Shown here: positions 1 to 64,000 of the stretch, piece by piece
Layout of the letters: the number at the start of each line of letters is the position of its first letter
How positions within the stretch are numbered: the first letter of the stretch is position 1
Assembly (NCBI GenBank): GCA_023014335.1
Contig: JAECYW010000020.1
Location: 868,001-932,000 of the forward strand
Source of the DNA: Galerina marginata
Lineage: Eukaryota; Basidiomycota; Agaricomycetes; Agaricales; Galerinaceae
Length of the DNA stretch: 64,000 nucleotides
Direction of reading: 5' to 3'
Notes under the pieces: generated by a model
The model's input: the letters and a program-made list of their open reading frames with translations, nothing else
Database searches by the model: none
What the model was told of the DNA's origin: nothing
Position numbers and translations under genes: made by a program

Positions 1-1748
1 CAGAGAAGAGGGAAGATAGAAGAAGAGGAAAAAATCATGAAGCTGGTTAACAAGCTTGTTGCTCTGGAAATTAAGAAGGCCACTCCAGAGGTATGAAATT
101 TATTGCTTGCTTTTATGTTAATATATGATTTACATGACTCTGGAAACCAGGCAAAAAAGTATGCAGAGGAGGCTACCAAATTCGAGGAACGGGTCCAACA
201 TGAAACGACGATAAAAATGAAAAGATTAGTTGCAAACGTATGAAGCATCCACTTGACTGTTTCGTGAAGTCACAATGATTTTAGGTGATCGGAGATCTCC
301 TTCCAGAAGCCGAAGAAGTTCACATTCATTTGTTGAACAAGCAGCCAGATTGCTTGGAGCGTTTGGAAAAATTGGAAACCAAATATGACGAACCAATCAG
401 TTCCGATGACTCTGAATTCAAAGCAATAGGTATGGAATGGATCTATGAACCTGGGGTACACGTGGGGATCGATGAAGTGGCTCTGGCGATTGATCCTGAT
501 GAAGATGCCATTGTCTTCATGATACGGATACAGTATGTGATAATAATTCTATCTGCATATGGATGACGGACAGTCATTTGAAACCTAGATCTTTCCAGTG
601 GAAATCACCCACTGAAATCCATGACGATAGCTGCATGGAAGTTCTTACTACCCTCATGGATTGGACTTTTGCAGTCCCTCCCATTCAAAGCAACGCTGCT
701 CATAAAGTAGAGTTTTTTTTTTGATCTGCTTTTAATCTTCTGACCAAGTCTATGAAGCGGCCAAATGTCCTAGGTAAAATAGACCCTAAAAACATGCCAG
801 GCGAACATGAAAAGCCTACTACATCTTCTTCACCACCACGGAAGAAGAAAGGTACGATGTTCGGGATGGGCTGGCATGGTTCTATGGAGAAGGGGATCGA
901 CCTCCCTTCTTATGCAGCACGAGCTTCCCGAAGTGGGAAAATGCTGTATGTATGAATTTGCTCAAATTTCAATGTTTTCAGTTTCAAACGTATCCTAGCT
1001 ATGCAAATTGTCTTTCTAAATTGCCAAATGTTGTAAATTTCTACAGTTTGGGGCTTTTTGCACTCCACCCAAAGGCGTATTTCATGATGAAGGATACATC
1101 AACTTGGTGAGTATTACTGCCTTAACATATTTGTGACACCTAACAACTATACAAGGAACGAAGTGCCTTCATTTGGAGATACCAAGTTCAATGGATTATC
1201 TGTAGAAGAAGCTTTTGCAAATTGCCTTACTATCACCCGAGACGACTTTTCCAACTTCCTACACAACGATAATGACCACCTTCCAATAGCATATGGTCTA
1301 TGGTGGCCAGCTTATTATGATTCTCCCCAAAAACGCTTCAGGCTGCACAGAGATAACGACCATGACAAAATTAAGGGCGGAGAGTTTATTTGGGGAGAGT
1401 ATAGGATTGGGGTTGACTTTAGTTGGTGGGTTTTGTATTTTATGCACCCACAAAATAAAAAGACAACCCAGCTTTTGTAATTCTAGCTGCGAGGGTCTTG
1501 TGGAGATCTACTGGCGGGGAAAAACTGACTACCATGCTACTTTGCAAAGCAGTGCGGATCCCAATGTGACTCGATTTGGCACCTCAATCCAGTTAACCGA
1601 GGCAGGTCTCAATGCCTGTAAGATGTTTTGGAAACGCGGGGGAAAAAAAGAGAGATTAGTAACCATGCAACAAAGGAGTGCTGTTAAAACCCAGAGGAAG
1701 ACAAGCAATTTCTCGAGGTCAAAAGCCAAAGGGAAAGTAACACTGTAA
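1..1748 (+). CDS. Tet-like 2OG-Fe(II) oxygenase domain protein, 5' end possibly outside the window
   Basis: Multi-exon gene. Clear introns are 91-150 and 238-284; a later one begins with GTGGGT near 1423 and ends near 1488; others in 540-1110 are less certain. The N-terminal part is charged and coiled-coil-like. A middle exon carries a GTMFGMGWHGSMEKG stretch that I recall from fungal Tet/JBP-type dioxygenases. The C-terminal half looks like the double-stranded beta-helix: HND at about 1261-1270 could be the HxD iron ligands, and a DYHATLQS...TRFGTSIQLT segment at about 1528-1596 would supply the distal His and the 2-oxoglutarate-binding Arg. Members of this family oxidise methylated bases in nucleic acids and expanded in Agaricomycetes together with DNA transposons. 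The coding frame seems open through the splices, so the gene may be functional, but exons 4-6 are uncertain and the family call rests on motif memory. Confidence 0.55.
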
Positions 1749-2133
1749 CGCAGGCTAAACGTGCCCTATGTCAATGACCATCGCCTTATTTACCAGTCCA
1801 TCAGTTTTCCTCAGAAATTTCAGTTACTTTTGAGACTTAACACCAAATGTAGTGCATCAGCGAAAGTGCATTGACCATACCTCGGAATACATACCCCTTA
1901 GAAGCCCACGATGACGTGCAAGGAGATCAAATTTTAAGCCACTATATGCGCGAGATCAAGGGAATACATGCGGCCAATTTGATCCGGAAGAGTAGACAGA
2001 ATTACGCGATGACGAAGAGTCATCAGCGAGCCGACCTTACCTCGCAATACACAGTCCATGGAAGGTCCATATGGCCCACATAGTGTAGAAAGATTTTAGC
2101 CGCCTTCTATCGGAATAGGTTCACATGATGGCC
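1749..2133. other. Intergenic stretch, no supported gene
   Basis: Only a short open frame at 1871-2083 is present, without recognisable similarity or splice context. It separates the 3' end of the oxygenase gene from the 3' end of the minus-strand gene to its right (convergent arrangement). Confidence 0.4.
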
Positions 2134-3488
2134 TCATTGACTTATGACTATCGCCTGGTAGGTGAGAAGAACGGTGTGGTGACTGTTGCGGGCCTGAAGA
2201 TCGAGGGGGTGGGTTAGTGAAAGAGCTGGGTCTTGCGCGGGGGTGGCGTGATCAGCTGCTACCGCAACGTCCATCTCCGCTTTGGCCTTCTGTGCCTCTC
2301 GCTCTCGGCGTTGGCCCCGTGCCGCACCTATATGGGTATTACATTTAGCCATGCTCCCAATGAAGGCGTGTTCTTACCATTAGGCATATATGCGATGGAA
2401 TCAGGTGTAACAGATGTCATTCTATTCATTTGACTTGTGAACTTTTCGTTTTCGTCTGGCCAGGTTCGCTTTTCAATGCGGAGCTTGGACACGTAAAAAT
2501 GTGCTTCCAGACCTAAGCCAAAATCATGAGCAACGAATAACAGACAGATAAAACGTATCATAACAAGCAAGGGGTTACGAAGCAGATTCTCTTCCGTCTG
2601 CTCGCAATCGTACCCGTCGTGCGGCCACAAAAACGATGGCATATCTCGCGATCTAACCTTCGCTGTCCCGTTGTCGAATTTTTTTAAGAACCTAGGTCGG
2701 CATCAGCACTGCTTGGGATATAGAACTTACTCAGCTGGATTGTTATCGAAGTAGTCGATGTAGCGGATAGGACAGGGGGACGACCCAGGACTGGATGCTT
2801 GAAACCGCGGGATTCACTCTTCTTCGCCCGTGCCGATATGGCGGACTCAGCTTGGTACCTGAGTCTGCCTCTTCGATGTAGACCAAGATAGAATTTGCAA
2901 GGCTAGATATATCTTCTGAGCGAGCAGCTGCAGAGCCAGCTATCATCTATGTTATATGATTATATGCATGAAATTTGCAGAAAGCTAGTACAAAATACTC
3001 ACCGCCTTTGCGAGGTCGTCCTTTCGGTCAACATTTTCTGGGTCCAAGAAGGAAGGAATATCTTGCTCAAAGCACGTTGCACTATGCGCCATGCCCTTGT
3101 AAATTTTGAGTGTGGCCTGGTACTTATGATGAAACCTGAGGACAACAGAATAATTAGGGTCATTCGAGTTGGATATACGCGGCGCTGATCCACTCTTTCT
3201 TGGAGAGTTCTCCGTGTTCTCCGAATGACTGACCTATCCAGGCAAGCCCCATTTTCAAGACACCGTACCAGTTTACGAAGGGATTCTGGCTGCGTGTCCA
3301 CCACCGCGCAAACTTGGTGTATGACTTGAGAACTTCGCTGTAGATGACCATACAATGAGCTTGCAAGAGAGTCACGCAGTCTGCTTTTGTTTCCCCACTC
3401 CGTCTAAGGCTTTACTGAGCGTATCTTTACGTTTTGCGGTAAGTGCATCGGAATTTTCTTCAGGAGAGGCGACGTCCGTGGAGGGCAT
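2134..3488 (-). CDS. Unassigned multi-exon gene
   Basis: Read from an ATG at 3488-3486 (MPSTDVASPEEN). A GTGACT...TACAG intron near 3374-3337 joins in frame to an exon rich in aromatic residues (FARWWTRSQNPFVNWYG). A second intron follows near 3183-3141, then an exon ending in DRKDDLAKA, then an intron ending near 2945. Further downstream, exons from 2642 to 2134 join across introns at about 2586-2522 and 2383-2332, ending in a hydrophilic tail. The two halves may be one gene or two. The helical, charged protein has no motif I recognise. Intron sizes and phases are consistent, so transcription is plausible. The exon structure between 2640 and 2850 is unclear. Confidence 0.35.
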
Positions 3489-3902
3489 GATGGTGGTAGA
3501 GAAGAAAGAAGAAAGAAGTGACTCAAGTGAGGAGTCGAGTCGCAATTTCAGTCAGTCGCAATGGCAAAGCGAACGCGGTCATGTGATCAACCCTGTCTTA
3601 AACCTCGACTCTTATGTTTATCTTGAATCCTTGATGGTACTCTGTGATGCATGTCAACATCCTTGCAAGGGCTTCAAGGCCTTGCCAAACATCGAAACAG
3701 CTGCATTGCAAGGCCTCCACACAAAAATCACAGGAAATCATACAAGGTCATGCAAACATGCGAAAAAAGCGAGAGAACGAAAGGACTAACAGAGACATAC
3801 GTTCTCGTGAAAGGGAAGTGGCGCCGCCTTCCGATCTGGTAGGTTGATCCATAAAGCCTTTATTCCGATTTCACTAACTTCAAGAGCCAGGTAAATGTTG
3901 CA
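3489..3902. other. Intergenic stretch, no supported gene
   Basis: Open frames here (for example 3355-3789 +) overlap the antisense exon of the neighbouring gene or are short and basic. This interval probably holds the promoter of the minus-strand gene and the 5' flank of the Plavaka relic. Confidence 0.35.
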
Positions 3903-5660
3903 ATGGATATCGATCCTGCGCCTGCTGAGCCCGATGTCCCAGCTCCAAAAGCGCCTACTCCTCCACGTTCTGTTCCCCCGCCTATGACCAGACGCGCAAG
4001 TTTCCTCGAAAGTTCACGGATTTTTTGCCAAATTCGACGACCCGTCTTCCTCACATCCCTGAACGCGAACTGCCAGCACCAAAGCCGGCCCCTAGACGGA
4101 AGAATAATTCTCCTGAACCCATTGCTGCATCTCCGGAACTGGAACCAGAACACAGCCAAACGAATTTGGCCTTTGTCGCGTCTACGCCTCGTATCTTAAC
4201 CAAGGAAATCAATGACAATGGCAACCTTGACAATTTATGCGACTCCCCTGCGCTGGCAACCGCTCAAAGCTCTGATCCGGGTCGTTTGTGGAAAGTTCTA
4301 GGTGTTAATCCAAGTCATGTGGACTTTTTGCCCCGTTTATGAACGCTACAGTTTTTCGGCTTCTAAACTGGTTTTACTCCGGGTCAAACTTGAAATCCGT
4401 CGGACAGTTCAATCGACTTGACTTGTCAACGATGTCATACTTGCCGAGGACTTCGACCGCCAACGCCTTAAGGACTTCATCGCTAAACAAGAACTTCAGT
4501 GGCTTGACAAAGAAGACAAGAAATCCTCCCTTTCGCAGAAGAGAACGGGTAGAAAAAGTCGACGGTAAAAACTTTCCCTCTCCGGCAGAGCGTATTAAAC
4601 ATCGGTCATAGGCAGATGCGCCCATCTTAGAGGTTCCGAACATCCACCACCGCAGTCTCGTAGAAGTAATCACCTCCGCATTCAAGGACGCGTCATTACC
4701 GAACTGTATAACGCAGACGCTTTCATTGAAGAACACATGAAAATCTGAAAGCAGCCGCCTGAACCTGGTCCTCACCTCGAGACCGGTGTTATTGTCATGA
4801 TGCTATGGTCTGATTCAACCCATCTTGCAAACTTCGGCGATGGATCTCTCTGCTCAGCTTACCTGTTCTTCGGGAATTATTCCCAGTATTTTCGAGGAAG
4901 TCCCAATAACTTTGCTGCTCATCACATCGCATGCTTTCCCTCGGTTCGTTTATTTTGTTTATTCTCAGGCCAAATCTCACGTCTATTTGATAGACAGCTC
5001 CCATCGGATCTTTAAGATATTTACATGAAGGCATTTGACGGTCTTGCTGCATCAGCCGCAACTTACCATCAGATACCTTGCTCGATGCCCATGCCCACGC
5101 TGTGGTATTCAAAAGTGTCTTATCGGTGGTTTAGGAACTCATGTTGACAACCGAAGACGCCAGCACATTCGGGTTGATAGACAGCAGCGCCAGGAGAAGG
5201 TCGAAATTAGTCGGAAATGGATATTTGTGCACGGAAAAGGTGTTAAAATTAAGCCCATCCAGGATTTGCTCCAGGAAGGTTCATATATCTCGACTCAGGT
5301 ACGTTTACTAATTTCTTGGCCGCTTACCTGTCTAATTTCTCCGTATTAAAAAGCGTTTTCCGCCCCGCTTTTCCAGTTCGGCTTCAACTTTTTCTCTATG
5401 TTTGTGCTGGACTTGCTTCATGAGTTGGAACTGGGTGTCTCGCAGGCGATTTTTACTCACCTCATCCGAATTTTATATGCTATTGGTGCAAATTGCATTC
5501 AAACACTTAATTGGAGGCGCGTGACTTCTGTTCATTTTGATAGTTGATGCGTTTCAAGTGTTCAATGCCTGTTTTCGGAGGTTTAATCCCTGGCCGAGAC
5601 GACCAATTAGTGCAGGACATGCTCTTTACCCTATGCACTTGGCATGCCTATGCGAGGTAT
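3903..5660 (+). pseudogene. Degraded Plavaka-type (CACTA clade) transposase
   Basis: A chain of fragments in shifting frames follows the order of the common Agaricomycete Plavaka transposase. It starts with an acidic proline-rich N-terminus (MDIDPAPAEPDVP at 3903) and a DFLPNSTTRLPHIP segment near 4018. Next come a NATVFRLLNWFYSGSN segment near 4341 and a HHRSLVEVITSAF-like segment near 4645. The hallmark WSDSTHLANFG at about 4806 is followed by a CPCPRC cysteine pair near 5089, a DLLHELELGV segment near 5408 and a QDMLFTLCTWHAYA segment near 5610. Each step needs a frameshift or crosses a stop, and the 3' third is missing, so it is a relic. A diverged piece of the same family lies at 15955-16290. 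The family name is from memory of these conserved blocks. Confidence 0.75.
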
Positions 5661-6110
5661 CTTTTGTGTATTCCTAGTCCCATAATTTAGACCTACACTA
5701 TTATATGTTCAGTTCACTCATTCAAATGTGTGCATGGTTTTAATAAATGTATATCATTCTACTTACAAACATTGATCTAATACATTGATATATAATAGAG
5801 TGGGATGGGGTGAGCAGTGGCGGCACAATTCCAACACTTAATATTATTCCCTACACCGGCGCGGTTGGTTTTCGCACCAATGTGGGGCTCCTCTTGTCAT
5901 CTGGTGGTGTGCTCACATTCTAGTTGCATCTACGTACCCCAACACCCGCATGGTGGGTTCCTTGTCGATGTGGGGTACTGGGCACAACGGCCGTCGTCGC
6001 TGACGGTAGGCAGGTGCGCCGTCTCGTCGCCTCCCCATAATCATCCCACACCTGCGGTGAGTTCCCGCTTACGTGGAGGTACTGGGCGCGTGGCGGCGGT
6101 CGTGGCAAGT
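5657..6110. repeat. Dispersed repeat, copy 1
   Basis: Starts with an AT-rich block (TATCTTTTGTGTATT, then CACTATTATATGTTCAGTTC) and passes into a GC-rich block with GTGGGGT and ACGGCCGTCG motifs. The same succession of blocks recurs at about 25670-26330. It begins exactly where the Plavaka relic ends, so it could be the 3' end of that element family or a separate non-autonomous element. No terminal inverted repeat was identified. Confidence 0.55.
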
Positions 6111-6681
6111 GGGGGGCATGGTTGCCGAGACGCTGACTGGGGCTGCATACCCTCACAATAAACTCACATTCCACAAACTCGAAATAAAAAACATCAAGGA
6201 CGGGTTCAATCCGGAGGACTACCTTAAATGGTTCCTATGCAACCCTCCCACATGCATTTTTGTGTATTCCCAGTACTCCAAGTTCGATCACATTCGCGAT
6301 CCCGCCCTCACCATCACGTCATCCCCTGTCAATCTCCAAGATTATCCCGCTCCTTTCCCTCCGCTCAAGGCCCAGTTCGATGCATTTCGGTCAGAAATTA
6401 ACTTCTTCAATTCTTTTGACATGGCTTTTCCGAATCTGGCCTCTGACGAGATGTATTAGACGTAGCATTTGTCAGAATATAATTTTTGATCTGGGCATCA
6501 CCCTAATCGAATGCTAAATTCGCATAAGCTTTCGAATAAACTCCAAGATATTCATCGGGTGCTAAATCCATGTCAAACTTTCAAATAATCTTCCGAGTTT
6601 TCGGCGTCGTCGGATTCCAAAGTCTCCCTTCTTAAAACAAGTGCCTGCGTTCTTGAATCCCATCCCTTCGATATTTTCCCC
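6111..6681. other. 5' flank of the first MYND gene, possible coding scrap
   Basis: A forward open frame to 6459 contains a non-repetitive stretch (EIKNIKDGFNPEDYLKWF onward) that could be an exon remnant, but no partner exon or family was recognised. The remainder is AT-rich upstream sequence of the gene starting at 6682. Confidence 0.3.
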
Positions 6682-7437
6682 ATGCCTACACTTTACGAAC
6701 GCGAGCGCAATTATTGCAATGCCGATGGGTGTCTGAATGTCATTATGAACCCAATTCGCTGCCAGCATTGCCCCGAGGTTGCCTCGAATGAGGATACTTT
6801 GCCGGATCCCCTTTTTTATTGCGTACGTGTTTTCACTACCTTTCTCACTCCTCGTTCAAATGTGTCTTTGTTTTTTTGGTCGCAGAGTAATGAGTGTGCA
6901 GATAGGCACTGGCCCTCGCATTCGAAATTCTGCGGCGTTGGGGCTCCTCATGCTAGGCCCCGCCTTGCGATCGCATGGCACAATCGCCACGAGGACCGGT
7001 TGCTTAAGCTCGCCGTCGAACTTTTCCGCCTTTCGGACTCGGATACCTCCAGCGAAAAGGCACGATTTGCCGAGTTCTCTCAACGTTGCAAGGAATACTT
7101 CATTTATGTCGAACTCAAGACATTTGATTGCCCGCCGGCGCTGCAGGATCACAACCGAGTCCAGCTCCGATCTATAAGCTGCACCAAGATATCCAAACTC
7201 CCCGAGCGCATGAAGAATAAGATATTTCCGATCTTCCGAAAGGAGGAATGTCCAGTCGCGTTTCTTTACGTCCTCAACTCTCACTTCCCCAACCGAGACC
7301 CCGTCGTACGTTCATGCACCATTTATTGCAGCCTCGACTGTTTCCCCGCCCCTCTCGAACCCAACCAAGAATCGCTTTTACTCGCGGACCTGTTTAGATC
7401 GTATACCGAGGACTTATATAGGGTGAGAGCGACGTAA
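6682..7437 (+). CDS. MYND zinc-finger protein
   Basis: Two exons, 6682-6822 and 6886-7437, giving 230 residues. The 63 bp intron (GTACGT...CGCAG) is a multiple of three and splits the zinc finger between YC and SNEC. The N-terminal MYND finger shows C12-x4-C17, C27-x2-C30, YC47-x3-C51 and HWPSH59-x3-C63, the complete set of zinc ligands. MYND fingers bind short proline-rich peptides in partner proteins. The C-terminal 165 residues are unassigned, with no SET or other catalytic motif. It is followed 170 bp downstream by a second MYND gene in the same orientation, suggesting an old tandem pair. The start was chosen as the first ATG before the finger. Confidence 0.8.
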   Translation: MPTLYERERNYCNADGCLNVIMNPIRCQHCPEVASNEDTLPDPLFYCVRVFTTFLTPRSNVSLFFWSQSNECADRHWPSHSKFCGVGAPHARPRLAIAWHNRHEDRLLKLAVELFRLSDSDTSSEKARFAEFSQRCKEYFIYVELKTFDCPPALQDHNRVQLRSISCTKISKLPERMKNKIFPIFRKEECPVAFLYVLNSHFPNRDPVVRSCTIYCSLDCFPAPLEPNQESLLLADLFRSYTEDLYRVRAT

Positions 7438-7610
7438 ATACTTAAAATGTCATTATTCGGACAATTGCATTTTTTATACTTGATTTACGACATTGAGTGA
7501 GTCAGACAATTAAGGTAAGGCAGACGATTTGTCCCTATTGACAGAACACGCGTACAATAAAAACGAGCCCGTTCCTTTCTTCCCTCTATCTCCAGTTGAA
7601 CCCTACCAAA

Positions 7611-8393
7611 ATGTCCAAGCGACCAGAGCGACCAGAAGTCACTCGCGCGTGCTTTTCTTGCACTGCGCTTCCGCCGAAAGAGATGAAAGCCCTTCGTTGC
7701 GCCCGGTGCAATCGGGCGTATTACTGCGTGCGTAATTATAATGTGATTTCCACCTCAACCACTGAAGCCATTTTCTCATAGAACCGGGAATGTCAAAAGA
7801 GACATTGGCCATTCCATAAACCCTACTGCCATCAGGACGGGGTCTCGCCAGCCCCACAGGACGACTTAGGCGTAGCCTACCTTGGGCACAGCAATAGGAT
7901 GGAAATACTGGTCGCTGCCTCTATTGGCATGCTTCTCTGCCAGGCGTCGTGGATCTCGAACGATCAAGGCCACCGTCTCGCTGCTTTGGAGAAGGTTTCG
8001 CGCGAGAACTTCCCCTGTTTCGTTTTCACGATCCCCGAGCTCCATGTGAATTTTGCTAAGCATACTCGGCTGCTCCTTGCACCGAACGAGTGCCAGCTGG
8101 TCCCCGCAGGAGATTTCATAAATCTATCCCCAATCTCCCCTTCCTTTCCCATTGAATCAGGGAATTTCTCGCTTAAAATCATCCTTCGGATTTTCCCTAC
8201 AGAACGACGCACCCTACCGATTCATCAAATGATCGAAGTCCACATCGACCCTCGGGCCTATCTTAAGCAACCGAAAGGTGGCTGGATCGCACTGCTCTGC
8301 GGACTATTGCAAAACGATTTATGGATCGTTCAGACTGGCAACGACATCGAGAGTCAGTTTGCGGCTATAGATTCTTTGGGGAAAAATACGTGA
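7611..8393 (+). CDS. MYND zinc-finger protein
   Basis: Two exons, 7611-7727 and 7782-8393, giving 242 residues. The 54 bp intron GTGCGT...CATAG sits at the same place in the finger as in the upstream neighbour (after YYC). The finger is complete: C14-x2-C17, C30-x2-C33, YC39-x3-C43 and HWPFH51-x3-C55. The remaining 185 residues are of mixed composition without a recognised domain. They include a region resembling the C-terminal part of other fungal MYND-only proteins, with no catalytic residues visible. The identical intron position supports tandem duplication, though the tails have diverged strongly. Likely a protein-interaction adaptor; substrate unknown. Confidence 0.82.
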
Positions 8394-8753
8394 AGTGGAA
8401 GTCTTGAGTTGGTAGAGCCGTAGTTCCGTAATTCCTTTTTGATAAGTTTAATTTCTTAATTGTAGTCTATGTCTTTTTTCTCTGTCATGTATTATCTCCC
8501 TTTCCCCGCAGATCCCGCTGTGGGTCCACGCGGTATAAATCTAATCTAATCTAATCTTAGATTCGTGGAAAAATTTATCAATGTGCGATTGCGATTGCTT
8601 CATATGGCACCCAAAAGCTCCGATGTCCCAAATAGTAACCTCACCCAAATTTAGGATATTGCGAAACAAATGGTGAGAGATTTCCAAAAGGGTGTTGATT
8701 CAATCTTACAAAGCCAAAAGTGTGCTTAAATGGTTCGTCGGCACTAAATATAC
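8394..8753. repeat. Intergenic region with LINE-like 3' tail
   Basis: At 8522-8549 the sequence GGGTCCACGCGGTATAAATC is followed by CTAATCTAA repeats. The same 28 bases with one change occur at 29669-29696. A conserved short end followed by a simple TCTAA-type repeat is characteristic of the 3' tail of non-LTR retrotransposons, so this is probably a 5'-truncated LINE or SINE remnant. The rest of the interval shows no gene. Confidence 0.4.
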
Positions 8754-10660
8754 CTAGCATAGATCCAAGTCATTCGATTCCTCCCCACTCGACTCGGATC
8801 GTCTATCCTCCTCCTCTTGCTCTTCTTCCTCGGGATCGTCAGACCTGGGGTTGAGCATGGCATAGTACTCGTCGCAGAAGTCGTCGCGGATTCCGAGCTC
8901 CTGAAAGACCTCTCTGACTTGATGAAAACGCTGAACGGCAGCATCAATCCGGAGAAGGACGTCCTCGTCAATTTGCGAACGACGAACAAGGTAGCAAAAC
9001 TCCATAAATTCACTGATAGCGTTAACCATTGCAGGAGGGACAAGGCATGCGATGGCGGGAAGAAAAACCTTCATTAACGCCTTGGAGTCATTGCCGGTCC
9101 ACTGCTTGAATCCGCGACCTTCAGGAAATCGTCGTAAGCCAGAGAACGCAGCAGCAGCAGCAATCCTATTCAAGGGATGGGTCTCAGGGATGTCGGTTTT
9201 TTTGAAGGATAGTCATTACGTACCGTCGATCCATCTCTGTGATCAGCCGCTTCCCATTGGGCTGAGCCTCCATCCACTCAACTACCCAGGCGACGAGATG
9301 ATCTTTGAAGGTCCCTTTGATGATTTGGTGCAATAAATCTGGGGATAGTAGTTCGTGGATATTGGCACGCGGACAGTGAGCAGTAAACGGCTGTTCATGT
9401 TGAATTAGCATACACAAGGCTGCTCTCAGACCGTCGGACGTACCGTGACATCTGCAACAATTCCGTATCCCTCAGACAATTCCTTAGTATTTCCACCATA
9501 CGCATCATACACGGCTTGAGTATGTTCATGTGAACGCTGAGTGGAATCATGGCTATCAATATCGTTGGCTGGCGCGGTACATCTAGATAGGAACAATAAA
9601 TAGGATAACGGTTGGGTTGAATTCATGAACATACCTGGCGCACCATCCCGAGATTACACAGGCCAGAAGACATTGTTCAGGATAGTCTGCAATATAAGGA
9701 CCAAGTCCGTATATTACACAAGGATAATGCCCATCACCACAACGTGTCACTCGAGGTTTCGTCATCCAGGGCTTCAGGGGAGAGAGTATTCTGGCAAGTG
9801 ATGCATGAAACAACTGGCGCCGGAATTTTCGAAACTCGGCACTGTCGCTTTGATCCTTTTCAGCTTAAATAACAAGACGACATCAGTCCATTCAATCAAG
9901 TGTCTAAATGGCTTACTTTTTGGTATGGACAAAAATCCAATAACTGCTAAGGCGTTGCGGTGGGCTCGTCGAACATGATTCTGAGTGTTGCCATTTGATG
10001 CATAGAGAGGATAGTATTCGTTATGGCCAGTGCCAACAGAAACTGTGGTCTTGTCGGTCCCAAGGACGACAGGAGCAAACATAGCGCCATGGGTGCTTGG
10101 ATCTTCTGCGATTATATCCTACAAGTCAAAGATCAAAATAAGCTGCGTCAAGATGAGTGAAGTAGAATACCGATTGCTCCCAAGCCCACTGTCCCGACAT
10201 CAAATCGGTATATTGGCGCTTTTTATTGCGACCCATGACTTGTTTCGCAGCATAGTCGGTTTCGGCCGCAAAGGGTTTCGAAACCAAACCTCATAATCCT
10301 TCTTCATCCAACTCTTCTCACCGCTTGCAGGTACATCCCCGCTGTAAGAAATCTTGAAACCCTCCCAGGGTATATCACCGAGGGGAATGGAATCTATCTG
10401 GTTGAGCATATCCTTGCCAGAGCTGAAGGGCAGCCCTTCGCCATCTTGAGATTGCTGCCAAGCAGACCATACATCCATAAGAATGTCCACGTTTCCTGTC
10501 GACATTTGCTCGCGAGTAAAAAGAAAATCGGCAAGTTGAAAGTCTGGCTCTTCAGCAAAGGGAAAATAATCGTCTTCAGCACGAGACTCTGGAGCTTCGG
10601 GTGGAGCATTTGGTGGTAAATCGTATCCATCAGAATCGCATGGTACACCTGGACAAGTAG
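8754..10660 (-). CDS. Plavaka-type transposase, nearly intact, C-terminally altered
   Basis: Read from about 10650 to the stop at 8754. In order: an acidic N-terminus (DDYFPFAEEPDFQLADFLF), a YEVWFRNP segment, a MSGQWAWEQ segment, an intron near 10180-10130, the hallmark LGTDKTTVSVGTGHNEYYPLY near 10055, an intron near 9919-9867, YGLGPYIADYPEQ near 9700, an intron near 9635-9585, then IHELLSPDLLHQIIKGTFKDHL near 9340 and FKQWTGNDSKALMKVFLPAI near 9100. These blocks match the second common Plavaka subfamily of Agaricomycetes, which encodes a DDE transposase. One frameshift is needed near 10262. The expected C-terminal region after the QELGIRDDF segment is replaced by an acidic EEEEQEEED tail, so the protein is probably inactive or non-autonomous. 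No terminal inverted repeats were found. Confidence 0.75.
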
Positions 10661-11239
10661 AAAGATCAGAAAAGAGAGAAACTAAAGGGGTACTTCATAC
10701 CATCGAGATACGGGTGTGTTTGAACATATATTCCGCTTCTCCCAACTCTGCCACAGAAAGGTAAAGGTGGTAAGCAGAAGAAGAAGGGTGTTGATAAAAG
10801 ACAAGAAGTCCGGCGTCTTCGGGAAGAATACAACGAGGTTGACAAGGCTGAGAACGTTCCAGGCTTGAAAAGGAAGAGTTCCACCGGTCCCACGTCCAAC
10901 ACCGGGTATGACTCCCTTGCTATTCTTGACCACTCACTGATGTATTGTTAGGAGCGTCAAAACCAAGAAGAACAAAGCCGAACCACCATCTGGGGTTACT
11001 CGCCACTGGGAAGATGATCCGCTCCTCCACCCCCAACCTCGTACTAAGCGCACTCAATCCTCCAGCTCTGCGTCTTCTTTCCCTGTCACAAACAATCCAA
11101 GCGATGTCGAAATGGAGTTAGCAGATGCCAACACGGATTCATCAGCATTTCGTGAAGGTGGAATCTCCTCAGATAACGACAGCATCGAGCTCAAAACCCT
11201 GGTGAAGAAAGGTTCAAAAGGAGGCACCGCTTCCTTCCG

Positions 11240-11403
11240 TTAGCCAAGGTGCAAACAACCCGTGAGCACCAGCGTCCAGCCGAGCGGTAAACATAGAACC
11301 GCGATTTCGTATTCTCACGGTTCTTCACCTTTGCTGTCACCTTCCGCGCCTCAAAATCATACATTACACATTCGTTTATAAGATTTCTCGCATACTAATT
11401 GTT
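11240..11403 (+). repeat. Split direct repeat A1
   Basis: 164 bp beginning TTAGCCAAGGTGC and ending CATACTAATTGTT. Matches 13889-14052 with a single A/G difference seen. Confidence 0.85.
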
Positions 11404-11635
11404 CTTTTTCTATCATGACTGACTCCTCGCACGCCCACTTGGGTCTTAGGTTACCTTCGGACGTTGGATCTACCACCAGAGCCAACGGAGGTTCTAACAC
11501 CCAGAACACCCAACTGGCGACACCCTCGGCGACTCAAGCTCCAGTGCAAAGGTCTGCACCACCTTCGGCTACCACTTCCAACCGCACCAATCCCCAGCCA
11601 AACACGACTCTGCAGTCGCGGTCAGGAAGTGCTGT

Positions 11636-12434
11636 GACTGGTAGCTACCATTTGAATGATGAAAACGCGGTGGCTGCCCTACAGGGTCTGGTTCTACCAC
11701 CGCAAATGAATGAAAAAATTTTCATTCATTTCCGACGTTTGTTTCATTCCGACTAAATTTTCATTTTGTCTCATTCCCTCTAAATACCTGTTTCATTCCG
11801 ATAGTTCTCTTTCATTCCTTCATGGCAGCTGTTTCATTCTCATATCAAAGGCCCTGTTATGGGAATCAATTATATAATCAATATAACAGGGTGCTAAGTG
11901 GCTTATTTCTCAATATTTCTTTGCACTCTTTTTTAATTTGAGCCTCAAATTAAAAATTAATCCCAATAGGCCCCTCACCCCCCTGCAATAGGCAGCAGCC
12001 CTAGAACAATAGAGGTTGGAGTTTATTTCCTTATTTAGAGGTTCATAAATGATTGAAACTACTGCCCTAAAAGAATGAAATACATGTCATTGAATGAAAA
12101 TGTGACCGGAAAAAATTGAAATAAAATGAAACAGGAATGAAACAAAATTACCAGAATGAAACAGAAGAAAATGGAGATGAAACAGAATAGGGAGGGAATG
12201 AAACAGGTTGGAATTGGAATGAAAGAGAAAAAATCGGAATGAAAGAGCAAAAACTGGAATGAAAAGCAGAATGAAGCATTTTTGCGGAAAGAATGAGACA
12301 AAAATTGATGAATTTACTGGAATGAAACAAACGTCAGAAATGAATGAAAATTTTTTTCATTCATTTGCGGTGGTAGAACCAGACCCTGTAGGGCAGCCAC
12401 CGCGTTTGCATGATGAAAAATGTAGCTACTAGTG
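11636..12434. mobile_element. 799 bp terminal-inverted-repeat (MITE or foldback) element
   Basis: Flanked by the 7 bp direct repeat GTGCTGT (11629-11635 and 12435-12441). The ends are inverted: GACTGGTAGCTAC against CACTAGTAGCTAC on the opposite strand. Inversion continues inward for over 120 bp, including a nearly perfect block at 11673-11751 and 12310-12398 carrying TGCCCTACAGGGTCTGG. The subterminal region contains its own short stems (GCGGTGG...CCACCGC, and ATGAATGAAA...TTTCATTCAT). The interior is built of repeated GGAATGAAAC-type units and has no coding capacity. It interrupts the gag-like ORF in mid-codon, and removal of the element plus one target copy would leave the reading frame continuous. 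Confidence 0.75.
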
Positions 12435-12811
12435 GTGCTGTAATCGAAACCGATAGGACACGGGGCGAGAACCAGGCCCTTCGAGACGAAATTGCGCGCC
12501 TGAAAGCGGAAATTGAAGCCTTGCGAGCTGGCCAGCCTCAGTCAGCACCTCGGGAGCCGCCTCGCAACGAGACCGCTCCTTCACGTGCCGAGGATCCTCC
12601 TCATGGACAGAGAGGCGCACCTCTCGCAGGGCCCAATCAGCCGCCCGACGTTCTGCAGCAGCTCTTCGTCGACGAAGACACCCTGGCGCGCATTCGTTCC
12701 GCCTCCGTGACCAAACAGGAAACCGGAAAGAGAGCACCCCTCCCCGACATCGTTCCGGGTTTCAAGGCCAACTCGCTTGATGTTGGTAAGCATACCCTTC
12801 GTTTGTTCGCA

Positions 12812-12931
12812 CATCCAGTAAAGCTGGACCGAGCACCATGAGCGATAGGCTCATTCGTCGTCGCGCCATTGGCGTGTGCAGGCTTCGCCTATCCAGTAGA
12901 GCTGGACCGAATGCCAAGAGCGATAGGCTCC
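12812..12931 (+). repeat. Short tandem duplication with ATCCAGTARAGCTGGACCGA unit
   Basis: A roughly 40 bp block (ATCCAGTAAAGCTGGACCGA to GAGCGATAGGCTC) is present twice, 79 bp apart, within the probable intron of the gag-like ORF. Some positions differ, so it is not very recent. Confidence 0.6.
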
Positions 12932-13785
12932 TTCTCAACTTGCGACCTGTTCGTAATTTGGCTGTTGTAACAAGCCGGTGTAGCTGGTCTCATGTCATGT
13001 CATGAACATTTGACTATTCGTAGTCGAGCTACTTGCGTTCGCGTTCCAGAACAGCTGGCATCACCTTCTGGTTCCCACCAGCTTATCTTAAGGACTGTAA
13101 CCTTCTTTCGCCCTCGAAGCCAGACCCTTATTTCTTACTATCCTACTGTTGCTCTTTATTATACCTAAAGAGCTTTTCAGCTAACTTGGTCTGTCCAGTT
13201 GTCTCGTCGAAGGCTGAGGAAGCTTTCAAAGCCTTCAAATATGTTCCCTATGTTGCGCTCACGCGCCCTGTTTTGCTTAAGACGATCAGCGACGAGGAAG
13301 AGTTTACCTTCAATGCACAAGGTGTCCTCACTGCCAAAGGCCTGGATCGTAAAAACGAGAAAGAGATTACGCTATCTGACTGGGTGCAAGTGTCGAAAGC
13401 CGCCGAGAACAGAACCAAATTCCATCATGGTGAGGTGAGGGCAACAGCTCTTGCATCCCATCATCGCATTGTCATGGACCTGGCAAGAATACACAACTGG
13501 CCAATTGCCCTTGAATATGACATCCAACAACGCGAACTTGCTGCTCTCTCCCCAGCACATGATTTGAGTACCCTTGACCAGCAAGCTCTCACCATCATTG
13601 CCACTCGTCACCTCGTACATGTTTCGCATTCTCAGGCTCAGTCCTCACTGAAACGTTCGGCACCGGATACTGAACCTAGCACACCTTCTAAGCAAGTTCG
13701 CTTATACTAGGACGAATTCGTGCCTCCTCAGTTGGTTGGGCTGGCGTCGCAATGGCGCCGCGGGTGTCTTCGTCGGCTGTGGGTA

Positions 13786-13888
13786 AGCGGCTCCATTTGC
13801 TCCGTGTTCCGATCTGAGCTTGCGCTCAGACCCCAGCCCAACCCATTGACCTTGTATCATACGCGGTTCGGTGAGAGACGAAGCTGGA
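13786..13888 (+). repeat. Split direct repeat B1
   Basis: 103 bp beginning AGCGGCTCCATTTGC and ending GACGAAGCTGGA. Matches 14259-14361 with a single C/T difference seen. Confidence 0.85.
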
Positions 13889-14052
13889 TTAGCCAAGGTG
13901 CAAACAACCCGTGAGCACCAGCGTCCAGCCGAGCGGTAAACATAGAACCGCGATTTCGTATTCTCACGGTTCTTCACCTTTGCTGTCACCTTCCGCGCCT
14001 CGAAATCATACATTACACATTCGTTTATAAGATTTCTCGCATACTAATTGTT
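13889..14052 (+). repeat. Split direct repeat A2
   Basis: Second copy of A1, immediately abutting repeat B1 on its left, as expected for the internal junction of a split-direct-repeat retroelement. Confidence 0.85.
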
Positions 14053-14258
14053 GTTTTGCCCATCCCTCCCACCCTATACTTTATATATGTTGCATATACA
14101 TATCGTTTAATTGCTATAAGGTGTTTCCCATAAAATCTTTTCCGATTATCCAGTCTAACTATGTCGCTTACACGGTAACATCTAATCTGTGACATTTCAT
14201 TTCTCACTGTCTGTGCATGGTACAAGGAAATTCACCGAGCAAACAGTCCCGCCCACCC

Positions 14259-14361
14259 AGCGGCTTCATTTGCTCCGTGTTCCGATCTGAGCTTGCGCTC
14301 AGACCCCAGCCCAACCCATTGACCTTGTATCATACGCGGTTCGGTGAGAGACGAAGCTGGA
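14259..14361 (+). repeat. Split direct repeat B2
   Basis: Terminal copy of B1. It is followed by AGTATATCC, which together with the left flank resembles an interrupted GTAAGTAT splice donor. Confidence 0.85.
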
Positions 14362-15582
14362 AGTATATCCATACATTTTCTTTTGTCTTTAGTCACCGAC
14401 CTTTTTCTATGTAGTCCCTTCCATCGGTCAAAGTCGAGGACCTGGCCGAGACTCCGATGCTTTTAAAGCGTCCATCCCGCCAAGGCTCAAGAGCCCCATC
14501 CAAACGACCGAAGTTGAAGGATTTACCGTCCGAAGCTTCCAAGTATTTCGACACCTTTTCCGTCAAGGGTTATAATGCTGTTGGCGACTTGGATGCATGG
14601 TCATCACTTAGCGATGCCCAGATCCTCGCGTTATGGAATGAAACCGCAGTAGAGGAAACCTCAATGTCCGATCTAGACCATGAGTGGTTTCCGATCGTCA
14701 AACGACTTGTACGTATATCAATGGTATTTATTTAACTTGCGTTCACCGTTCCATCTATCCAGCTGAACCGAAGCCTCTCATCCAACTGGACTCACAAGTT
14801 TCGAGAGGCTGGTGTTGTTGCTGTAACTTGAACTGATGAATTACAACGCCGTGGACTCGAGACTGTCGAGCAACGCACTACCTTTGTAAACGCCATGTTA
14901 GGTAAGCATGACCAGACTACAGTCGACTGCCCATTCCTCTGGCAGTCCACCGACGACATAGACTGGAAGGGAGATGACCCGGAGCCCCAACGATCTGTGA
15001 GTTGTTTCGAATTTCTTCTTTTCTCCCAAGTAACAGATTTTGGATAAACTGTATCTAGGGCGTTTTCTTAGGTCGTTTGGTCTTGATCACGCTGGCTGCG
15101 CACCTCACACTCATTAGCAGCTTGGACATTGAGGAGAGGTCCAAGCGACCACGAGGAGCTTTGATGATGGCTATTCAAGCGGTGAGCACCTGAGATTCAC
15201 GGGCCACCCTGGCTGATTTGACTTGTACTACTGCTAGGTCCATCGTGCTCTCTTGTACTCGGTCTCTGGCGAGATGAAGGAACCGTCTGGTAGGGGCGGT
15301 GGCTTCTCGCAGGAGAATTGGGGTGACATCACGGTTGAACAAGATCATGGCGCCGGCAAGGTGAAGAAGGTCATCAAGCGTGGTTCTATCTACAAGGATC
15401 GACTTGACCAGCGGCCGGAGAAGCACTGGGCGAAGATATTGGAGACGGCTTTTGTGTATGTAGGGAGGAAGAGGGGTGCAGCAAGGGCTATTATTGCAGC
15501 GGCTGACGAACCAGAAGTACTGGATGACCCAGAAGAAGCTGCTGCCTACGAACAAGCACTGTATGACCCTATGTTTGACTAA

Positions 15583-15954
15583 TTATTCGAACTTTTATAT
15601 CGTAAATTTATGTCTTTTCGAGTGTCATTTTTGGCTTTCATAAGAAATATAGAGAGATACATGGATTGTCTTTAACATAAGTCACGTCTTTTAGATGGTC
15701 TTTCTGGTCAATGGTTTGCAACAAAGTCTTTTAAAAGACGAGGGACCTAGCTTTGAGAAGACACAGTCTTTGGGACTTTTCAGTCTTTTCGGGTCTTTAG
15801 GTCTTTTCAAAGACACAGAAAGACCACTCGAACGACACGTCAGATTTGCTGATGTGGGAAGGGAGACAAACTCGTGTTATCTGAAGACCGCGGCGCTTCT
15901 TTAATGAAGCCGAATAAAATTTCTCGTAGGTTTCCAATTCTTGGTCCCGACTCG
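15583..15954. repeat. GTCTTT/AAAGAC-rich tract
   Basis: Between 15685 and 15830 the motif GTCTTT (or its complement AAAGAC) recurs many times, including the palindromic core GTCTTTTAAAAGAC. No ORF of note. It could be a small non-autonomous element, a recombination hotspot or a set of protein-binding sites. No copies elsewhere in the window were noticed. Confidence 0.35.
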
Positions 15955-16290
15955 ACCCATGCTATAATTTGGTATTCAACTCTACGGTCTTGCGACTTAT
16001 CAACTTGTTCTTCTCTGGGTCAAACTTCAAGTCTATCGGAGAGCTCAATCGACTTGTCAACGATGTCATGCTTGCCTAGGACTTCGACCGCGAACACCCC
16101 TAGGGACTTCAGCGCTAAATGAGAACCTCGGTGACTCGATAATGAACATGAAAAATCATCACCTTTCGCAAAAGAGAACGGGAAGACATCGACGGTAAAG
16201 ATAGCTCTCCCTACGGAGCGTGTCAAACACCGGTCGGAGGCAGCTGCGCCCATCTTAGGGCTTCCAAACGTCCACCACCGCAGTCTTGTT
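15955..16290 (+). pseudogene. Plavaka transposase relic
   Basis: Parallels 4370-4670 of the larger relic. Shared blocks are GGGTCAAACTT, CAATCGACTTGTCAACGATGTCAT, AGGACTTCGACCGC, CGCAAAAGAGAACGGG and CATCCACCACCGCAG-like sequence. Frames are broken by several indels and stops. It shows that at least two copies of this Plavaka subfamily entered the region and decayed independently. It ends about 80 bp from the RPB1 fragment. Confidence 0.65.
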
Positions 16291-16369
16291 GTAAAGCAAA
16301 AGAAGGGGAACTGTTATCGGTTAAGAATACACACACACACACTGTTGATGCCTTTTACACCTGGACCAG

Positions 16370-16970
16370 GGAGCAGGAATGGCGAAGAAGGATTCGACAA
16401 AGATGGAATCTTTGTCAATGATAGTGGACATTGGATCAAGGTTGTACCAGATTTCGACGGCAGCAGCGACGGTCCGGAGCGAGGTATATGCTAGTTCATG
16501 CTGAACATTCTTCGCCAGGGTAGATGAACGGGATATTTCATGGTCGAGGTACGAGGGCGCCGGCGTCTTGATATTTGTGGCGATATCGATAATTTGCTAC
16601 AAACACGGTAAACCAAGGGTGACGTTCTTACTGGAGACACCAGCAAAATGGAAAGTGTTGAGGGTCATTTGGGTGGCCGGTCCTCCAATTGACTGGGCAG
16701 CCAGTGTGCCACACATCTCTCCGGGGTGTACGATTGATTGGTTGATTTTTCTCTTCACCTCGCCAATCACCCAATCGAAAGCTTCTCGTGTTAGATGGAC
16801 TTCTCCAAAACGCAAAGAAAGCCTGAAGGTGGTTAGTGTTGAGTTCTCCTGGGCCTCCTTGTTGACATTGTCGAGGACGGTCGTCGCCACGGACGACAAC
16901 CAATTATTTGCCACGTTCATGCACAGCATCGACCATGTAGGCCGGGTTGAGGTCACTTGACTTGCGACGA
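16370..16970 (-). pseudogene. RPB1: RPB1 (RNA polymerase II largest subunit) C-proximal fragment
   Basis: Minus-strand translation contains unmistakable RPB1 blocks: [17 protein letters not shown] near 16957, FHLTREAF-like near 16790, [19 protein letters not shown] near 16735, [21 protein letters not shown] near 16660, NIKTP near 16570, NVQHELAYTSLRTV near 16500 and STIIDKDSIFVESFFAIP near 16400. These come from the conserved region between the bridge helix/trigger loop and the jaw of the largest subunit. A TAA interrupts VHERGK/LVVVRG, frames shift near 16850, and one Glu of the AAQSIGEP motif reads Gly. An intron-like gap near 16600 is retained, so it arose from genomic DNA, not mRNA. It cannot encode a polymerase subunit. 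Confidence 0.85.
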
Positions 16971-16984
16971 TCGACGTGGAAGAT

Positions 16985-17521
16985 CTAGATAGTATTCTGG
17001 ACGATGCGATGGAGATTGACAGGAAGATAGTGGGGTTGGGTAGTGGGTACTCGAGGGAAGGAAGACAAACTCGCGAAGGAGTCAGGATCGTTGAAGGCAG
17101 CTACGAAAAGATTGGGAGCTTTGTTCTGAAGCCCTGCGATTCCTTTCCCGGACTTGTCGTCGCATGGAAAAGGCGTGTCCTCTGGCCAATTAACTATGGT
17201 GTAGCCGGCTTCAGCGAAGACTTTAAGCATCCGTTTCCATTTCATCGTTCCCTTGGGCTTGAGAGAAACTCCGACCGCGTCTGGTAACGGAAACCTTCAG
17301 TGAGAAAAATGTACCAGCGTTAGTCTAACGCGCGTACCTCCCATAGCGCAGAACATATCCTTGAGTTGCATGACATCATTGCCCTCAGAGACTGGAATGA
17401 TGGCGTTCGTAAATTCCGATTTAACAGAACTACGAATAGATGCCGGCGCACTAGGAACAGTTGTGACGGATAGCTTCGACATGGTTGCTTGATCTCGAGC
17501 GATTTGCGCTTCTTCCTCCAT
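16985..17521 (-). pseudogene. Unassigned gene fragment
   Basis: Two exon-like pieces: about 17521-17340 (MEEEAQIARDQATMSK..., ending MFCAMGG), and a piece starting near 17285 after an intron ending TTACCAG. The latter encodes KGTMKWKRMLKVFAEAGYTI followed by a VNWPEDTPFPC motif, then reads to a stop at 16985. The N-W-P-E-x-x-P-F-P pattern recurs in Agaricomycete hypothetical proteins, but no function is known to me. It lies between the truncated F-box exon copy and the RPB1 fragment, all on the same strand, so it is probably part of the same shuffled block. Confidence 0.4.
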
Positions 17522-17594
17522 AACGACTTGCTTAGAGAGTCGGTCGCTGTATTAGGAAATGAGGGATTGGTCAAAAAAATGATAAACGAGGTAC

Positions 17595-18424
17595 ATGGAA
17601 GCCGGGAAACAAAATCATGTTGGAAAAAGTGGCCTGCAGGTATAACCGATTGACCTGAGAAGGTATGGTTTTGACAGCCAGAGGAAAATTCTAAGGCAGA
17701 GGGTGGAGATATGTCCTTGACATTGAAATCAAGTACGTCAATAGAATCGTTCGCGGACGAATGGAACACTACACGCTGTCCATGAACAAATCTGGGTAGG
17801 TCATTAGAGGAGAGTAGCGGGGAAAAGGGAAACGTGAAAACCGACTTCCACCATGCCGGACGCATCTTATGCAAAAGAAATCTTGTGTTCTTCTCACCCC
17901 AAGTCTCCCATTCAAAGACGGGGCCTGGATTGCTTGGACCTATACATGCAGATTCGTGGCGACGGATGAAGTGCAAAAGTGTTCGGGTATGAATAAAAAG
18001 ACAGCAATCTACGGCCTCGATAGAATTACCAATGTTACTGTCGTAGGTTAAGTTAAGCACTTGGATTTGCAAATCTGGGGATGGGGAAACCAGAGAACTT
18101 TGAGGTGGCTTTGCGTGAATCGGACCGGAGTCTATCGTGAAATTGCGGATGTAACATTGTTTTTGGATACGTGGTAGATGGAGGGCCGCTGCAAGTGTTG
18201 GTGAAGACCACCAAGAACCCAAAGTTGTAGTTGGAAGGCTGTAGAGGAGGAGGACGCCGCTTTCGTCACTGGATGTCAGAGCGAATGAATTTCGGCTAAG
18301 AAGAGAAAAGCCGCAAGTAGCGGCGGGAAGTTTTATTTCAGATTGCTCAGAATCCTGTAGAACACGCAGAACAATGGTAAGCAGTGCAATCGCAGGTGAA
18401 TGGGTGGAACAAACATATCGCGTT
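17595..18424 (-). pseudogene. Truncated inverted copy of an F-box gene exon
   Basis: Reverse complement of 30652-31476 with only a handful of differences. It includes the end of intron 3 with its acceptor and most of exon 4 of the F-box gene at 29824-31658. The F-box-encoding exon 1 and the last exon are absent, so no F-box protein can be produced. Encoded landmarks such as TTTLGSWWSSPTLAAALHLP and EWETWGEKNTRFLLHKMRP are intact. The copy ends abruptly after GGCTTCCAT, with unrelated sequence beyond. High identity and opposite orientation point to a recent inverted duplication. Confidence 0.85.
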
Positions 18425-18969
18425 CGCTCGGGTCATAGACCACCTAGATTGAGTCAATATGAGTAAGAAATTATAATAAAGAGTAATAAATTAAAAGTAA
18501 TTTATTGACCTTTTGTTGGGCAGTGGGTGGAAGATGGCAAGGTGAAGGAAGCGTTGGAGAGTAAATATTATATGATGGTGAATCAGGGGAAGTCATTCAT
18601 GGCGATTGAATTAACCCTCGAAAAAGAGGGGTGGGTGTTCCGACGTGGTTGGGCGCGTTCATTCTTCTGGGATAAGGCTTTTACCAGTCACTGGCAGCAT
18701 GGCGGGGACATCCGAGACCTAGCTGCAGGGTCAACAAGGGTTTTAGGTTCGTACCAGTGGGACAAGAGACAGCTTACTTTAAGTGTGCAGTAGAGATGCA
18801 GGGAAGTGGATAGCGAGGGCTGCCGCCTTCAGCTCCGTCACGCCATGCCTGCGTTGAAATTTGAGGCCTGAGGTGCAGATCAATTTGGCTCTGTTCGAAC
18901 ATGAACGAAACTGTTACTTTCATCCCGATTCATCTCGAGGATCACGAGCTTGTTCGTAAAATGGTCGTC
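18425..18969 (+). other. Intergenic with possible terminal exon
   Basis: An acceptor-like GTTGGGCAG at about 18521 precedes an open frame to 18793 that encodes a tryptophan-rich stretch (EKEGWVFRRGWARSFFWDKA). It looks like a genuine 3' exon of an otherwise lost or unseen gene. A second short frame begins at 18901 and runs into the duplicated block. No family was recognised. Confidence 0.3.
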
Positions 18970-20132
18970 GGTGCTCCTCAACTCGACCAAGACGACATTA
19001 GGCCTAGGCCTCCTACTGAATTCTGCACCAAGCGAGGCGAAATGGCACGGAAATTAAAGTGCTTAGCCTCCCTATATCTCAGAGGCTGTAGAAGCAGTGC
19101 CGAATGAATGATACAGAGTTAGAGGTGAAACATCGAACGAATTGAGCTTGACCTTTGAAGTCCCAGTCTCAAAGACTTCTCAAAAAGGGTCGTGGGAATT
19201 AATGAGTAATGTCTTGCGTCCCTAGGACCAGATGACAAATGATCGGAGTGTCTTTTTCCGACCTCCATCTTTCTTTCCAAACCCAAAGAATTTCCTCAAT
19301 TCATAACAGCCATGAGAAATCTCAAAAGAATTTCAGAAGCAACAAAAAGAGAAAGTCATGGATCAATAGGTAATGATTGTTGAAAGCAGTTCACTCATAC
19401 CATCTGATCATAGGAGTCAACGGAGACGACTGGTGATAAAGCATTTCAACCACAGGTGTCTTGAGTGACCTCCAGTCACTCATTTATTGCAGCGCTACAT
19501 GTATGAGGGTGGAACCCTCGCGTACTGGTGCGGTCGAACTTCCAAGGCACTGACCTAATTTTTTTAAATTGACAATAAGTCGGAAGGTCGAGCGTTCTGG
19601 TAGGAGTTCTTTGACAATGTTTGCGGCGACTTGAAAATCTTCTCTCCAACTAACGGGTGGCCCTGCTGGCGTTTGTAGGCAGAAATGATTAACAAACGCC
19701 CTTCTGATGATGAACGGTCAGTGAAAATAGCGCAGTACGTCAACTCCTGCCTTTTTGCATGATCAGCGCTTCTAAATTACGAGTCTAGAAGACGAAAATG
19801 TCGCGTAACAATTTATTGGCGTGTCCCGATGGGTATTTGAGTTTGATGTTGTAGGATCCGGGGACCTGAACGATCGGCCAAACTCCAAGCTATGCGTAAT
19901 ATGGACTCTTTTATGGGGCACTGGCGTGTCCATGTCAAAGAACAAACAATCTTGAACGGTGAAGTATAATCCGGGGGCAATAGGTAAGGATTCTAAACCA
20001 TGGAATCTGTTCAGGATCTCCTGACCGACATTCGAATATTGTCGAACACTTTCAAGCAAGCAAATATCAGAAATTTGCTGACCCTTCTTTCTTCTTTTTT
20101 TTTTGCCACTTGAGGACTGTAACACCATACCT
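18970..20132. repeat. Segmental duplication, copy 1: conserved 5' flank
   Basis: Matches 47909-49071 without indels. I counted six single-base differences over about 1.16 kb. It holds no convincing ORF except a minus-strand frame (to 19772) that is also open in the other copy. It contains the promoter of the DUF6699-like gene that follows. The left boundary is sharp at GGTGCTCCTCAACTCG. Confidence 0.85.
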
Positions 20133-21014
20133 ATGAACCAAATCAAACGTGTCCGCTTCAACGATGAGGAGACCTTCTTCTCTCCACCTACATTCCACCC
20201 CATGCCCCGACCGTGTATCGTGTTGTCGCCGACTAGACTCAGCACTCCTCGCGCATCAAAGCGCGTCCAATTTGCCGACAAGGCAACCTACTTCACCTCA
20301 TTTCCACAACCTCCCCTCCCAATCGGTTATTCAAACGGACCCATTCCCCGAGCGATATGCATTCCCCGCACAGCTTATGTCCCTCCAACTTCATTACCCT
20401 CCCTCTTGTCTTTCAAGGACCATTCCTCATCGAGAGGGTCTGCTTATCCTCGGCTCCACCCGTACTTCGACGCTTCATCAGTGACCTGGAACTTGATGGA
20501 CCCCCCATCTTCGATCAGAAGGAACAAGCGTGAAATTTCTACCGAAGTACTTTGCGAGGTGGCGTGCTATCCTCCCCGGAGGAGTATGGTGCTCACGACA
20601 CCCTATCTCCCGTGGGCAATTGAAGCTCATGCTTCATGCCACCATTGTCTCACACTGGGGGATGTCTTCCAAGCAATATACGACTCCCTCCAAACTAATA
20701 TTACATGGGAAGAGTCCCACAGCCTCGGCTATCCAGACCGAAAGCGTGCCACAAGAGCATACGAGCGCCGTTATAGACGGCACCAAAACACTTGGATGTA
20801 TGACAAGGGAAAAAAAGCGGGGATCAAACGTATTGATTTTATCATGGGACATTCATTATTCCTTGGAATATCTCAGCCTGGTTCTGATTATAATCGACTA
20901 CCGCTTACCCATTGGTCTTTGCCGTTTGGGCACCATGCCTTTCTAGCAAGTCAAGGAATGGGTTCAAAGCTTGGCGAGGTGCTCGTCCTTTCTTTCTCTT
21001 CACAGAACGTATAG
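20133..21014 (+). CDS. DUF6699-like protein, copy 1
   Basis: Single exon, 293 residues from the ATG at 20133 (MNQIKRVRFNDEETFF). The N-terminal 150 residues are proline/serine-rich and carry two RVxF-like motifs (KRVRF and KRVQF), each followed by an acidic/aromatic stretch. The C-terminal half matches the pattern I associate with DUF6699 of Agaricomycetes: PYLPWAIEAHA, LTLGDVFQAIYDSLQTNI, a basic RKRATRAYERRYRR helix and GIKRIDFIMGHSLFLGIS. The function of DUF6699 is unknown. A paralogue is at 49072-49920. The upstream kilobase is almost identical, but the protein differs at about 40 positions and its tail carries an insertion (about ten residues) before the final LSFSSQ. An F-box gene follows 1.85 kb downstream in the same order as in the second copy. 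Confidence 0.75.
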   Translation: MNQIKRVRFNDEETFFSPPTFHPMPRPCIVLSPTRLSTPRASKRVQFADKATYFTSFPQPPLPIGYSNGPIPRAICIPRTAYVPPTSLPSLLSFKDHSSSRGSAYPRLHPYFDASSVTWNLMDPPSSIRRNKREISTEVLCEVACYPPRRSMVLTTPYLPWAIEAHASCHHCLTLGDVFQAIYDSLQTNITWEESHSLGYPDRKRATRAYERRYRRHQNTWMYDKGKKAGIKRIDFIMGHSLFLGISQPGSDYNRLPLTHWSLPFGHHAFLASQGMGSKLGEVLVLSFSSQNV

Positions 21015-22430
21015 TGCTGTATTATCTCTTCTGAACTTGGTCATCGTATTTTACAATTTTACATGTCAAATTGACCCATGACACGGACTTCTTTGTGTTT
21101 GCATTTCGTCATGTCCCTATAAACACATCGCCTGTAATTTCTCTCTCTTTTTTTCGATCATCATCTCTTCTTCCCGTATTCTTCGAACTCCATCGCGCCA
21201 ACGTCCAACTGCGAGACAATTTTATTAACATCTCGACGGCATGTAATGGGTCGTCCGAACCCACCACCTCAATTGACATTTCCCATACGGTGTAATCCGA
21301 GTCCGTGGACTAGGATTTTGGAGGTATCGGTGGGGAGGGGAAGGGAAGGGGAGGGTGAGGTTACAAGGTTGCGGGCCATGTCAACGAACAAGTACAAACT
21401 TGCTCTGGTGTTCGTTTCTTCGAGTTGCGCGGGCGGTCGTCGTAAGTGGAGCGAAGTGAGTAGGGTAACGCGGTGGGTAGTTGCGCACAGCAATCCTCGA
21501 GCGGCGGCGGTGGCATGGTGCAACCCTGCTGTTGGACACTTCCGCAAGCGTTTGGCATTGTTTCGCGGGACCAACAATTAACTGAATATCGACGAGCTCA
21601 TTATTCCATTAGCAGGCAAGGTATTATCCCTTACAACCCAATCAAACTAGAAATACAAGCTCATATCCTCACTTACAGTGTCAGACCTCAAATGCGAAGA
21701 AAAAGACTACGAAAAAATCTCAAGTACATACCTGCGGAAAGCAGGCACATGGACGCCTTTTAAGTCCACGACTTTGCTCATCAAGCTCTTCAACCAACGG
21801 ATGCAATCCCGTTGCGTGAGGTTCATCCCATGCTTGACGAGCTGCAACATACTCCAACCATCCCACATTTATCTGACAACCAGCACAAACAGCCAACAAG
21901 CAGCTCATCCGACGGCCCCAGTACCTACTACAAAATAGTGCCGGCGCCCTCGATTCCGGCGTCATTCGCAACAAGCAAACTCATCACCATTTTTCACCTT
22001 ACTCAGAAATAGACCCAACTAGTGCTTATGGCTTCGATGCAAGCTCCTCGTCGTCGCATCCTCACCACGATATTAATCAACGAGATAAGTCTGAGAACAC
22101 GTCCTACCTGCCTGATCAGTTGTACTCTTCATAATATCCTGGGTAATAGATGATAGTAGTATATCTATATCTCGGCGACATCTTAGGCAATAAATAACTT
22201 TCCTCTGCGCATAGGGCCAATTACTGGGCTACTTACCTGGCGGTTCACAAAGCTCGCAAGTATGGCCTGGAGAATGCCGCCAGGTGAGCCAAGTCGTCAA
22301 CGTCGCCGCGCTTTTACCTTTTCGGTTCCCGGAAGGAAGGAAGGAAGGAGTCCCATTAAGAAACGACCGGCCCGGAGATCTGATCTGAGTTATAACAGGG
22401 ACTACTAACTCCATTCTCTGGATCAGGCCG
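21015..22430. other. Intergenic region with possible gene remnant
   Basis: The first 200 bp resemble the downstream flank of the second DUF6699-like gene, though diverged. From about 21660 to 22130 open frames in two phases give hydrophilic, histidine/serine-rich peptides (for example SAYGFDASSSSSHPHHD, ending at a TAA near 22133). This looks like a frameshifted C-terminal exon of an unassigned protein. The interval has no equivalent in the second cassette, so it is an insertion or a loss there. Confidence 0.3.
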
Positions 22431-22865
22431 TCGGACTTTGCCGCTGTTCTGATCGCCGTTAGCTAGGTCGTTGTCCCAAATCTTAAATGTTATCGAATTT
22501 TTGACATGCATGCCGTATTTTTTCCAAATTGCAGATATGAACTGGAATGAATGTTGAAACTGCACGTCCTCTGAGTGTCCCTCAAGACTTTAGCTTTGGT
22601 GTCTGACTCTACTTTATAGTGTGCAGAGAGCTAATGATTTCTTAAGATGCTCTGACACAGGCTTTTGGCATTCAAAAGGGCCGGAGACATTCCAGAAACA
22701 AAATAGAAGCATACTATAACCTTGTTTGATCGACTTTCAATCAGGCTCGCAACACACGGCTGCCCTTTACATATTATTATAGGGATTCGCGGCCGAGCCG
22801 AGGACCCTGACTATAAAGGCTGAGAGCGACAGGAGACTAGCAAAATTTCCTTGTCCATTTTACTA
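22431..22865 (+). promoter_or_regulatory. Duplicated promoter region of the F-box gene, copy 1
   Basis: Shares blocks with 50920-51300: GTTCTGATCGCCGTTAGCTAGGTCG, GAATGAATGTTGAAACTGC, GAGTGTCCCTC and TTTAGCTTT. Gene and promoter were therefore duplicated together. A TATAAAGGC motif at 22811 lies about 55 bp before the ATG. Confidence 0.55.
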
Positions 22866-24383
22866 ATGGCGACCTCTCCAGTTCAAAAACTTGACGCTGA
22901 TGTTACCTGGCGAATTTTCTCCTTACTTGCCGATATGGAACAAGAAACAGAGGATGCGCTTCCAGCAATCAAGACTTTGCTGCGTGTCTGCCTGGTTAGC
23001 AAGGGTTGGAGAGAACTGGCTCTCAACTCATCGTCTTTGTGGGGGAGGGTTATCAACATAAATTTTTTTTGCGAGAAAGGCATAGAAGAGACAGATATCG
23101 TCAATCGGAGTGGGCAAGCCCCTTTGGATATCAAGGTCCTCCCTTGTTCGGACTACCTCTTTCTATTGGTCGAAGGAATGGTCCTACGGATCGTCGCGAG
23201 CCATTGGACCAGAATTCGACACCTCGAAATCAACGACATGTATTGGTCGCCACGACTGGCGCGTCTATTTACGACGCCCGCTCAGAGCCTTGTAACTTTC
23301 AAATGGCTCATCAATCCTTGGTCATCGAATCGCGACTCAGGCGACCCAGACCCTCCCACCGGCCCACTCGACTTGTTCTCCGGCAACGCGCCTTCATTGC
23401 GCGAGTTTTGTATGACACATACACCCGTCGGGGTAAACCTCCACACCCTTCCAAGAGGAAGCCTTCGTCTCCTGGAGCTGACTGTATTGAAATCCCTTTC
23501 CGATCTCCATACTGCCCTTAGGTGCATGTCAAACCTGGAGGTCTTGACGGTAACCCAGCTCAAGACCGGTGATGTCATCAATACGCCAATAGAATTTTCG
23601 ACCAGTTTGCCCAATCTTACATATATCAACCTTGTTGCGTGGGGCGGCGCGAATGGCGCATTATCGTTCCTCTCCCACATATGCCCCAAGATAGGTTGTG
23701 CATTGAAACTGCGCACAGCTTTTATGGATCGCGAAGTTGTGGATGCCAACAGTGTTGCCGACTGTCAGCTGGTTTCCGCAAGATTTCTAGAGCAGTACAG
23801 CCAACTCAAGACTATGACTGGTCTTACTGTGGAATTGCAGATGCGCGTTCGAGTTATCGAGTTTAAGGATGGAGGTTTTACCTTCGAACTCGGTGAGACG
23901 GAAAGTGGGAATTTCTCGGACGACATCTTCCACACCATTCTCTCTGTGGTCATGAATGTCCAGTTGAGTGAAATCAACTACTTTTGCTTCGGACTTGCGT
24001 CGGACAACATCTTGCCAGACCAATTCTCATTACAACCTCGGATACAAACCGATCTTCGTAGTATAATCCAGGCCCTCCTCTCGGTCGAAGTGCTGGAGAT
24101 CAACTTAGGCGCACTCGAGTTCATAAACGAGACTCTATCCACAAGGATTATACCCAAAGTGCATACCATCCATCTGTCATCCGGTCTCTATAAATGGGGG
24201 GAACTGCGCCCCGTGCGGCACTTCCTTGGTTCAAGGAATATCCTTCGTTGTAGTCTGAAGACTTTCACATCTGAGATCGAGTCCGACGTGACCTTGGATG
24301 AATCTTGGCCGACTTTGGACCACGGCGTGGCACTATCATTCCGGTTTGAAACAGGACAGTCGAGTCCTTCACTCAAACATTAA
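22866..24383 (+). CDS. F-box-like protein, copy 1
   Basis: Single open frame, 505 residues from the ATG at 22866 (MATSPVQKL). The upstream TTG-initiated extension was rejected. Residues 5-70 form an F-box-like domain: VTWRIFSLLADMEQE, LPAIKTLLRVCLVSKGWRELAL, SSSLWGRVI. Such domains bind SKP1 and recruit substrates to SCF ubiquitin ligases. The rest has irregular leucine-rich strands (for example LPRGSLRLLELTVLKSLSDLHTALRCM) typical of the large Agaricomycete F-box/LRR-like families. It is a paralogue of 51307-52953, most conserved in the N-terminal 100 residues. Substrate unknown. Confidence 0.75.
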   Translation: MATSPVQKLDADVTWRIFSLLADMEQETEDALPAIKTLLRVCLVSKGWRELALNSSSLWGRVININFFCEKGIEETDIVNRSGQAPLDIKVLPCSDYLFLLVEGMVLRIVASHWTRIRHLEINDMYWSPRLARLFTTPAQSLVTFKWLINPWSSNRDSGDPDPPTGPLDLFSGNAPSLREFCMTHTPVGVNLHTLPRGSLRLLELTVLKSLSDLHTALRCMSNLEVLTVTQLKTGDVINTPIEFSTSLPNLTYINLVAWGGANGALSFLSHICPKIGCALKLRTAFMDREVVDANSVADCQLVSARFLEQYSQLKTMTGLTVELQMRVRVIEFKDGGFTFELGETESGNFSDDIFHTILSVVMNVQLSEINYFCFGLASDNILPDQFSLQPRIQTDLRSIIQALLSVEVLEINLGALEFINETLSTRIIPKVHTIHLSSGLYKWGELRPVRHFLGSRNILRCSLKTFTSEIESDVTLDESWPTLDHGVALSFRFETGQSSPSLKH

Positions 24384-25240
24384 TGAGCCGCGATGCTGAC
24401 GACGGCTGAGGTACAAACATGTCAACGCGGAAGCTGGGCATAATTTTAATACTAATGATTTGTTGCTCTTAGCCTTTCCCTACAGGTTGCGGCGCAATTT
24501 TTGTTGCCAATTTTTTCTAGCGCATAGTAGCTGAGTGCGTTCCTGTAGAGATTGGACTTATTTGGTAGATCAATTATAGCTAATCCAACCATACCTTTTG
24601 ACCTTCCCTTAGGGATAATCTTTAGGTACTTTGCTCAACCCTAGCAGAACGTCACTTCGGGCAACGGAGATGTTGCCAGTGCTGCAGTGCAAAGCGGCTA
24701 TTACACGACAACTCAAATTTAAGCGTGTTTGCAGCGGATGGCAACGTTCCGTGTGAGAAGCTAAGAAATCTAATACGCGTCTCGCTTCCTCTAGCAGTCA
24801 GGTCACCAGTTCATTTAAAGAATCACGTATAAGTCCAATGCCCTCGGTTCTACTGGGAGTGCAAGGCGCTGTACTCCCCGTAGCGCCACTATATTGAACG
24901 TAGATAGGCGGGTGACGAATGACTGACGGACTGATGATATTGGAAGAGTACATAGGCTTATATACATTGTAGGTACTCAGTCCGTAAGTAGTTAGGATAA
25001 AAAGATGGATGTGTATCGACGATACCGAGCGGGATAGCGAGGGGATCGAGGAAAGAACAAAGGAATTGTATGGCGCTGCATGGAGTAAAGTAAAGTAAAG
25101 GAGACAGGACGTACGGATCGGAAAGTAGTAACCATGATTAGGCGCGCAGCTCGGAGTCGGGTTTGCCTAGTTATTTTGCCTAGTTTATTCCGCACGACGT
25201 CTGAACAAATAGAAGACCCTGACCAGGACTCCAGTTGCAA
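24384..25240. other. Intergenic, no supported gene
   Basis: AT-rich downstream flank of the F-box gene. No open frame of convincing length or splice pattern seen. Confidence 0.4.
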
Positions 25241-25335
25241 TTCCCTGCGGAGTCTGAAAAGTTACAGAACTTTTCCCAAGACAAGATTACGCAAGCGAAC
25301 TCGACCAGTCGAGCTCCCTTATATAATCTAACAGT
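25241..25335 (-). repeat. Dispersed repeat with palindromic GAGCTCGACYGGTCGAGTTC core
   Basis: The reverse complement of 25283-25333 matches 53461-53511 at most positions, and the flanking TTTCAGACTCCGC is also shared. The core is a near-perfect 20 bp palindrome. Probably the end of a small transposon or a shared regulatory element. Confidence 0.55.
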
Positions 25336-25369
25336 ATCTCGATCCTAAGGAAAGAAGCCTTGAAAGAAG

Positions 25370-25480
25370 CTTACGCCCCGTCGCTACGCCCCGGGGTTGG
25401 CTTCGCTCACCCGGCTCTGCGCGACGGGTCTCCGGCTTGCCGGGGCTGCGCCCCTGGACCCTGCTCCGTCGCCTCCATAG
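25370..25480. repeat. GC-rich hairpin cluster
   Basis: A block dominated by CCCCG/CGGGG elements (CTACGCCCCGGGG, CCGGCTTGCCGGGGCTGCGC) with several nested inverted repeats, abruptly bordered by AT-rich DNA. At 25577-25625 an AAAAATGCAAG...CTTGCATTTTT hairpin follows. Composition is unlike neighbouring sequence, suggesting an inserted element. Confidence 0.4.
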
Positions 25481-25664
25481 TGAATTAATTTTTTAAATAC
25501 TGGGGTGATTAAGTCGGCTCTTTGCGCATACATAGTGGATTTAAATTTTTTGATACGTTGAATTTGAGTAGACGAAAAAATGCAAGACAGAAGCAGGTAG
25601 GCGAGCGAAGCCTTGCATTTTTCTTATATTAGGTGGAAACACAGATTCGAATTGCGTTTTCTTA

Positions 25665-26500
25665 AGTATCTTTTGTGTATTTTAAATGTTATAATTCACA
25701 CTATTATATGTTCAGTTCACTCATTTAAATGCATGCATGCTTTTAATAAATGTATATGTCATTCTACTTACAAACGTTAAACCAATACAATAATATTAAC
25801 ATATAAATAAAGTGTGATGGGGTGAGCAGTGGTGTGAGGTCACGTCAACCGCGGCGTAGTCCCAACATTTAGCGTCATTCCCGACACCGACGTGGTAGGC
25901 TTCACACTGATGTGGGGAGTGCAGACGTCGTGGCAGGGTGACGGGGCCTGCACAACAATGCGGTGTGGTCACAATGGCCCTACACCGGCGCAGTCAGTTT
26001 CTGCGCTGATGTAGGGGCCGCTCTCGTGGTCTCGGCGCATGCTGGTGGTGGTAGTAACGGAGCCGCAGCAGCACTGCAGACGACGTTGCGGTGGTGGTGG
26101 TGGCCGCCACAACGATGTCGTGGTGTCGCAATTACTCAACACCAGCGCAGCTGGTTTCGCACCGTGGGAGCACCTTGGGGCTCCTCTCGTCATCTGGCGC
26201 TGTGCTCGTGTTGTCGTCGCACCCTCATACCCCACGCCAACGTGGTGGGCTCATCGTTTATGTGTGGGTACTGGACGCGACGGCCGTCGCAGATGGTGGG
26301 TGGGCTTGACGTGACATGGCGTCAAAGCGGGCGCCGTGGGGTCCGGAGTGGCTGAACGGCGCTGCAAGGTGGTGGGGTGTACGTCAGCTGCACGACGGCG
26401 GTTGGTTTTGTTACTCACCTGGTGATCTCCCTTCTCCCTCCTAAAATCCCTCGGTCGTCCCATTTTCACATCCCTCATCGGAGGGGAGGGGCACGACGTA
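25665..26500. repeat. Dispersed repeat, copy 2
   Basis: Begins GTATCTTTTGTGTATTTT and follows the same AT-rich then GC-rich succession as 5657-6110, including CACTATTATATGTTCAGTTCACTCATT, ATGTATAT.CATTCTACTTACAAAC and GGGGTGAGCAGTGG. It extends further right with GTGGTGG-rich sequence and a block (about 26370-26500) resembling 42310-42420. Open frames here are products of the GC-rich composition, not genes. Confidence 0.6.
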
Positions 26501-27239
26501 CTGGGTGTATTTACACCCCCCCCCTCGAAAGTGGGAGTAACGTACAAGCCATAGCTATGATGAATTAAAACCGTCTGTCCGCTCCCTAGCAGAGGATGCA
26601 AAAAGGTCAACAAGAAGATTTGCACTGAGCCATCCAACGCACCTTCACTGTTCATTGATTTATTGGTAGATCACCTTGAAGCCGATGGAGCAAGGAATAG
26701 GAAACATGGTCAAAAGTCGGAAAGGACAATGAGAGATGATGATGGTTGAAAGAAGAGGAAGGATGAACCACGAAATTGCCGTTCACGGAAGTTCAACATG
26801 GTCATGTGCGTCGGGGTTTGGCGCCAGCTCTGGCTCGTTTGCTGGAAGACCTGGAAATGATAAGGAAACAACCCGCTGCTTTCTCCAGTTGTCCTATTAT
26901 TTCAAGTGAATTCTAGCCGTTCTATGTGGTCTATTGGGGTGTTATTTTCCTGATGTCTCGGAGAGGTGTTGTACGTAGTTCAAGGTACTGCGGCATTTGT
27001 TTTGGTTGGCTAGGTTACAAAAGCAACTCAGGAAATACAAGTACTACCTTGCCAACATGTCGCATAGACAAGAGGCTAGGAGACACGCTCATAACCCAAG
27101 TCATAACCGGTAAATGGACCCTGTTTCAATCTTTTTTAATTCAATGACCGAAAATACAAGGTCTTGTATTCCATGGTACTTAAGTCACACCTTGACTCTA
27201 GTACGAACATTTCTCTCCAGCAGTCATTCATCCGTAGCT
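26501..27239. other. Intergenic, no supported gene
   Basis: Contains a run of C at 26517-26525 and A/G-rich sequence. Short frames only. Probably the 5' flank of the unassigned family gene at 27240. Confidence 0.35.
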
Positions 27240-27897
27240 ATGTCTTCTCAATCCTACCATATAGATACTATATACCCTCAATCTAAAATCCCGAATCCGA
27301 CACTTTGCAGACCAATAAATAGCAGCCGAGAAAGCGACGACGTACCTTTCATCTCCATCCTACCAAATGCCGGCGTTCAAACTGCTCCTATCCGTAAGGC
27401 AGCATTCGAATTGGGACAAGATCTTTTGTGAATTGATTGCAGCCTCTGAAAGCTGTAATGGGCTTATCGTTAAACCGCGTGGTCAAGCAGGATCACCTTC
27501 GAGAGGGGGTTACAATCTTAAGGCGGTGTTAGCGTGGGATCCTGCAATGTACAGCGCAATTCAGGTTGGTTTCTTTCTTGATAACGCGGATCCTGCTGAC
27601 GGACCTTGCAATTGTCATAGAAATTCATACAAGAGCGCATCAGATACCACACTGAGCGGCGTTCACTGCTCCGGGGTTTGACAATAACCAAGCAGCCTCC
27701 TGAAATAATTTCAACTATCCAAGGCGAGGTATGAGCCTGAGTTGTCACCCACTAATTCATTGCCGGGCTAATTGTGTCGCCAGGCAAATCAGAAATTCGA
27801 AATACTTTCAAGATACGAGATGAACTGGCCGAGCCGTGACATCATTGCTACATACCTGAGTAATGCTTCATGGGGGAAGGCTGGCCGGAGCGTGTAG
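27240..27897 (+). pseudogene. Unassigned family X, copy 1
   Basis: Starts with MSSQSYHIDTIYPQ. A frameshift near 27430 separates FELGQDLL from CELIAASESCNGLIV. The exon ending in LKAVLAWDPAMYSAIQ is followed by an intron (about 27565-27620), a second exon (RIRYHTERRSLLRGL), a second intron ending TCGCCAG near 27783, and a last exon ILSRYEMNWPSRDIIATYL to a stop at 27895-27897. The W-x-x-x-x-Y-x-x-I-Q and Y-E-x-N-W-P blocks recur in many Agaricomycete hypothetical proteins. Function unknown. The block 27430-27860 is repeated inverted at 46195-46560. Confidence 0.5.
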
Positions 27898-28449
27898 GTA
27901 ACAGTGACGGGAGCAAGCCACGCCTTACACGCATGACGCATCTGTAATTGTCTTTGACTCGATCATATTTAGAGTTCCGTGTGGATCAATATGAAGGAGA
28001 GGATCAGAAACAATAAGAAGTCGACTTTGGAAAGTCATCGGGTCAGGAAAGTCAGCAATCTGTATACTCTACGCGAAACCTTTGGGCCTCTGACCGTGCC
28101 AGTTAGCGCCATTATTCTCAGTCGCTCCCAACAAGCTCTAAATTCTAAGTCTCGTGGTCGAAAGACCGAAAACAATTGGCATAGGTGTTGTTCCACACTA
28201 TTGAACCCTACGAGTTACGTTATTTACATTTGATTAATGTCCGTAGACGCATATTGTTGTTGGTATTTTTAGCTGTCGATCGGTTGGTCGTTCGCGTAAA
28301 ACTCTGATTGGCGACGCCACTCGCAGAATGACAGCCTTTCTTACTAGTAGATTCCTTTTCTTAATGTTCGCATTGCACTGTTATTGTCTGGGCATACAGC
28401 TGATTCGATATAAAGGCACAAGATTAAAGTGCTTGTATTAACAAACGCC
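27898..28449. other. Intergenic, no supported gene
   Basis: Flank of the family X genes. No long frame and no repeat noticed. A TATAAAGGC motif at about 28410 could be the promoter of the next gene. Confidence 0.35.
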
Positions 28450-29310
28450 ATGCCAAAAATCCCCTCTTCAAAGAATGCCGACCGTGCTACCTTAAGGTGG
28501 ACCTTTTTAACAAATCTGCCTACTCTCGCTGCGCATAGCAGACTTAGCGGTTTTGCACGATGTTCACCACATGTATCAGCTGCGCTGAACATTCCGATCT
28601 CCTATCCCAATCTTTCCCAAGCGGTCCATGTACTCTCCAAACCTCTTGGGTATGAATTATTACAATCCGCTCCCCCTTCTTCTGCAGCGTTACATGGTCT
28701 GGCCGCACCTGCCCAACGCAACCTTTACCGAGTAATCCTCAACGGACCCAAAATACCCCCGACCGTCGTCAAGCCAAAGAACGCGGACAAAGGGAATCTG
28801 CAGTCTGTCCTTCGCTGGACCGCTGAAGATTTTACGGTCATACAGGTACGTAGTGACTTCAATTCCTCCAGTGGTAAATTATACTCACAGGTATTCAGAC
28901 GACGATTCACTCTCTTGCAAAAGAGTCTTTGAACATCTCATTGACATTAAAGGGTCAGGAAAAGGATAAACTGCTGGAGTTACGCAAGCAGGTACGTGAT
29001 GTTGGCTTAAATTCCACCTAGTGGTAACTCACTCATTTAGTTAAGGCTTCTGCGAAATGCCCAGTGCTCTCCAGGTACGACGATGATTGGGCAACACTCG
29101 AATTTCTCAGGAGATACCTCAAGAATTCGTCGACCAGGGCCAGGAATCAGAGCATATCATGAATCGTTCAACAAGTCAGAAATATTTATTCTCGTCCTTG
29201 GATTGAATTTTGCTAGCCATATTCATCGCCACACTGTCTCTTCCTCGGCCATGCTGCATAGTGTCTACGCAGTCCTGCGTCTTACTCTCTCTAAGGCTCT
29301 TACTTCATAG
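28450..29310 (+). CDS. Unassigned family X, copy 3 (apparently intact)
   Basis: Four exons, 28450-28845, 28899-28991, 29041-29074 and 29111-29310, give an uninterrupted 240-residue frame with consensus splice sites. NLQSVLRWTAEDFTVIQ aligns with the LAWDPAMYSAIQ block of the other copies, and a lysine/glutamate/leucine helix (KDKLLELRKQLRLLRNAQ) follows. The N-terminal half is serine/alanine/proline-rich. The last 50 residues contain a hydrophobic stretch (EIFILVLGLNFASHI) that differs from the other copies, so the final exon could be mis-predicted. No known function. It is the only member of the three without an obvious break. Confidence 0.45.
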
Positions 29311-29823
29311 AATCTCGAAACTATATTAACACTCACACTTATTCTTGTACTGTAATGAGGCATTGTACATTATATTACTATCTGTTCATTATTGAATCCA
29401 CCTCTGGAATTATGAAGCCAGAGTGACGCTCTGTTGGGTATCCAGCCTGGCTCATCTGCGCCTCACCAACCTGCCGATTGAAGCTTCCACTCTAGTCAAT
29501 ACAGCTGGTTGGTTTCGGCCACAATGGAGCTCCCCAGGTGCTCAGGCCTTCCAGTGAATCGGCTTTCACTGGAAAACGTGCAGGATAGGTGTACGTGAGC
29601 TGAGCCAGTCCGAGAAAATCCGAAGGACAGCATATGTCGCCTGACGATGACGTCCATTTTTGAACATAGGGTCCAGGCGGTATAAATCTAATCTAAACCT
29701 TCCCAGATCGATTGAGAATTGGCAACCAAAATTGTAATAGGAGAGTGGGGTAAGAGGCTGTGCTGTGTGGCTGTACGGCCGTCGAGGATAAAATCGAACT
29801 TTAGAAAAACTTCCATCATCGGC
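29311..29823. repeat. Intergenic with LINE-like tail
   Basis: Contains at 29669-29696 the GGGTCCAGGCGGTATAAATC plus TAATCTAA motif shared with 8522-8549, interpreted as the 3' terminus of a truncated non-LTR retrotransposon. Otherwise no gene. Confidence 0.35.
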
Positions 29824-31658
29824 ATGACTCATATCGTTTTCCTGCCTCAAGAAATCCAGGTCGAAATTCTCTGCCGGTTAGATCACCTTTCCTTGCTTCG
29901 ATCTGCCTCCGTGAGTGACCTATGAAGTGGAAGTTCGATTTTCGAATTCACCTTAGCGAAGACCTGTAGATCACTTCAAAAAACATGCAAAGGATCGATA
30001 AAGCTCCGATACATTATCGAACTTGCCGCCAATGGGATGGAAGATGCTGGCAGTCTAGTTCCATGTGCCGACATCTTGTCGGGCTTGCGAGCACTCCATG
30101 GTGCTTGGGAGGCTTTGGAGTGGAAGCGGATGTCCAAGGTCATGATAAACAAACATCCGGGCTCGTCCTTTGTTTACGATCTGGCAGCTGGTGTGTTTGC
30201 GGTGTCGGATGGCTGTCGATTGGAAGTTATCCGCCTCCCATCTACCACTTTTGATGGTGACAGACTTGAACGACGAACCTTAGGGGTAGCAATAAAAGAT
30301 CTCTCCATTGACCCAACACAGGATCTGATTGCTATTCTTGAGGATGACCAAATGTACGACTTCTTCACTTTTTTCTGATATTTAAATGTTGATCATAAGC
30401 AGCCCAACGTCATATACCCAAGTGCGCCAGGTTCGGCTCTATTTGAAAACGATTTCATCGAATGAACCACATCCCCTGGCCTCACGAAGCACCTTAACCT
30501 TCAACCTAGCACCCGATGTAGACTTTGGTAACGACATGCCCGAAGCCATATTGCAAATCGCAGTCGACATCATAGCTATATTTCTCAGTCAAGGCGCCTC
30601 ATCAATCGAGCCAAGGGTCCTGCTCTGGAATTGGCATGTAGGAGCCCTTCTATATGTTTGCTCCACCAATTTCACCTGCGATTGCACTGCTTACCATTGT
30701 TCTGCGTGTTTTACAGGATTCTGAGCAATCTGAAATAAAACTTCCCGCCGCTACTTGCGGCTTTTCTCTTCTTAGCCGAAATTCATTCGCTCTGACATCC
30801 AGTGACGAAAGCGGCGTCCTCCTCCTCTACAGCCTTCCAACTACAACTTTGGGTTCTTGGTGGTCCTCACCAACACTTGCAGCGGCCCTCCATCTACCAC
30901 GTATCCAAAAACAATGTTACATCCGCAATTTCACAATAGACTCCGGTCCGATTCACGCAAAGCCACCTCAAAGTTCTCTGGTTTCCCCATCCCCAGATTT
31001 GCAAATCCAAGTGCTTAACTTAACCTACGACAGTAACATTGGTAATTCTATCGAGGCCGTGGATTGCTGTCTTTTTATTCATACCCGAACACTTTTGCAC
31101 TTCATCCGTCGCCACGAATCTGCATGTATAGGTCCAAGCAATCCAGGCCCCGTCTTTGAATGGGAGACTTGGGGTGAGAAGAACACAAGATTTCTTTTGC
31201 ATAAGATGCGTCCGGCATGGTGGAAGTCGGTTTTCACGTTTCCCTATTCCCCGCTACTCTCCTCTAATGACCTACCCAGATTTGTTCATGGACAGCGTGT
31301 AGTGTTCCATTCGTCCGCGAACGATTCTATTGACGTACTTGATTTCAACGTCAAGGACAAATCTCCACCCTCTGCCTTAGAATTTTCCTCTGGCTGTCAA
31401 AACCATACCTTCTCAGGTCAATCGGTTATACCTGCAGGCCACTTTTTCCAACATGATTTTGTTTCCTGGCTTCCATACCATGTTTCGACGCGACCTATTC
31501 AGAAGGGTTACTTTACCGCTATGATCGACCAAGAACTTCTCGTTGGTGTGAAGGTAAGTTGTCTGCTGAATATTGTGGGTAGCCTATTTATCTGATTATA
31601 ATCCAAATAGAGAAATAAGGGCAACAGTAACATGGAGCTCGATGTATACTCGTTTTAG
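29824..31658 (+). CDS. F-box protein, five exons, intact
   Basis: Exons 29824-29910, 29962-30353, 30400-30655, 30717-31553 and 31611-31658 join in frame to 539 residues. All introns are 46-61 bp. The F-box is at residues 7-50 (LPQEIQVEILCRLDHLSLLRSAS then CRSLQK), followed by an ELAANGMED segment and a LRALHGAWEALEWKR helix. The body carries features I recall from a large Agaricomycete F-box family: a TWGEKNTRFL segment, a VHGQRVV segment, and a conserved end where a MIDQELLVGVK block is followed by a short exon ending DVYSF. Expected role: SCF substrate adaptor with a WD-like or beta-propeller-like C-terminal region. Exon 4 exists again, inverted and truncated, at 17595-18424. Confidence 0.85.
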
Positions 31659-33428
31659 TACCATGGTGAAATTGAAATGTCACTAGTAGCCTATAGGTGC
31701 TCCGCACGGTGGAATTTCCTTTCAAATGATGTATATACATTTAAGAAAGTCATTAGAACACATAATAGCTGAGCTTGTGCCCAGCCGCTGCCCTATTTCC
31801 AAATTGACCTTGAGATATGAATGGGAACGTCTTTTGAGACATCGGGGACACATCAAGAGGGTGTAACCGCCATATTCGGTTGATGTTCAGGGGAAAATGT
31901 TTAACCGAGAAATATGAGGCGATATCCGGGGTCCTGGGTACATGGTAGTAGTTTCGAAATGTACTTACCCAGAGACTGGCGAAGCCGAGTTAGAAGGGCG
32001 GCGAACCTGGTAAGGTAAATATTAGCAAGAAGTCGACACATGAAAAACAAAAGTTTACCTTACTGGCGATGGGTGCAATAGCGACGGTGTTCAAGGCGAA
32101 AACTTGATTTGAAATGACTATATGCGGGGAATCAGGATATATGCGTCATCATAACGGAACACGTACCATTTCTCGGGAGTTTGAGCAATGGGAAGGCGCA
32201 TCTGTAATTTATATCGCTAAGCAGTCTCCTATGGATTCTAAAAGGCGTCTCACCAGAGCCCAAATCACCTAGCTGCCCGAGAAGGCGCATCCGACTCCCT
32301 TTACCCTCAGATTAGATCAGATACGGTTTCTTGACAAGAAGGGTAATTTACACATGTGGTGAAGGCGTTGAACAGCTCAGGGAGCTTGTATATCGAATGG
32401 GAAGGGACGGTCTCTGGAGCTGCGAAGAACTGTGGAGGGGATGGTGGTGGTACGGAAGAAAGAGTGGATCGACGGAATTTGGAAGCGAAGTCAAGCTAGT
32501 CAAGAATGGGCGAATGAAAACGGATTGCGAAGGAAGGAAAACATAGTTGGGCAAATCCCCAGAGAGAAATCTTTGGGGTCGTTGAACAACTGAGCTGGAC
32601 GTTGGCTGGAAGCCTGGACGTCATCGTCAGTGTCAAACGACTTCTCGAGTTCTATTTATACCCTCAATTCGTGTCAAATCTGGAAGTATTCGGATTTGCT
32701 CGGACTCGCTCGGCTCTGCGCATATTTTTTACACGTCTCCAGAAAACAGCAGAACTGGTTTTCACTGGGAACGTTCAACCGTCAACTTGTCTTCTCTCAT
32801 TTGTGATGCATGTATTTCTGGAACTCCTGGCTTCCTCTCCTTTATTCCTTATCGCTGTCTCTTCTTTGGTGTCGGAAACTCCGTACTCCGAGCTTTTTCG
32901 CAAGGTTCGTGCTTCAATAGTCTCCAAATATCGTTCTCTGATTTCTGAGACACAGATTTAGGAGGAGGTCGTCGCGATCGCCAACTCGGGGCAGATCGGT
33001 CTCTTCCTCCAGTCGTACCCAGGACGCTTCCTTTGTGCATTGTCCACCAATCACCATCTAAGTCTGTGTCACGCCACTTCGTTGTCCATCCCGACCCGAA
33101 GGACCTCGAGAAACAAGGTAAGTAAGTTGTTATCCATTCAGTGCCCTTGTTTCTGACACTTTTGGCTCTATTTAGCTATGGTACGGGTCTTGACGATGTC
33201 GTTTGGCCGCCTCTCCTCCTTGATAAATGTGGGCTGACTCACAACGCTAAGATGGGGGGATGCACGAAGGGAGGCGCTAGCATTGGGTAACCCGCCTGGT
33301 ACATCGTACTCTCATCATCCCACTCACCCACTCAACTGCGTAATCCAGCTTTATGCGTGCGCCTACAACCTTTCCTGATCCGCCGCTCGACTGCCCAGGA
33401 GGATAGAACGTCACTACCGCTCATTCCC
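31659..33428. other. Region without a confidently supported gene
   Basis: On the minus strand, 32340-31960 reads as a series of short exon-like pieces separated by plausible introns (for example GTACGTGTT...ATCAAG, GTAAACTTTTG...TACCAG), encoding RLLGQ and FALNTVAIAPIAS peptides. One join hits a stop, so it is not called. On the plus strand, about 32970-33290 encodes SRHFVVHPDPKDLEKQ before a GTAAGT donor and a GGCTKGGASIG stretch after it, again without family. An open frame at 32602-32961 is of uncertain meaning. Confidence 0.3.
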
Positions 33429-35425
33429 ATGGCCCTGCTTTTGCCTATCCAACCCAGAGGCCAAGACCCGTTACGGATTGATGATGCTCCTCACAGCCCG
33501 TCTCGTCTCCATAATCGCCCAGAGTATCCCACTGTCTCCTGTATGTCGCCCGTCTCTGCCCATTTACCAACGTCGCAAGAAGAAGTAATGGTACTCCTAC
33601 GCGCATGTTGCAAAGCATGTGAGCGGATCGCGGAGGGGTCTCTCAAGGAAGAAGAAAGTTGGCAAGAAAAGTTCACAAAGGGTGCCAAACGTCGTCGAAG
33701 CGCGAGCCTGGAGACCAACAACATAAACACCGCTTTCCGTCTGCCATCCCACGCGAGGACTTCCAGTTTCTCGAAGGAATTTATGCGCTCTCTTTCGTCA
33801 TTTTTGGACAACATAGGCAATTCGTCTCGATACGGATCTACCTCTACCTTTACGCTCATGGTCGATGAAGTTGTGTCGATGAAGTTGATAAACGGAGAAA
33901 GTCCCTTGATGGACAAACTCCACTGCATCACGCCATGCCTCAGTTATCTTATCCCGCCATCTCTCAGGGTCTTCTATCGGCATCACCACAAGCCATATCC
34001 ATGTAAAACAGTGCCTGCAACACTCCACTGGAAATGGCTCAGCTTGCGGAACCCAAAAAACGCTTTGAGACGTATTCCTACTATTCCTACTCTGACCATG
34101 TGTCGCGCCTTGCTCCGTGTCCTATTTATCCAACTGTGGTAGATCTTGAGCCTCCAAGATTCCCGATTGTACATGGTCTAGCGGGTTTAGGGGTGGTGGA
34201 GAAGGAACTGAAGGTGATGCACGAGGTCATCGAGAGAGCGTCCGGAGAGGGCGATGGGCGTCTGTTACGAGCTGGTGCTTCCTCCTCGACGGCAGAATAT
34301 GATATGCGGACCATCTTCCATGCTACAGTGTTTTCATGGCGAGAAAAGCTCGTTGAAACCATATTGCGCATCGATCCGCATGGAAGCATTGTTGTCACTT
34401 CACCAGCCTTCCACTCTCAGCACATCCTTTTCCCTGTCTTGACGGTGATCAATGCAAAGCGCTATGGTCTATTAGCAATCTTGCTCTTGCATGGCGCAAA
34501 ATTGAACCTATAGGAGAAAAATATAGCTCGTGTTTTAGATATTCTGTGAGTGTTCTTGGTCAAAAAGTATGAAATGAGTTTCTTACTGACCCAAATGAAA
34601 TAGCAACCCAAACGTTCGGGATCAACCGACGACCCACTCGGAATCCAAAGGCTATATCCATCTTGCATACCAACTTGTTAAAACCGCTCTCCGGAACCAC
34701 GACGACGTGGCCAAGCTTCTCATCATGCTTGGGCAACAGTTGACGATGGTCTGTTGCAGACTCTACAGGGATATTCAAATCCTTAACTCTGGCTGACAGT
34801 CAAGGACTTTGTCGATTACGCTTTGGAGGATCTTTCTGGCAAAATAGACCAGAACGACGAAGAGGCAGCCGTGATCAGCCAAGGGCCCACAATACCTGAA
34901 CCCCCAAACGCCTTAAACCAGACTTGATGACTCGAGCCCTGACGACCAAGTGAGTAACCGCGTTTAGCTTAAAATTCTCGTATCCTAATCTCCTTGAATT
35001 TCGAACAGGATCAAGTTCATCGGGATGAATCCGATTTTGTACGCAAGCAGCGCGTCACCGAAATCCTCGACTTCTTGTTCTCCAAGAATGTTTCTGTGGC
35101 CGAACGATACTTGAACCAAGGGTACGTCTGTCTCCATAGATCCAAAAGTGGTTGTATAACACCCTCATAATCAGGTGGAACATTTATCATGACATTTGTG
35201 ACCTCAACGACTTCAGATTGTTGGAGTATTTCTTGCAAAGGCTTCCAAAGGACCTGAATGAGATCTTGTTGGCCTAGCAATCGTCAGTTCAGCTTATTAA
35301 CGTAGGCAAAGGTTTTTTTTCGTCCCAACACAGACATCATGATTGATGTAACTCCCATTCAGCCTCTTCACATCAGCGCGAAGGAAGGCCATAAGCAGAC
35401 TGTTGAAAGCCTTGTTGCCTACTAG
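33429..35425 (+). pseudogene. Ankyrin-repeat protein pseudogene
   Basis: Begins MALLLPIQPRGQDP. The first frame runs to 34142; an overlapping frame (34034-34513) then gives an ankyrin-like GLLAILLLHGAKLNL. Beyond it are HLAYQLVKTALRNHDDVAKLL near 34670, EILDFLFSKNVSVAERYL near 35060 and a good ankyrin unit PLHISAKEGHKQTVESLVAY ending at TAG 35423-35425. Frames change repeatedly and several stops intervene, so it is not translatable. It is joined within about 35 bp to the RPB1 fragment at 35459. Ankyrin repeats mediate protein binding; the partner is unknown. Confidence 0.55.
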
Positions 35426-35458
35426 TCAAGCGGCCTCGCTTATATTGATTTTAGTAGA

Positions 35459-37023
35459 GGACCCCCAGGAGCAAGATATGTAGTTCGAGACACCAACGAA
35501 CAAATCGATCTTCGTTATAATAAGCGTGCCAACGCTTTCCTTCAGTATGGCTGGATTTTTGAAAGACATCTCAAGGATCAGTCGTCAACCCTCTCTGCAT
35601 GGAGTCATTGCGTCAAGCTTATGCCCCATCTTATGCCCCATTCCAGTAAGTGTTGGGGGATTTTTGACTTTATCTCTTCGCTAATGTTGTCGCCATTGCC
35701 TTCCACCAGAACCTTTCAGTGTGAGTTGACTGCGACAGTCGTCACTTAGAACACCGCCTTACAATGCCGACTTCGACAGTGATGAAAATGCAGTATGTCC
35801 TCTTGTGTCCATGTTGTTGAGAAGATCGTCTAAAAATTCTTAGTGTGCCACAAAGTGAGGAAACTCAAGCTGAACTTGGCCAGATTGCATGGGTCCCCAG
35901 ACAGGTCAGTTTGCCTGCGCGTTTAAGTTGGGTTCTGCATTGCTGACTGAAAATGCAGATTATCCCCCCCAAGCCAACAAACCCGTCATGAGCATCGTCC
36001 AAAATACACCTTGCGGTATTAGAAAGTTCATGATGTGTGATACCTTCTTGGACTGGAATCAAGGACAAAATATCCTCTTGTGGGTCCCTGAATGGGACGG
36101 CTCCATTCCGATTCCTGCTATCCTCAAACTGAAGCCTCTGTGGACAGGAAAGCAAATCCTCAGCTTGACCATTCCCCGTGGTATCAACATCCACAGTGCG
36201 CCAGACCCGATACTCCCCGTTTTCGACAACGGCGTTTTGATTGAGAATGGCAAGCTGATATTCGGAATCGTCGAGAAGAAGACTGTTGGAGCGTCACAGA
36301 GTGGTTTAGTGCACCGCGTGTTCCGTGAGAAAGGACCCGACGCCACTTGCCAATTGTTTACTGGCATCCAGATGGTTGTTAATTTCTGGCTCTTCCATAA
36401 CGGCTTCAACATTGGCATTGGCGATACTATTGCCGACTCTGCAACTATGTCATACATCACCCAGCACATTTTGCTCAAAAGCACTTCAAGGAGGACAAGA
36501 ATGTCAAGCAGATGGTGGTCGCCAGTTCAAAGGGTTCATTTCTCAACATTTCGCAAATGTCTTGTCTGTGTAGGACAGCTGTCCGTCGAAGGTCGTCGTA
36601 TTCCATTCGGCCTCCGTCAATGGTCATCGCATCCTACCGCACTTCACGAAAGACAACTTCAGCCCAGAATCGTGTGGATTTGTCGAGAACTCATATCTTC
36701 GCGGCCTGATTCCCCAGGAATGCTTCTTCCATGCTATGGCAGGTCCTGAAAGTCTCATTCAAAGCTCTTGAGGACGTCATGGTTTGCTACGACGGCACAG
36801 TCCGAAATTCCCTCGGCGATCTCATCCAGTCTGTATATGGTGATGACGGAATGGATGGTGCCTTCGTTATGTCACAGACCCAGCCGGCGGCTTCCTCCCT
36901 GGTGTCTTGCAGGTTGGCATTGACGACAGTTCCCTCGATCTCCAAGTGAAGCTGGATGAGGAATATGCCCGCTTGGTCGAAGATTGCAGAGTACCCCCTA
37001 ATGGCGCAATTGAAATACCCTGA
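35459..37023 (+). pseudogene. RPB1: RPB1 (RNA polymerase II largest subunit) central fragment
   Basis: Begins in mid-gene with [24 protein letters not shown] and ERHLKD. After an intron (35647 on) comes the active-site loop as NADFDSDEN at 35763-35789. The invariant metal-binding loop is NADFDGD, so the glycine is replaced by serine. Introns 35793-35843 and 35905-35958 are retained. Then follow [43 protein letters not shown] and [19 protein letters not shown] near 36400. A deletion and frameshifts follow at 36480-36750, then [21 protein letters not shown] near 36760 and [15 protein letters not shown] near 36940, with a stop at about 37023. A functional RPB1 must lie elsewhere. Retained introns show a DNA-level origin. 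Confidence 0.92.
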
Positions 37024-37600
37024 TAACAGTAAGCTGCCTTATAGCAACCCGTAATTTCAGATAATTAACTATTACGAAGGGGCAATCCCTACCTCCGAGC
37101 CACCAGTAATCGGAGCGCCACCCTCTTCGGACTCGTCACATTCCTTTGGTCGACGCAAGTTTCTCGATGTCAATAAGACAGAGGATCGAAAGGGCCCTGC
37201 ACGCCTTCCGTCCTCCAAGTCTAAAGCCAAGAAGACTGCAATGGTTAAACCAAAACCGAAGCCAAAGAGTTCATTGCATAAACCAAAGAAGAAGTCTCCT
37301 GTCGTTTCGAATGGGGATGGTTCCTCTGATTACCAAGATACCTCAGAGAGTGACGACGACACCCACACTGAGTCCAAGCAGCGACTCAATTTACAGTTTG
37401 TTATGGTACGTCCTCCAGTCTAGCTTGAAGTCGTATTTTTGTAGCGCTGACTCTGCAGATCTCCCTACAGTTCAAAGCCCCACTTCATGGATAATTCAGC
37501 CTTCAAATTCCATTTCGGAACCCAGCGCGTCAGCGTCTCGCTGTCCCGACGGATACTGAACTGCTCGAAGAACGTCGCGATCTACAACGCCAAGGGTGGA
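37024..37600 (+). other. Exon-like lysine/serine-rich segment
   Basis: After an acceptor-like TTTCAG at 37064, an open frame runs to a GTACGT donor at 37405. It is proline/serine-rich and then strongly basic (KAKKTAMVKPKPKPKSS) with an acidic end (SESDDDTHTES), a typical disordered nuclear-protein composition. A second exon may start near 37459 after CTGCAG. It is not part of RPB1. It may be a fragment of a different gene joined to the RPB1 piece, or a normal gene whose 5' end was replaced. Confidence 0.35.
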
Positions 37601-38050
37601 GTTTGGGCTTTTTATACCATCTCAGTGTAGCCTCCGCACTATTGGCATGCTGTCCCTATGATAGGCGCAGATATCATGCGCACTACAGGTATTTAGGGTC
37701 ATTTTTACACATTTCTTCAATTAATTTCATTATTAGGCCTAGATTGTGTGTATGCAAAACCCTAGACAGTCTTCCGAATTTCTTCCTTTGCGCCTGTGTT
37801 TGTATAAACAATCAGTTTTGGTCAGCTCCACGCGTCGCGACGGTCGCGCCTTGCGACGAAGTCTTATTCTGGAAAACCCGCCGGAATCACTCCAACATGG
37901 AGCCCTCTACGGGTCCTTAGCGCTTTCCTACGTCATTAATACCGTTCGCGCACCACTCAGGTTCATTCGGGCTACTAAACATGGTTGTTTACACAAACAA
38001 CAGCGCACAGTGCGAAAATTTGAAAACTGTCTACGGTTTTGCATGTAGCT
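37601..38050. other. Intergenic, no supported gene
   Basis: Short overlapping frames only. No motif or repeat noticed. Confidence 0.35.
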
Positions 38051-38955
38051 GTAATATGGCGAAGCAGCCTGCAGAAGCAAGGAGATCAGAGCGAACAGTG
38101 CGTCGTCTTCGATTCCCCACTTCTCGTCTATACTAAACTGCGGGCTAGGGGACCTGGCAATTCATGTCATATGCTTTACTCGCAAATTCAAGGAAACTCC
38201 AGGATATAACGGACGACCAACAGTCGGTTCTCTATGTTCTAACATGGACGGCGCTGCGTTATACCAAGCACTCTCATCTTAGGAACCTATTCAACGAATT
38301 TAAACTCTACGACGAGGCAGATGTTGGGCCAGACCAAGTAACAGGAGGAAAACGCAACAGAACCTTCTTGACCGAGGGAACAGATGTACGATTCACCGAC
38401 TGACCTTCCCTCGATGCTCTCATCGATGAACTCCGGTGTCATTTCTCTGATGTCTACAGCCTGGAAACTCCTACCGAAATCCAGAGGAAACGTTAGGAAA
38501 AGACAATTGCGGCGGACCCTGAAGCTGCCGAAGAACATGTGGCACATAAATATTACTGTCTCCAGAAACGACTCGAGAATAGGAAGTGGCTTGTAGAAAC
38601 CTTCAGAAAACATCTCGCCACAGAGTCGTGGCCGACGGATGATGTTTCATGCGCAAACAAAATCATTTCCATTGGACTAACGGAGCAGAAACGCTCATCA
38701 CATCAAGTAGATTTAGCGGAACGCGATGGAAGTACCAAGTCGCAGAAGCTTTCAAGTGGGGCCAACTCCCGTGCAGCCAGCTCGCCGTTGTTGAGCGACG
38801 CGTATGAGTTCCGCAGTGGTCTGGCGTCCCGCGGAGCCAGTTCTGGAGCTCTCACTCTCTTGCTGCTGGCTTCTACGCAGGTGGCGAAAAAGAAGGCAGC
38901 GAGAAAGGAAGTGACTCGGACCGTTCTAATAGCGACTCGTAATTCGTTCTCGTAA
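38051..38955 (+). pseudogene. FunK1-like protein kinase C-terminal fragment
   Basis: The segment GTWQFMSYALL near 38155, then SVLYVLTWTALRYTKHSHLRNL and LFNEFKLYDEADVGPDQVTGG, is the conserved C-lobe of the fungal FunK1-like kinase family, in which GTWQFMS replaces the APE region. A TAG lies just upstream of GTWQ. A TGA at 38401-38403 interrupts FTD/PSLDALIDELR where an Arg codon (CGA) would be expected. Later frames shift to KRLENRK, LVETFRKHLATESWPTDDVS and a serine-rich tail ending at 38955. The N-lobe and catalytic loop are absent. Confidence 0.65.
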
Positions 38956-39465
38956 AAGTATCTATCATGTCCTCAGTCTATCCAATCTCAAACCTTATGT
39001 AGCATAGGATACCATTGTGATTTTATACTCGTGTACTCTGTATCTAGCATGTATTCAACAACTATTGTATTCAACAACTATCGCACGGAAATAGTTTTAT
39101 TTTAAACCTCATTTAGGTATACAAGTGTTTGCGGCTGCGCCGCGCTCTGTTGAACGAACGTCTCGTAAATGCAAACTTTGAGGACTCTTTACGCAGGACT
39201 GAGGACTGTAAAACTCTAAATTAAAAGGCCAGCCGCTCGCTGCAGAGAGCGCGGCGGCGTGGCAATGTGAGGGCATTCTTATCTGACTCAGATAATCGAT
39301 GTTGAGCGCCAATCCAGCACAACGCTTGAAACTTGCTGTACAGCTGATGGAATACTCTTGAAACAGCGCTAGTAGTGATGTCATAACCTTGCAGTATGGC
39401 AATGCTTTTGGTAATAATAAACGGTTGGCGATAATGAACGTATCTGAAAAAAAATGAGATGTAGG
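38956..39465 (-). other. AT-rich flank with weak minus-strand frame
   Basis: A minus-strand frame starting at 39490 with MPMDFLYL reads to 39221. Only the first eight codons have a counterpart, in the head-to-head gene at 39752. It is probably not a gene but a by-product of the palindrome. Confidence 0.3.
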
Positions 39466-39776
39466 TAAGGTAGAGGAAATCCATAGGCATCCTGTGTCAG
39501 GTGGTTGTGACTATTTGTGACCCAGCCAAATTTGGGTGAAGGCTCGAAGTCACGACAACTTGATTAATGCAAATCGCCCAAGTCAAAATCGAATAACAAC
39601 TTGCTCACTTCAAATTTTAAAATTCTGCTTCCGCCAAAAATTCTGAATTCAAAAAATGGAATTTTTGGCGGAAGCAAAAGTTTCAAAATGTATGTTCATA
39701 GTTTCTTATTCAAAATTTATTGAAATCATCACGCTCAACACGTGACACAAGATGCCCATGGATTTCCTCTACCTTA
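39466..39776. repeat. Inverted repeat with perfect central hairpin
   Basis: The outer arms 39466-39503 and 39739-39776 are inverted copies (35 of 38 positions by eye), each containing the codons for MPMDFLYL. In the centre, TGCTTCCGCCAAAAATTC at 39626-39643 pairs perfectly with 39659-39676 around a 15-base loop containing GAATTC. It resembles a small palindromic element or a bidirectional promoter created by inversion. Confidence 0.8.
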
Positions 39777-40404
39777 TAGGTGCAGGTGAGAAAGAACACG
39801 AATGTGCTAAATTTCCATTTTTACTGAGGATTACGGGTCCGGCACTGACCGTAACTCTCTTTGCCATTCTTGTTGCCATTGCCATTACCACTCTTCCTAT
39901 GGGCAAAGAAGTCACCATTGTCCAAACCACCATTCCTTCGCAGAGGTTTAGAGCTACCGGATACAACAAAGTTTATCGTATCTTCCATTCAACACTCTTT
40001 GAGCCAAAGATAAATATCGGTTCCACTGGCGACCTCTATATACTGGACACCGGACCCAAATTGGCGATATTCTGGAAGACGTTGAGAAGGGATAGGGTAA
40101 CACCTACCTGGCGTGAATTTGGAGCACGAGGTTATGACATTCAACACCCAGTAAATGGAAGCTTAGTTCTTCGAGGGACTTGTCACGGCAAATACCCTCA
40201 CTGGTGTCATGGCTCATCGTTTGATGACAATCTTTTAGAGGCCTCGCGTCATTTTCTAAAAGATTATGGACATGGTTCTACTACTCACCCAATAGATTTA
40301 ACTCCCAAGTAAGTTGCACCGTAATTCAGTCCTATAATATCTAACTTGTTTTCAGTCCAGACTCAGAGTCTACGCCATCTAACCCCATCGATCTCACAAT
40401 TTAA
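39752..40404 (+). CDS. Unassigned 201-residue protein with one predicted membrane segment
   Basis: Two exons, 39752-40308 and 40356-40404, with a 47 bp intron (GTAAGT...TTTTCAG). One hydrophobic helix, ALTVTLFAILVAIAITTL, is at about residues 32-50. A mixed C-terminal domain contains cysteine/histidine pairs (GTCHGKYPHWCHG) that could bind metal or form disulphides. The tail carries PIDLT twice, at the end of exon 1 and in the last seven residues, a pattern like SUMO-interaction motifs (hydrophobic core next to acidic residues). The start lies within the right arm of the inverted repeat. No family recognised. Confidence 0.5.
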
Positions 40405-40596
40405 GTAAGTTCTCTCAATAGCCATAGGTTTGCAGCATCTAAAACTCTTTCAGTTAGCCTCAATTTTACTATACTTGCTTTGTAGGCCATTGCATAGCTT
40501 GGAACATATATAACGCATGACCCTTGTTCGCTCCAAAAAAACACCTCTCAAAATGTTATTATTCTTATAAAAGACGAGGACAAAGTGGTGTACAGT

Positions 40597-41677
40597 CTAG
40601 GCTTGAAAGACGATCGACTCGGTTTCCTGAACTGTCCGAAGCCGCTTCTTGGCCGGCCACAAAGACATCCAATATGTGATCATTTCAAGGTCATGGCCAA
40701 TTGTGATAAGGTGGCCGCGTCTTCCTGGCCACCAAAGCTCTTCGTTCCTATGCGGTGGATAGTAGACTTGGCCTGCTACTCCAGACCAGTCAAAATCAAT
40801 GACCTTGATGTAGGGTAATGGGCTATTTGGTCTGGGTAGGATCTTACATCTTATATGACCGTCTGGAAGAGTTGCTATCTCATGTACGGAATTACGTTCC
40901 TGGAGGACTTCCAGGATTTCCAGAAGAGCCTGCTTGATTTGGTCCTTGTGGTTCATGGCGACTTTGGGAAATTCGTTGCCCAAATCGTGAAGTGAAATTC
41001 AGCCGCGTGCGGTAAGCGGTGGCCGGAGGTACTCCATTATATAGTAGGTTTCGAGAGCAGGGCCAGGGAGGTCCGCAAAGTCTCGTATGAGGGTAGTGTA
41101 GAATGCCGGTGTCATGTTCCGCTAGGTAGGTGTGCACTTCCTTCCCATACCTTTCCATTGCCAGTCCGGAATATATAATTTTTAGAATGAATTCTAAGCT
41201 TGTGAGAATGCTGAGCAACGGCTCTTTGATGTCAGTCCCATGATATTTCGCCAAATATACCACTCTGGGATAGAGGACTTCGAAGATTTCAATCCCATCC
41301 TTCGGTCGGAAACGGGGAACGTCAACGGTCAGACATTCTAAGCTGAGTGTTGACTTTACTGAATGCTCTATACGGCGCATTAAAAAGCAATCTTCAAACT
41401 TATAAAGACATAATTACTTACTTTGGGATGTGTTGAATGGCTTGTCGTAAAGCCCAGATATACTTCACGCCTTCAGTTAGATTGAGGCTGATTGGTCTTG
41501 CTGAAGGTTCACAAAACCGCCCAGCTGTAAGGCGATAGCAGGCTTGTCTTTAGTGTCACAGAACGCCCCGCCTACACTGAGATGTGTTCCTGGGAGGAAT
41601 AAGTCGAAAATGTGGAAATCGTAACACAGAATGATCTTACCAGTCAGCTGAACAAAAAAAATGGGCGCGCGCGCCAT
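40597..41677 (-). pseudogene. Protein kinase-like gene, degenerate
   Basis: From the 5' side (right): PGTHLSVGGAFCDTKDKPAIALQLGG near 41590, an exon with MERYGKEVHTYLAEHD near 41140, and the C-terminal frame 40983-40597 with GNEFPKVAMNHKDQIKQALLEIL, IKVIDFDWSGVAGQV and HDLEMITYW. The IDFDW segment occupies the DFG-like position of fungal kinase-like proteins. Where the HGDLR catalytic loop is expected, the sequence reads HEIATLPDGHIR. The frame before GNEF is shifted. It is therefore probably a dead copy. It is a different subfamily from the fragment at 38051-38955. Confidence 0.55.
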
Positions 41678-41689
41678 TATTGCGCGCCG

Positions 41690-43085
41690 AGGGGTAGTCC
41701 TTTATGTGCGCCTGATACAATCTATGATTCTGCCAGAAGGCATTGCCTCCAAAACCCATTTCTAGTTGGGTTCAGTGGCGTGTCTTCAGTGTCCAGCGTC
41801 TTACGATATGCCTGATCGAACTGTGTGCGGAGGAGTCCTTCAGCTGAGTTGATTCATTCTGATTCCCATTTCGCATTCTTGAAGTACTGGAGCTCGTATT
41901 GAGGATGTAAGACTGTCAACGGCATGAGTTAATAGGTTTAAAATATATATATAAATCGAACGAAAACATACTCATAGCAATACGGTTGGTCTCTGGAGGC
42001 GTCACTAATTGCAGCTCGTGCTTTAACCTTCTCTTTGATTTTGCGCCAGACATTGACAGCAGTTCTGACGTGGGTGTGCTAGCTCCTTGCCGGTAAGCTT
42101 CGGATGCAGTGCCTGCCGTCAACGAGATGGGAGCGATCAACGAGGAGGACCTGGACCCGCATTAGCAATGTCGACGCCGTCGTACATGGTGCACGCTACT
42201 CTGACATGATGGGTTTCCACGTTCCCACCAGAGGTGTCCTTGCTGTGATGTGGCGGCGAACACAGGGTATCATGGGTGGCGACGTGCTTTTCGGTGCTGA
42301 AATGTGATGAGGTGTGGGTTAGCTGCACAGTGGGGGTCGTTTCGCGACATACCTGGTGTGTTCTCCTCGTTTGAAATCCTTTAATTTTGGGCCCACATTC
42401 CACATTGAAGGAGGGGCAGTCGGTACGGTGCTGAGCGTCGTTTTGGCCATGTAGAGTGGGCTGATGAGACAGCAGACAATGGACGCGGCTGGAGGGGAGC
42501 GTGGGTTGTGGTTGTGGTTGAAAGGGCAACGGAAATAGAAGTGCGGAAATAGAAGTGGCGTAGGCGGGCCGGCTCGTCCAGCGTGACAAAATCCTGGTGA
42601 GAGCCAAGGATAAAAGAACGAGGGCTATAGCTATAGTAAGCCTATAGTCGTAACAACGGACAAACACATGTGAACTTTTGCAAACCCGCCACAGTTCTCC
42701 GAACATCCGAAGTGGATCCCTGCAGACAATGGACTAGATAATGAAAACAGCAAGGATGTAAGCTGCGACACGACACTTAGTAGGTACTGGATTCCTTTAA
42801 CTTCTTTGGACTCGTATTGGAATGCATGTGTTATTAATAATCCCTGAAAACCATTGGCATTTACGAAAGATAGCTTGGCACAAAAAGGAACAGAATCATT
42901 GCCCGAAGTCGGATTCAAGCCGAAATTCTCGCCATTGCAATATGTCGATCGACAAGGTGCTCCCGATGGACAAAATTCAAGATTATTTGTTGAATGTTTG
43001 AACTCGCGAGTCAAGGAGTAGTTTCATGCATTTTGCGGTGCTATCATGGGTTTCGTCGGTAATGTCCAGGACTCCAGGTAGTTTT
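41690..43085. repeat. Repeat-like intergenic region
   Basis: Starts with GCGCGCGCGCC-type palindromes at 41665-41690. The section 42310-42420 resembles 26370-26500 (GCTGCAC, CACCTGGTG, CCACATTCCACA/CATC, GGAGGGG). The section 42580-42631 (AGCGTGACAAAATCCTGG then GATAAAAGAACGAG) recurs at about 46974-47027. No intact gene is supported. The minus frame 42706-42137 is a composition product. Confidence 0.4.
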
Positions 43086-44907
43086 CAATCATATGAACCT
43101 ACCTTGACCAATGAGTTTGGGGAAGTTGATTCTTGCTAGCTCTTTCAGGCTTGATGTCCCTTCATGATTAACGATCAAAGTCGTAGAGGGTGCTGGAGCT
43201 CCTGACGTCAAGGATAAATCCGTGAATGTAACGGGCGCCTCGACCTCTCCGGGAACAGTGGATTGGTCCACCTTTGCCAGCTTTGGTCTTACCAGTGAAG
43301 CGGAAAATAGAACCACGCTTGGCAGTAATAATGACGTCACCAGTTGGCAAAGGGTATAAACAAGTATTGAGACAAGCACGATTTGGAGCGTTGAATAGTC
43401 ACCAGACCTCGAGGAGGGCTTTTTGGCGACTTTTAATCCGTGGGTGACATCCTATAGTAATGGAAATGATGTTGAAATACAAGTCTGAATTTAGGTTGGA
43501 AACGTACCATCCAGATAGTAAGGCTACTCTCCTTGCCATTGACGCAAGATACAGCCGCGATCACGTCGTGACTTGTGGAGACATTCGAAGAAGCCTGCCA
43601 GTAGCCAATACGCAGTTAAGCAACAATAAAATGGCAAGAAAAGTCTATTAGCGCATACATGAACAGCTTGGATGTTTGCCCCACGACCTGATAAGCTTCC
43701 GTTAATTGCAAAACTACTTCAAGACTGCTTAAATAGGTACCTGGTACTTGGAATGTGGCTGCCTTGAACACCTCATTGTCCCTGGTTCGATAAATATTAA
43801 TGCGTCCTTTGCCGGACACTGCGACAACATAGTTCCCATCTCGCATGGAGGCGATGCCTTGCGAGCAGAAACAATAAACCTCGTATCGCCCGTAGCAGAG
43901 GCGGGTAAATTTGGAAGTATCATAGATGTCAAACCCATTTCTGAGATTGTACACCACTAAACGACCATCTGAAAGAAGCAGAGCATTTCCACTGACAAAC
44001 AAGCACATGAGTAGAGCCTTAAGCAGTGAGAATAACACGTCTCCCTCACAGATGCGTGTTGTCAGCTGCTCCTTCAAACTGACCTAGCCTGTGCTCCTCT
44101 ATCAATTCCCAAGGCTCAACCAGAAATCTTTGCCTGTAACGTAACGTCAGCAATTTAGATCGACATGCGGAGAGCGTTTTTTAGACATACAACACAACTT
44201 GTTCAAGGAAGCCGACCAAAACATGAGAGCCGTTGTCCACGAAGTTAACAGACCTGGGTTCATGGAAGGACGTAGGGCTGTGGAATTCTCTAGGGGTGAG
44301 TATCCCTCAAGCAATGTGATTCAGCTAAGACGGAATTAGAGAATTAGAAAGGTAAAAGGCTTGCACACCATCAGGAGTAATATCCCAAAGGCGTACGCTA
44401 CGTACGCCTTGTCCAACCGAGATCAGGCGGTTGGTATTGGCACAGAAGTCCATCGATTGGACTGCTACTAACGACGCGCCATCACCATGTGCTTTTATGT
44501 GGGACGTTTCGAATAGGCGCCTCTGGGGACTGTTTTAATCGACCGTTTTGATAGTATAGATAGCCGGTTTACGCACAGCGTCATTCTTCAAGCTGAAAAC
44601 GATGATGTTACCACGGGTGGTTACCACGGGTGGTTCCAACCACCAACATGTCAACACCCAACCACATCAGTTCAGATATCCCACCAGACTCGAACGTGAG
44701 GACCTTGAACTGTTGAGGAAGATCGGTTTCTGACGCGAGATCATAAAGCAGAAGGGTTCCTGATTCATCTTGAAAACATATAAGGGTCACATTTTGAAGC
44801 GATGAGAGAAGCTCACTGGCAACCGCGAGAATATTCCCTCCGTTCGGTTGTATCTTGATACAGTTGAGGTGGCGATATTTAGTTTCGTAGGTTCGCTGCC
44901 TGACCAT
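43086..44907 (-). pseudogene. WD40-repeat protein pseudogene
   Basis: Starts MVRQRTYETKYRHLNCIKIQPNGG at 44907. An intron (about 44817-44770) joins ILAVA to ESGTLLLYDLASETD. Then follow GISELMWLGVDMLVVGTTRG, VFSLKNDAVRKP, SVGQGVRSVRLWDITPDG near 44390, ALLLSDGRLVVYNLRNGFDIYD near 43950, GNYVVAVSGKGRINIYR near 43810, and a beta-rich end near 43100. These are successive WD40 blades with a canonical RLWDI. A 13 bp tandem duplication (ACCACGGGTGGTT) at 44607-44634 shifts the frame, and a TAA follows at the KTVD/NSP point, so the gene is broken. Its role, before decay, would be scaffold-like. Confidence 0.65.
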
Positions 44908-44945
44908 GCCTAGCTCCTATACCTAGTGTAAGATTCTGATGCGAC

Positions 44946-45330
44946 TCATGCACCCAAGCTTACATTTGGAGAGCGAAGGAAGAAGGAAGTGAACTGGCCC
45001 ATCTTTGAAGCTATGTGGGAGAGAAATGCAAGGCGATGTTTCAGAACGATTTGGCGCTTAAGAAAGCGACTGAAAAGGTCCCGTCCAAAATCTCTGTCCA
45101 TGCCAGTGGAGCCAAAGGAACAGAACAAAAAAGGCCTCCATCCCTGCTCGGATTCCACTCGAATCTCATAAGACTCTCTTGAAAGCCATTCCATTTAGAA
45201 AGGGACATGAAGACTGGATAGTCGCAAAGGATTCAGGAGTGATACGTCTTAGTGCAACTCAGATGCGGATCTGGCTGAGCAATCATTCTCTGAGGGTGGA
45301 ACGTGCGACCAAACAAAGCCACTTTCTGGA
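44946..45330 (+). other. Unassigned open stretch
   Basis: The plus frame encodes NWPIFEAMWERNARRCFRTI followed by a basic RKRLKRSRPKS segment to a TAA at 45171, then further open pieces (SGVIRLSATQMRIWLS). It could be a decayed transposase N-terminus or an exon of an unknown gene. The antisense frame is also open. Confidence 0.25.
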
Positions 45331-45588
45331 TTCGCTGAATCGCTGATGGGAACTTTTTGATATTGCTCTCGCTCTGTACGTCTCAATTGTTCTTTGATCT
45401 TCTTGAAATTTTGTAGACGTGTATAACTCGTTGTATTCTATTGGTCTAGCTGAAAAAATCGGCCGATTTGGTCAAGGTCTCGCCGATTCAATGACGGTCC
45501 TGTTCGCAGATGTAACTGAGCATGTCGACTCTCATTTCTCCTTGTTTCGTCAAATTTCTGAATCAAGAAGGACAATCTAGTTGTATTT

Positions 45589-45774
45589 TACAGTCGACTC
45601 TCTCATAACCCATACCCTGCACCGTCCACCGAAGGGTATGGGTTATGAGAGGTTATGGGTTACGAGGGAGCACTTTTGGTGTAAAATTATGGTTTGGTAG
45701 CCGTCCAAAATCATGGGGTATGTATGGGAGAGTATGGCTTGCGGGAGGTATGGGTTATGCGGGAGTCGACTGTA
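45589..45774. mobile_element. Tc1/mariner-type MITE
   Basis: 182 bp between two TA dinucleotides. The terminal inverted repeats start CAGTCGACTC and match over about 26 of 28 bases (left ...TCTCTCATAACCCATACC, right CCGCATAACCCATACC on the complementary strand). A second internal stem, CTCTCATAACCCATACCC against GGGTATGGGTTATGAGAG, is perfect over 18 bp. TA target site and CAGTCGACT-type ends are typical of Tc1/mariner (Fot1/pogo-like) elements. Non-coding. Confidence 0.8.
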
Positions 45775-45990
45775 TTCCGTGTATACAGTGACCACACAAC
45801 TCGGATTGCGAAGCGAGCATTGCCCCCGCAGATTGCGGTTACCTAGTACAGGCACAGAGAAGGGAGGTCCGATTCGATCACGTTATGTTAGATCTTAGCG
45901 CCTGATAGGATTAAACAAGGTAGCGGAGAAAGAAAAAGAAACGCGACAAGTTAGATCTAAAGTGCCAGACTGGGCCATACTACGGTGCTT

Positions 45991-46700
45991 CTAGGACCTG
46001 GGAAGCTCCACCAAGACACCGTCCGAGAAAGCTTCCAAAATTCGTCTGAAATCCTCCAGCGCCTGGCTCTCAACCAACTCTCAACTCCGCAAATCCGGAT
46101 AAAGTTGTTCCACGAAAGGATTTTTTTCTAGGCCTGCGGCGCTTGACCTTTCGCGCTCACGGCGTACACGTGCTTGAAGGCATGTAGCAATGATGTCATG
46201 ACTCGGCCAGTTCATCTCGTATCTTGAAAGTATTTCTCTTTTGCCTAGCGACACAATTAGCCCAGCAATAAATTATCATACCTCGCCTTGGATTTTAAGT
46301 TGAAATTGCTTCAGGAGGCTGCTTGGTTGTTGTCAAACCCCGGAGCAGTGAACGCCGCTCAGTGTGGTATCTGATGCGGTCCTGTGTGAATTTCTATGAC
46401 AATTGCAAGGTCAGCAGGGTTCGCATTTTCAAGAAAAAATCGAACCTGAATTGCGCTGTACATCGCAGGATCCCATGCTAACACCCCCTTACGGTTGTGA
46501 CCCTCTCCCAGGTGATCCTGCTTCAAGTTGACCACATGGTTTAACGATAAGTCCTTTACAGCTTTCTGTCAGAGACTGCAAATCAGTTAATAGCAAATCC
46601 AGTCCCAATTTGTCCGGTACAAATCCAGTATCTTGTGATACGTCCCATCTGTCAAAAATCAAGCTTCTTCCTGTTGACATCATGATTGAGCACATCTTCC
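45991..46700 (-). pseudogene. Unassigned family X, copy 2 (inverted)
   Basis: Reads right to left: GLDLLLTDLQSLTESCKGLIV near 46600, VLAWDPAMYSAIQ near 46460, an intron ending near 46397, RIRYHTERRSLLRGL, a TAA within the EAIST/NPRR segment, and a further intron ending TCGCTAG. The YEMNWPSHDIIATCLQ block near 46215 is followed by an acidic C-terminus ending at 45991. The 46195-46560 part is an inverted copy of 27430-27860. The internal stop and small indels indicate a pseudogene. Confidence 0.5.
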
Positions 46701-47362
46701 TCCGAGTTGATGCCATCCAACGACCTTGATAAAATTCTTACTCAATATGAACGACTCGAAAAGGAAAGGTCGAGAAAGCGAGGAGAAGCGCGAACATCAG
46801 CATTCTGGATGGCGCAAATCCCCCAAAACCAAAAGCTAGGTATTTGGCCACCCAGCTGGTCGGGAAAGTTAAATAGTCAGGTTGGTGGATGGACATTCAT
46901 TGCGACCAATAATAATAACTTCCAAATCATGCCCTTTTCACAGGACCGATCCACGTGCATAGAGGAGCAGGTATAGCGTGACAAAAATCCTGGGTGACCC
47001 CAAACGATAAAAGAACGAGCCCTATAAATGGGACTCGTAAAAGGTTTTGAAAGTTTCGTACGCCGCAGAAACAAAGGGAACCTCAATCTGTGCGCCAGCT
47101 AAATTGTGTGCCAAGACAAGTCAACTTCAATGGGCAGGAATAGTGGAATAGTGACATACGTAGAGGTCGCTTATCAGCCGGAAGCCGACCGATTTCAATA
47201 TCTAAGTAGTCTGGCAAATAGCTTTGATAAATGTTCCAAGTGCTCGTGGATCGGGTTTAATGACGTCTCATCGCTCGACTACCTGGGAAGTAGACAATCC
47301 CGTCTCGGAACTGAGTTTCAAAACGAGATTATCAAGTGCTTTCAACCCCTTTTCAGGGCATT
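46701..47362 (+). other. Weak ORF and short dispersed repeat
   Basis: A plus frame to 46976 encodes a charged helix (DKILTQYERLEKERSRKRGEA) followed by KLGIWPPSWSGKLNSQ. It may be an exon of an unassigned gene. At about 46974-47027 the AGCGTGACAAAAATCCTGG...GATAAAAGAACGAG block repeats 42580-42631. Confidence 0.3.
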
Positions 47363-47770
47363 TTAGCGTTCTTTCGAAAGTCTACCGACAGTATCATCGA
47401 CATCGTCAACTTCCTTTGCATTGCCAGAAGTATATTGTTTTACCGATGATGCTCTTCCAGAAAGAGGCGAGTCGGACCCGGTCGTAGGTGGTACAATGTT
47501 GGGCAGTGGAAATTGACTTGAAGGAGGAGCGCCTCCTGGTGTTGGTAGGTAAAGATTGATAGAGGGAGCCCGGCCACGGGCAGGCAGAGCGTTTGTAGGT
47601 GTGACGCTACGCGGAGCAATTCGACTTTGCGGCGGAACCAACAACTTTTCGGAGGGGAAACATTCTGTCGGTTTGGCCGAAGAACGTTTTCGAGCTACTA
47701 TTTGACTTGGAGGAGGGGCAGATTCAGGAAGTTCGACATGCGAGCCAGACCGCGTAGTACTGGACTGCAC
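47363..47770 (-). CDS. Proline/serine-rich hypothetical protein or exon
   Basis: 135-residue open frame with low-complexity sequence (for example APPPSQIVARKRSSAKP, PTPGGAPPSSQFPLPNIVPP) and an acidic DDVDDTVG end. Such a disordered region is usual in fungal regulatory proteins. No domain, and no clear partner exon found. The frame is long for random sequence of this composition but not decisive. Confidence 0.3.
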   Translation of the reverse strand: MQSSTTRSGSHVELPESAPPPSQIVARKRSSAKPTECFPSEKLLVPPQSRIAPRSVTPTNALPARGRAPSINLYLPTPGGAPPSSQFPLPNIVPPTTGSDSPLSGRASSVKQYTSGNAKEVDDVDDTVGRLSKER

Positions 47771-47908
47771 TGGCCTAGGGGGGTCACAAGATACCTGTCG
47801 AGAGTTTGGTACAACCGGTGGTCACTGGTGGCGGTGGAACATAGTGCTGAGAAAAAACGCTTCCGGCCGGATCCCCAGTGAAAAACCCGTCTGCTGTGAC
47901 AGAGCGCT

Positions 47909-49071
47909 GGTGCTCCTCAACTCGACCAAGACGACATTAGGCCTAGGCCTCCTACTGAATTCTGCACCAAGCGAGGTGAAATGGCACGGAAATTAAAGTG
48001 CTTAGCCTCCCTATATCTCAGAGGCTGTAGAAGCAGTGCCGAATGAATGATACAGAGTTAGAGGTGAAACATCGAACGAATTGAGCTTGACCTTTGAAGT
48101 CCCAGTCTCAAAGACTTCTCAAAAAGGGTCGTGGGAATTAATGAGTAATGTCTTGCGTCCCTAGGACCAGATGACAAATGATCGGAGTGTCTTTTTCCGA
48201 CCTCCATCTTTCTTTCCAAACCCAAAGAATTTCCTCAATTCATAACAGCCATGAGAAATCTCAAAAGAATTTCAGAAGCAACAAAAAGAGAAAGTCATGG
48301 ATCAATAGGTAATGATTGTTGAAAGCAGTTCACTCATACCATCTGATCATAGGAGTCAACGGAGACGACTGGTGATAAAGCATTTCAACCACAGGTGTCT
48401 TGAGTGACCTCCAGTCGCTCATTTATTGCAGCGCTACATGTATGAGGGTGGAACCCTCGCGTACTGGTGCGGTCGAACTTCCAAGGCACTGACCTAATTT
48501 TTTTAAATTGACAATAAGTCGGAAGGTCGAGCGTTCTGGTAGGAGTTCTTTGACAATGTTTGCGGCGACTTGAAAATCTTCTCTCCAACTAACGGGTGGC
48601 CCTGCTGGCGTTTGTAGGCAGAAATGATTAACAAACGCCCTTCTGATGATGAACGGTCAGTGAAAATAGCGCAGTACGTCAACTCCTGCCTTTTTGCATG
48701 ATCAGCGCTTCTAAATTACGAGTCTAGAAGACGAAAATGTCGCGTAACAATTTATTGGCGTGTCCCGATGGGTATTTGAGTTTGATGTTGTAGGATCCGG
48801 GGACCTGAACGATCGGCCAAACTCCAAGCTATGCGTAATATGGACTCTTTTATGGGGCACTGGCGTGTCCATGTCAAAGAACAAACAATCTTGAACGGTG
48901 AAGTATAATCCGGGGGCAATAGGTAAGGATTCTAAACCATGGAATCTGTTCAGGATCTCCTGACCTACATTCGAATATTGTCGAACACTTTTAAGCAAGC
49001 AAATATCAGAAATTTGCTGACCCTTCTTTCTTCTTTTTTTTTTGCCACTTGAGGACCGTAGCACCATACCT
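47909..49071. repeat. Segmental duplication, copy 2: conserved 5' flank
   Basis: Direct copy of 18970-20132 at a constant offset of 28,939 bp with six substitutions counted and no indels. Left of 47909 the sequences are unrelated. Confidence 0.85.
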
Positions 49072-49920
49072 ATGAACCAAATCAAACGTGTCCGCTTCAA
49101 CGATGAGGAGACCTTCTTCTCTCCACCTACATTCCACCCCATGCCCCGACCGTGTATCGTGTTGTCGCCGACTGGACTCAGCACTCCTCGCGCATCAAAG
49201 CGCGTCCACTTTGCCTCCGAGGCAACCTACTTCACCTCATTTCCGCAACCTCCCCTCCTAATCGGTTATTCAAATGTACCCATTCCCGGAACGATATGCA
49301 TTCCCCGCACAGCTTATGCCCCTCCCACTTCGTTACCCTCCCTCTTGTCTTCCAAGGTCCATTCCTCATCGAGAGGGTCTGTTCATCCTCGGCTCCACCC
49401 GTACTTCGACGCTTCATCAGTGACCTGGAACTTGATGGACCCCCCATCTACGATCAGAAGGAACAAGCACGGAATTTCTACCGAAATACTTTGCGAGGTG
49501 GCTTGCTATCCCCCCAAGAAAAGTATGGTGCTCACGACACCCTATCTCCCGTGGGCAATTGAAGCTCATGCTTCATGCCACCATGATCTCACACTAGGGG
49601 ACGTCTTCCAAGCGATATACGACTCCCTCCAAACCAATATTTCATGGCGGGAGTTTAACAGCCTCCTCTATCTAGACCGAAAGCGTGCCACAAGAGCATA
49701 CGAGCGCCGATACAGACGACATCGAAACGCTTGGATGTACGACAAAGAAAAACAAGCAGGAATGAAACGCATTGATTTTCTCATCGGACATTCCGTCTTC
49801 CTTGGAATATCTCAACCCTGTTTTCATCATAATCGATTGCCGCTTACCCAGTGGTCACAAGGAAGGGATTCAAAGCTTGTCGAGGAGCTCGTCCTTTCTT
49901 TCTCTTCACAGAAAGTCTAG
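49072..49920 (+). CDS. DUF6699-like protein, copy 2
   Basis: Single exon, 282 residues from the ATG at 49072. The first 34 residues are identical to copy 1. After that, replacements are frequent (for example KRVHF for KRVQF, SWREFNSLLYLDR for TWEESHSLGYPDR, GMKRIDFLIGHSVF for GIKRIDFIMGHSLF), while domain landmarks (LPWAIEAHASCHH, LTLGDVFQAIYDSLQTNI, RKRATRAYERRYRRH) stay fixed. The reading frame is intact. Copy 1 has about ten extra residues near the C-terminus. Both RVxF-like motifs are retained. An F-box gene follows, as in copy 1. Confidence 0.75.
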   Translation: MNQIKRVRFNDEETFFSPPTFHPMPRPCIVLSPTGLSTPRASKRVHFASEATYFTSFPQPPLLIGYSNVPIPGTICIPRTAYAPPTSLPSLLSSKVHSSSRGSVHPRLHPYFDASSVTWNLMDPPSTIRRNKHGISTEILCEVACYPPKKSMVLTTPYLPWAIEAHASCHHDLTLGDVFQAIYDSLQTNISWREFNSLLYLDRKRATRAYERRYRRHRNAWMYDKEKQAGMKRIDFLIGHSVFLGISQPCFHHNRLPLTQWSQGRDSKLVEELVLSFSSQKV

Positions 49921-50919
49921 CGCTGTATTGTTTCAACTGGCTTTTCCACTCTATTGGATTCACGTATCAACTCGACCGCCGCTATATTCCTATAAATATG
50001 TTGACCGTAACTCCTCTTCATTTTTCTTTAATCATCCTCTCTTGTCCCCGTATTCCTCGAGCTCCGTAGCGCCAACATCCGACCTGCGACCTGATTTTGT
50101 TTCCGTGCGCTTGTCAACATTCCAACGTCAGCCCCATGAATATACTTCCTTACTCGTCACCCTTCTAGTCGTTGATTTTGGAGCAAGATTTCTTGTCAAT
50201 GCGGGTAGCAATCGTGTTGGGTATGGGGAATCAACGCGGACCGTCTTTGTCCATGATATCAAACGCGTGCAATGAAGCCAACACCCTGCTATTCTCCATA
50301 TAAATGTATATTACGGGCGCAAATTATTTTTACACATTACATCGGCCGTTCGAGTAAGTATTGTCTAATGTGCCGGCTAGCCGCTTAGGAATTGGTTGGG
50401 ATTGAATAAGATAAAATAAGTACTTATGGTTTTTTGATATTCTAACATTTGAAGTGGGAAAATAAAATAAGAAGCGAAGTTTGGGGTATGTGTGAGGGGA
50501 GCGCTTAATTTTGTCTTGCCGACTACAAGCGGAGATTGAAAATGGCCGGGTGTCCGGGCGATCTGGATCGAGTTGTACCAATCGACCTAAGAATCGTTTT
50601 GACATCAAAACTGTGTACAGAAAATGAGGGCGGGGACCTGGTTTGGGTGATTGCTTGTTCCGGGAATAGAAGAAATCGATCGAGATCTACACACGAGTTT
50701 TCCGAATCGACCTGCCCAAGTTTGCAGGGTCGAATTCTTGTCAGCCAAGCAAGCACAGGCTGAAATGACCAGCGACGTTTTGAGTTGAGCGCGAAGCACA
50801 CATAATTTTGGCTGCATTAGCTATTCTTCAAGAAAATATCTAATAAAAGATGAGCCACATTTCGTAAAACAAGAGAACCAATTTCGTTGTAAGCCGCCAG
50901 TTTTTCAACATGTCGGGCC
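49921..50919. other. Intergenic flank of the second cassette
   Basis: The first 200 bp are related to 21015-21230 but diverged. Overlapping frames on both strands between 50330 and 50817 are not supported by motif or splice pattern. Confidence 0.35.
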
Positions 50920-51306
50920 ATATTGCCGTGTTCTGATCGCCGTAGCTAGGTCGGTGCATGTCGTATTATTTCCAATTCGAAAGTTTGAATGAATGTTGAA
51001 ACTGCGCTTTCGACCTTCCTCCGAGTGTCCCTCGATATTTTAGCTTTAGTTTCCGACTTTACTTTACAACGTGCACAGTGCTCATGATTCCTGAAGATCC
51101 TCTGACCCGGGTTGTTGATACGCAAAGCACCAAAAACATTCCAGATCTAGATCTAGAAAGAGAGAAATGGAAGCATAAGAACCTTATTCGACAAGGTTAT
51201 TTGATCAGCTTTCATACAGGCTCGCGATACGTACTATCATGGGAATTCCGCAAGCCCAGGACCGGGAATATAAGGCGGAGACTCTAAGAGGGACAGAAAA
51301 CTGGCA
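50920..51306 (+). promoter_or_regulatory. Duplicated promoter region of the F-box gene, copy 2
   Basis: Shares GTTCTGATCGCCGTAGCTAGGTCG, GAATGAATGTTGAAACTGC, GAGTGTCCCTCGA and TTTAGCTTTAG blocks with 22431-22865. Confidence 0.55.
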
Positions 51307-52953
51307 ATGGTCTCCTTGTCAGCTTTAATGGCAACCCCTCCGATTCAAAAACTTGACCGCTATCTTATCTGGGAGATTTTCTCCCTACTTGCAGATATGG
51401 AGCAAGAGTCAGAGTGCAAGCTTCCAGCAATCAAAACCTTGCTGCGTGTCTGCCTGGTCAGCAAGGGTTGGAGAGAACTCGCCTTAAACTCGCCGTCTTT
51501 GTGGGGGCGCGTCCTAAACGTCTCGTTTCTTTGCGAGCACGGAACGGACGAAACTGAAATCGTCAATAGGAGTGGGCAAGCCCCTCTGGATATCAAGGTC
51601 CTCCCAGATGGACGTCAGAATCACTCTCCCTTGGTCAAAAAAATGCTCTTACGGCTCATTGGGAGCCATTGGACCAGAATTCGACACCTATTCCTCGATG
51701 GTATTCCATGGTCGCCATCACTGGCGCGTCTGTTCGCGATGTCGGCGCCGAGCCTCAAAGTATTTAGATGGCGCCTCTTGTCACCGAATCTCAACGCAGA
51801 TGACCCAGACTTCCCAACCCCCAGTCTACCTACCGACCCACTTGACCTGTTCTCCAATGATGCGCCTTTACTGCGCGACTTTTGTATGTATGGTGATCCT
51901 GCGATGGTAAACCTTTCCACGCTTCCAACAGGAAACCTTCGTTTCCTGTCGCTAGGTCACCTGGGTCACGGTGTAATGAAATCCCTTTCTGATCTCCATG
52001 TTGGCCTGATGTGCATTCCAACCCTGGAGGTCTTGAAATTGTCCCAGCCTTCTTCCATCACCACTTCTGCCATCAACACACCAATAGAATCCCCAATCAG
52101 CCTTCCCAATCTTACCTACCTTGAACTTACTTCGTGGGGCGGCGCGAATAGCTCATTTTCGTTCGTCTCTCGGATACTCCCCAAACAAGGTTGTGCCTTG
52201 AACCTGCACACATCTTTTTCGGACCATGAAGTTGTGGATTTCAACACAGTAGCCCACTGTCAAACCATTTCCGCAACATTTCTAGAGCGGTACAGCCAAC
52301 TCAAGACCGTGACTGGTCTTCATGTGCAATTGCGGACATGCGTCCAGGTTATCAAGTTTAACGATGGAGGTTTTACCTTCGAACTCGGGAGCAAAATGGG
52401 GGATCGCTCAGATCACATCTTCCACACCATTTTCTCCACTCTCATCATGACGGTCCAGTTTAGCCAAATCAACGACCTCCGCTTCGGACTTGAATTGGAC
52501 GACATCCCGCCAGACCAATTCTCATTACAACCTCAGATACAATCCGATCTTCGCAGTATTATGCAAGCCCTCCTCTTCGTCGAAGTGCTGGAGACCAACT
52601 TGTGTGCACTCGAATTCATAAATGACCTCCAACCCGACCCAGGGGTAACGATTATGCCAAAAGTCCATACCGTCTATCTTTTGGTCATTCTCCGTGGATG
52701 GCAGGGCCCCATGCGGCATTTCCTTAATTCAAGGAATATCCTTCGTGTCAGTTTGAAGATTCTCACATCCAAGTTCTACCCCAATGCGACCGCGGATGAA
52801 CTTTGGTCTTCGAAAGTACATTGCGGGACATCAACCTTCCGGTTTGATCTGGGAGAGTCGAGTTCTTCACCCAAGACGCCAATGAGCCGCGACGCTGGCC
52901 CAATATCCTTCCCTTGGTGGTGGAGATCCTGTTGGAAGTTCGAAGAATACTAG
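51307..52953 (+). CDS. F-box-like protein, copy 2
   Basis: Single open frame, 548 residues. An alternative start at 51328 (MATPPIQKL) is the one conserved with copy 1, whose equivalent of 51307 is TTG-free of an ATG. F-box-like region: LIWEIFSLLADMEQE, LPAIKTLLRVCLVSKGWREL, SPSLWGRVL. The segment VNRSGQAPLDIKVLP is identical in both copies. The C-terminal leucine-rich part is more diverged, with a 40-residue extension (ending FPWWWRSCWKFEEY) because the stop of copy 1 is not shared. Expected role: SKP1-binding substrate adaptor of an SCF ubiquitin ligase. Confidence 0.75.
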   Translation: MVSLSALMATPPIQKLDRYLIWEIFSLLADMEQESECKLPAIKTLLRVCLVSKGWRELALNSPSLWGRVLNVSFLCEHGTDETEIVNRSGQAPLDIKVLPDGRQNHSPLVKKMLLRLIGSHWTRIRHLFLDGIPWSPSLARLFAMSAPSLKVFRWRLLSPNLNADDPDFPTPSLPTDPLDLFSNDAPLLRDFCMYGDPAMVNLSTLPTGNLRFLSLGHLGHGVMKSLSDLHVGLMCIPTLEVLKLSQPSSITTSAINTPIESPISLPNLTYLELTSWGGANSSFSFVSRILPKQGCALNLHTSFSDHEVVDFNTVAHCQTISATFLERYSQLKTVTGLHVQLRTCVQVIKFNDGGFTFELGSKMGDRSDHIFHTIFSTLIMTVQFSQINDLRFGLELDDIPPDQFSLQPQIQSDLRSIMQALLFVEVLETNLCALEFINDLQPDPGVTIMPKVHTVYLLVILRGWQGPMRHFLNSRNILRVSLKILTSKFYPNATADELWSSKVHCGTSTFRFDLGESSSSPKTPMSRDAGPISFPWWWRSCWKFEEY

Positions 52954-54466
52954 GGAAGAACGATGATGATGATTGAAGGTGAGGAAGGAAAGAATACCCC
53001 CACGCACGTGAGGTCAAGCATTATGTAACGCACACATTTCACCGAACCAGTTCATTTGTGAGACTGTAACCTTGTGAATACCTTGGTGAATACATTCATG
53101 CCTGTTGAAATCAAATCTGCAAAAGCGTGATCATCTCAAGATCAGCAGGGGGAAAGCAAAAGAATAAGATTTCCGGTTGGCCTCTGTGACGGCAAGAGGA
53201 CTTTATGTACTGTAGACTACGGAATAATCACCTGCTAAATAGCACGCGGCGCGCGTGACCCAGCGCATTGCGCATGCTCGCACAGCCACGCAATATTCCA
53301 ACAATGCCTTCAGGTTTTAAATAAGGGGAGTGAAGTAATCAATATCATTTAAAAGTAGCAAGACGGCAGTCATTAAATACCTCATGGCATACAAGAAAGA
53401 TAGGGCCTGGAAGAGACCATCCGAAGGTATCTATCTGGATTCTACTTGTATCGAGAATGTTTTAGATTATGTAAGTGAGCTCGACCGGTCGAGTTCGCTT
53501 GGGTAATCTGTTAATTTCAGACTCCGCCCCGAATCCCGAGGCTCTCTGCCACCGCACTAAAGACTTCACCACCGATTCCCACTGACGACTTTCCCCATTC
53601 ACGACTTTAGCAGGTACGACTCACGGTTTGAGAGGCCCAATCCACGATATTGTTCACACTTTTTGGCAGGGAAACAGCCTCTTTGCGTGGATAGCAGGCG
53701 GCGCCAGATGCGCGAGTGGGGTATGGGCGGAAGGCCGTTGTTGTTGCCAGCCCTGGTAGGCTGTTGGATTTGATCAATGCAGAGCTTGAGGTCGTGGAGT
53801 TCGTGAGGAGTGGGAAGATGGTGTGTGCCATTTTTTTTTTGCCAAAAGATGTGGTCTAATCTAGCGACTCGACTAGCTCAACCTAGATCAAGCCAACGCC
53901 CTGCTCGCCCTCGACGTCAGGGAGGACATCAGCCTTCGCTCGAGCGGCAGAGTTTCCTCTCCTTCGCCACGGTCTCCCGCGCGATCTAGCAGATCGCCGC
54001 GGATAACTCGCCCGTGCATACGAATGGGACAACGACGATCAATCCTCACCGTCTTCCCACTCCAATCATTGTCAAAAACACTACACCGGCGAGTGTCTCC
54101 ATTGCCATCGCACTCTAAGCAGTGCCCGTGTCCGAGTCCGATTTCTTTACCACTGTCACGTTCAAAGGCTAAAGCGAGCCACCGCCAGCTCAACGCCGTT
54201 GCAGTTCTGCGCCATCCGTAACCGCCATCGTTGTTGCCCCAGTTTTTTTCTCCTCTAACAGCACTGCGAGCACCCCTGAGTCTGCATCAGTCATCATTAT
54301 GCCCTTCATCCCTGTCTTTCATGGCCATCATCGTTGTCACAAATACTTTCTTTGCCTGTCATAGCAGATTTACACATGTTTCTCGTCAAGAAACTGAAGT
54401 CGAATTCTCTACCAAAAATAATTATACAAAATTTTGACTTCCTGTACAGACCCAGACTTCAAATAA
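52954..54466. other. Intergenic region with a dispersed repeat
   Basis: 53458-53540 is the partner of the inverted repeat at 25241-25335. 53607-53831 (-) and 53888-54193 (-) are open frames without recognisable motifs. A poly-T run lies at 53831-53840. No gene is called. Confidence 0.35.
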
Positions 54467-55042
54467 TCATACAAAAGCACTTAGAAATTGTTCAACAGAA
54501 CGGCGGGAGGGTTCAGGTGGCCCTACAATTATGGCTACTGAGGAACAAAAAACGGGTGAAAGATTTAGGTGTTGAGATAATCGATATCCAGCAAGTGCCC
54601 ATACTATATCAATATCGGGGTCTTGTGCCGAGAAAAGTCTTGAAGCCGCACAAAAAGGGTGGAGAAACGAAGATGAAAAGATGTAGGATGTGTAGACAAA
54701 AAATTCAATCGTAGCCATGCCTTCTATGTCCTGACGCGACGGCATGGCAGCGAGCTGTTGAGTCAAACTGGCATGCGTCCCATCGCCTCCTCCCTCATCT
54801 ATTGTGCCTCGGGTTCTGCCTCCTTCCGGGATATTAATGTAGTAGTCGACGGCAATTATGGCCTGGTAGACGTTGCGATTGGTTGATGAGGTTCTCAAGA
54901 AGTGGTTTTGGCTCAGTCCAACAGATGGAAATATTGCATGGTAGGCTCTGCCTGAATTCAGCCGATTTTTAATAAGCCATTGATGATTTGAATGAATCGC
55001 AGAGGACTTACTGCTGTCTGGAAAACTATCAGAATGCGCCAT
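54467..55042 (-). CDS. Hypothetical two-exon protein
   Basis: ATG at 55042-55040 (MAHSDSFPDS). A 60 bp intron 55011-54952 (GTAAGT...TTCAG) joins in frame to an exon ending at 54467, giving 171 residues. The unspliced frame is also open, so the intron is optional. The middle segment NVYQAIIAVDYYINIPEGG looks like ordered sequence; the remainder is mixed. The antisense frame 54334-54714 is also open and AT-rich (basic, MKRCRMCRQK end), so strand assignment is uncertain. No family recognised. Confidence 0.35.
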   Translation of the reverse strand: MAHSDSFPDSSKSSAIHSNHQWLIKNRLNSGRAYHAIFPSVGLSQNHFLRTSSTNRNVYQAIIAVDYYINIPEGGRTRGTIDEGGGDGTHASLTQQLAAMPSRQDIEGMATIEFFVYTSYIFSSSFLHPFCAASRLFSAQDPDIDIVWALAGYRLSQHLNLSPVFCSSVAIIVGPPEPSRRSVEQFLSAFV

Positions 55043-56023
55043 CACAAGTCAGAAATCTAGGTCGATCCCAAGGTGATAACTGGCAGTAGCAAGTAGATTC
55101 GAGCTCGATATTAGTCCTTAATGACAGAAATATCAGAATTTATCTTCGAGAAGATTTAGTGTTTCACTTTTGGTATGTTTAGAGGTCGCGCAAGCCTCAA
55201 GCTCCTCGGTTATGGTTTCTATAATAAAATTCAAGTTAGGTCTGAAATTATGTGTGATGCGACTTAGGAAAGCACCTTCTTATGTAACGGTGGAAGAAAA
55301 GAAACTGTTAAGTAGAGCAGTAAAGACTATAAGTATTTATAGTACCCTTGGAACGTTTGTGCGGCACAAGGAATGCGTTGGCCTTTGTACAAGTAGGTCT
55401 CGATGGCGACAAGCGAGTGTCCATTCAGGCGGAAGCGGAAGAAGAGATTACAATAACCAGGATTCAAATTGTTGCGTTAATGTGTGGTTATGGAATGGAG
55501 GAATGGACGTAAGTACAAAGGAGATCACGATCCTCTAATAGGACCCGGGAAGCTCTCCCTAGACCCTGTCCGGAGCTCGCGGATTTCAAACTTAGAAATT
55601 GGAAAGTTCCTGTCCAAATTTCGCGGAATTCAGAGCGCCGGACCTTTGTTTTCTTTCGCGGATTGGGGAGTCAGTTTTTGGCCAAAAAAAAAGTGGTAGT
55701 ACTTACTGTGGCCCCGCACTCGGAGATACTTTCGCACTGAAACGGAGACATTCGTTACAGAGGTGGCCGCTAGAACATCGATCTGGCCACCAGAGACAAG
55801 GTCTGTCGTGAGAGTCTAAGGAACCTGTGCTGTCTGCTTGGTTATCCTGATCATGAGGAAAATCCGCCTGATTTCTAGTACCGGTGGATCCAAGGTGGAT
55901 CCAAGGTGGATCATGATCTCCTGTTCAATCCCATCACGTGCATATATTCCATTTCTCTGAATGCCAAATGACTACCTCAAATTTCGTTCCTTCCCCGGAG
56001 CCATTTAACAAGATTCGTACCCT
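55043..56023. other. Intergenic, no supported gene
   Basis: Several open but motif-free pieces (for example ALAFVQVGLDGDKRVSIQAE near 55370-55430). At 55884-55912, GGTGGATCCAA is repeated three times in tandem. The right end is the promoter of the gene at 56024. Confidence 0.35.
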
Positions 56024-56930
56024 ATGACGACCAACGGCTCTACCTCCACCTCTCAGCAGCCCCAATTTGGCTACGTGATCCTCCAACATGCCCAACTCAC
56101 CACATTTACGACACTCGGAAATTATTTTAATATCAGTTATCTCCCCCAGAGTCTGCCTCGCGACGTTCAAGGTCTTCAGATTTGTTTGTGGCTTGGTCCA
56201 GGTATGTAAGGTGGTGTTAATCCTACCTACAAATCGCAGATTTATGATGACTTTCAGGAACAATGCTTACTAGTAATTTGGAAATCGTGGTCCTATTGAT
56301 CTGGCCGGGTCTTGGTATCCTCACAGCTGGAGTGTACGTCTACTCTATATCGGCCCGATAACAACTTTTTTATCGTTCTAGATGTATAGGCTGAATGCTG
56401 CCCAACCATCTCGCCTTGTAACACTCGGGAAGGACACTGGGGATTTTGTCAACTCCGACGCACCTAACCATGTTGCCCAAGAGCTGCTTACCATTAACAC
56501 CGACCCGTGTTTGCTCTTCATACGATGGAGTAACCCATGCACCCTGGTAGAAGAGGAAGCAAAGAATTTCTCCTTTGTGGCTCTCGCTTTGAAAGTGGTG
56601 GCGAGATGTATGGAGTACTTTCTGGGCCGCCGAATTCGAGGCGATGTCATAGAATCCTCTGCTCTGGCGGATTGGTTTGTGATCAGCTCCAGGGCATTTG
56701 ACGGCAGTCGCAGAGAGGACTTCCTCTTCGACCCCACCATCCTAGTCGTTGGCATCATCTCGCATCTAGGGCTAACATTGGCGAAGGTCAATGAGTTTGA
56801 CGTCAACCGAGAGCCATTCCTCCTCATTCCATTGGTATTCATTCGTGAATGGAATAAAGGGCTGATGGACAAGCTGAGTGGTTCTGAGCAAAATCAGACT
56901 GTTAGATCGTTACTCGAGTACTCGAAGTAG
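56024..56930 (+). CDS. Hypothetical three-exon protein
   Basis: Exons 56024-56201, 56258-56331 and 56382-56930 (introns of 56 and 50 bp with GTATGT and GTGTAC donors) join to 266 residues without stops. A hydrophobic segment (EIVVLLIWPGLGILTAG) around residues 66-82 may be a membrane helix. The C-terminal 180 residues look globular, with FSFVALALKVVARCMEYFLGR and DPTILVVGIISHLGLTLAKV helices. The ordered composition and clean splices suggest a real, possibly functional gene. Family not recognised. Confidence 0.55.
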
Positions 56931-58177
56931 ATGATTCACCCTTGTTGGAATATTGGGAGACCGTTCGAGCGTAGCGATTCACCGGTACCGATCGTCGCCC
57001 ACATGCCGCGATATCTTTGCCTGATGGCTCTCAGGCCCCTTTGATTTGTGGTCCGTACAGAAGTAGGATTACATATCTTTGTTTTTGTCCCTTATCCATT
57101 TGCCTACTTTGCCTCGCAGTGGACTCTTTCCGTAGGTTGAAATTCCGATGGGTTTGGTGTATTTACTGCGCGTCGAATTGATTTTTGAACTTATGACTCA
57201 GTCGACAACGGCTGTTGAGAGTCAGATCATCTCTTGTGCTCGGATACAAAATATGGCATGGAAAGAGAGCCCGGATCTCATGATGCGTTCGGCCTGTCAT
57301 TCATTCGTTATTGGGAGCTTGAGTAACAGTTAACGTTGAGTTACCGGTACCAGTCATATTTATATATCTGAATCTGGCGTCCGCGAGTGGACGTTCTTGG
57401 TACGAGACTACTGTAGTATTCCTTCAATTCGTACGTCCCGCGTCACACGGCTGTTGAATTTGTACCAAATGTCCCACCTGTCCCATGTCCCAAGACCTTT
57501 GGACGAAACCATAGAGCTCGACCAACGACTGACTAGAAAGTCTGGCAATAGTCATGCAGTAGGCAAGTCATCCTTTAGTCTGTAATCCTGCACAGACGAC
57601 CTCTGCAAGACTTTGCACGACCAATGCCTGTCTAATGTAAAATTTCCATTTTTACTGAGGGTCACCGGTAACGCGCCAGTGGGTGCCAAAGTCGGGATGA
57701 TCATGATGTTCCTGTGTCGACATCCTGTGTCGACCAAGGTGGCAGGTTGCTGAGTTTTTGAGTTTGAAGCTCTAACTAGCGACAATGAAGATGATGATTG
57801 GAATAGAACGAGCGTGAAGCGGTTAGGACCGTGACTGAGGACTCCAAACTTAGAAGCAATTGAGTTGGCCTGCGCAAGAAAGTCATAGTACTTGTCGAGA
57901 GCGGTGGCCCTAAGGCCGAAGGAAAGCGATGATAATGCAAAAATCACAATGATACGGGCAAAATGAGTTTAAAAGAGGAGAATTGATTATACAATTAATA
58001 ATACAAAGGAAGACTCTGTTTTCGGCAAGCGGAAGGACGGCGACCGAGAGAGTCGTTTATACAGAGGCCACTCTGTTGTTAAGATTGTTAAGATTTGATA
58101 TCTATCTTCGTCTACAAGAGACTCAGGTTATTCTAAAAAGAGTAACCTTGATAGACTAAAGTTTAGAAAAAAGGTTG
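56931..58177. other. Intergenic, no supported gene
   Basis: A minus-strand frame 57947-57552 begins with a hydrophobic, signal-peptide-like run but lacks an ATG. 57647-57675 shares ATTTCCATTTTTACTGAGG with the gene at 39752. Otherwise only short frames. Confidence 0.3.
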
Positions 58178-58699
58178 CTACACCGGGTGCATCAAAAACC
58201 TCATGGGCAAAGCTACCGGTCTGCAGGTGGTTGAAATATGCGTATGTAAGTGGGTTGGAAATGGTTCGAGTGTGTGTAGCAATGACAAGGGAAGTGGAAA
58301 ATATGGATTAAGGGGAGTAGGTGGTGAGGACAGGGACATAATATGAGCTTCAGAAAGAACGGAGGAAAAACATGACAGATTATCGAGGTGGTCGTTCTGG
58401 GCGGCGGTGGATGTAAGTCTCTGGGTTTGGAGGTAGAGCAGCCGAGCATGGTGGACAGCTTGCAGAGACGATAACTGGTGTGTAAGTGTGTCTAATTGGT
58501 TTTGCAGCAGCGTCAGTAGCCTTGTTTGTCGTGTTGCAGCGGCTACATGTTTTCGTATCAAGCGGAGGCGGGCGCAGGCAGCGTTAGTGGTTGGTAGACG
58601 AACATGGTTTGGGAATATTTTGTATTGGCGGAGGGATATGTGCCTGTATGGTGAGATGTCCATGGGAGGACGAGGTTTGAAAGGGGGTACCAGGGACAT
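58178..58699 (-). CDS. Hypothetical protein with coiled coil
   Basis: 173-residue single frame with an ATG at 58699-58697. The middle (RLIRKHVAAATRQTRLLTLLQNQLDTLTHQLSSL) has heptad-like leucine spacing suggestive of a coiled coil. The C-terminus is proline/leucine/histidine-rich. Antisense frames are short. No family recognised; expression unknown. Confidence 0.35.
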   Translation of the reverse strand: MSLVPPFKPRPPMDISPYRHISLRQYKIFPNHVRLPTTNAACARLRLIRKHVAAATRQTRLLTLLQNQLDTLTHQLSSLQAVHHARLLYLQTQRLTSTAAQNDHLDNLSCFSSVLSEAHIMSLSSPPTPLNPYFPLPLSLLHTLEPFPTHLHTHISTTCRPVALPMRFLMHPV

Positions 58700-59308
58700 G
58701 GTATGGTTGACGAAATTTTCGGTGGTGGTTGATGGTTCGAATTGGTGTTTGGACGAAACCTCGCTGGGCTAGACCGAGCGATACTGAGTTTGATGTACCT
58801 TTCGACAACTCTCGAGGGCTCGATGCTCAAAGGTGGCCGGAACAGCGACGACGTTGTACCAACAACCAGGAGATGGTTGTTGTTGTTGTTGTTGGCGGTG
58901 GAGAAACAACGACGACGACAAAGAAAGCTGGTTATACAGAGGATACTCTGTTGTTCACGACGCCAATGACCAGAAAACCGGCAGGGAAGACCCGAAGTTC
59001 CGGATGACGAAGCAAGGAGGACTGATGGTATTGAGGTGAAGCAAGCGTGGTGCGGTGAAGATCGCGGGAGCCTAGAGATGTTAAACCGCCAAAGGTGAGA
59101 AGCTCGCAATAGTCGTCGTGAACGGGGGGCGGAATAAATCTAGAAGAAAGCCCGGAGTGCCGCGAAGACGCCAAGAACCAATTTTGCAGGTGAATGGTAG
59201 AGAGGATGAGAGCGCAAGAGAGCGCCTTGATTCTTCGTAAGGAAATTTGCTTTTTCAGAAAGCGGGCATAACCTGTTGGAGTTCGAAGGATACGGAGGAA
59301 AGATGATA
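58700..59308. other. Low-complexity intergenic region
   Basis: Contains a TTGTTG run (58873-58895) and GACGAC repeats. Frames on both strands are open because of composition. Confidence 0.3.
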
Positions 59309-61428
59309 TTAATTCAGGATAAGAAAGAGAGAATTACAAGCGACGTATTTAGAGAAGACGACAAAATACGAACACAAACGAGTCCAATGGCGCACTTTCC
59401 ATGATCCAGATGCCCCCCGGGCAGCAGGGCTCGGGGTGTTGATTGCAGGAGCAGCAGTCTTGGACTGGGTGACAGCATTTTTGTTCGACGTCTCAGCCCT
59501 TTCAGTTTCTCGGTGACGCAGGTCTGTATTTGGAAACGGAGGACCTGAGGAAGGAGAGGTCTCGAGCCAGACGAGAGCATCAGGCTCGAGGGATGTGGAG
59601 CTTAAAATGGTGGTGGGAAGGACAGGGGAAGGTCGAAAGGTGCTCAAAGCCAGGGACGAGGAGGAAGAGGCGGCGTGCTTTTCGTTGACGGCATTTGACA
59701 TCGGCTTGAAGGACTCGGGTGATGCTTCTCATAGCGCCGTTACCCTATCAGACGATGATTTCGCGGACCTGATCATGATGTCCGAAGACTCGGACGATGA
59801 CCACGAGATGATAGGAGAGGACGAGACTTCGGATGAGGAGAGTGGAAGCGAGAGTAAAGAGTAATGGCGGGAGTGTGGATAAAGAGGGCGAGTCGATGCC
59901 GGGGCTAATAGATCCGTCAGATTCGGAAGACAGCAAGGACGACACGACAGCTACCTCACATTTCATCCCAGGCGATGAGGCCTATACCACCACCTTCGAC
60001 TCTGCTGCACCTAACACCATCCTATCTGACTCCGGTGCTCCAACGTTGTATCTCTGGCCCAATACTCTACCCATTACCTTCGACGAACTCGTCGAGATCG
60101 AATTCCAAGCCACAAACCGAATTTTCCGATGATTCGAACCGGATAGGCAAAAGGTCAGCGAAGCGCCGCAGAGCGTGAAGGAGCTGGACCGAATTGAGCA
60201 TGAGCCGGGAAAGGCGAATGCAGAGGTGGAGGGGCATACCTTGGGTTTGTCGGACCGCCGAACAAGGCAGGATGAGCCTCAGGTTGCTCGGGAGGTCGAG
60301 ATTGGACCAGGGACAGACGCGCGATTGTATTCGGCACTGTATGATTGCCCTATCAGCGACGAGCCCTGGGCGGATTGCATCACTTCGGTCGCGAAGCCTT
60401 TGGAGGCGAATTTGGACTGGAGGGGAGTGCAGGAGTGGGCGAAGAACGCATGGGAAGATGAGAGTGGAGAGAACTTGATGGAAGTGAGAGGCGGTATCCG
60501 TGAGGGGGGAGGAATGGAGACCAGAGTTGACGAATAATTCGAAGGTGCCCGCACCGACTGGCCAGGAAGGACCAACATCGAAAGGAGCGCTGACTGCGAA
60601 AGGGAAAGTTCGTCAGCTAGTCTCGAGGGGAAGATTGGGAAAGGATATGGCGAGACGTGCCCCGACGAACCTGATATAATCCCAGCCCCACCTGTCACTG
60701 AAATATCCCATACAACACGCAGCGAGCTACCTTTCGATGCCGAGATTAAGCCCGATTGCGAGTGCGAGCTAGCGCCAGGAAACCGAGAGCACGGCGCGAC
60801 TGCAAAGGACGTTGACGAGGCCCAGAAGGCAGGTCTTGAGGGGAAGGAACCCCCGGACTGCGCGATAGCGGAAGATTTCGTCGACGTGGTTATTTTGACG
60901 GCCATATTACTCGATACCAGGGCGTTGAAACCCAGAGATGGCGATTATGCGAGGTGCCCTGCAGGCTGGCAGAGCCGTGAGGATACTTTCAAGGCCACTC
61001 CCCAGGATGATCCAGGAGAGGGAGACGAGGGATCGTTAACGGAAGGTTGTGATCTTCAGAGGAAGAACGACGCCGTCGAAGAAAACAAGCGCAGCGCAGC
61101 TGGAGGCTGCAAGATCAGGACCGCACGGCGCACGGAAGCGGCAGTCTTAAACATATGCATGCCATGTCGCGATCTTCGATTCAAGCTGTCCAAAACTTCG
61201 AAAGGGATCAGCTGGACATGCGCGCCGCATTCCAAAATATTTTACTCACCTTTCACGATCCTATTCCGATGGAAATACCTCCAGGGATCATCGATCATCG
61301 TCCTACCTGGACACATTGGGTATATGGTCTTTGTGCTGATTTCGACGTTTGGGCTGAGGGCTTCGGGCCAGTTGATGCTTGAGAGGCCAGTTGATGCAGT
61401 GGCAAAGAATGAGGAAGTGGAGACATGA
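59309..61428. other. Open, acidic/low-complexity stretch of uncertain strand
   Basis: Plus-strand frames encode acidic, disordered sequence (SDDDFADLIMMSEDSDDDHEM near 59750; IDPSDSEDSKDDTT near 59915) and later hydrophilic pieces to a stop at 61428. Minus-strand frames 59701-59309 and 60905-60279 are equally open and serine/proline-rich. Codon-level evidence does not decide between them. No domain was recognised in any frame, although HFIPGDEAYTTTFDS near 59960 and LYDCPISDEPWADCI near 60340 look ordered. Confidence 0.3.
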
Positions 61429-62263
61429 GGAGAGTGCAGGTATTGCATCTTGATGACGCGGAGAGTTGCTCGTCGTTGTGATTGATCTTAACAACCTCAC
61501 AGCCACTGATAGGATATTTGACAGCCGCGATAGGAGGGGGGCATATGCCTATATATGTTCGATCCTGGTGCGTACAGAAATCGATGATTTGGAGGCAATA
61601 TCTCCGATCCTGATGCGTACAGTTTCGGCAAAATTTGGGTCGAGCTCCGATCCAAACTGAGTACAGAATGCCCGTCGATACCTAGGTCCGATCCGATGCG
61701 TACGGAAAGTGGGAGTCTACTATAAGATTTTTTTTTTTTGCACTGCATCCATCCATCCAGCAACATCTCCTCTTAGCATTGCCCTTAGCTTCCTGAATCC
61801 ACATCGCTCCATCCCACAATGCAACATCTAGTCCTTTGTCGGTGCCACGTCTTCAACCATCCCTCCCTTGTTGCGATTGCTCGGGACCGGCGCGCTTTAT
61901 TTGATCAAAACCAATATCGCTCGCTATGTCGGTGGTTCTTCAAACCCCAATGGGCGTATTTATCCCATTCAATGCCTCCTTCGCTGAAAACCACTGCGCG
62001 CACCCTTACTTTCAATTGAAAAAAATCCCCAACCCTTGACTTCAAGTGCGATTCATCTCTTGGTCATGGATAGCGATCTAGTGCAGCTGAAACCATGATT
62101 TAGCACAGACATATGCGGATACAAGAAAAACCCTTGGATTGGTGGCGGCCGTATTCGCGGTGCAGTTGTACTTAATGTTTGTTTCGTTCAGCTCATAAAA
62201 GTATCTTCCACCTCATCTCTGACCCTCTACAAGCACTGTACCAGGTTTAAAATAACGCAACAA
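61429..62263. other. Upstream region of the Ulp1-like gene
   Basis: Repeated GATCCTGGTGCGTACAG / GATCCTGATGCGTACAG / GATCCGATGCGTACGG units at 61561-61706 are imperfect short repeats. A T-run lies at 61729-61739. No gene. Confidence 0.35.
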
Positions 62264-64000
62264 ATGTCTTTTGTTGACGCAAGCAAGGGCTTTGGACGTG
62301 GTAAGACCTTTACAGGTATTCCTACAAGTTTCTCATCTTGCCTTTCAGAATTGGCCTATCATCGACCTCGTCTTCGAGCGAGCTCTTTGCAATCTCTCTC
62401 TCGCTCCTATCTTCATGTTCTACCAGGCTTGGTTATATTCCTGGCCGCTTTCCTTGTTTCCCCTTTCCTGGGATCGCAGCTATTGACCTCGTCGAAGCCA
62501 AATGTCTCCCCGTCGCAAATAGGGTTGGGACTTGTTTTCTTTCATGTTTTCACTATTTTGCCCCTAGCTTTATGTCTCCGTAAGAGTTTTAAATCCTTTT
62601 ATGAGTAATCTGCCTAATTCCCTGCTTTCTTTCAGTCACTTATACTCGACTTGGTACTTTAGTACTTGTGTCTTTAGTCCCAAGTGTTCGCCGTCGACAT
62701 CGAAGCCACATTTCACACATGCGGAAGGACCGATTCCTACGGCTTCTGAAAGATTTAGCCCAAGTTCCTTCTTTCTGCCGCCAAGGCCATGAACCACCTA
62801 CGAGTTACTGCCTTTCCGAATTGCAGCCCATTACTTGTTCTGAATTTCGCCAGTTATATGGAGGCGGGACTTCCAAAGGACGCGTTCCGAAGGGTACAGC
62901 ATTCTGTGAAGTCGACGAGCATGATACAGACGACGAGTTGGACTCTCAACAATTCGTTCCTGAAGAGTGGATTGGATGTGGACGTCAATGGAACCACTCC
63001 ACCCCCGGCCATGTCAAGAAGGCTCGAAATGAAGCTCGCCTTGTCCCTCCGGATGTTGCAACATTCATGGTTCCCCCTCCGTCAACATCGATTTCCGATC
63101 TTCTTGCTGGAACCAATCCAAATATGCCATTTACCCAATCCAAAGCCCCCGTCTATAGTCCTGCAGCTCCGTCGTTTGCGAGCCTCAATATACACGATGA
63201 AGGAGAGATGGCCACATTTCAGCGTACTTTATTTGGGTGGATACCACATCATGCGAAGCTTCGCGATACTTTCAACGATGCGTGGCTTTCTGGCGCGCAG
63301 TCAGTTTCCATCCTGGATATTACCTCTTATAATCTCCCACTGTGGTCAGAACGTCTTGTCGGCGACCTCCGCAGTTACGTTACCCTTTTTAATCTTTGGA
63401 CAAGGTCGTCAAATTGGCTTTCGGATCTTCACCAACAATCAAAGGATAGCCAGAAGTTGATTGACGAGTGCCGAACGACTATGGATCATATCCCTTATGC
63501 TGGGATGGTCCCAGGTTTCAGCAAGGCTGTCAACCTCTCTCTTTCAGACCTTTCACTCTTCTTAACTGATGAGTGGTTGAACGACGAAATGATCAATGCG
63601 GGTGCAGAGTATATCCTACACCAACTTGGCCCTCGGAATCGCCGACGGATTGCCAATTGCCTGCTCGTTTCTTCATTGGAACGAGCGCGTGCACGATCAG
63701 CCGTGTATCGTCGCCGCCCTTCAACACTCAACCGACTTCTTGAAAACAACGCAATCGACAAACTTTACGTTCCTTTGCATGTTTCGAACAATCATTGGAC
63801 GTTGCTGGAGGTCGACATTCAAGAGAGGACATTTGCTTATACTGATTCATTGACCTCTCATGCGACTCCCCCTCAATCTACCCTCAATGTTCTGGAATGG
63901 TGGATAAATCAAGTCTTGCCATCTTCTTCACGTCAGCCGAAGTCCTTTCGATTAATTGAGGCGTCCTTTGCTATGGCACACCAGCAAGATTCATTTTCCT
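62264..64000 (+). CDS. Ulp1-type (C48) cysteine peptidase with predicted membrane segments, 3' end outside window
   Basis: Exons 62264-62300, 62349-62579 and 62636 to the edge join in frame (introns of 48 and 56 bp), and the last exon is open for 1,365 bp. Exon 2 and the start of exon 3 encode hydrophobic segments (LPGLVIFLAAFLVSPFLG; LVFFHVFTILPLALCL, continuing into LVLVSLVPS) followed by RRRHR. The peptidase domain starts near 63500: LSDLSLFLTDEWLNDEMIN, then catalytic His in NNHW (63793-63795), catalytic Asp in YTDS (63844-63846), and oxyanion Gln in HQQDSFS (63982-63984 or 63985-63987). The nucleophilic Cys should follow within a few bases of the window end. C48 enzymes cleave SUMO or related tags. 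Related domains are often carried by Agaricomycete DNA transposons. The membrane part is inferred from splice phase. Confidence 0.7.

Follow-up and report, generated by a model that had tools for sequence, protein, structure and literature searches.

Organization of the element

The element spans positions 11240 to 14361 of the window (the whole 64,000-nucleotide stretch of DNA that was analyzed) and is 3122 bp long, or about 2.3 kb once a 799-bp insert is subtracted. Four repeats, all read on the forward strand, frame a gag gene in the order A1-ORF-B1A2-B2. The left split direct repeat, A1 (11240..11408), starts with TTAGCC and is followed closely on its 3' side by the gag open reading frame, which begins at 11415 and stops at 13710. 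A short segment (13711..13785) leads from gag to the internal repeats B1 (13786..13888), whose 3' end is GACGAAGCTGGA, and A2 (13889..14057), which directly adjoins B1. A spacer (14058..14258), at least part of which is retained in solo A-B copies at loci C22 and C23, separates A2 from the right repeat B2 (14259..14361), which ends in GCTGGA. The left edge of A1 and the right edge of B2 are set by an empty site (L023).

A1 and A2 are identical at 167 of 169 bp (two mismatches), and B1 and B2 at 102 of 103 bp (one mismatch); both pairs are too long and too similar to be chance copies. The first-pass annotation had described nearly identical pairs of 164 bp (A) and 103 bp (B) in the same order around the ORF. 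The coordinates confirm the order, with B1 and A2 abutting, and the length of B. The near identity of the A pair also stands, but its true extent is 169 bp, the shorter value reaching only near the last mismatch.

Within the segment between gag and B1, positions 13728-13748 can pair with positions 13829-13849 of B1. The outer 8-pair helix of this pairing holds in 21 of the 24 cells compared among the window and relatives C20 and C5, and the same segment can also pair with part of B2.

The gag gene, its intron and its insert

The gag gene consists of two exons, the first of which is divided by the insert. The 5' part of exon 1 (11415..11635, forward strand) starts with ATGACTGACTCC, and 70 of 72 compared residues are the same in the copy at locus C28; the first residues, MTDS, are also present in the C20 relative. 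The 3' part of exon 1 (12442..12785, forward strand) appears coiled-coil-like by eye and ends in FKANSLDV. It is followed by a phase-1 intron of 413 bp (12786..13198, forward strand; GTAAGC...GCTAAC...CAG) and by exon 2 (13199..13710, forward strand), which ends in RLY and a stop codon at the position of the zinc knuckle of relatives. The predicted structure of exon 2 is mostly helical, the best model having a mean pLDDT of 84.8 and the other four 61-68. The first-pass annotation had proposed that the element carries only a gag-like ORF. Homology to Gag supports this in substance, but the frame is not open in the window copy, being cut by both the insert and the intron.

The insert (11636..12434, no strand assigned; 799 bp) is foreign to the retroelement. 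Its inverted arms are 86 bases each and 91% complementary, and it is flanked by a 7-bp duplication, GTGCTGT (11629-11635 and 12435-12441). The insert site is exactly empty in the C28 copy, and further copies of the arms are found on C15, C43 and C4. The insert looks like a MITE-type element. An Rfam scan gave a single match, below threshold, and this was located inside the insert.

The splice point in related copies coincides with that of the window, and the database protein P0006 spans it without a gap (SLEV/AIPPKVEEAF). The continuity of P0006, which is either RNA-derived or a gene model, supports the intron. Six related introns (C28, C20, C23a, C23b, C5 and C3), judged by reading, share the phase-1 position and range from 281 to 451 bp. 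A 51-base repeat, present in two copies in the window intron, bears small hairpins.

Gag homologues and the missing zinc knuckle

Among 204 candidates, 31 database proteins matched Gag exon 2 at an E value of ≤0.001, while a Pfam search with the window Gag pieces gave no match above the cut-off. The C terminus was compared with P0001 (66% identical to the window Gag): the window protein ends KQVRLY where P0001 continues KQPRLCFRCG, and the stop falls just where the first knuckle starts. In an alignment of 19 Gag rows, the pattern CxxCxxxxHxxxxC occurs in 16, and the rows without it are the window, C28 and P0002 (143 residues), which ends earlier. In a larger alignment the pattern is present in 20 of 28 rows, and Pfam zf-CCHC was recognized in four of the 28 at an E value of ≤0.01. 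Seven of 27 database homologues (P0002, P0013, P0016, P0018, P0019, P0026 and P0027) lack the pattern; these may be cut-off gene models or further truncated Gags. A search for relatives in viral contigs confirmed none among 32 pattern matches.

Copies of the short family

Across the 69.3-Mb assembly (43 contigs), repeat A was found at five places and repeat B at six, together making up five loci. The window copy (locus C13) has the full repeat set. The C28 locus has A1-gag-B, is 96% identical to the window and lacks A2 and the second B. The C19 locus retains B with the 3' end of gag only (92% identity over 267 bases spanning the gag stop) and is interrupted further upstream. Loci C22 and C23 consist of A2, spacer and B2 alone (L016 7842-8219 and L017 2149-2435); their repeats are 81-92% identical to those of the window and are older, and the final bases of B have diverged in the C22 copy.

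The fusion of the gag stop region to B1 is common to C13, C28 and C19. Neither C28 nor C19 resembles the window beyond the element (window positions 10000-15600 compared with 9.9 kb of each), and a deletion shared by three of the five loci identifies a family. Neither RT nor tyrosine recombinase (YR) was detected by tblastn at an E value of ≤0.01 in the window and the four other loci, while relatives C20 and C5 gave strong matches in the same run. Lacking RT, RNase H and YR, the family is filed as a non-autonomous derivative and not as Ngaro proper.

Independent occurrence of repeats A and B elsewhere in the genome had been named as evidence against a split-repeat element. This was not seen: behind each of the five copies of A lies a B of matching orientation, and the solo A-B copies fit recombination between repeats. 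The C28 form fits the product expected from B1 x B2 recombination, and the C22 and C23 forms fit that from A1 x A2; host recombination or a YR acting on the cores would each be sufficient. The solo A2-B2 copies are the split-repeat counterpart of solo long terminal repeats (LTRs).

Full-length relatives and a shared terminal core

Beyond itself and C28, Gag exon 2 matched C20, C23 (two matches), C3 and C5 at 41-45% identity over about 150 amino acids, and two further fragments on C19. Relatives C20 and C23a share 98% identity across 5.4 kb. In C20, C23a and C5, the repeats A1, B1, A2 and B2 follow the order of the window; C3 has B1-A2-B2, with A1 absent from the stretch read, and in C23b, of which 9.9 kb were read, the similarity goes no further than where the YR region begins. 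Between A1 and B1A2-B2, relatives C20, C23 and C5 carry Gag, YR and a region for RT/RNase H, and C3 has the same parts. The gag genes of C20 and C5 include the zinc knuckle.

The RT/RNase H regions of C20 and C5 are homologous to those of two other Ngaro elements, C30 and C18, and the alignment has invariant DD and D-E-D residues, which we take to be RT/RNase H motifs. The RT was not recognized by Pfam, NCBIfam or PDB sequence profiles; it is identified as a probable RT from the names of its homologues, from motifs and from its homology across Ngaro elements. Among the RT homologues listed (the best 120 of 687), P0124 is named as a reverse transcriptase domain, and among the YR homologues listed (the best 120 of 401), names include Tyr recombinase and DNA breaking-rejoining enzyme. 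Where the listed mobile-element homologues carry an organism name, which most RT and YR rows do not, it is that of an Agaricomycete, such as Suillus, Tricholoma, Mycena or Sphaerobolus, and the host is on these grounds probably a mushroom-type fungus. In a genome scan with PF00589, the C30 YR scored at the cut-off and those of C1 and C18 below it, and those of C20 and C5 were missed; the C20 YR itself has 30 matches in the genome. Pfam found no methyltransferase domain in the scanned frames of C20, C5, C30 and C18, in a scan that also missed their RT.

The A and B repeats of the relatives are diverged homologues of those in the window, and their terminal core is nearly identical. The core, GA[C/T]GAAG[C/T]TGGA at the end of B followed by TTAGC[C/T] at the start of A, is common to the window, C20/C23a and C5/C3. 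The B end and A start read GACGAAGCTGGA and TTAGCC in the window, GATGAAGCTGGA and GTTAGCC in C20/C23a, and GACGAAGTTGGA and ATTAGCT in C5/C3. The cores of the C30 and C18 Ngaro elements differ from that of the window (TTCAAAGA and TTACAT in C30). The assembly contains no full-length element with the very A and B of the window, which leaves a diverged relative, or an element since lost, as the helper. The expectation that full-length relatives would be found between the same repeats therefore held for the RT/RNase H, YR and layout but not for the repeats, which are diverged and not identical.

In the C30 Ngaro element (L019 1681-7512), both A1/A2 and B1/B2 are 100% identical, which makes a recent insertion probable; its repeat sequences are unrelated to those of the window.

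Insertion sites

The sequences flanking the window element abut in a paralogous stretch, L023 (on C43), with neither duplication nor loss. The left flank aligns to L023 as far as base 1538, and the alignment of the right flank starts at base 1539; the right alignment covers 481 columns at 69% identity, and the left covers 38 bases at 92%, with a nearby 20-base match. CTTCCG directly joins AGTACG in the empty site, whereas the filled site reads CTTCCG, then TTAGCC...GCTGGA, then AGTATA. The C20 relative gives the same picture: CATACAGGC directly joins CTGTAATC in L053, and in the filled site the two are separated by an element beginning GTTAGCC and ending GAAGCTGGA, again with no duplication. 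Both empty sites are paralogous, not allelic. The paralogous stretch for the C28 flank (L049) is strongly diverged at the junction.

Empty sites free of target duplication had been named as support, and a transposase-type duplication as the contrary outcome; such empty sites are seen at L023 for the window copy and at L053 for the C20 relative, and neither shows a duplication. The assignment to the tyrosine-recombinase retrotransposons, made at first from the repeat order, is thus borne out by relatives of the same layout that combine Gag homology with YR and by insertion without duplication.

The insertion point, between 11239 and 14362, lies in L023 one base 5' of GTACGT, which may be a splice site in a host gene family with repeated members.

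Selection on the truncated Gag

The gag genes of the window and C28 were compared in three pieces read separately (216, 342 and 510 bases), with a few codons near the insert omitted. Synonymous changes numbered 20.5 over 266.5 sites and nonsynonymous changes 18.5 over 798.5 sites, giving a pN/pS of 0.30; the difference is significant (Fisher P = 4.4e-4, with rounded counts). The signal comes mostly from exon 2 (15 against 11). Because the deletion is already present in both copies, the selection would have operated on the truncated protein as the element went on copying, and this one pair of copies suggests purifying selection on Gag in its deleted form. The introns of the two copies differ at 13 of 408 sites, below the synonymous rate (P = 0.016), which is weakly compatible with constraint on the intron.

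Probable origin and mobilization

The element is best read, with a probability of about 0.87, as a non-autonomous derivative of a Ngaro-type YR retrotransposon in an Agaricomycete-like host, in which loss of everything from the zinc knuckle to YR left A1-gag-B1A2-B2 and whose RNA is copied and inserted by the enzymes of a relative. In an ancestor, the zinc knuckle of Gag and all that follows it as far as YR, RT and RNase H included, would have been lost, so that a knuckle-free gag stayed behind between the split repeats. The RNA of the shortened element would be reverse transcribed by the RT of a relative, with the B1A2 junction serving as the template that completes and circularizes the DNA, as in the model for split-repeat elements. 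The YR of a relative would then insert the circle by exchange at the core where B meets A. The window copy would later have acquired the inverted-repeat insert within gag, and recombination of A1 x A2 or B1 x B2 would account for the loci with A2-B2 alone and for the one with A1-gag-B. A trimmed gag alone between split repeats, in a genome with full-length relatives, most likely borrows the enzymes of those relatives, as the first-pass annotation had supposed in proposing mobilization in trans. What the element shares in cis with the relatives that have all modules is the terminal core, made up of the B end and the A start.

Selection on a Gag without its knuckle could be read differently, the truncated protein being retained to interfere with or tune full-length relatives, with mobility secondary. 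Ty1 in yeast, which is restricted by a capsid-only Gag, is a precedent for such a brake, and a low pN/pS in a knuckle-less protein speaks for it; selection may, however, act simply in cis during copying, and this role is improbable as the main explanation. Less probable again is that the window holds an internally deleted, dead Ngaro that was immobile in its deleted form. The insert breaks the window Gag, and the family is small: there are five loci, and both the window and C28 copies are damaged, the former by the insert and the latter by loss of A2-B2. This reading is weakened by the same gag-stop-to-B1 fusion at C28 and C19, whose flanks are unlike those of the window, and by the enrichment of Gag changes between the window and C28 at synonymous sites. 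Two unrelated direct repeats could in principle take such an order, but a DNA transposon is ruled out by the duplication-free empty sites L023 and L053, and the chance that either a transposon or a fortuitous arrangement mimics split direct repeats is negligible given the empty site without target duplication and the homologous Gag of same-layout elements that add YR.

Comparison with known elements

Non-autonomous elements with partial resemblance are known from other groups. TR-GAG elements are gag-only LTR retrotransposons of plants that borrow pol in trans and, being LTR elements, generate an integrase-type target duplication; they resemble the window element in keeping Gag alone, whereas its split repeats and duplication-free insertion set the window element apart from them. 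In Chlamydomonas, TOC1 is a non-autonomous split-repeat element and resembles the window element in both respects, but it belongs to another lineage and, to our knowledge, has no gag.

Ngaro elements have the layout A1-[ORFs]-B1A2B2 (PMC8547959 and PMC4157794) and are told from DIRS and PAT by the absence of a methyltransferase domain (PMC4157794). Fungal Ngaro elements (Muszewska et al. 2013, PMC3783388) and the window element are alike in this layout and in a homologous Gag, and the window element further shares the terminal core and duplication-free insertion with the copies of Ngaro in this genome that have all modules. Unlike Ngaro, it lacks RT, RNase H, YR and the Gag zinc knuckle and is only about 2.3 kb long without its insert. 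SIRE is a short version of VIPER in Trypanosoma cruzi (Ribeiro et al. 2019, PMC6681497, and PMC12278014). Like the solo A-B loci C22 and C23, it is equivalent to the A2-B2 part of a YR element with split repeats, and PMC6681497 does not decide between a mobile element and a remnant. SIRE is short and bounded by VIPER ends in that account, whereas the window element retains gag and four repeats.

Non-autonomous split-repeat YR retrotransposons are little described, SIRE being the short form in the available portions of the literature surveyed. A search of the open-licence PMC literature, with subscription journals (including the original Ngaro papers) outside its range, found neither a Ngaro derivative reduced to gag nor a hairpin-rich gag intron described, and absence from print is not claimed. 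Neither is described in the available text of PMC3783388, PMC4157794, PMC12477816, PMC6681497, PMC12278014 and PMC8547959, and the main text of PMC3783388, as available, contains no words starting with intron, autonomous, split direct or solo. Beyond the first-pass annotation, the analysis adds that Gag lacks its zinc knuckle and is apparently under selection; it also brings in the intron and the insert, the solo copies, and a core common to relatives with all modules. A knuckle-less Gag under selection, together with such relatives sharing the same core, makes trans-mobilization and Gag co-assembly testable in this class.

Hairpins in the gag intron

The window intron contains seven perfect hairpins with a stem of ≥5, compared with a shuffle mean of 1.67, and none of 500 shuffles reached this number. 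With the same stem length, C5 has six and C3 seven (0/500 shuffles each), C28 six (3/500), C23a four (28/500), C20 four (53/500) and C23b one (281/500). With a stem of ≥4, none of 300 shuffles reached the counts in the window, C20, C23a, C5 and C3, and the numbers were 16/300 for C28 and 11/300 for C23b. Neighboring control stretches were also enriched in four of 14 cases (C20 downstream, 6/300; C23a downstream, 3/300; C3 upstream, 6/300; C5 upstream, 18/300). Folding energy z values were -2.85 in the window intron, -1.54 in C28, -1.25 in C20, -0.99 in C23a, -3.68 in C5, -3.79 in C3 and -0.76 in C23b, and reached -2.58 (window upstream), -2.17 (C20 downstream) and -2.09 (C3 upstream) in controls. 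Folding energy is clearly low in the window, C5 and C3 alone, and the hairpin signal is uneven among copies.

The units themselves differ. The window has TCCAG-TAAAG-CTGGA and GAGC-GATAG-GCTC, and C20 has GCCC...GGGC. In C5 (CTATC-GCC-GATAG, CTACTC-GCC-GAGTAG and TTGTCC-GCC-GGACAA), the loop is constant and the stems vary, with pairing kept. The gag introns of L033 (1960-2410), L037 (2036-2445) and the window have the same position, and their hairpin sequences are unrelated between families.

One speculative account is that Gag is made from spliced RNA and that the hairpins of the retained intron form a packaging signal, which would restrict copying to unspliced RNA. In that case the satellite would keep its own intron hairpins, the YR core and a selected, knuckle-less Gag that co-assembles with the Gag of the helper, and the hairpin form would stay while its sequence turns over completely between families. 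This account as a whole is doubtful, though less so than the two alternatives to trans-mobilization weighed above, and the idea of packaging is no more than a guess, drawn from an analogy to retroviruses. An intron with sequence-shifting hairpins is a place to study how the RNA of Ngaro elements is singled out for copying.

The data do not support hairpin arrays as a general trait of Ngaro elements. Upstream of the YRs of other Ngaro groups, seven stretches of 1.8 kb (C10, C41, C39, C43, C23c, C8 and C30), picked by distance, were scored in their densest 400 bases, and six of them were not above shuffles; those of C43, C8, C39 and C23c may not be gag. C43 was marginal, with six hairpins of stem ≥5 (8/60 shuffles reached this) and 12 of stem ≥4 (2/60). 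A separate array lies in the RT region of the C18 Ngaro element, on the minus strand of L021 at about 7600-8200: hairpin units of the form GGCTT[CT][AG]GCC stand in tandem, 24 of them over 600 bases, possibly inside an intron.
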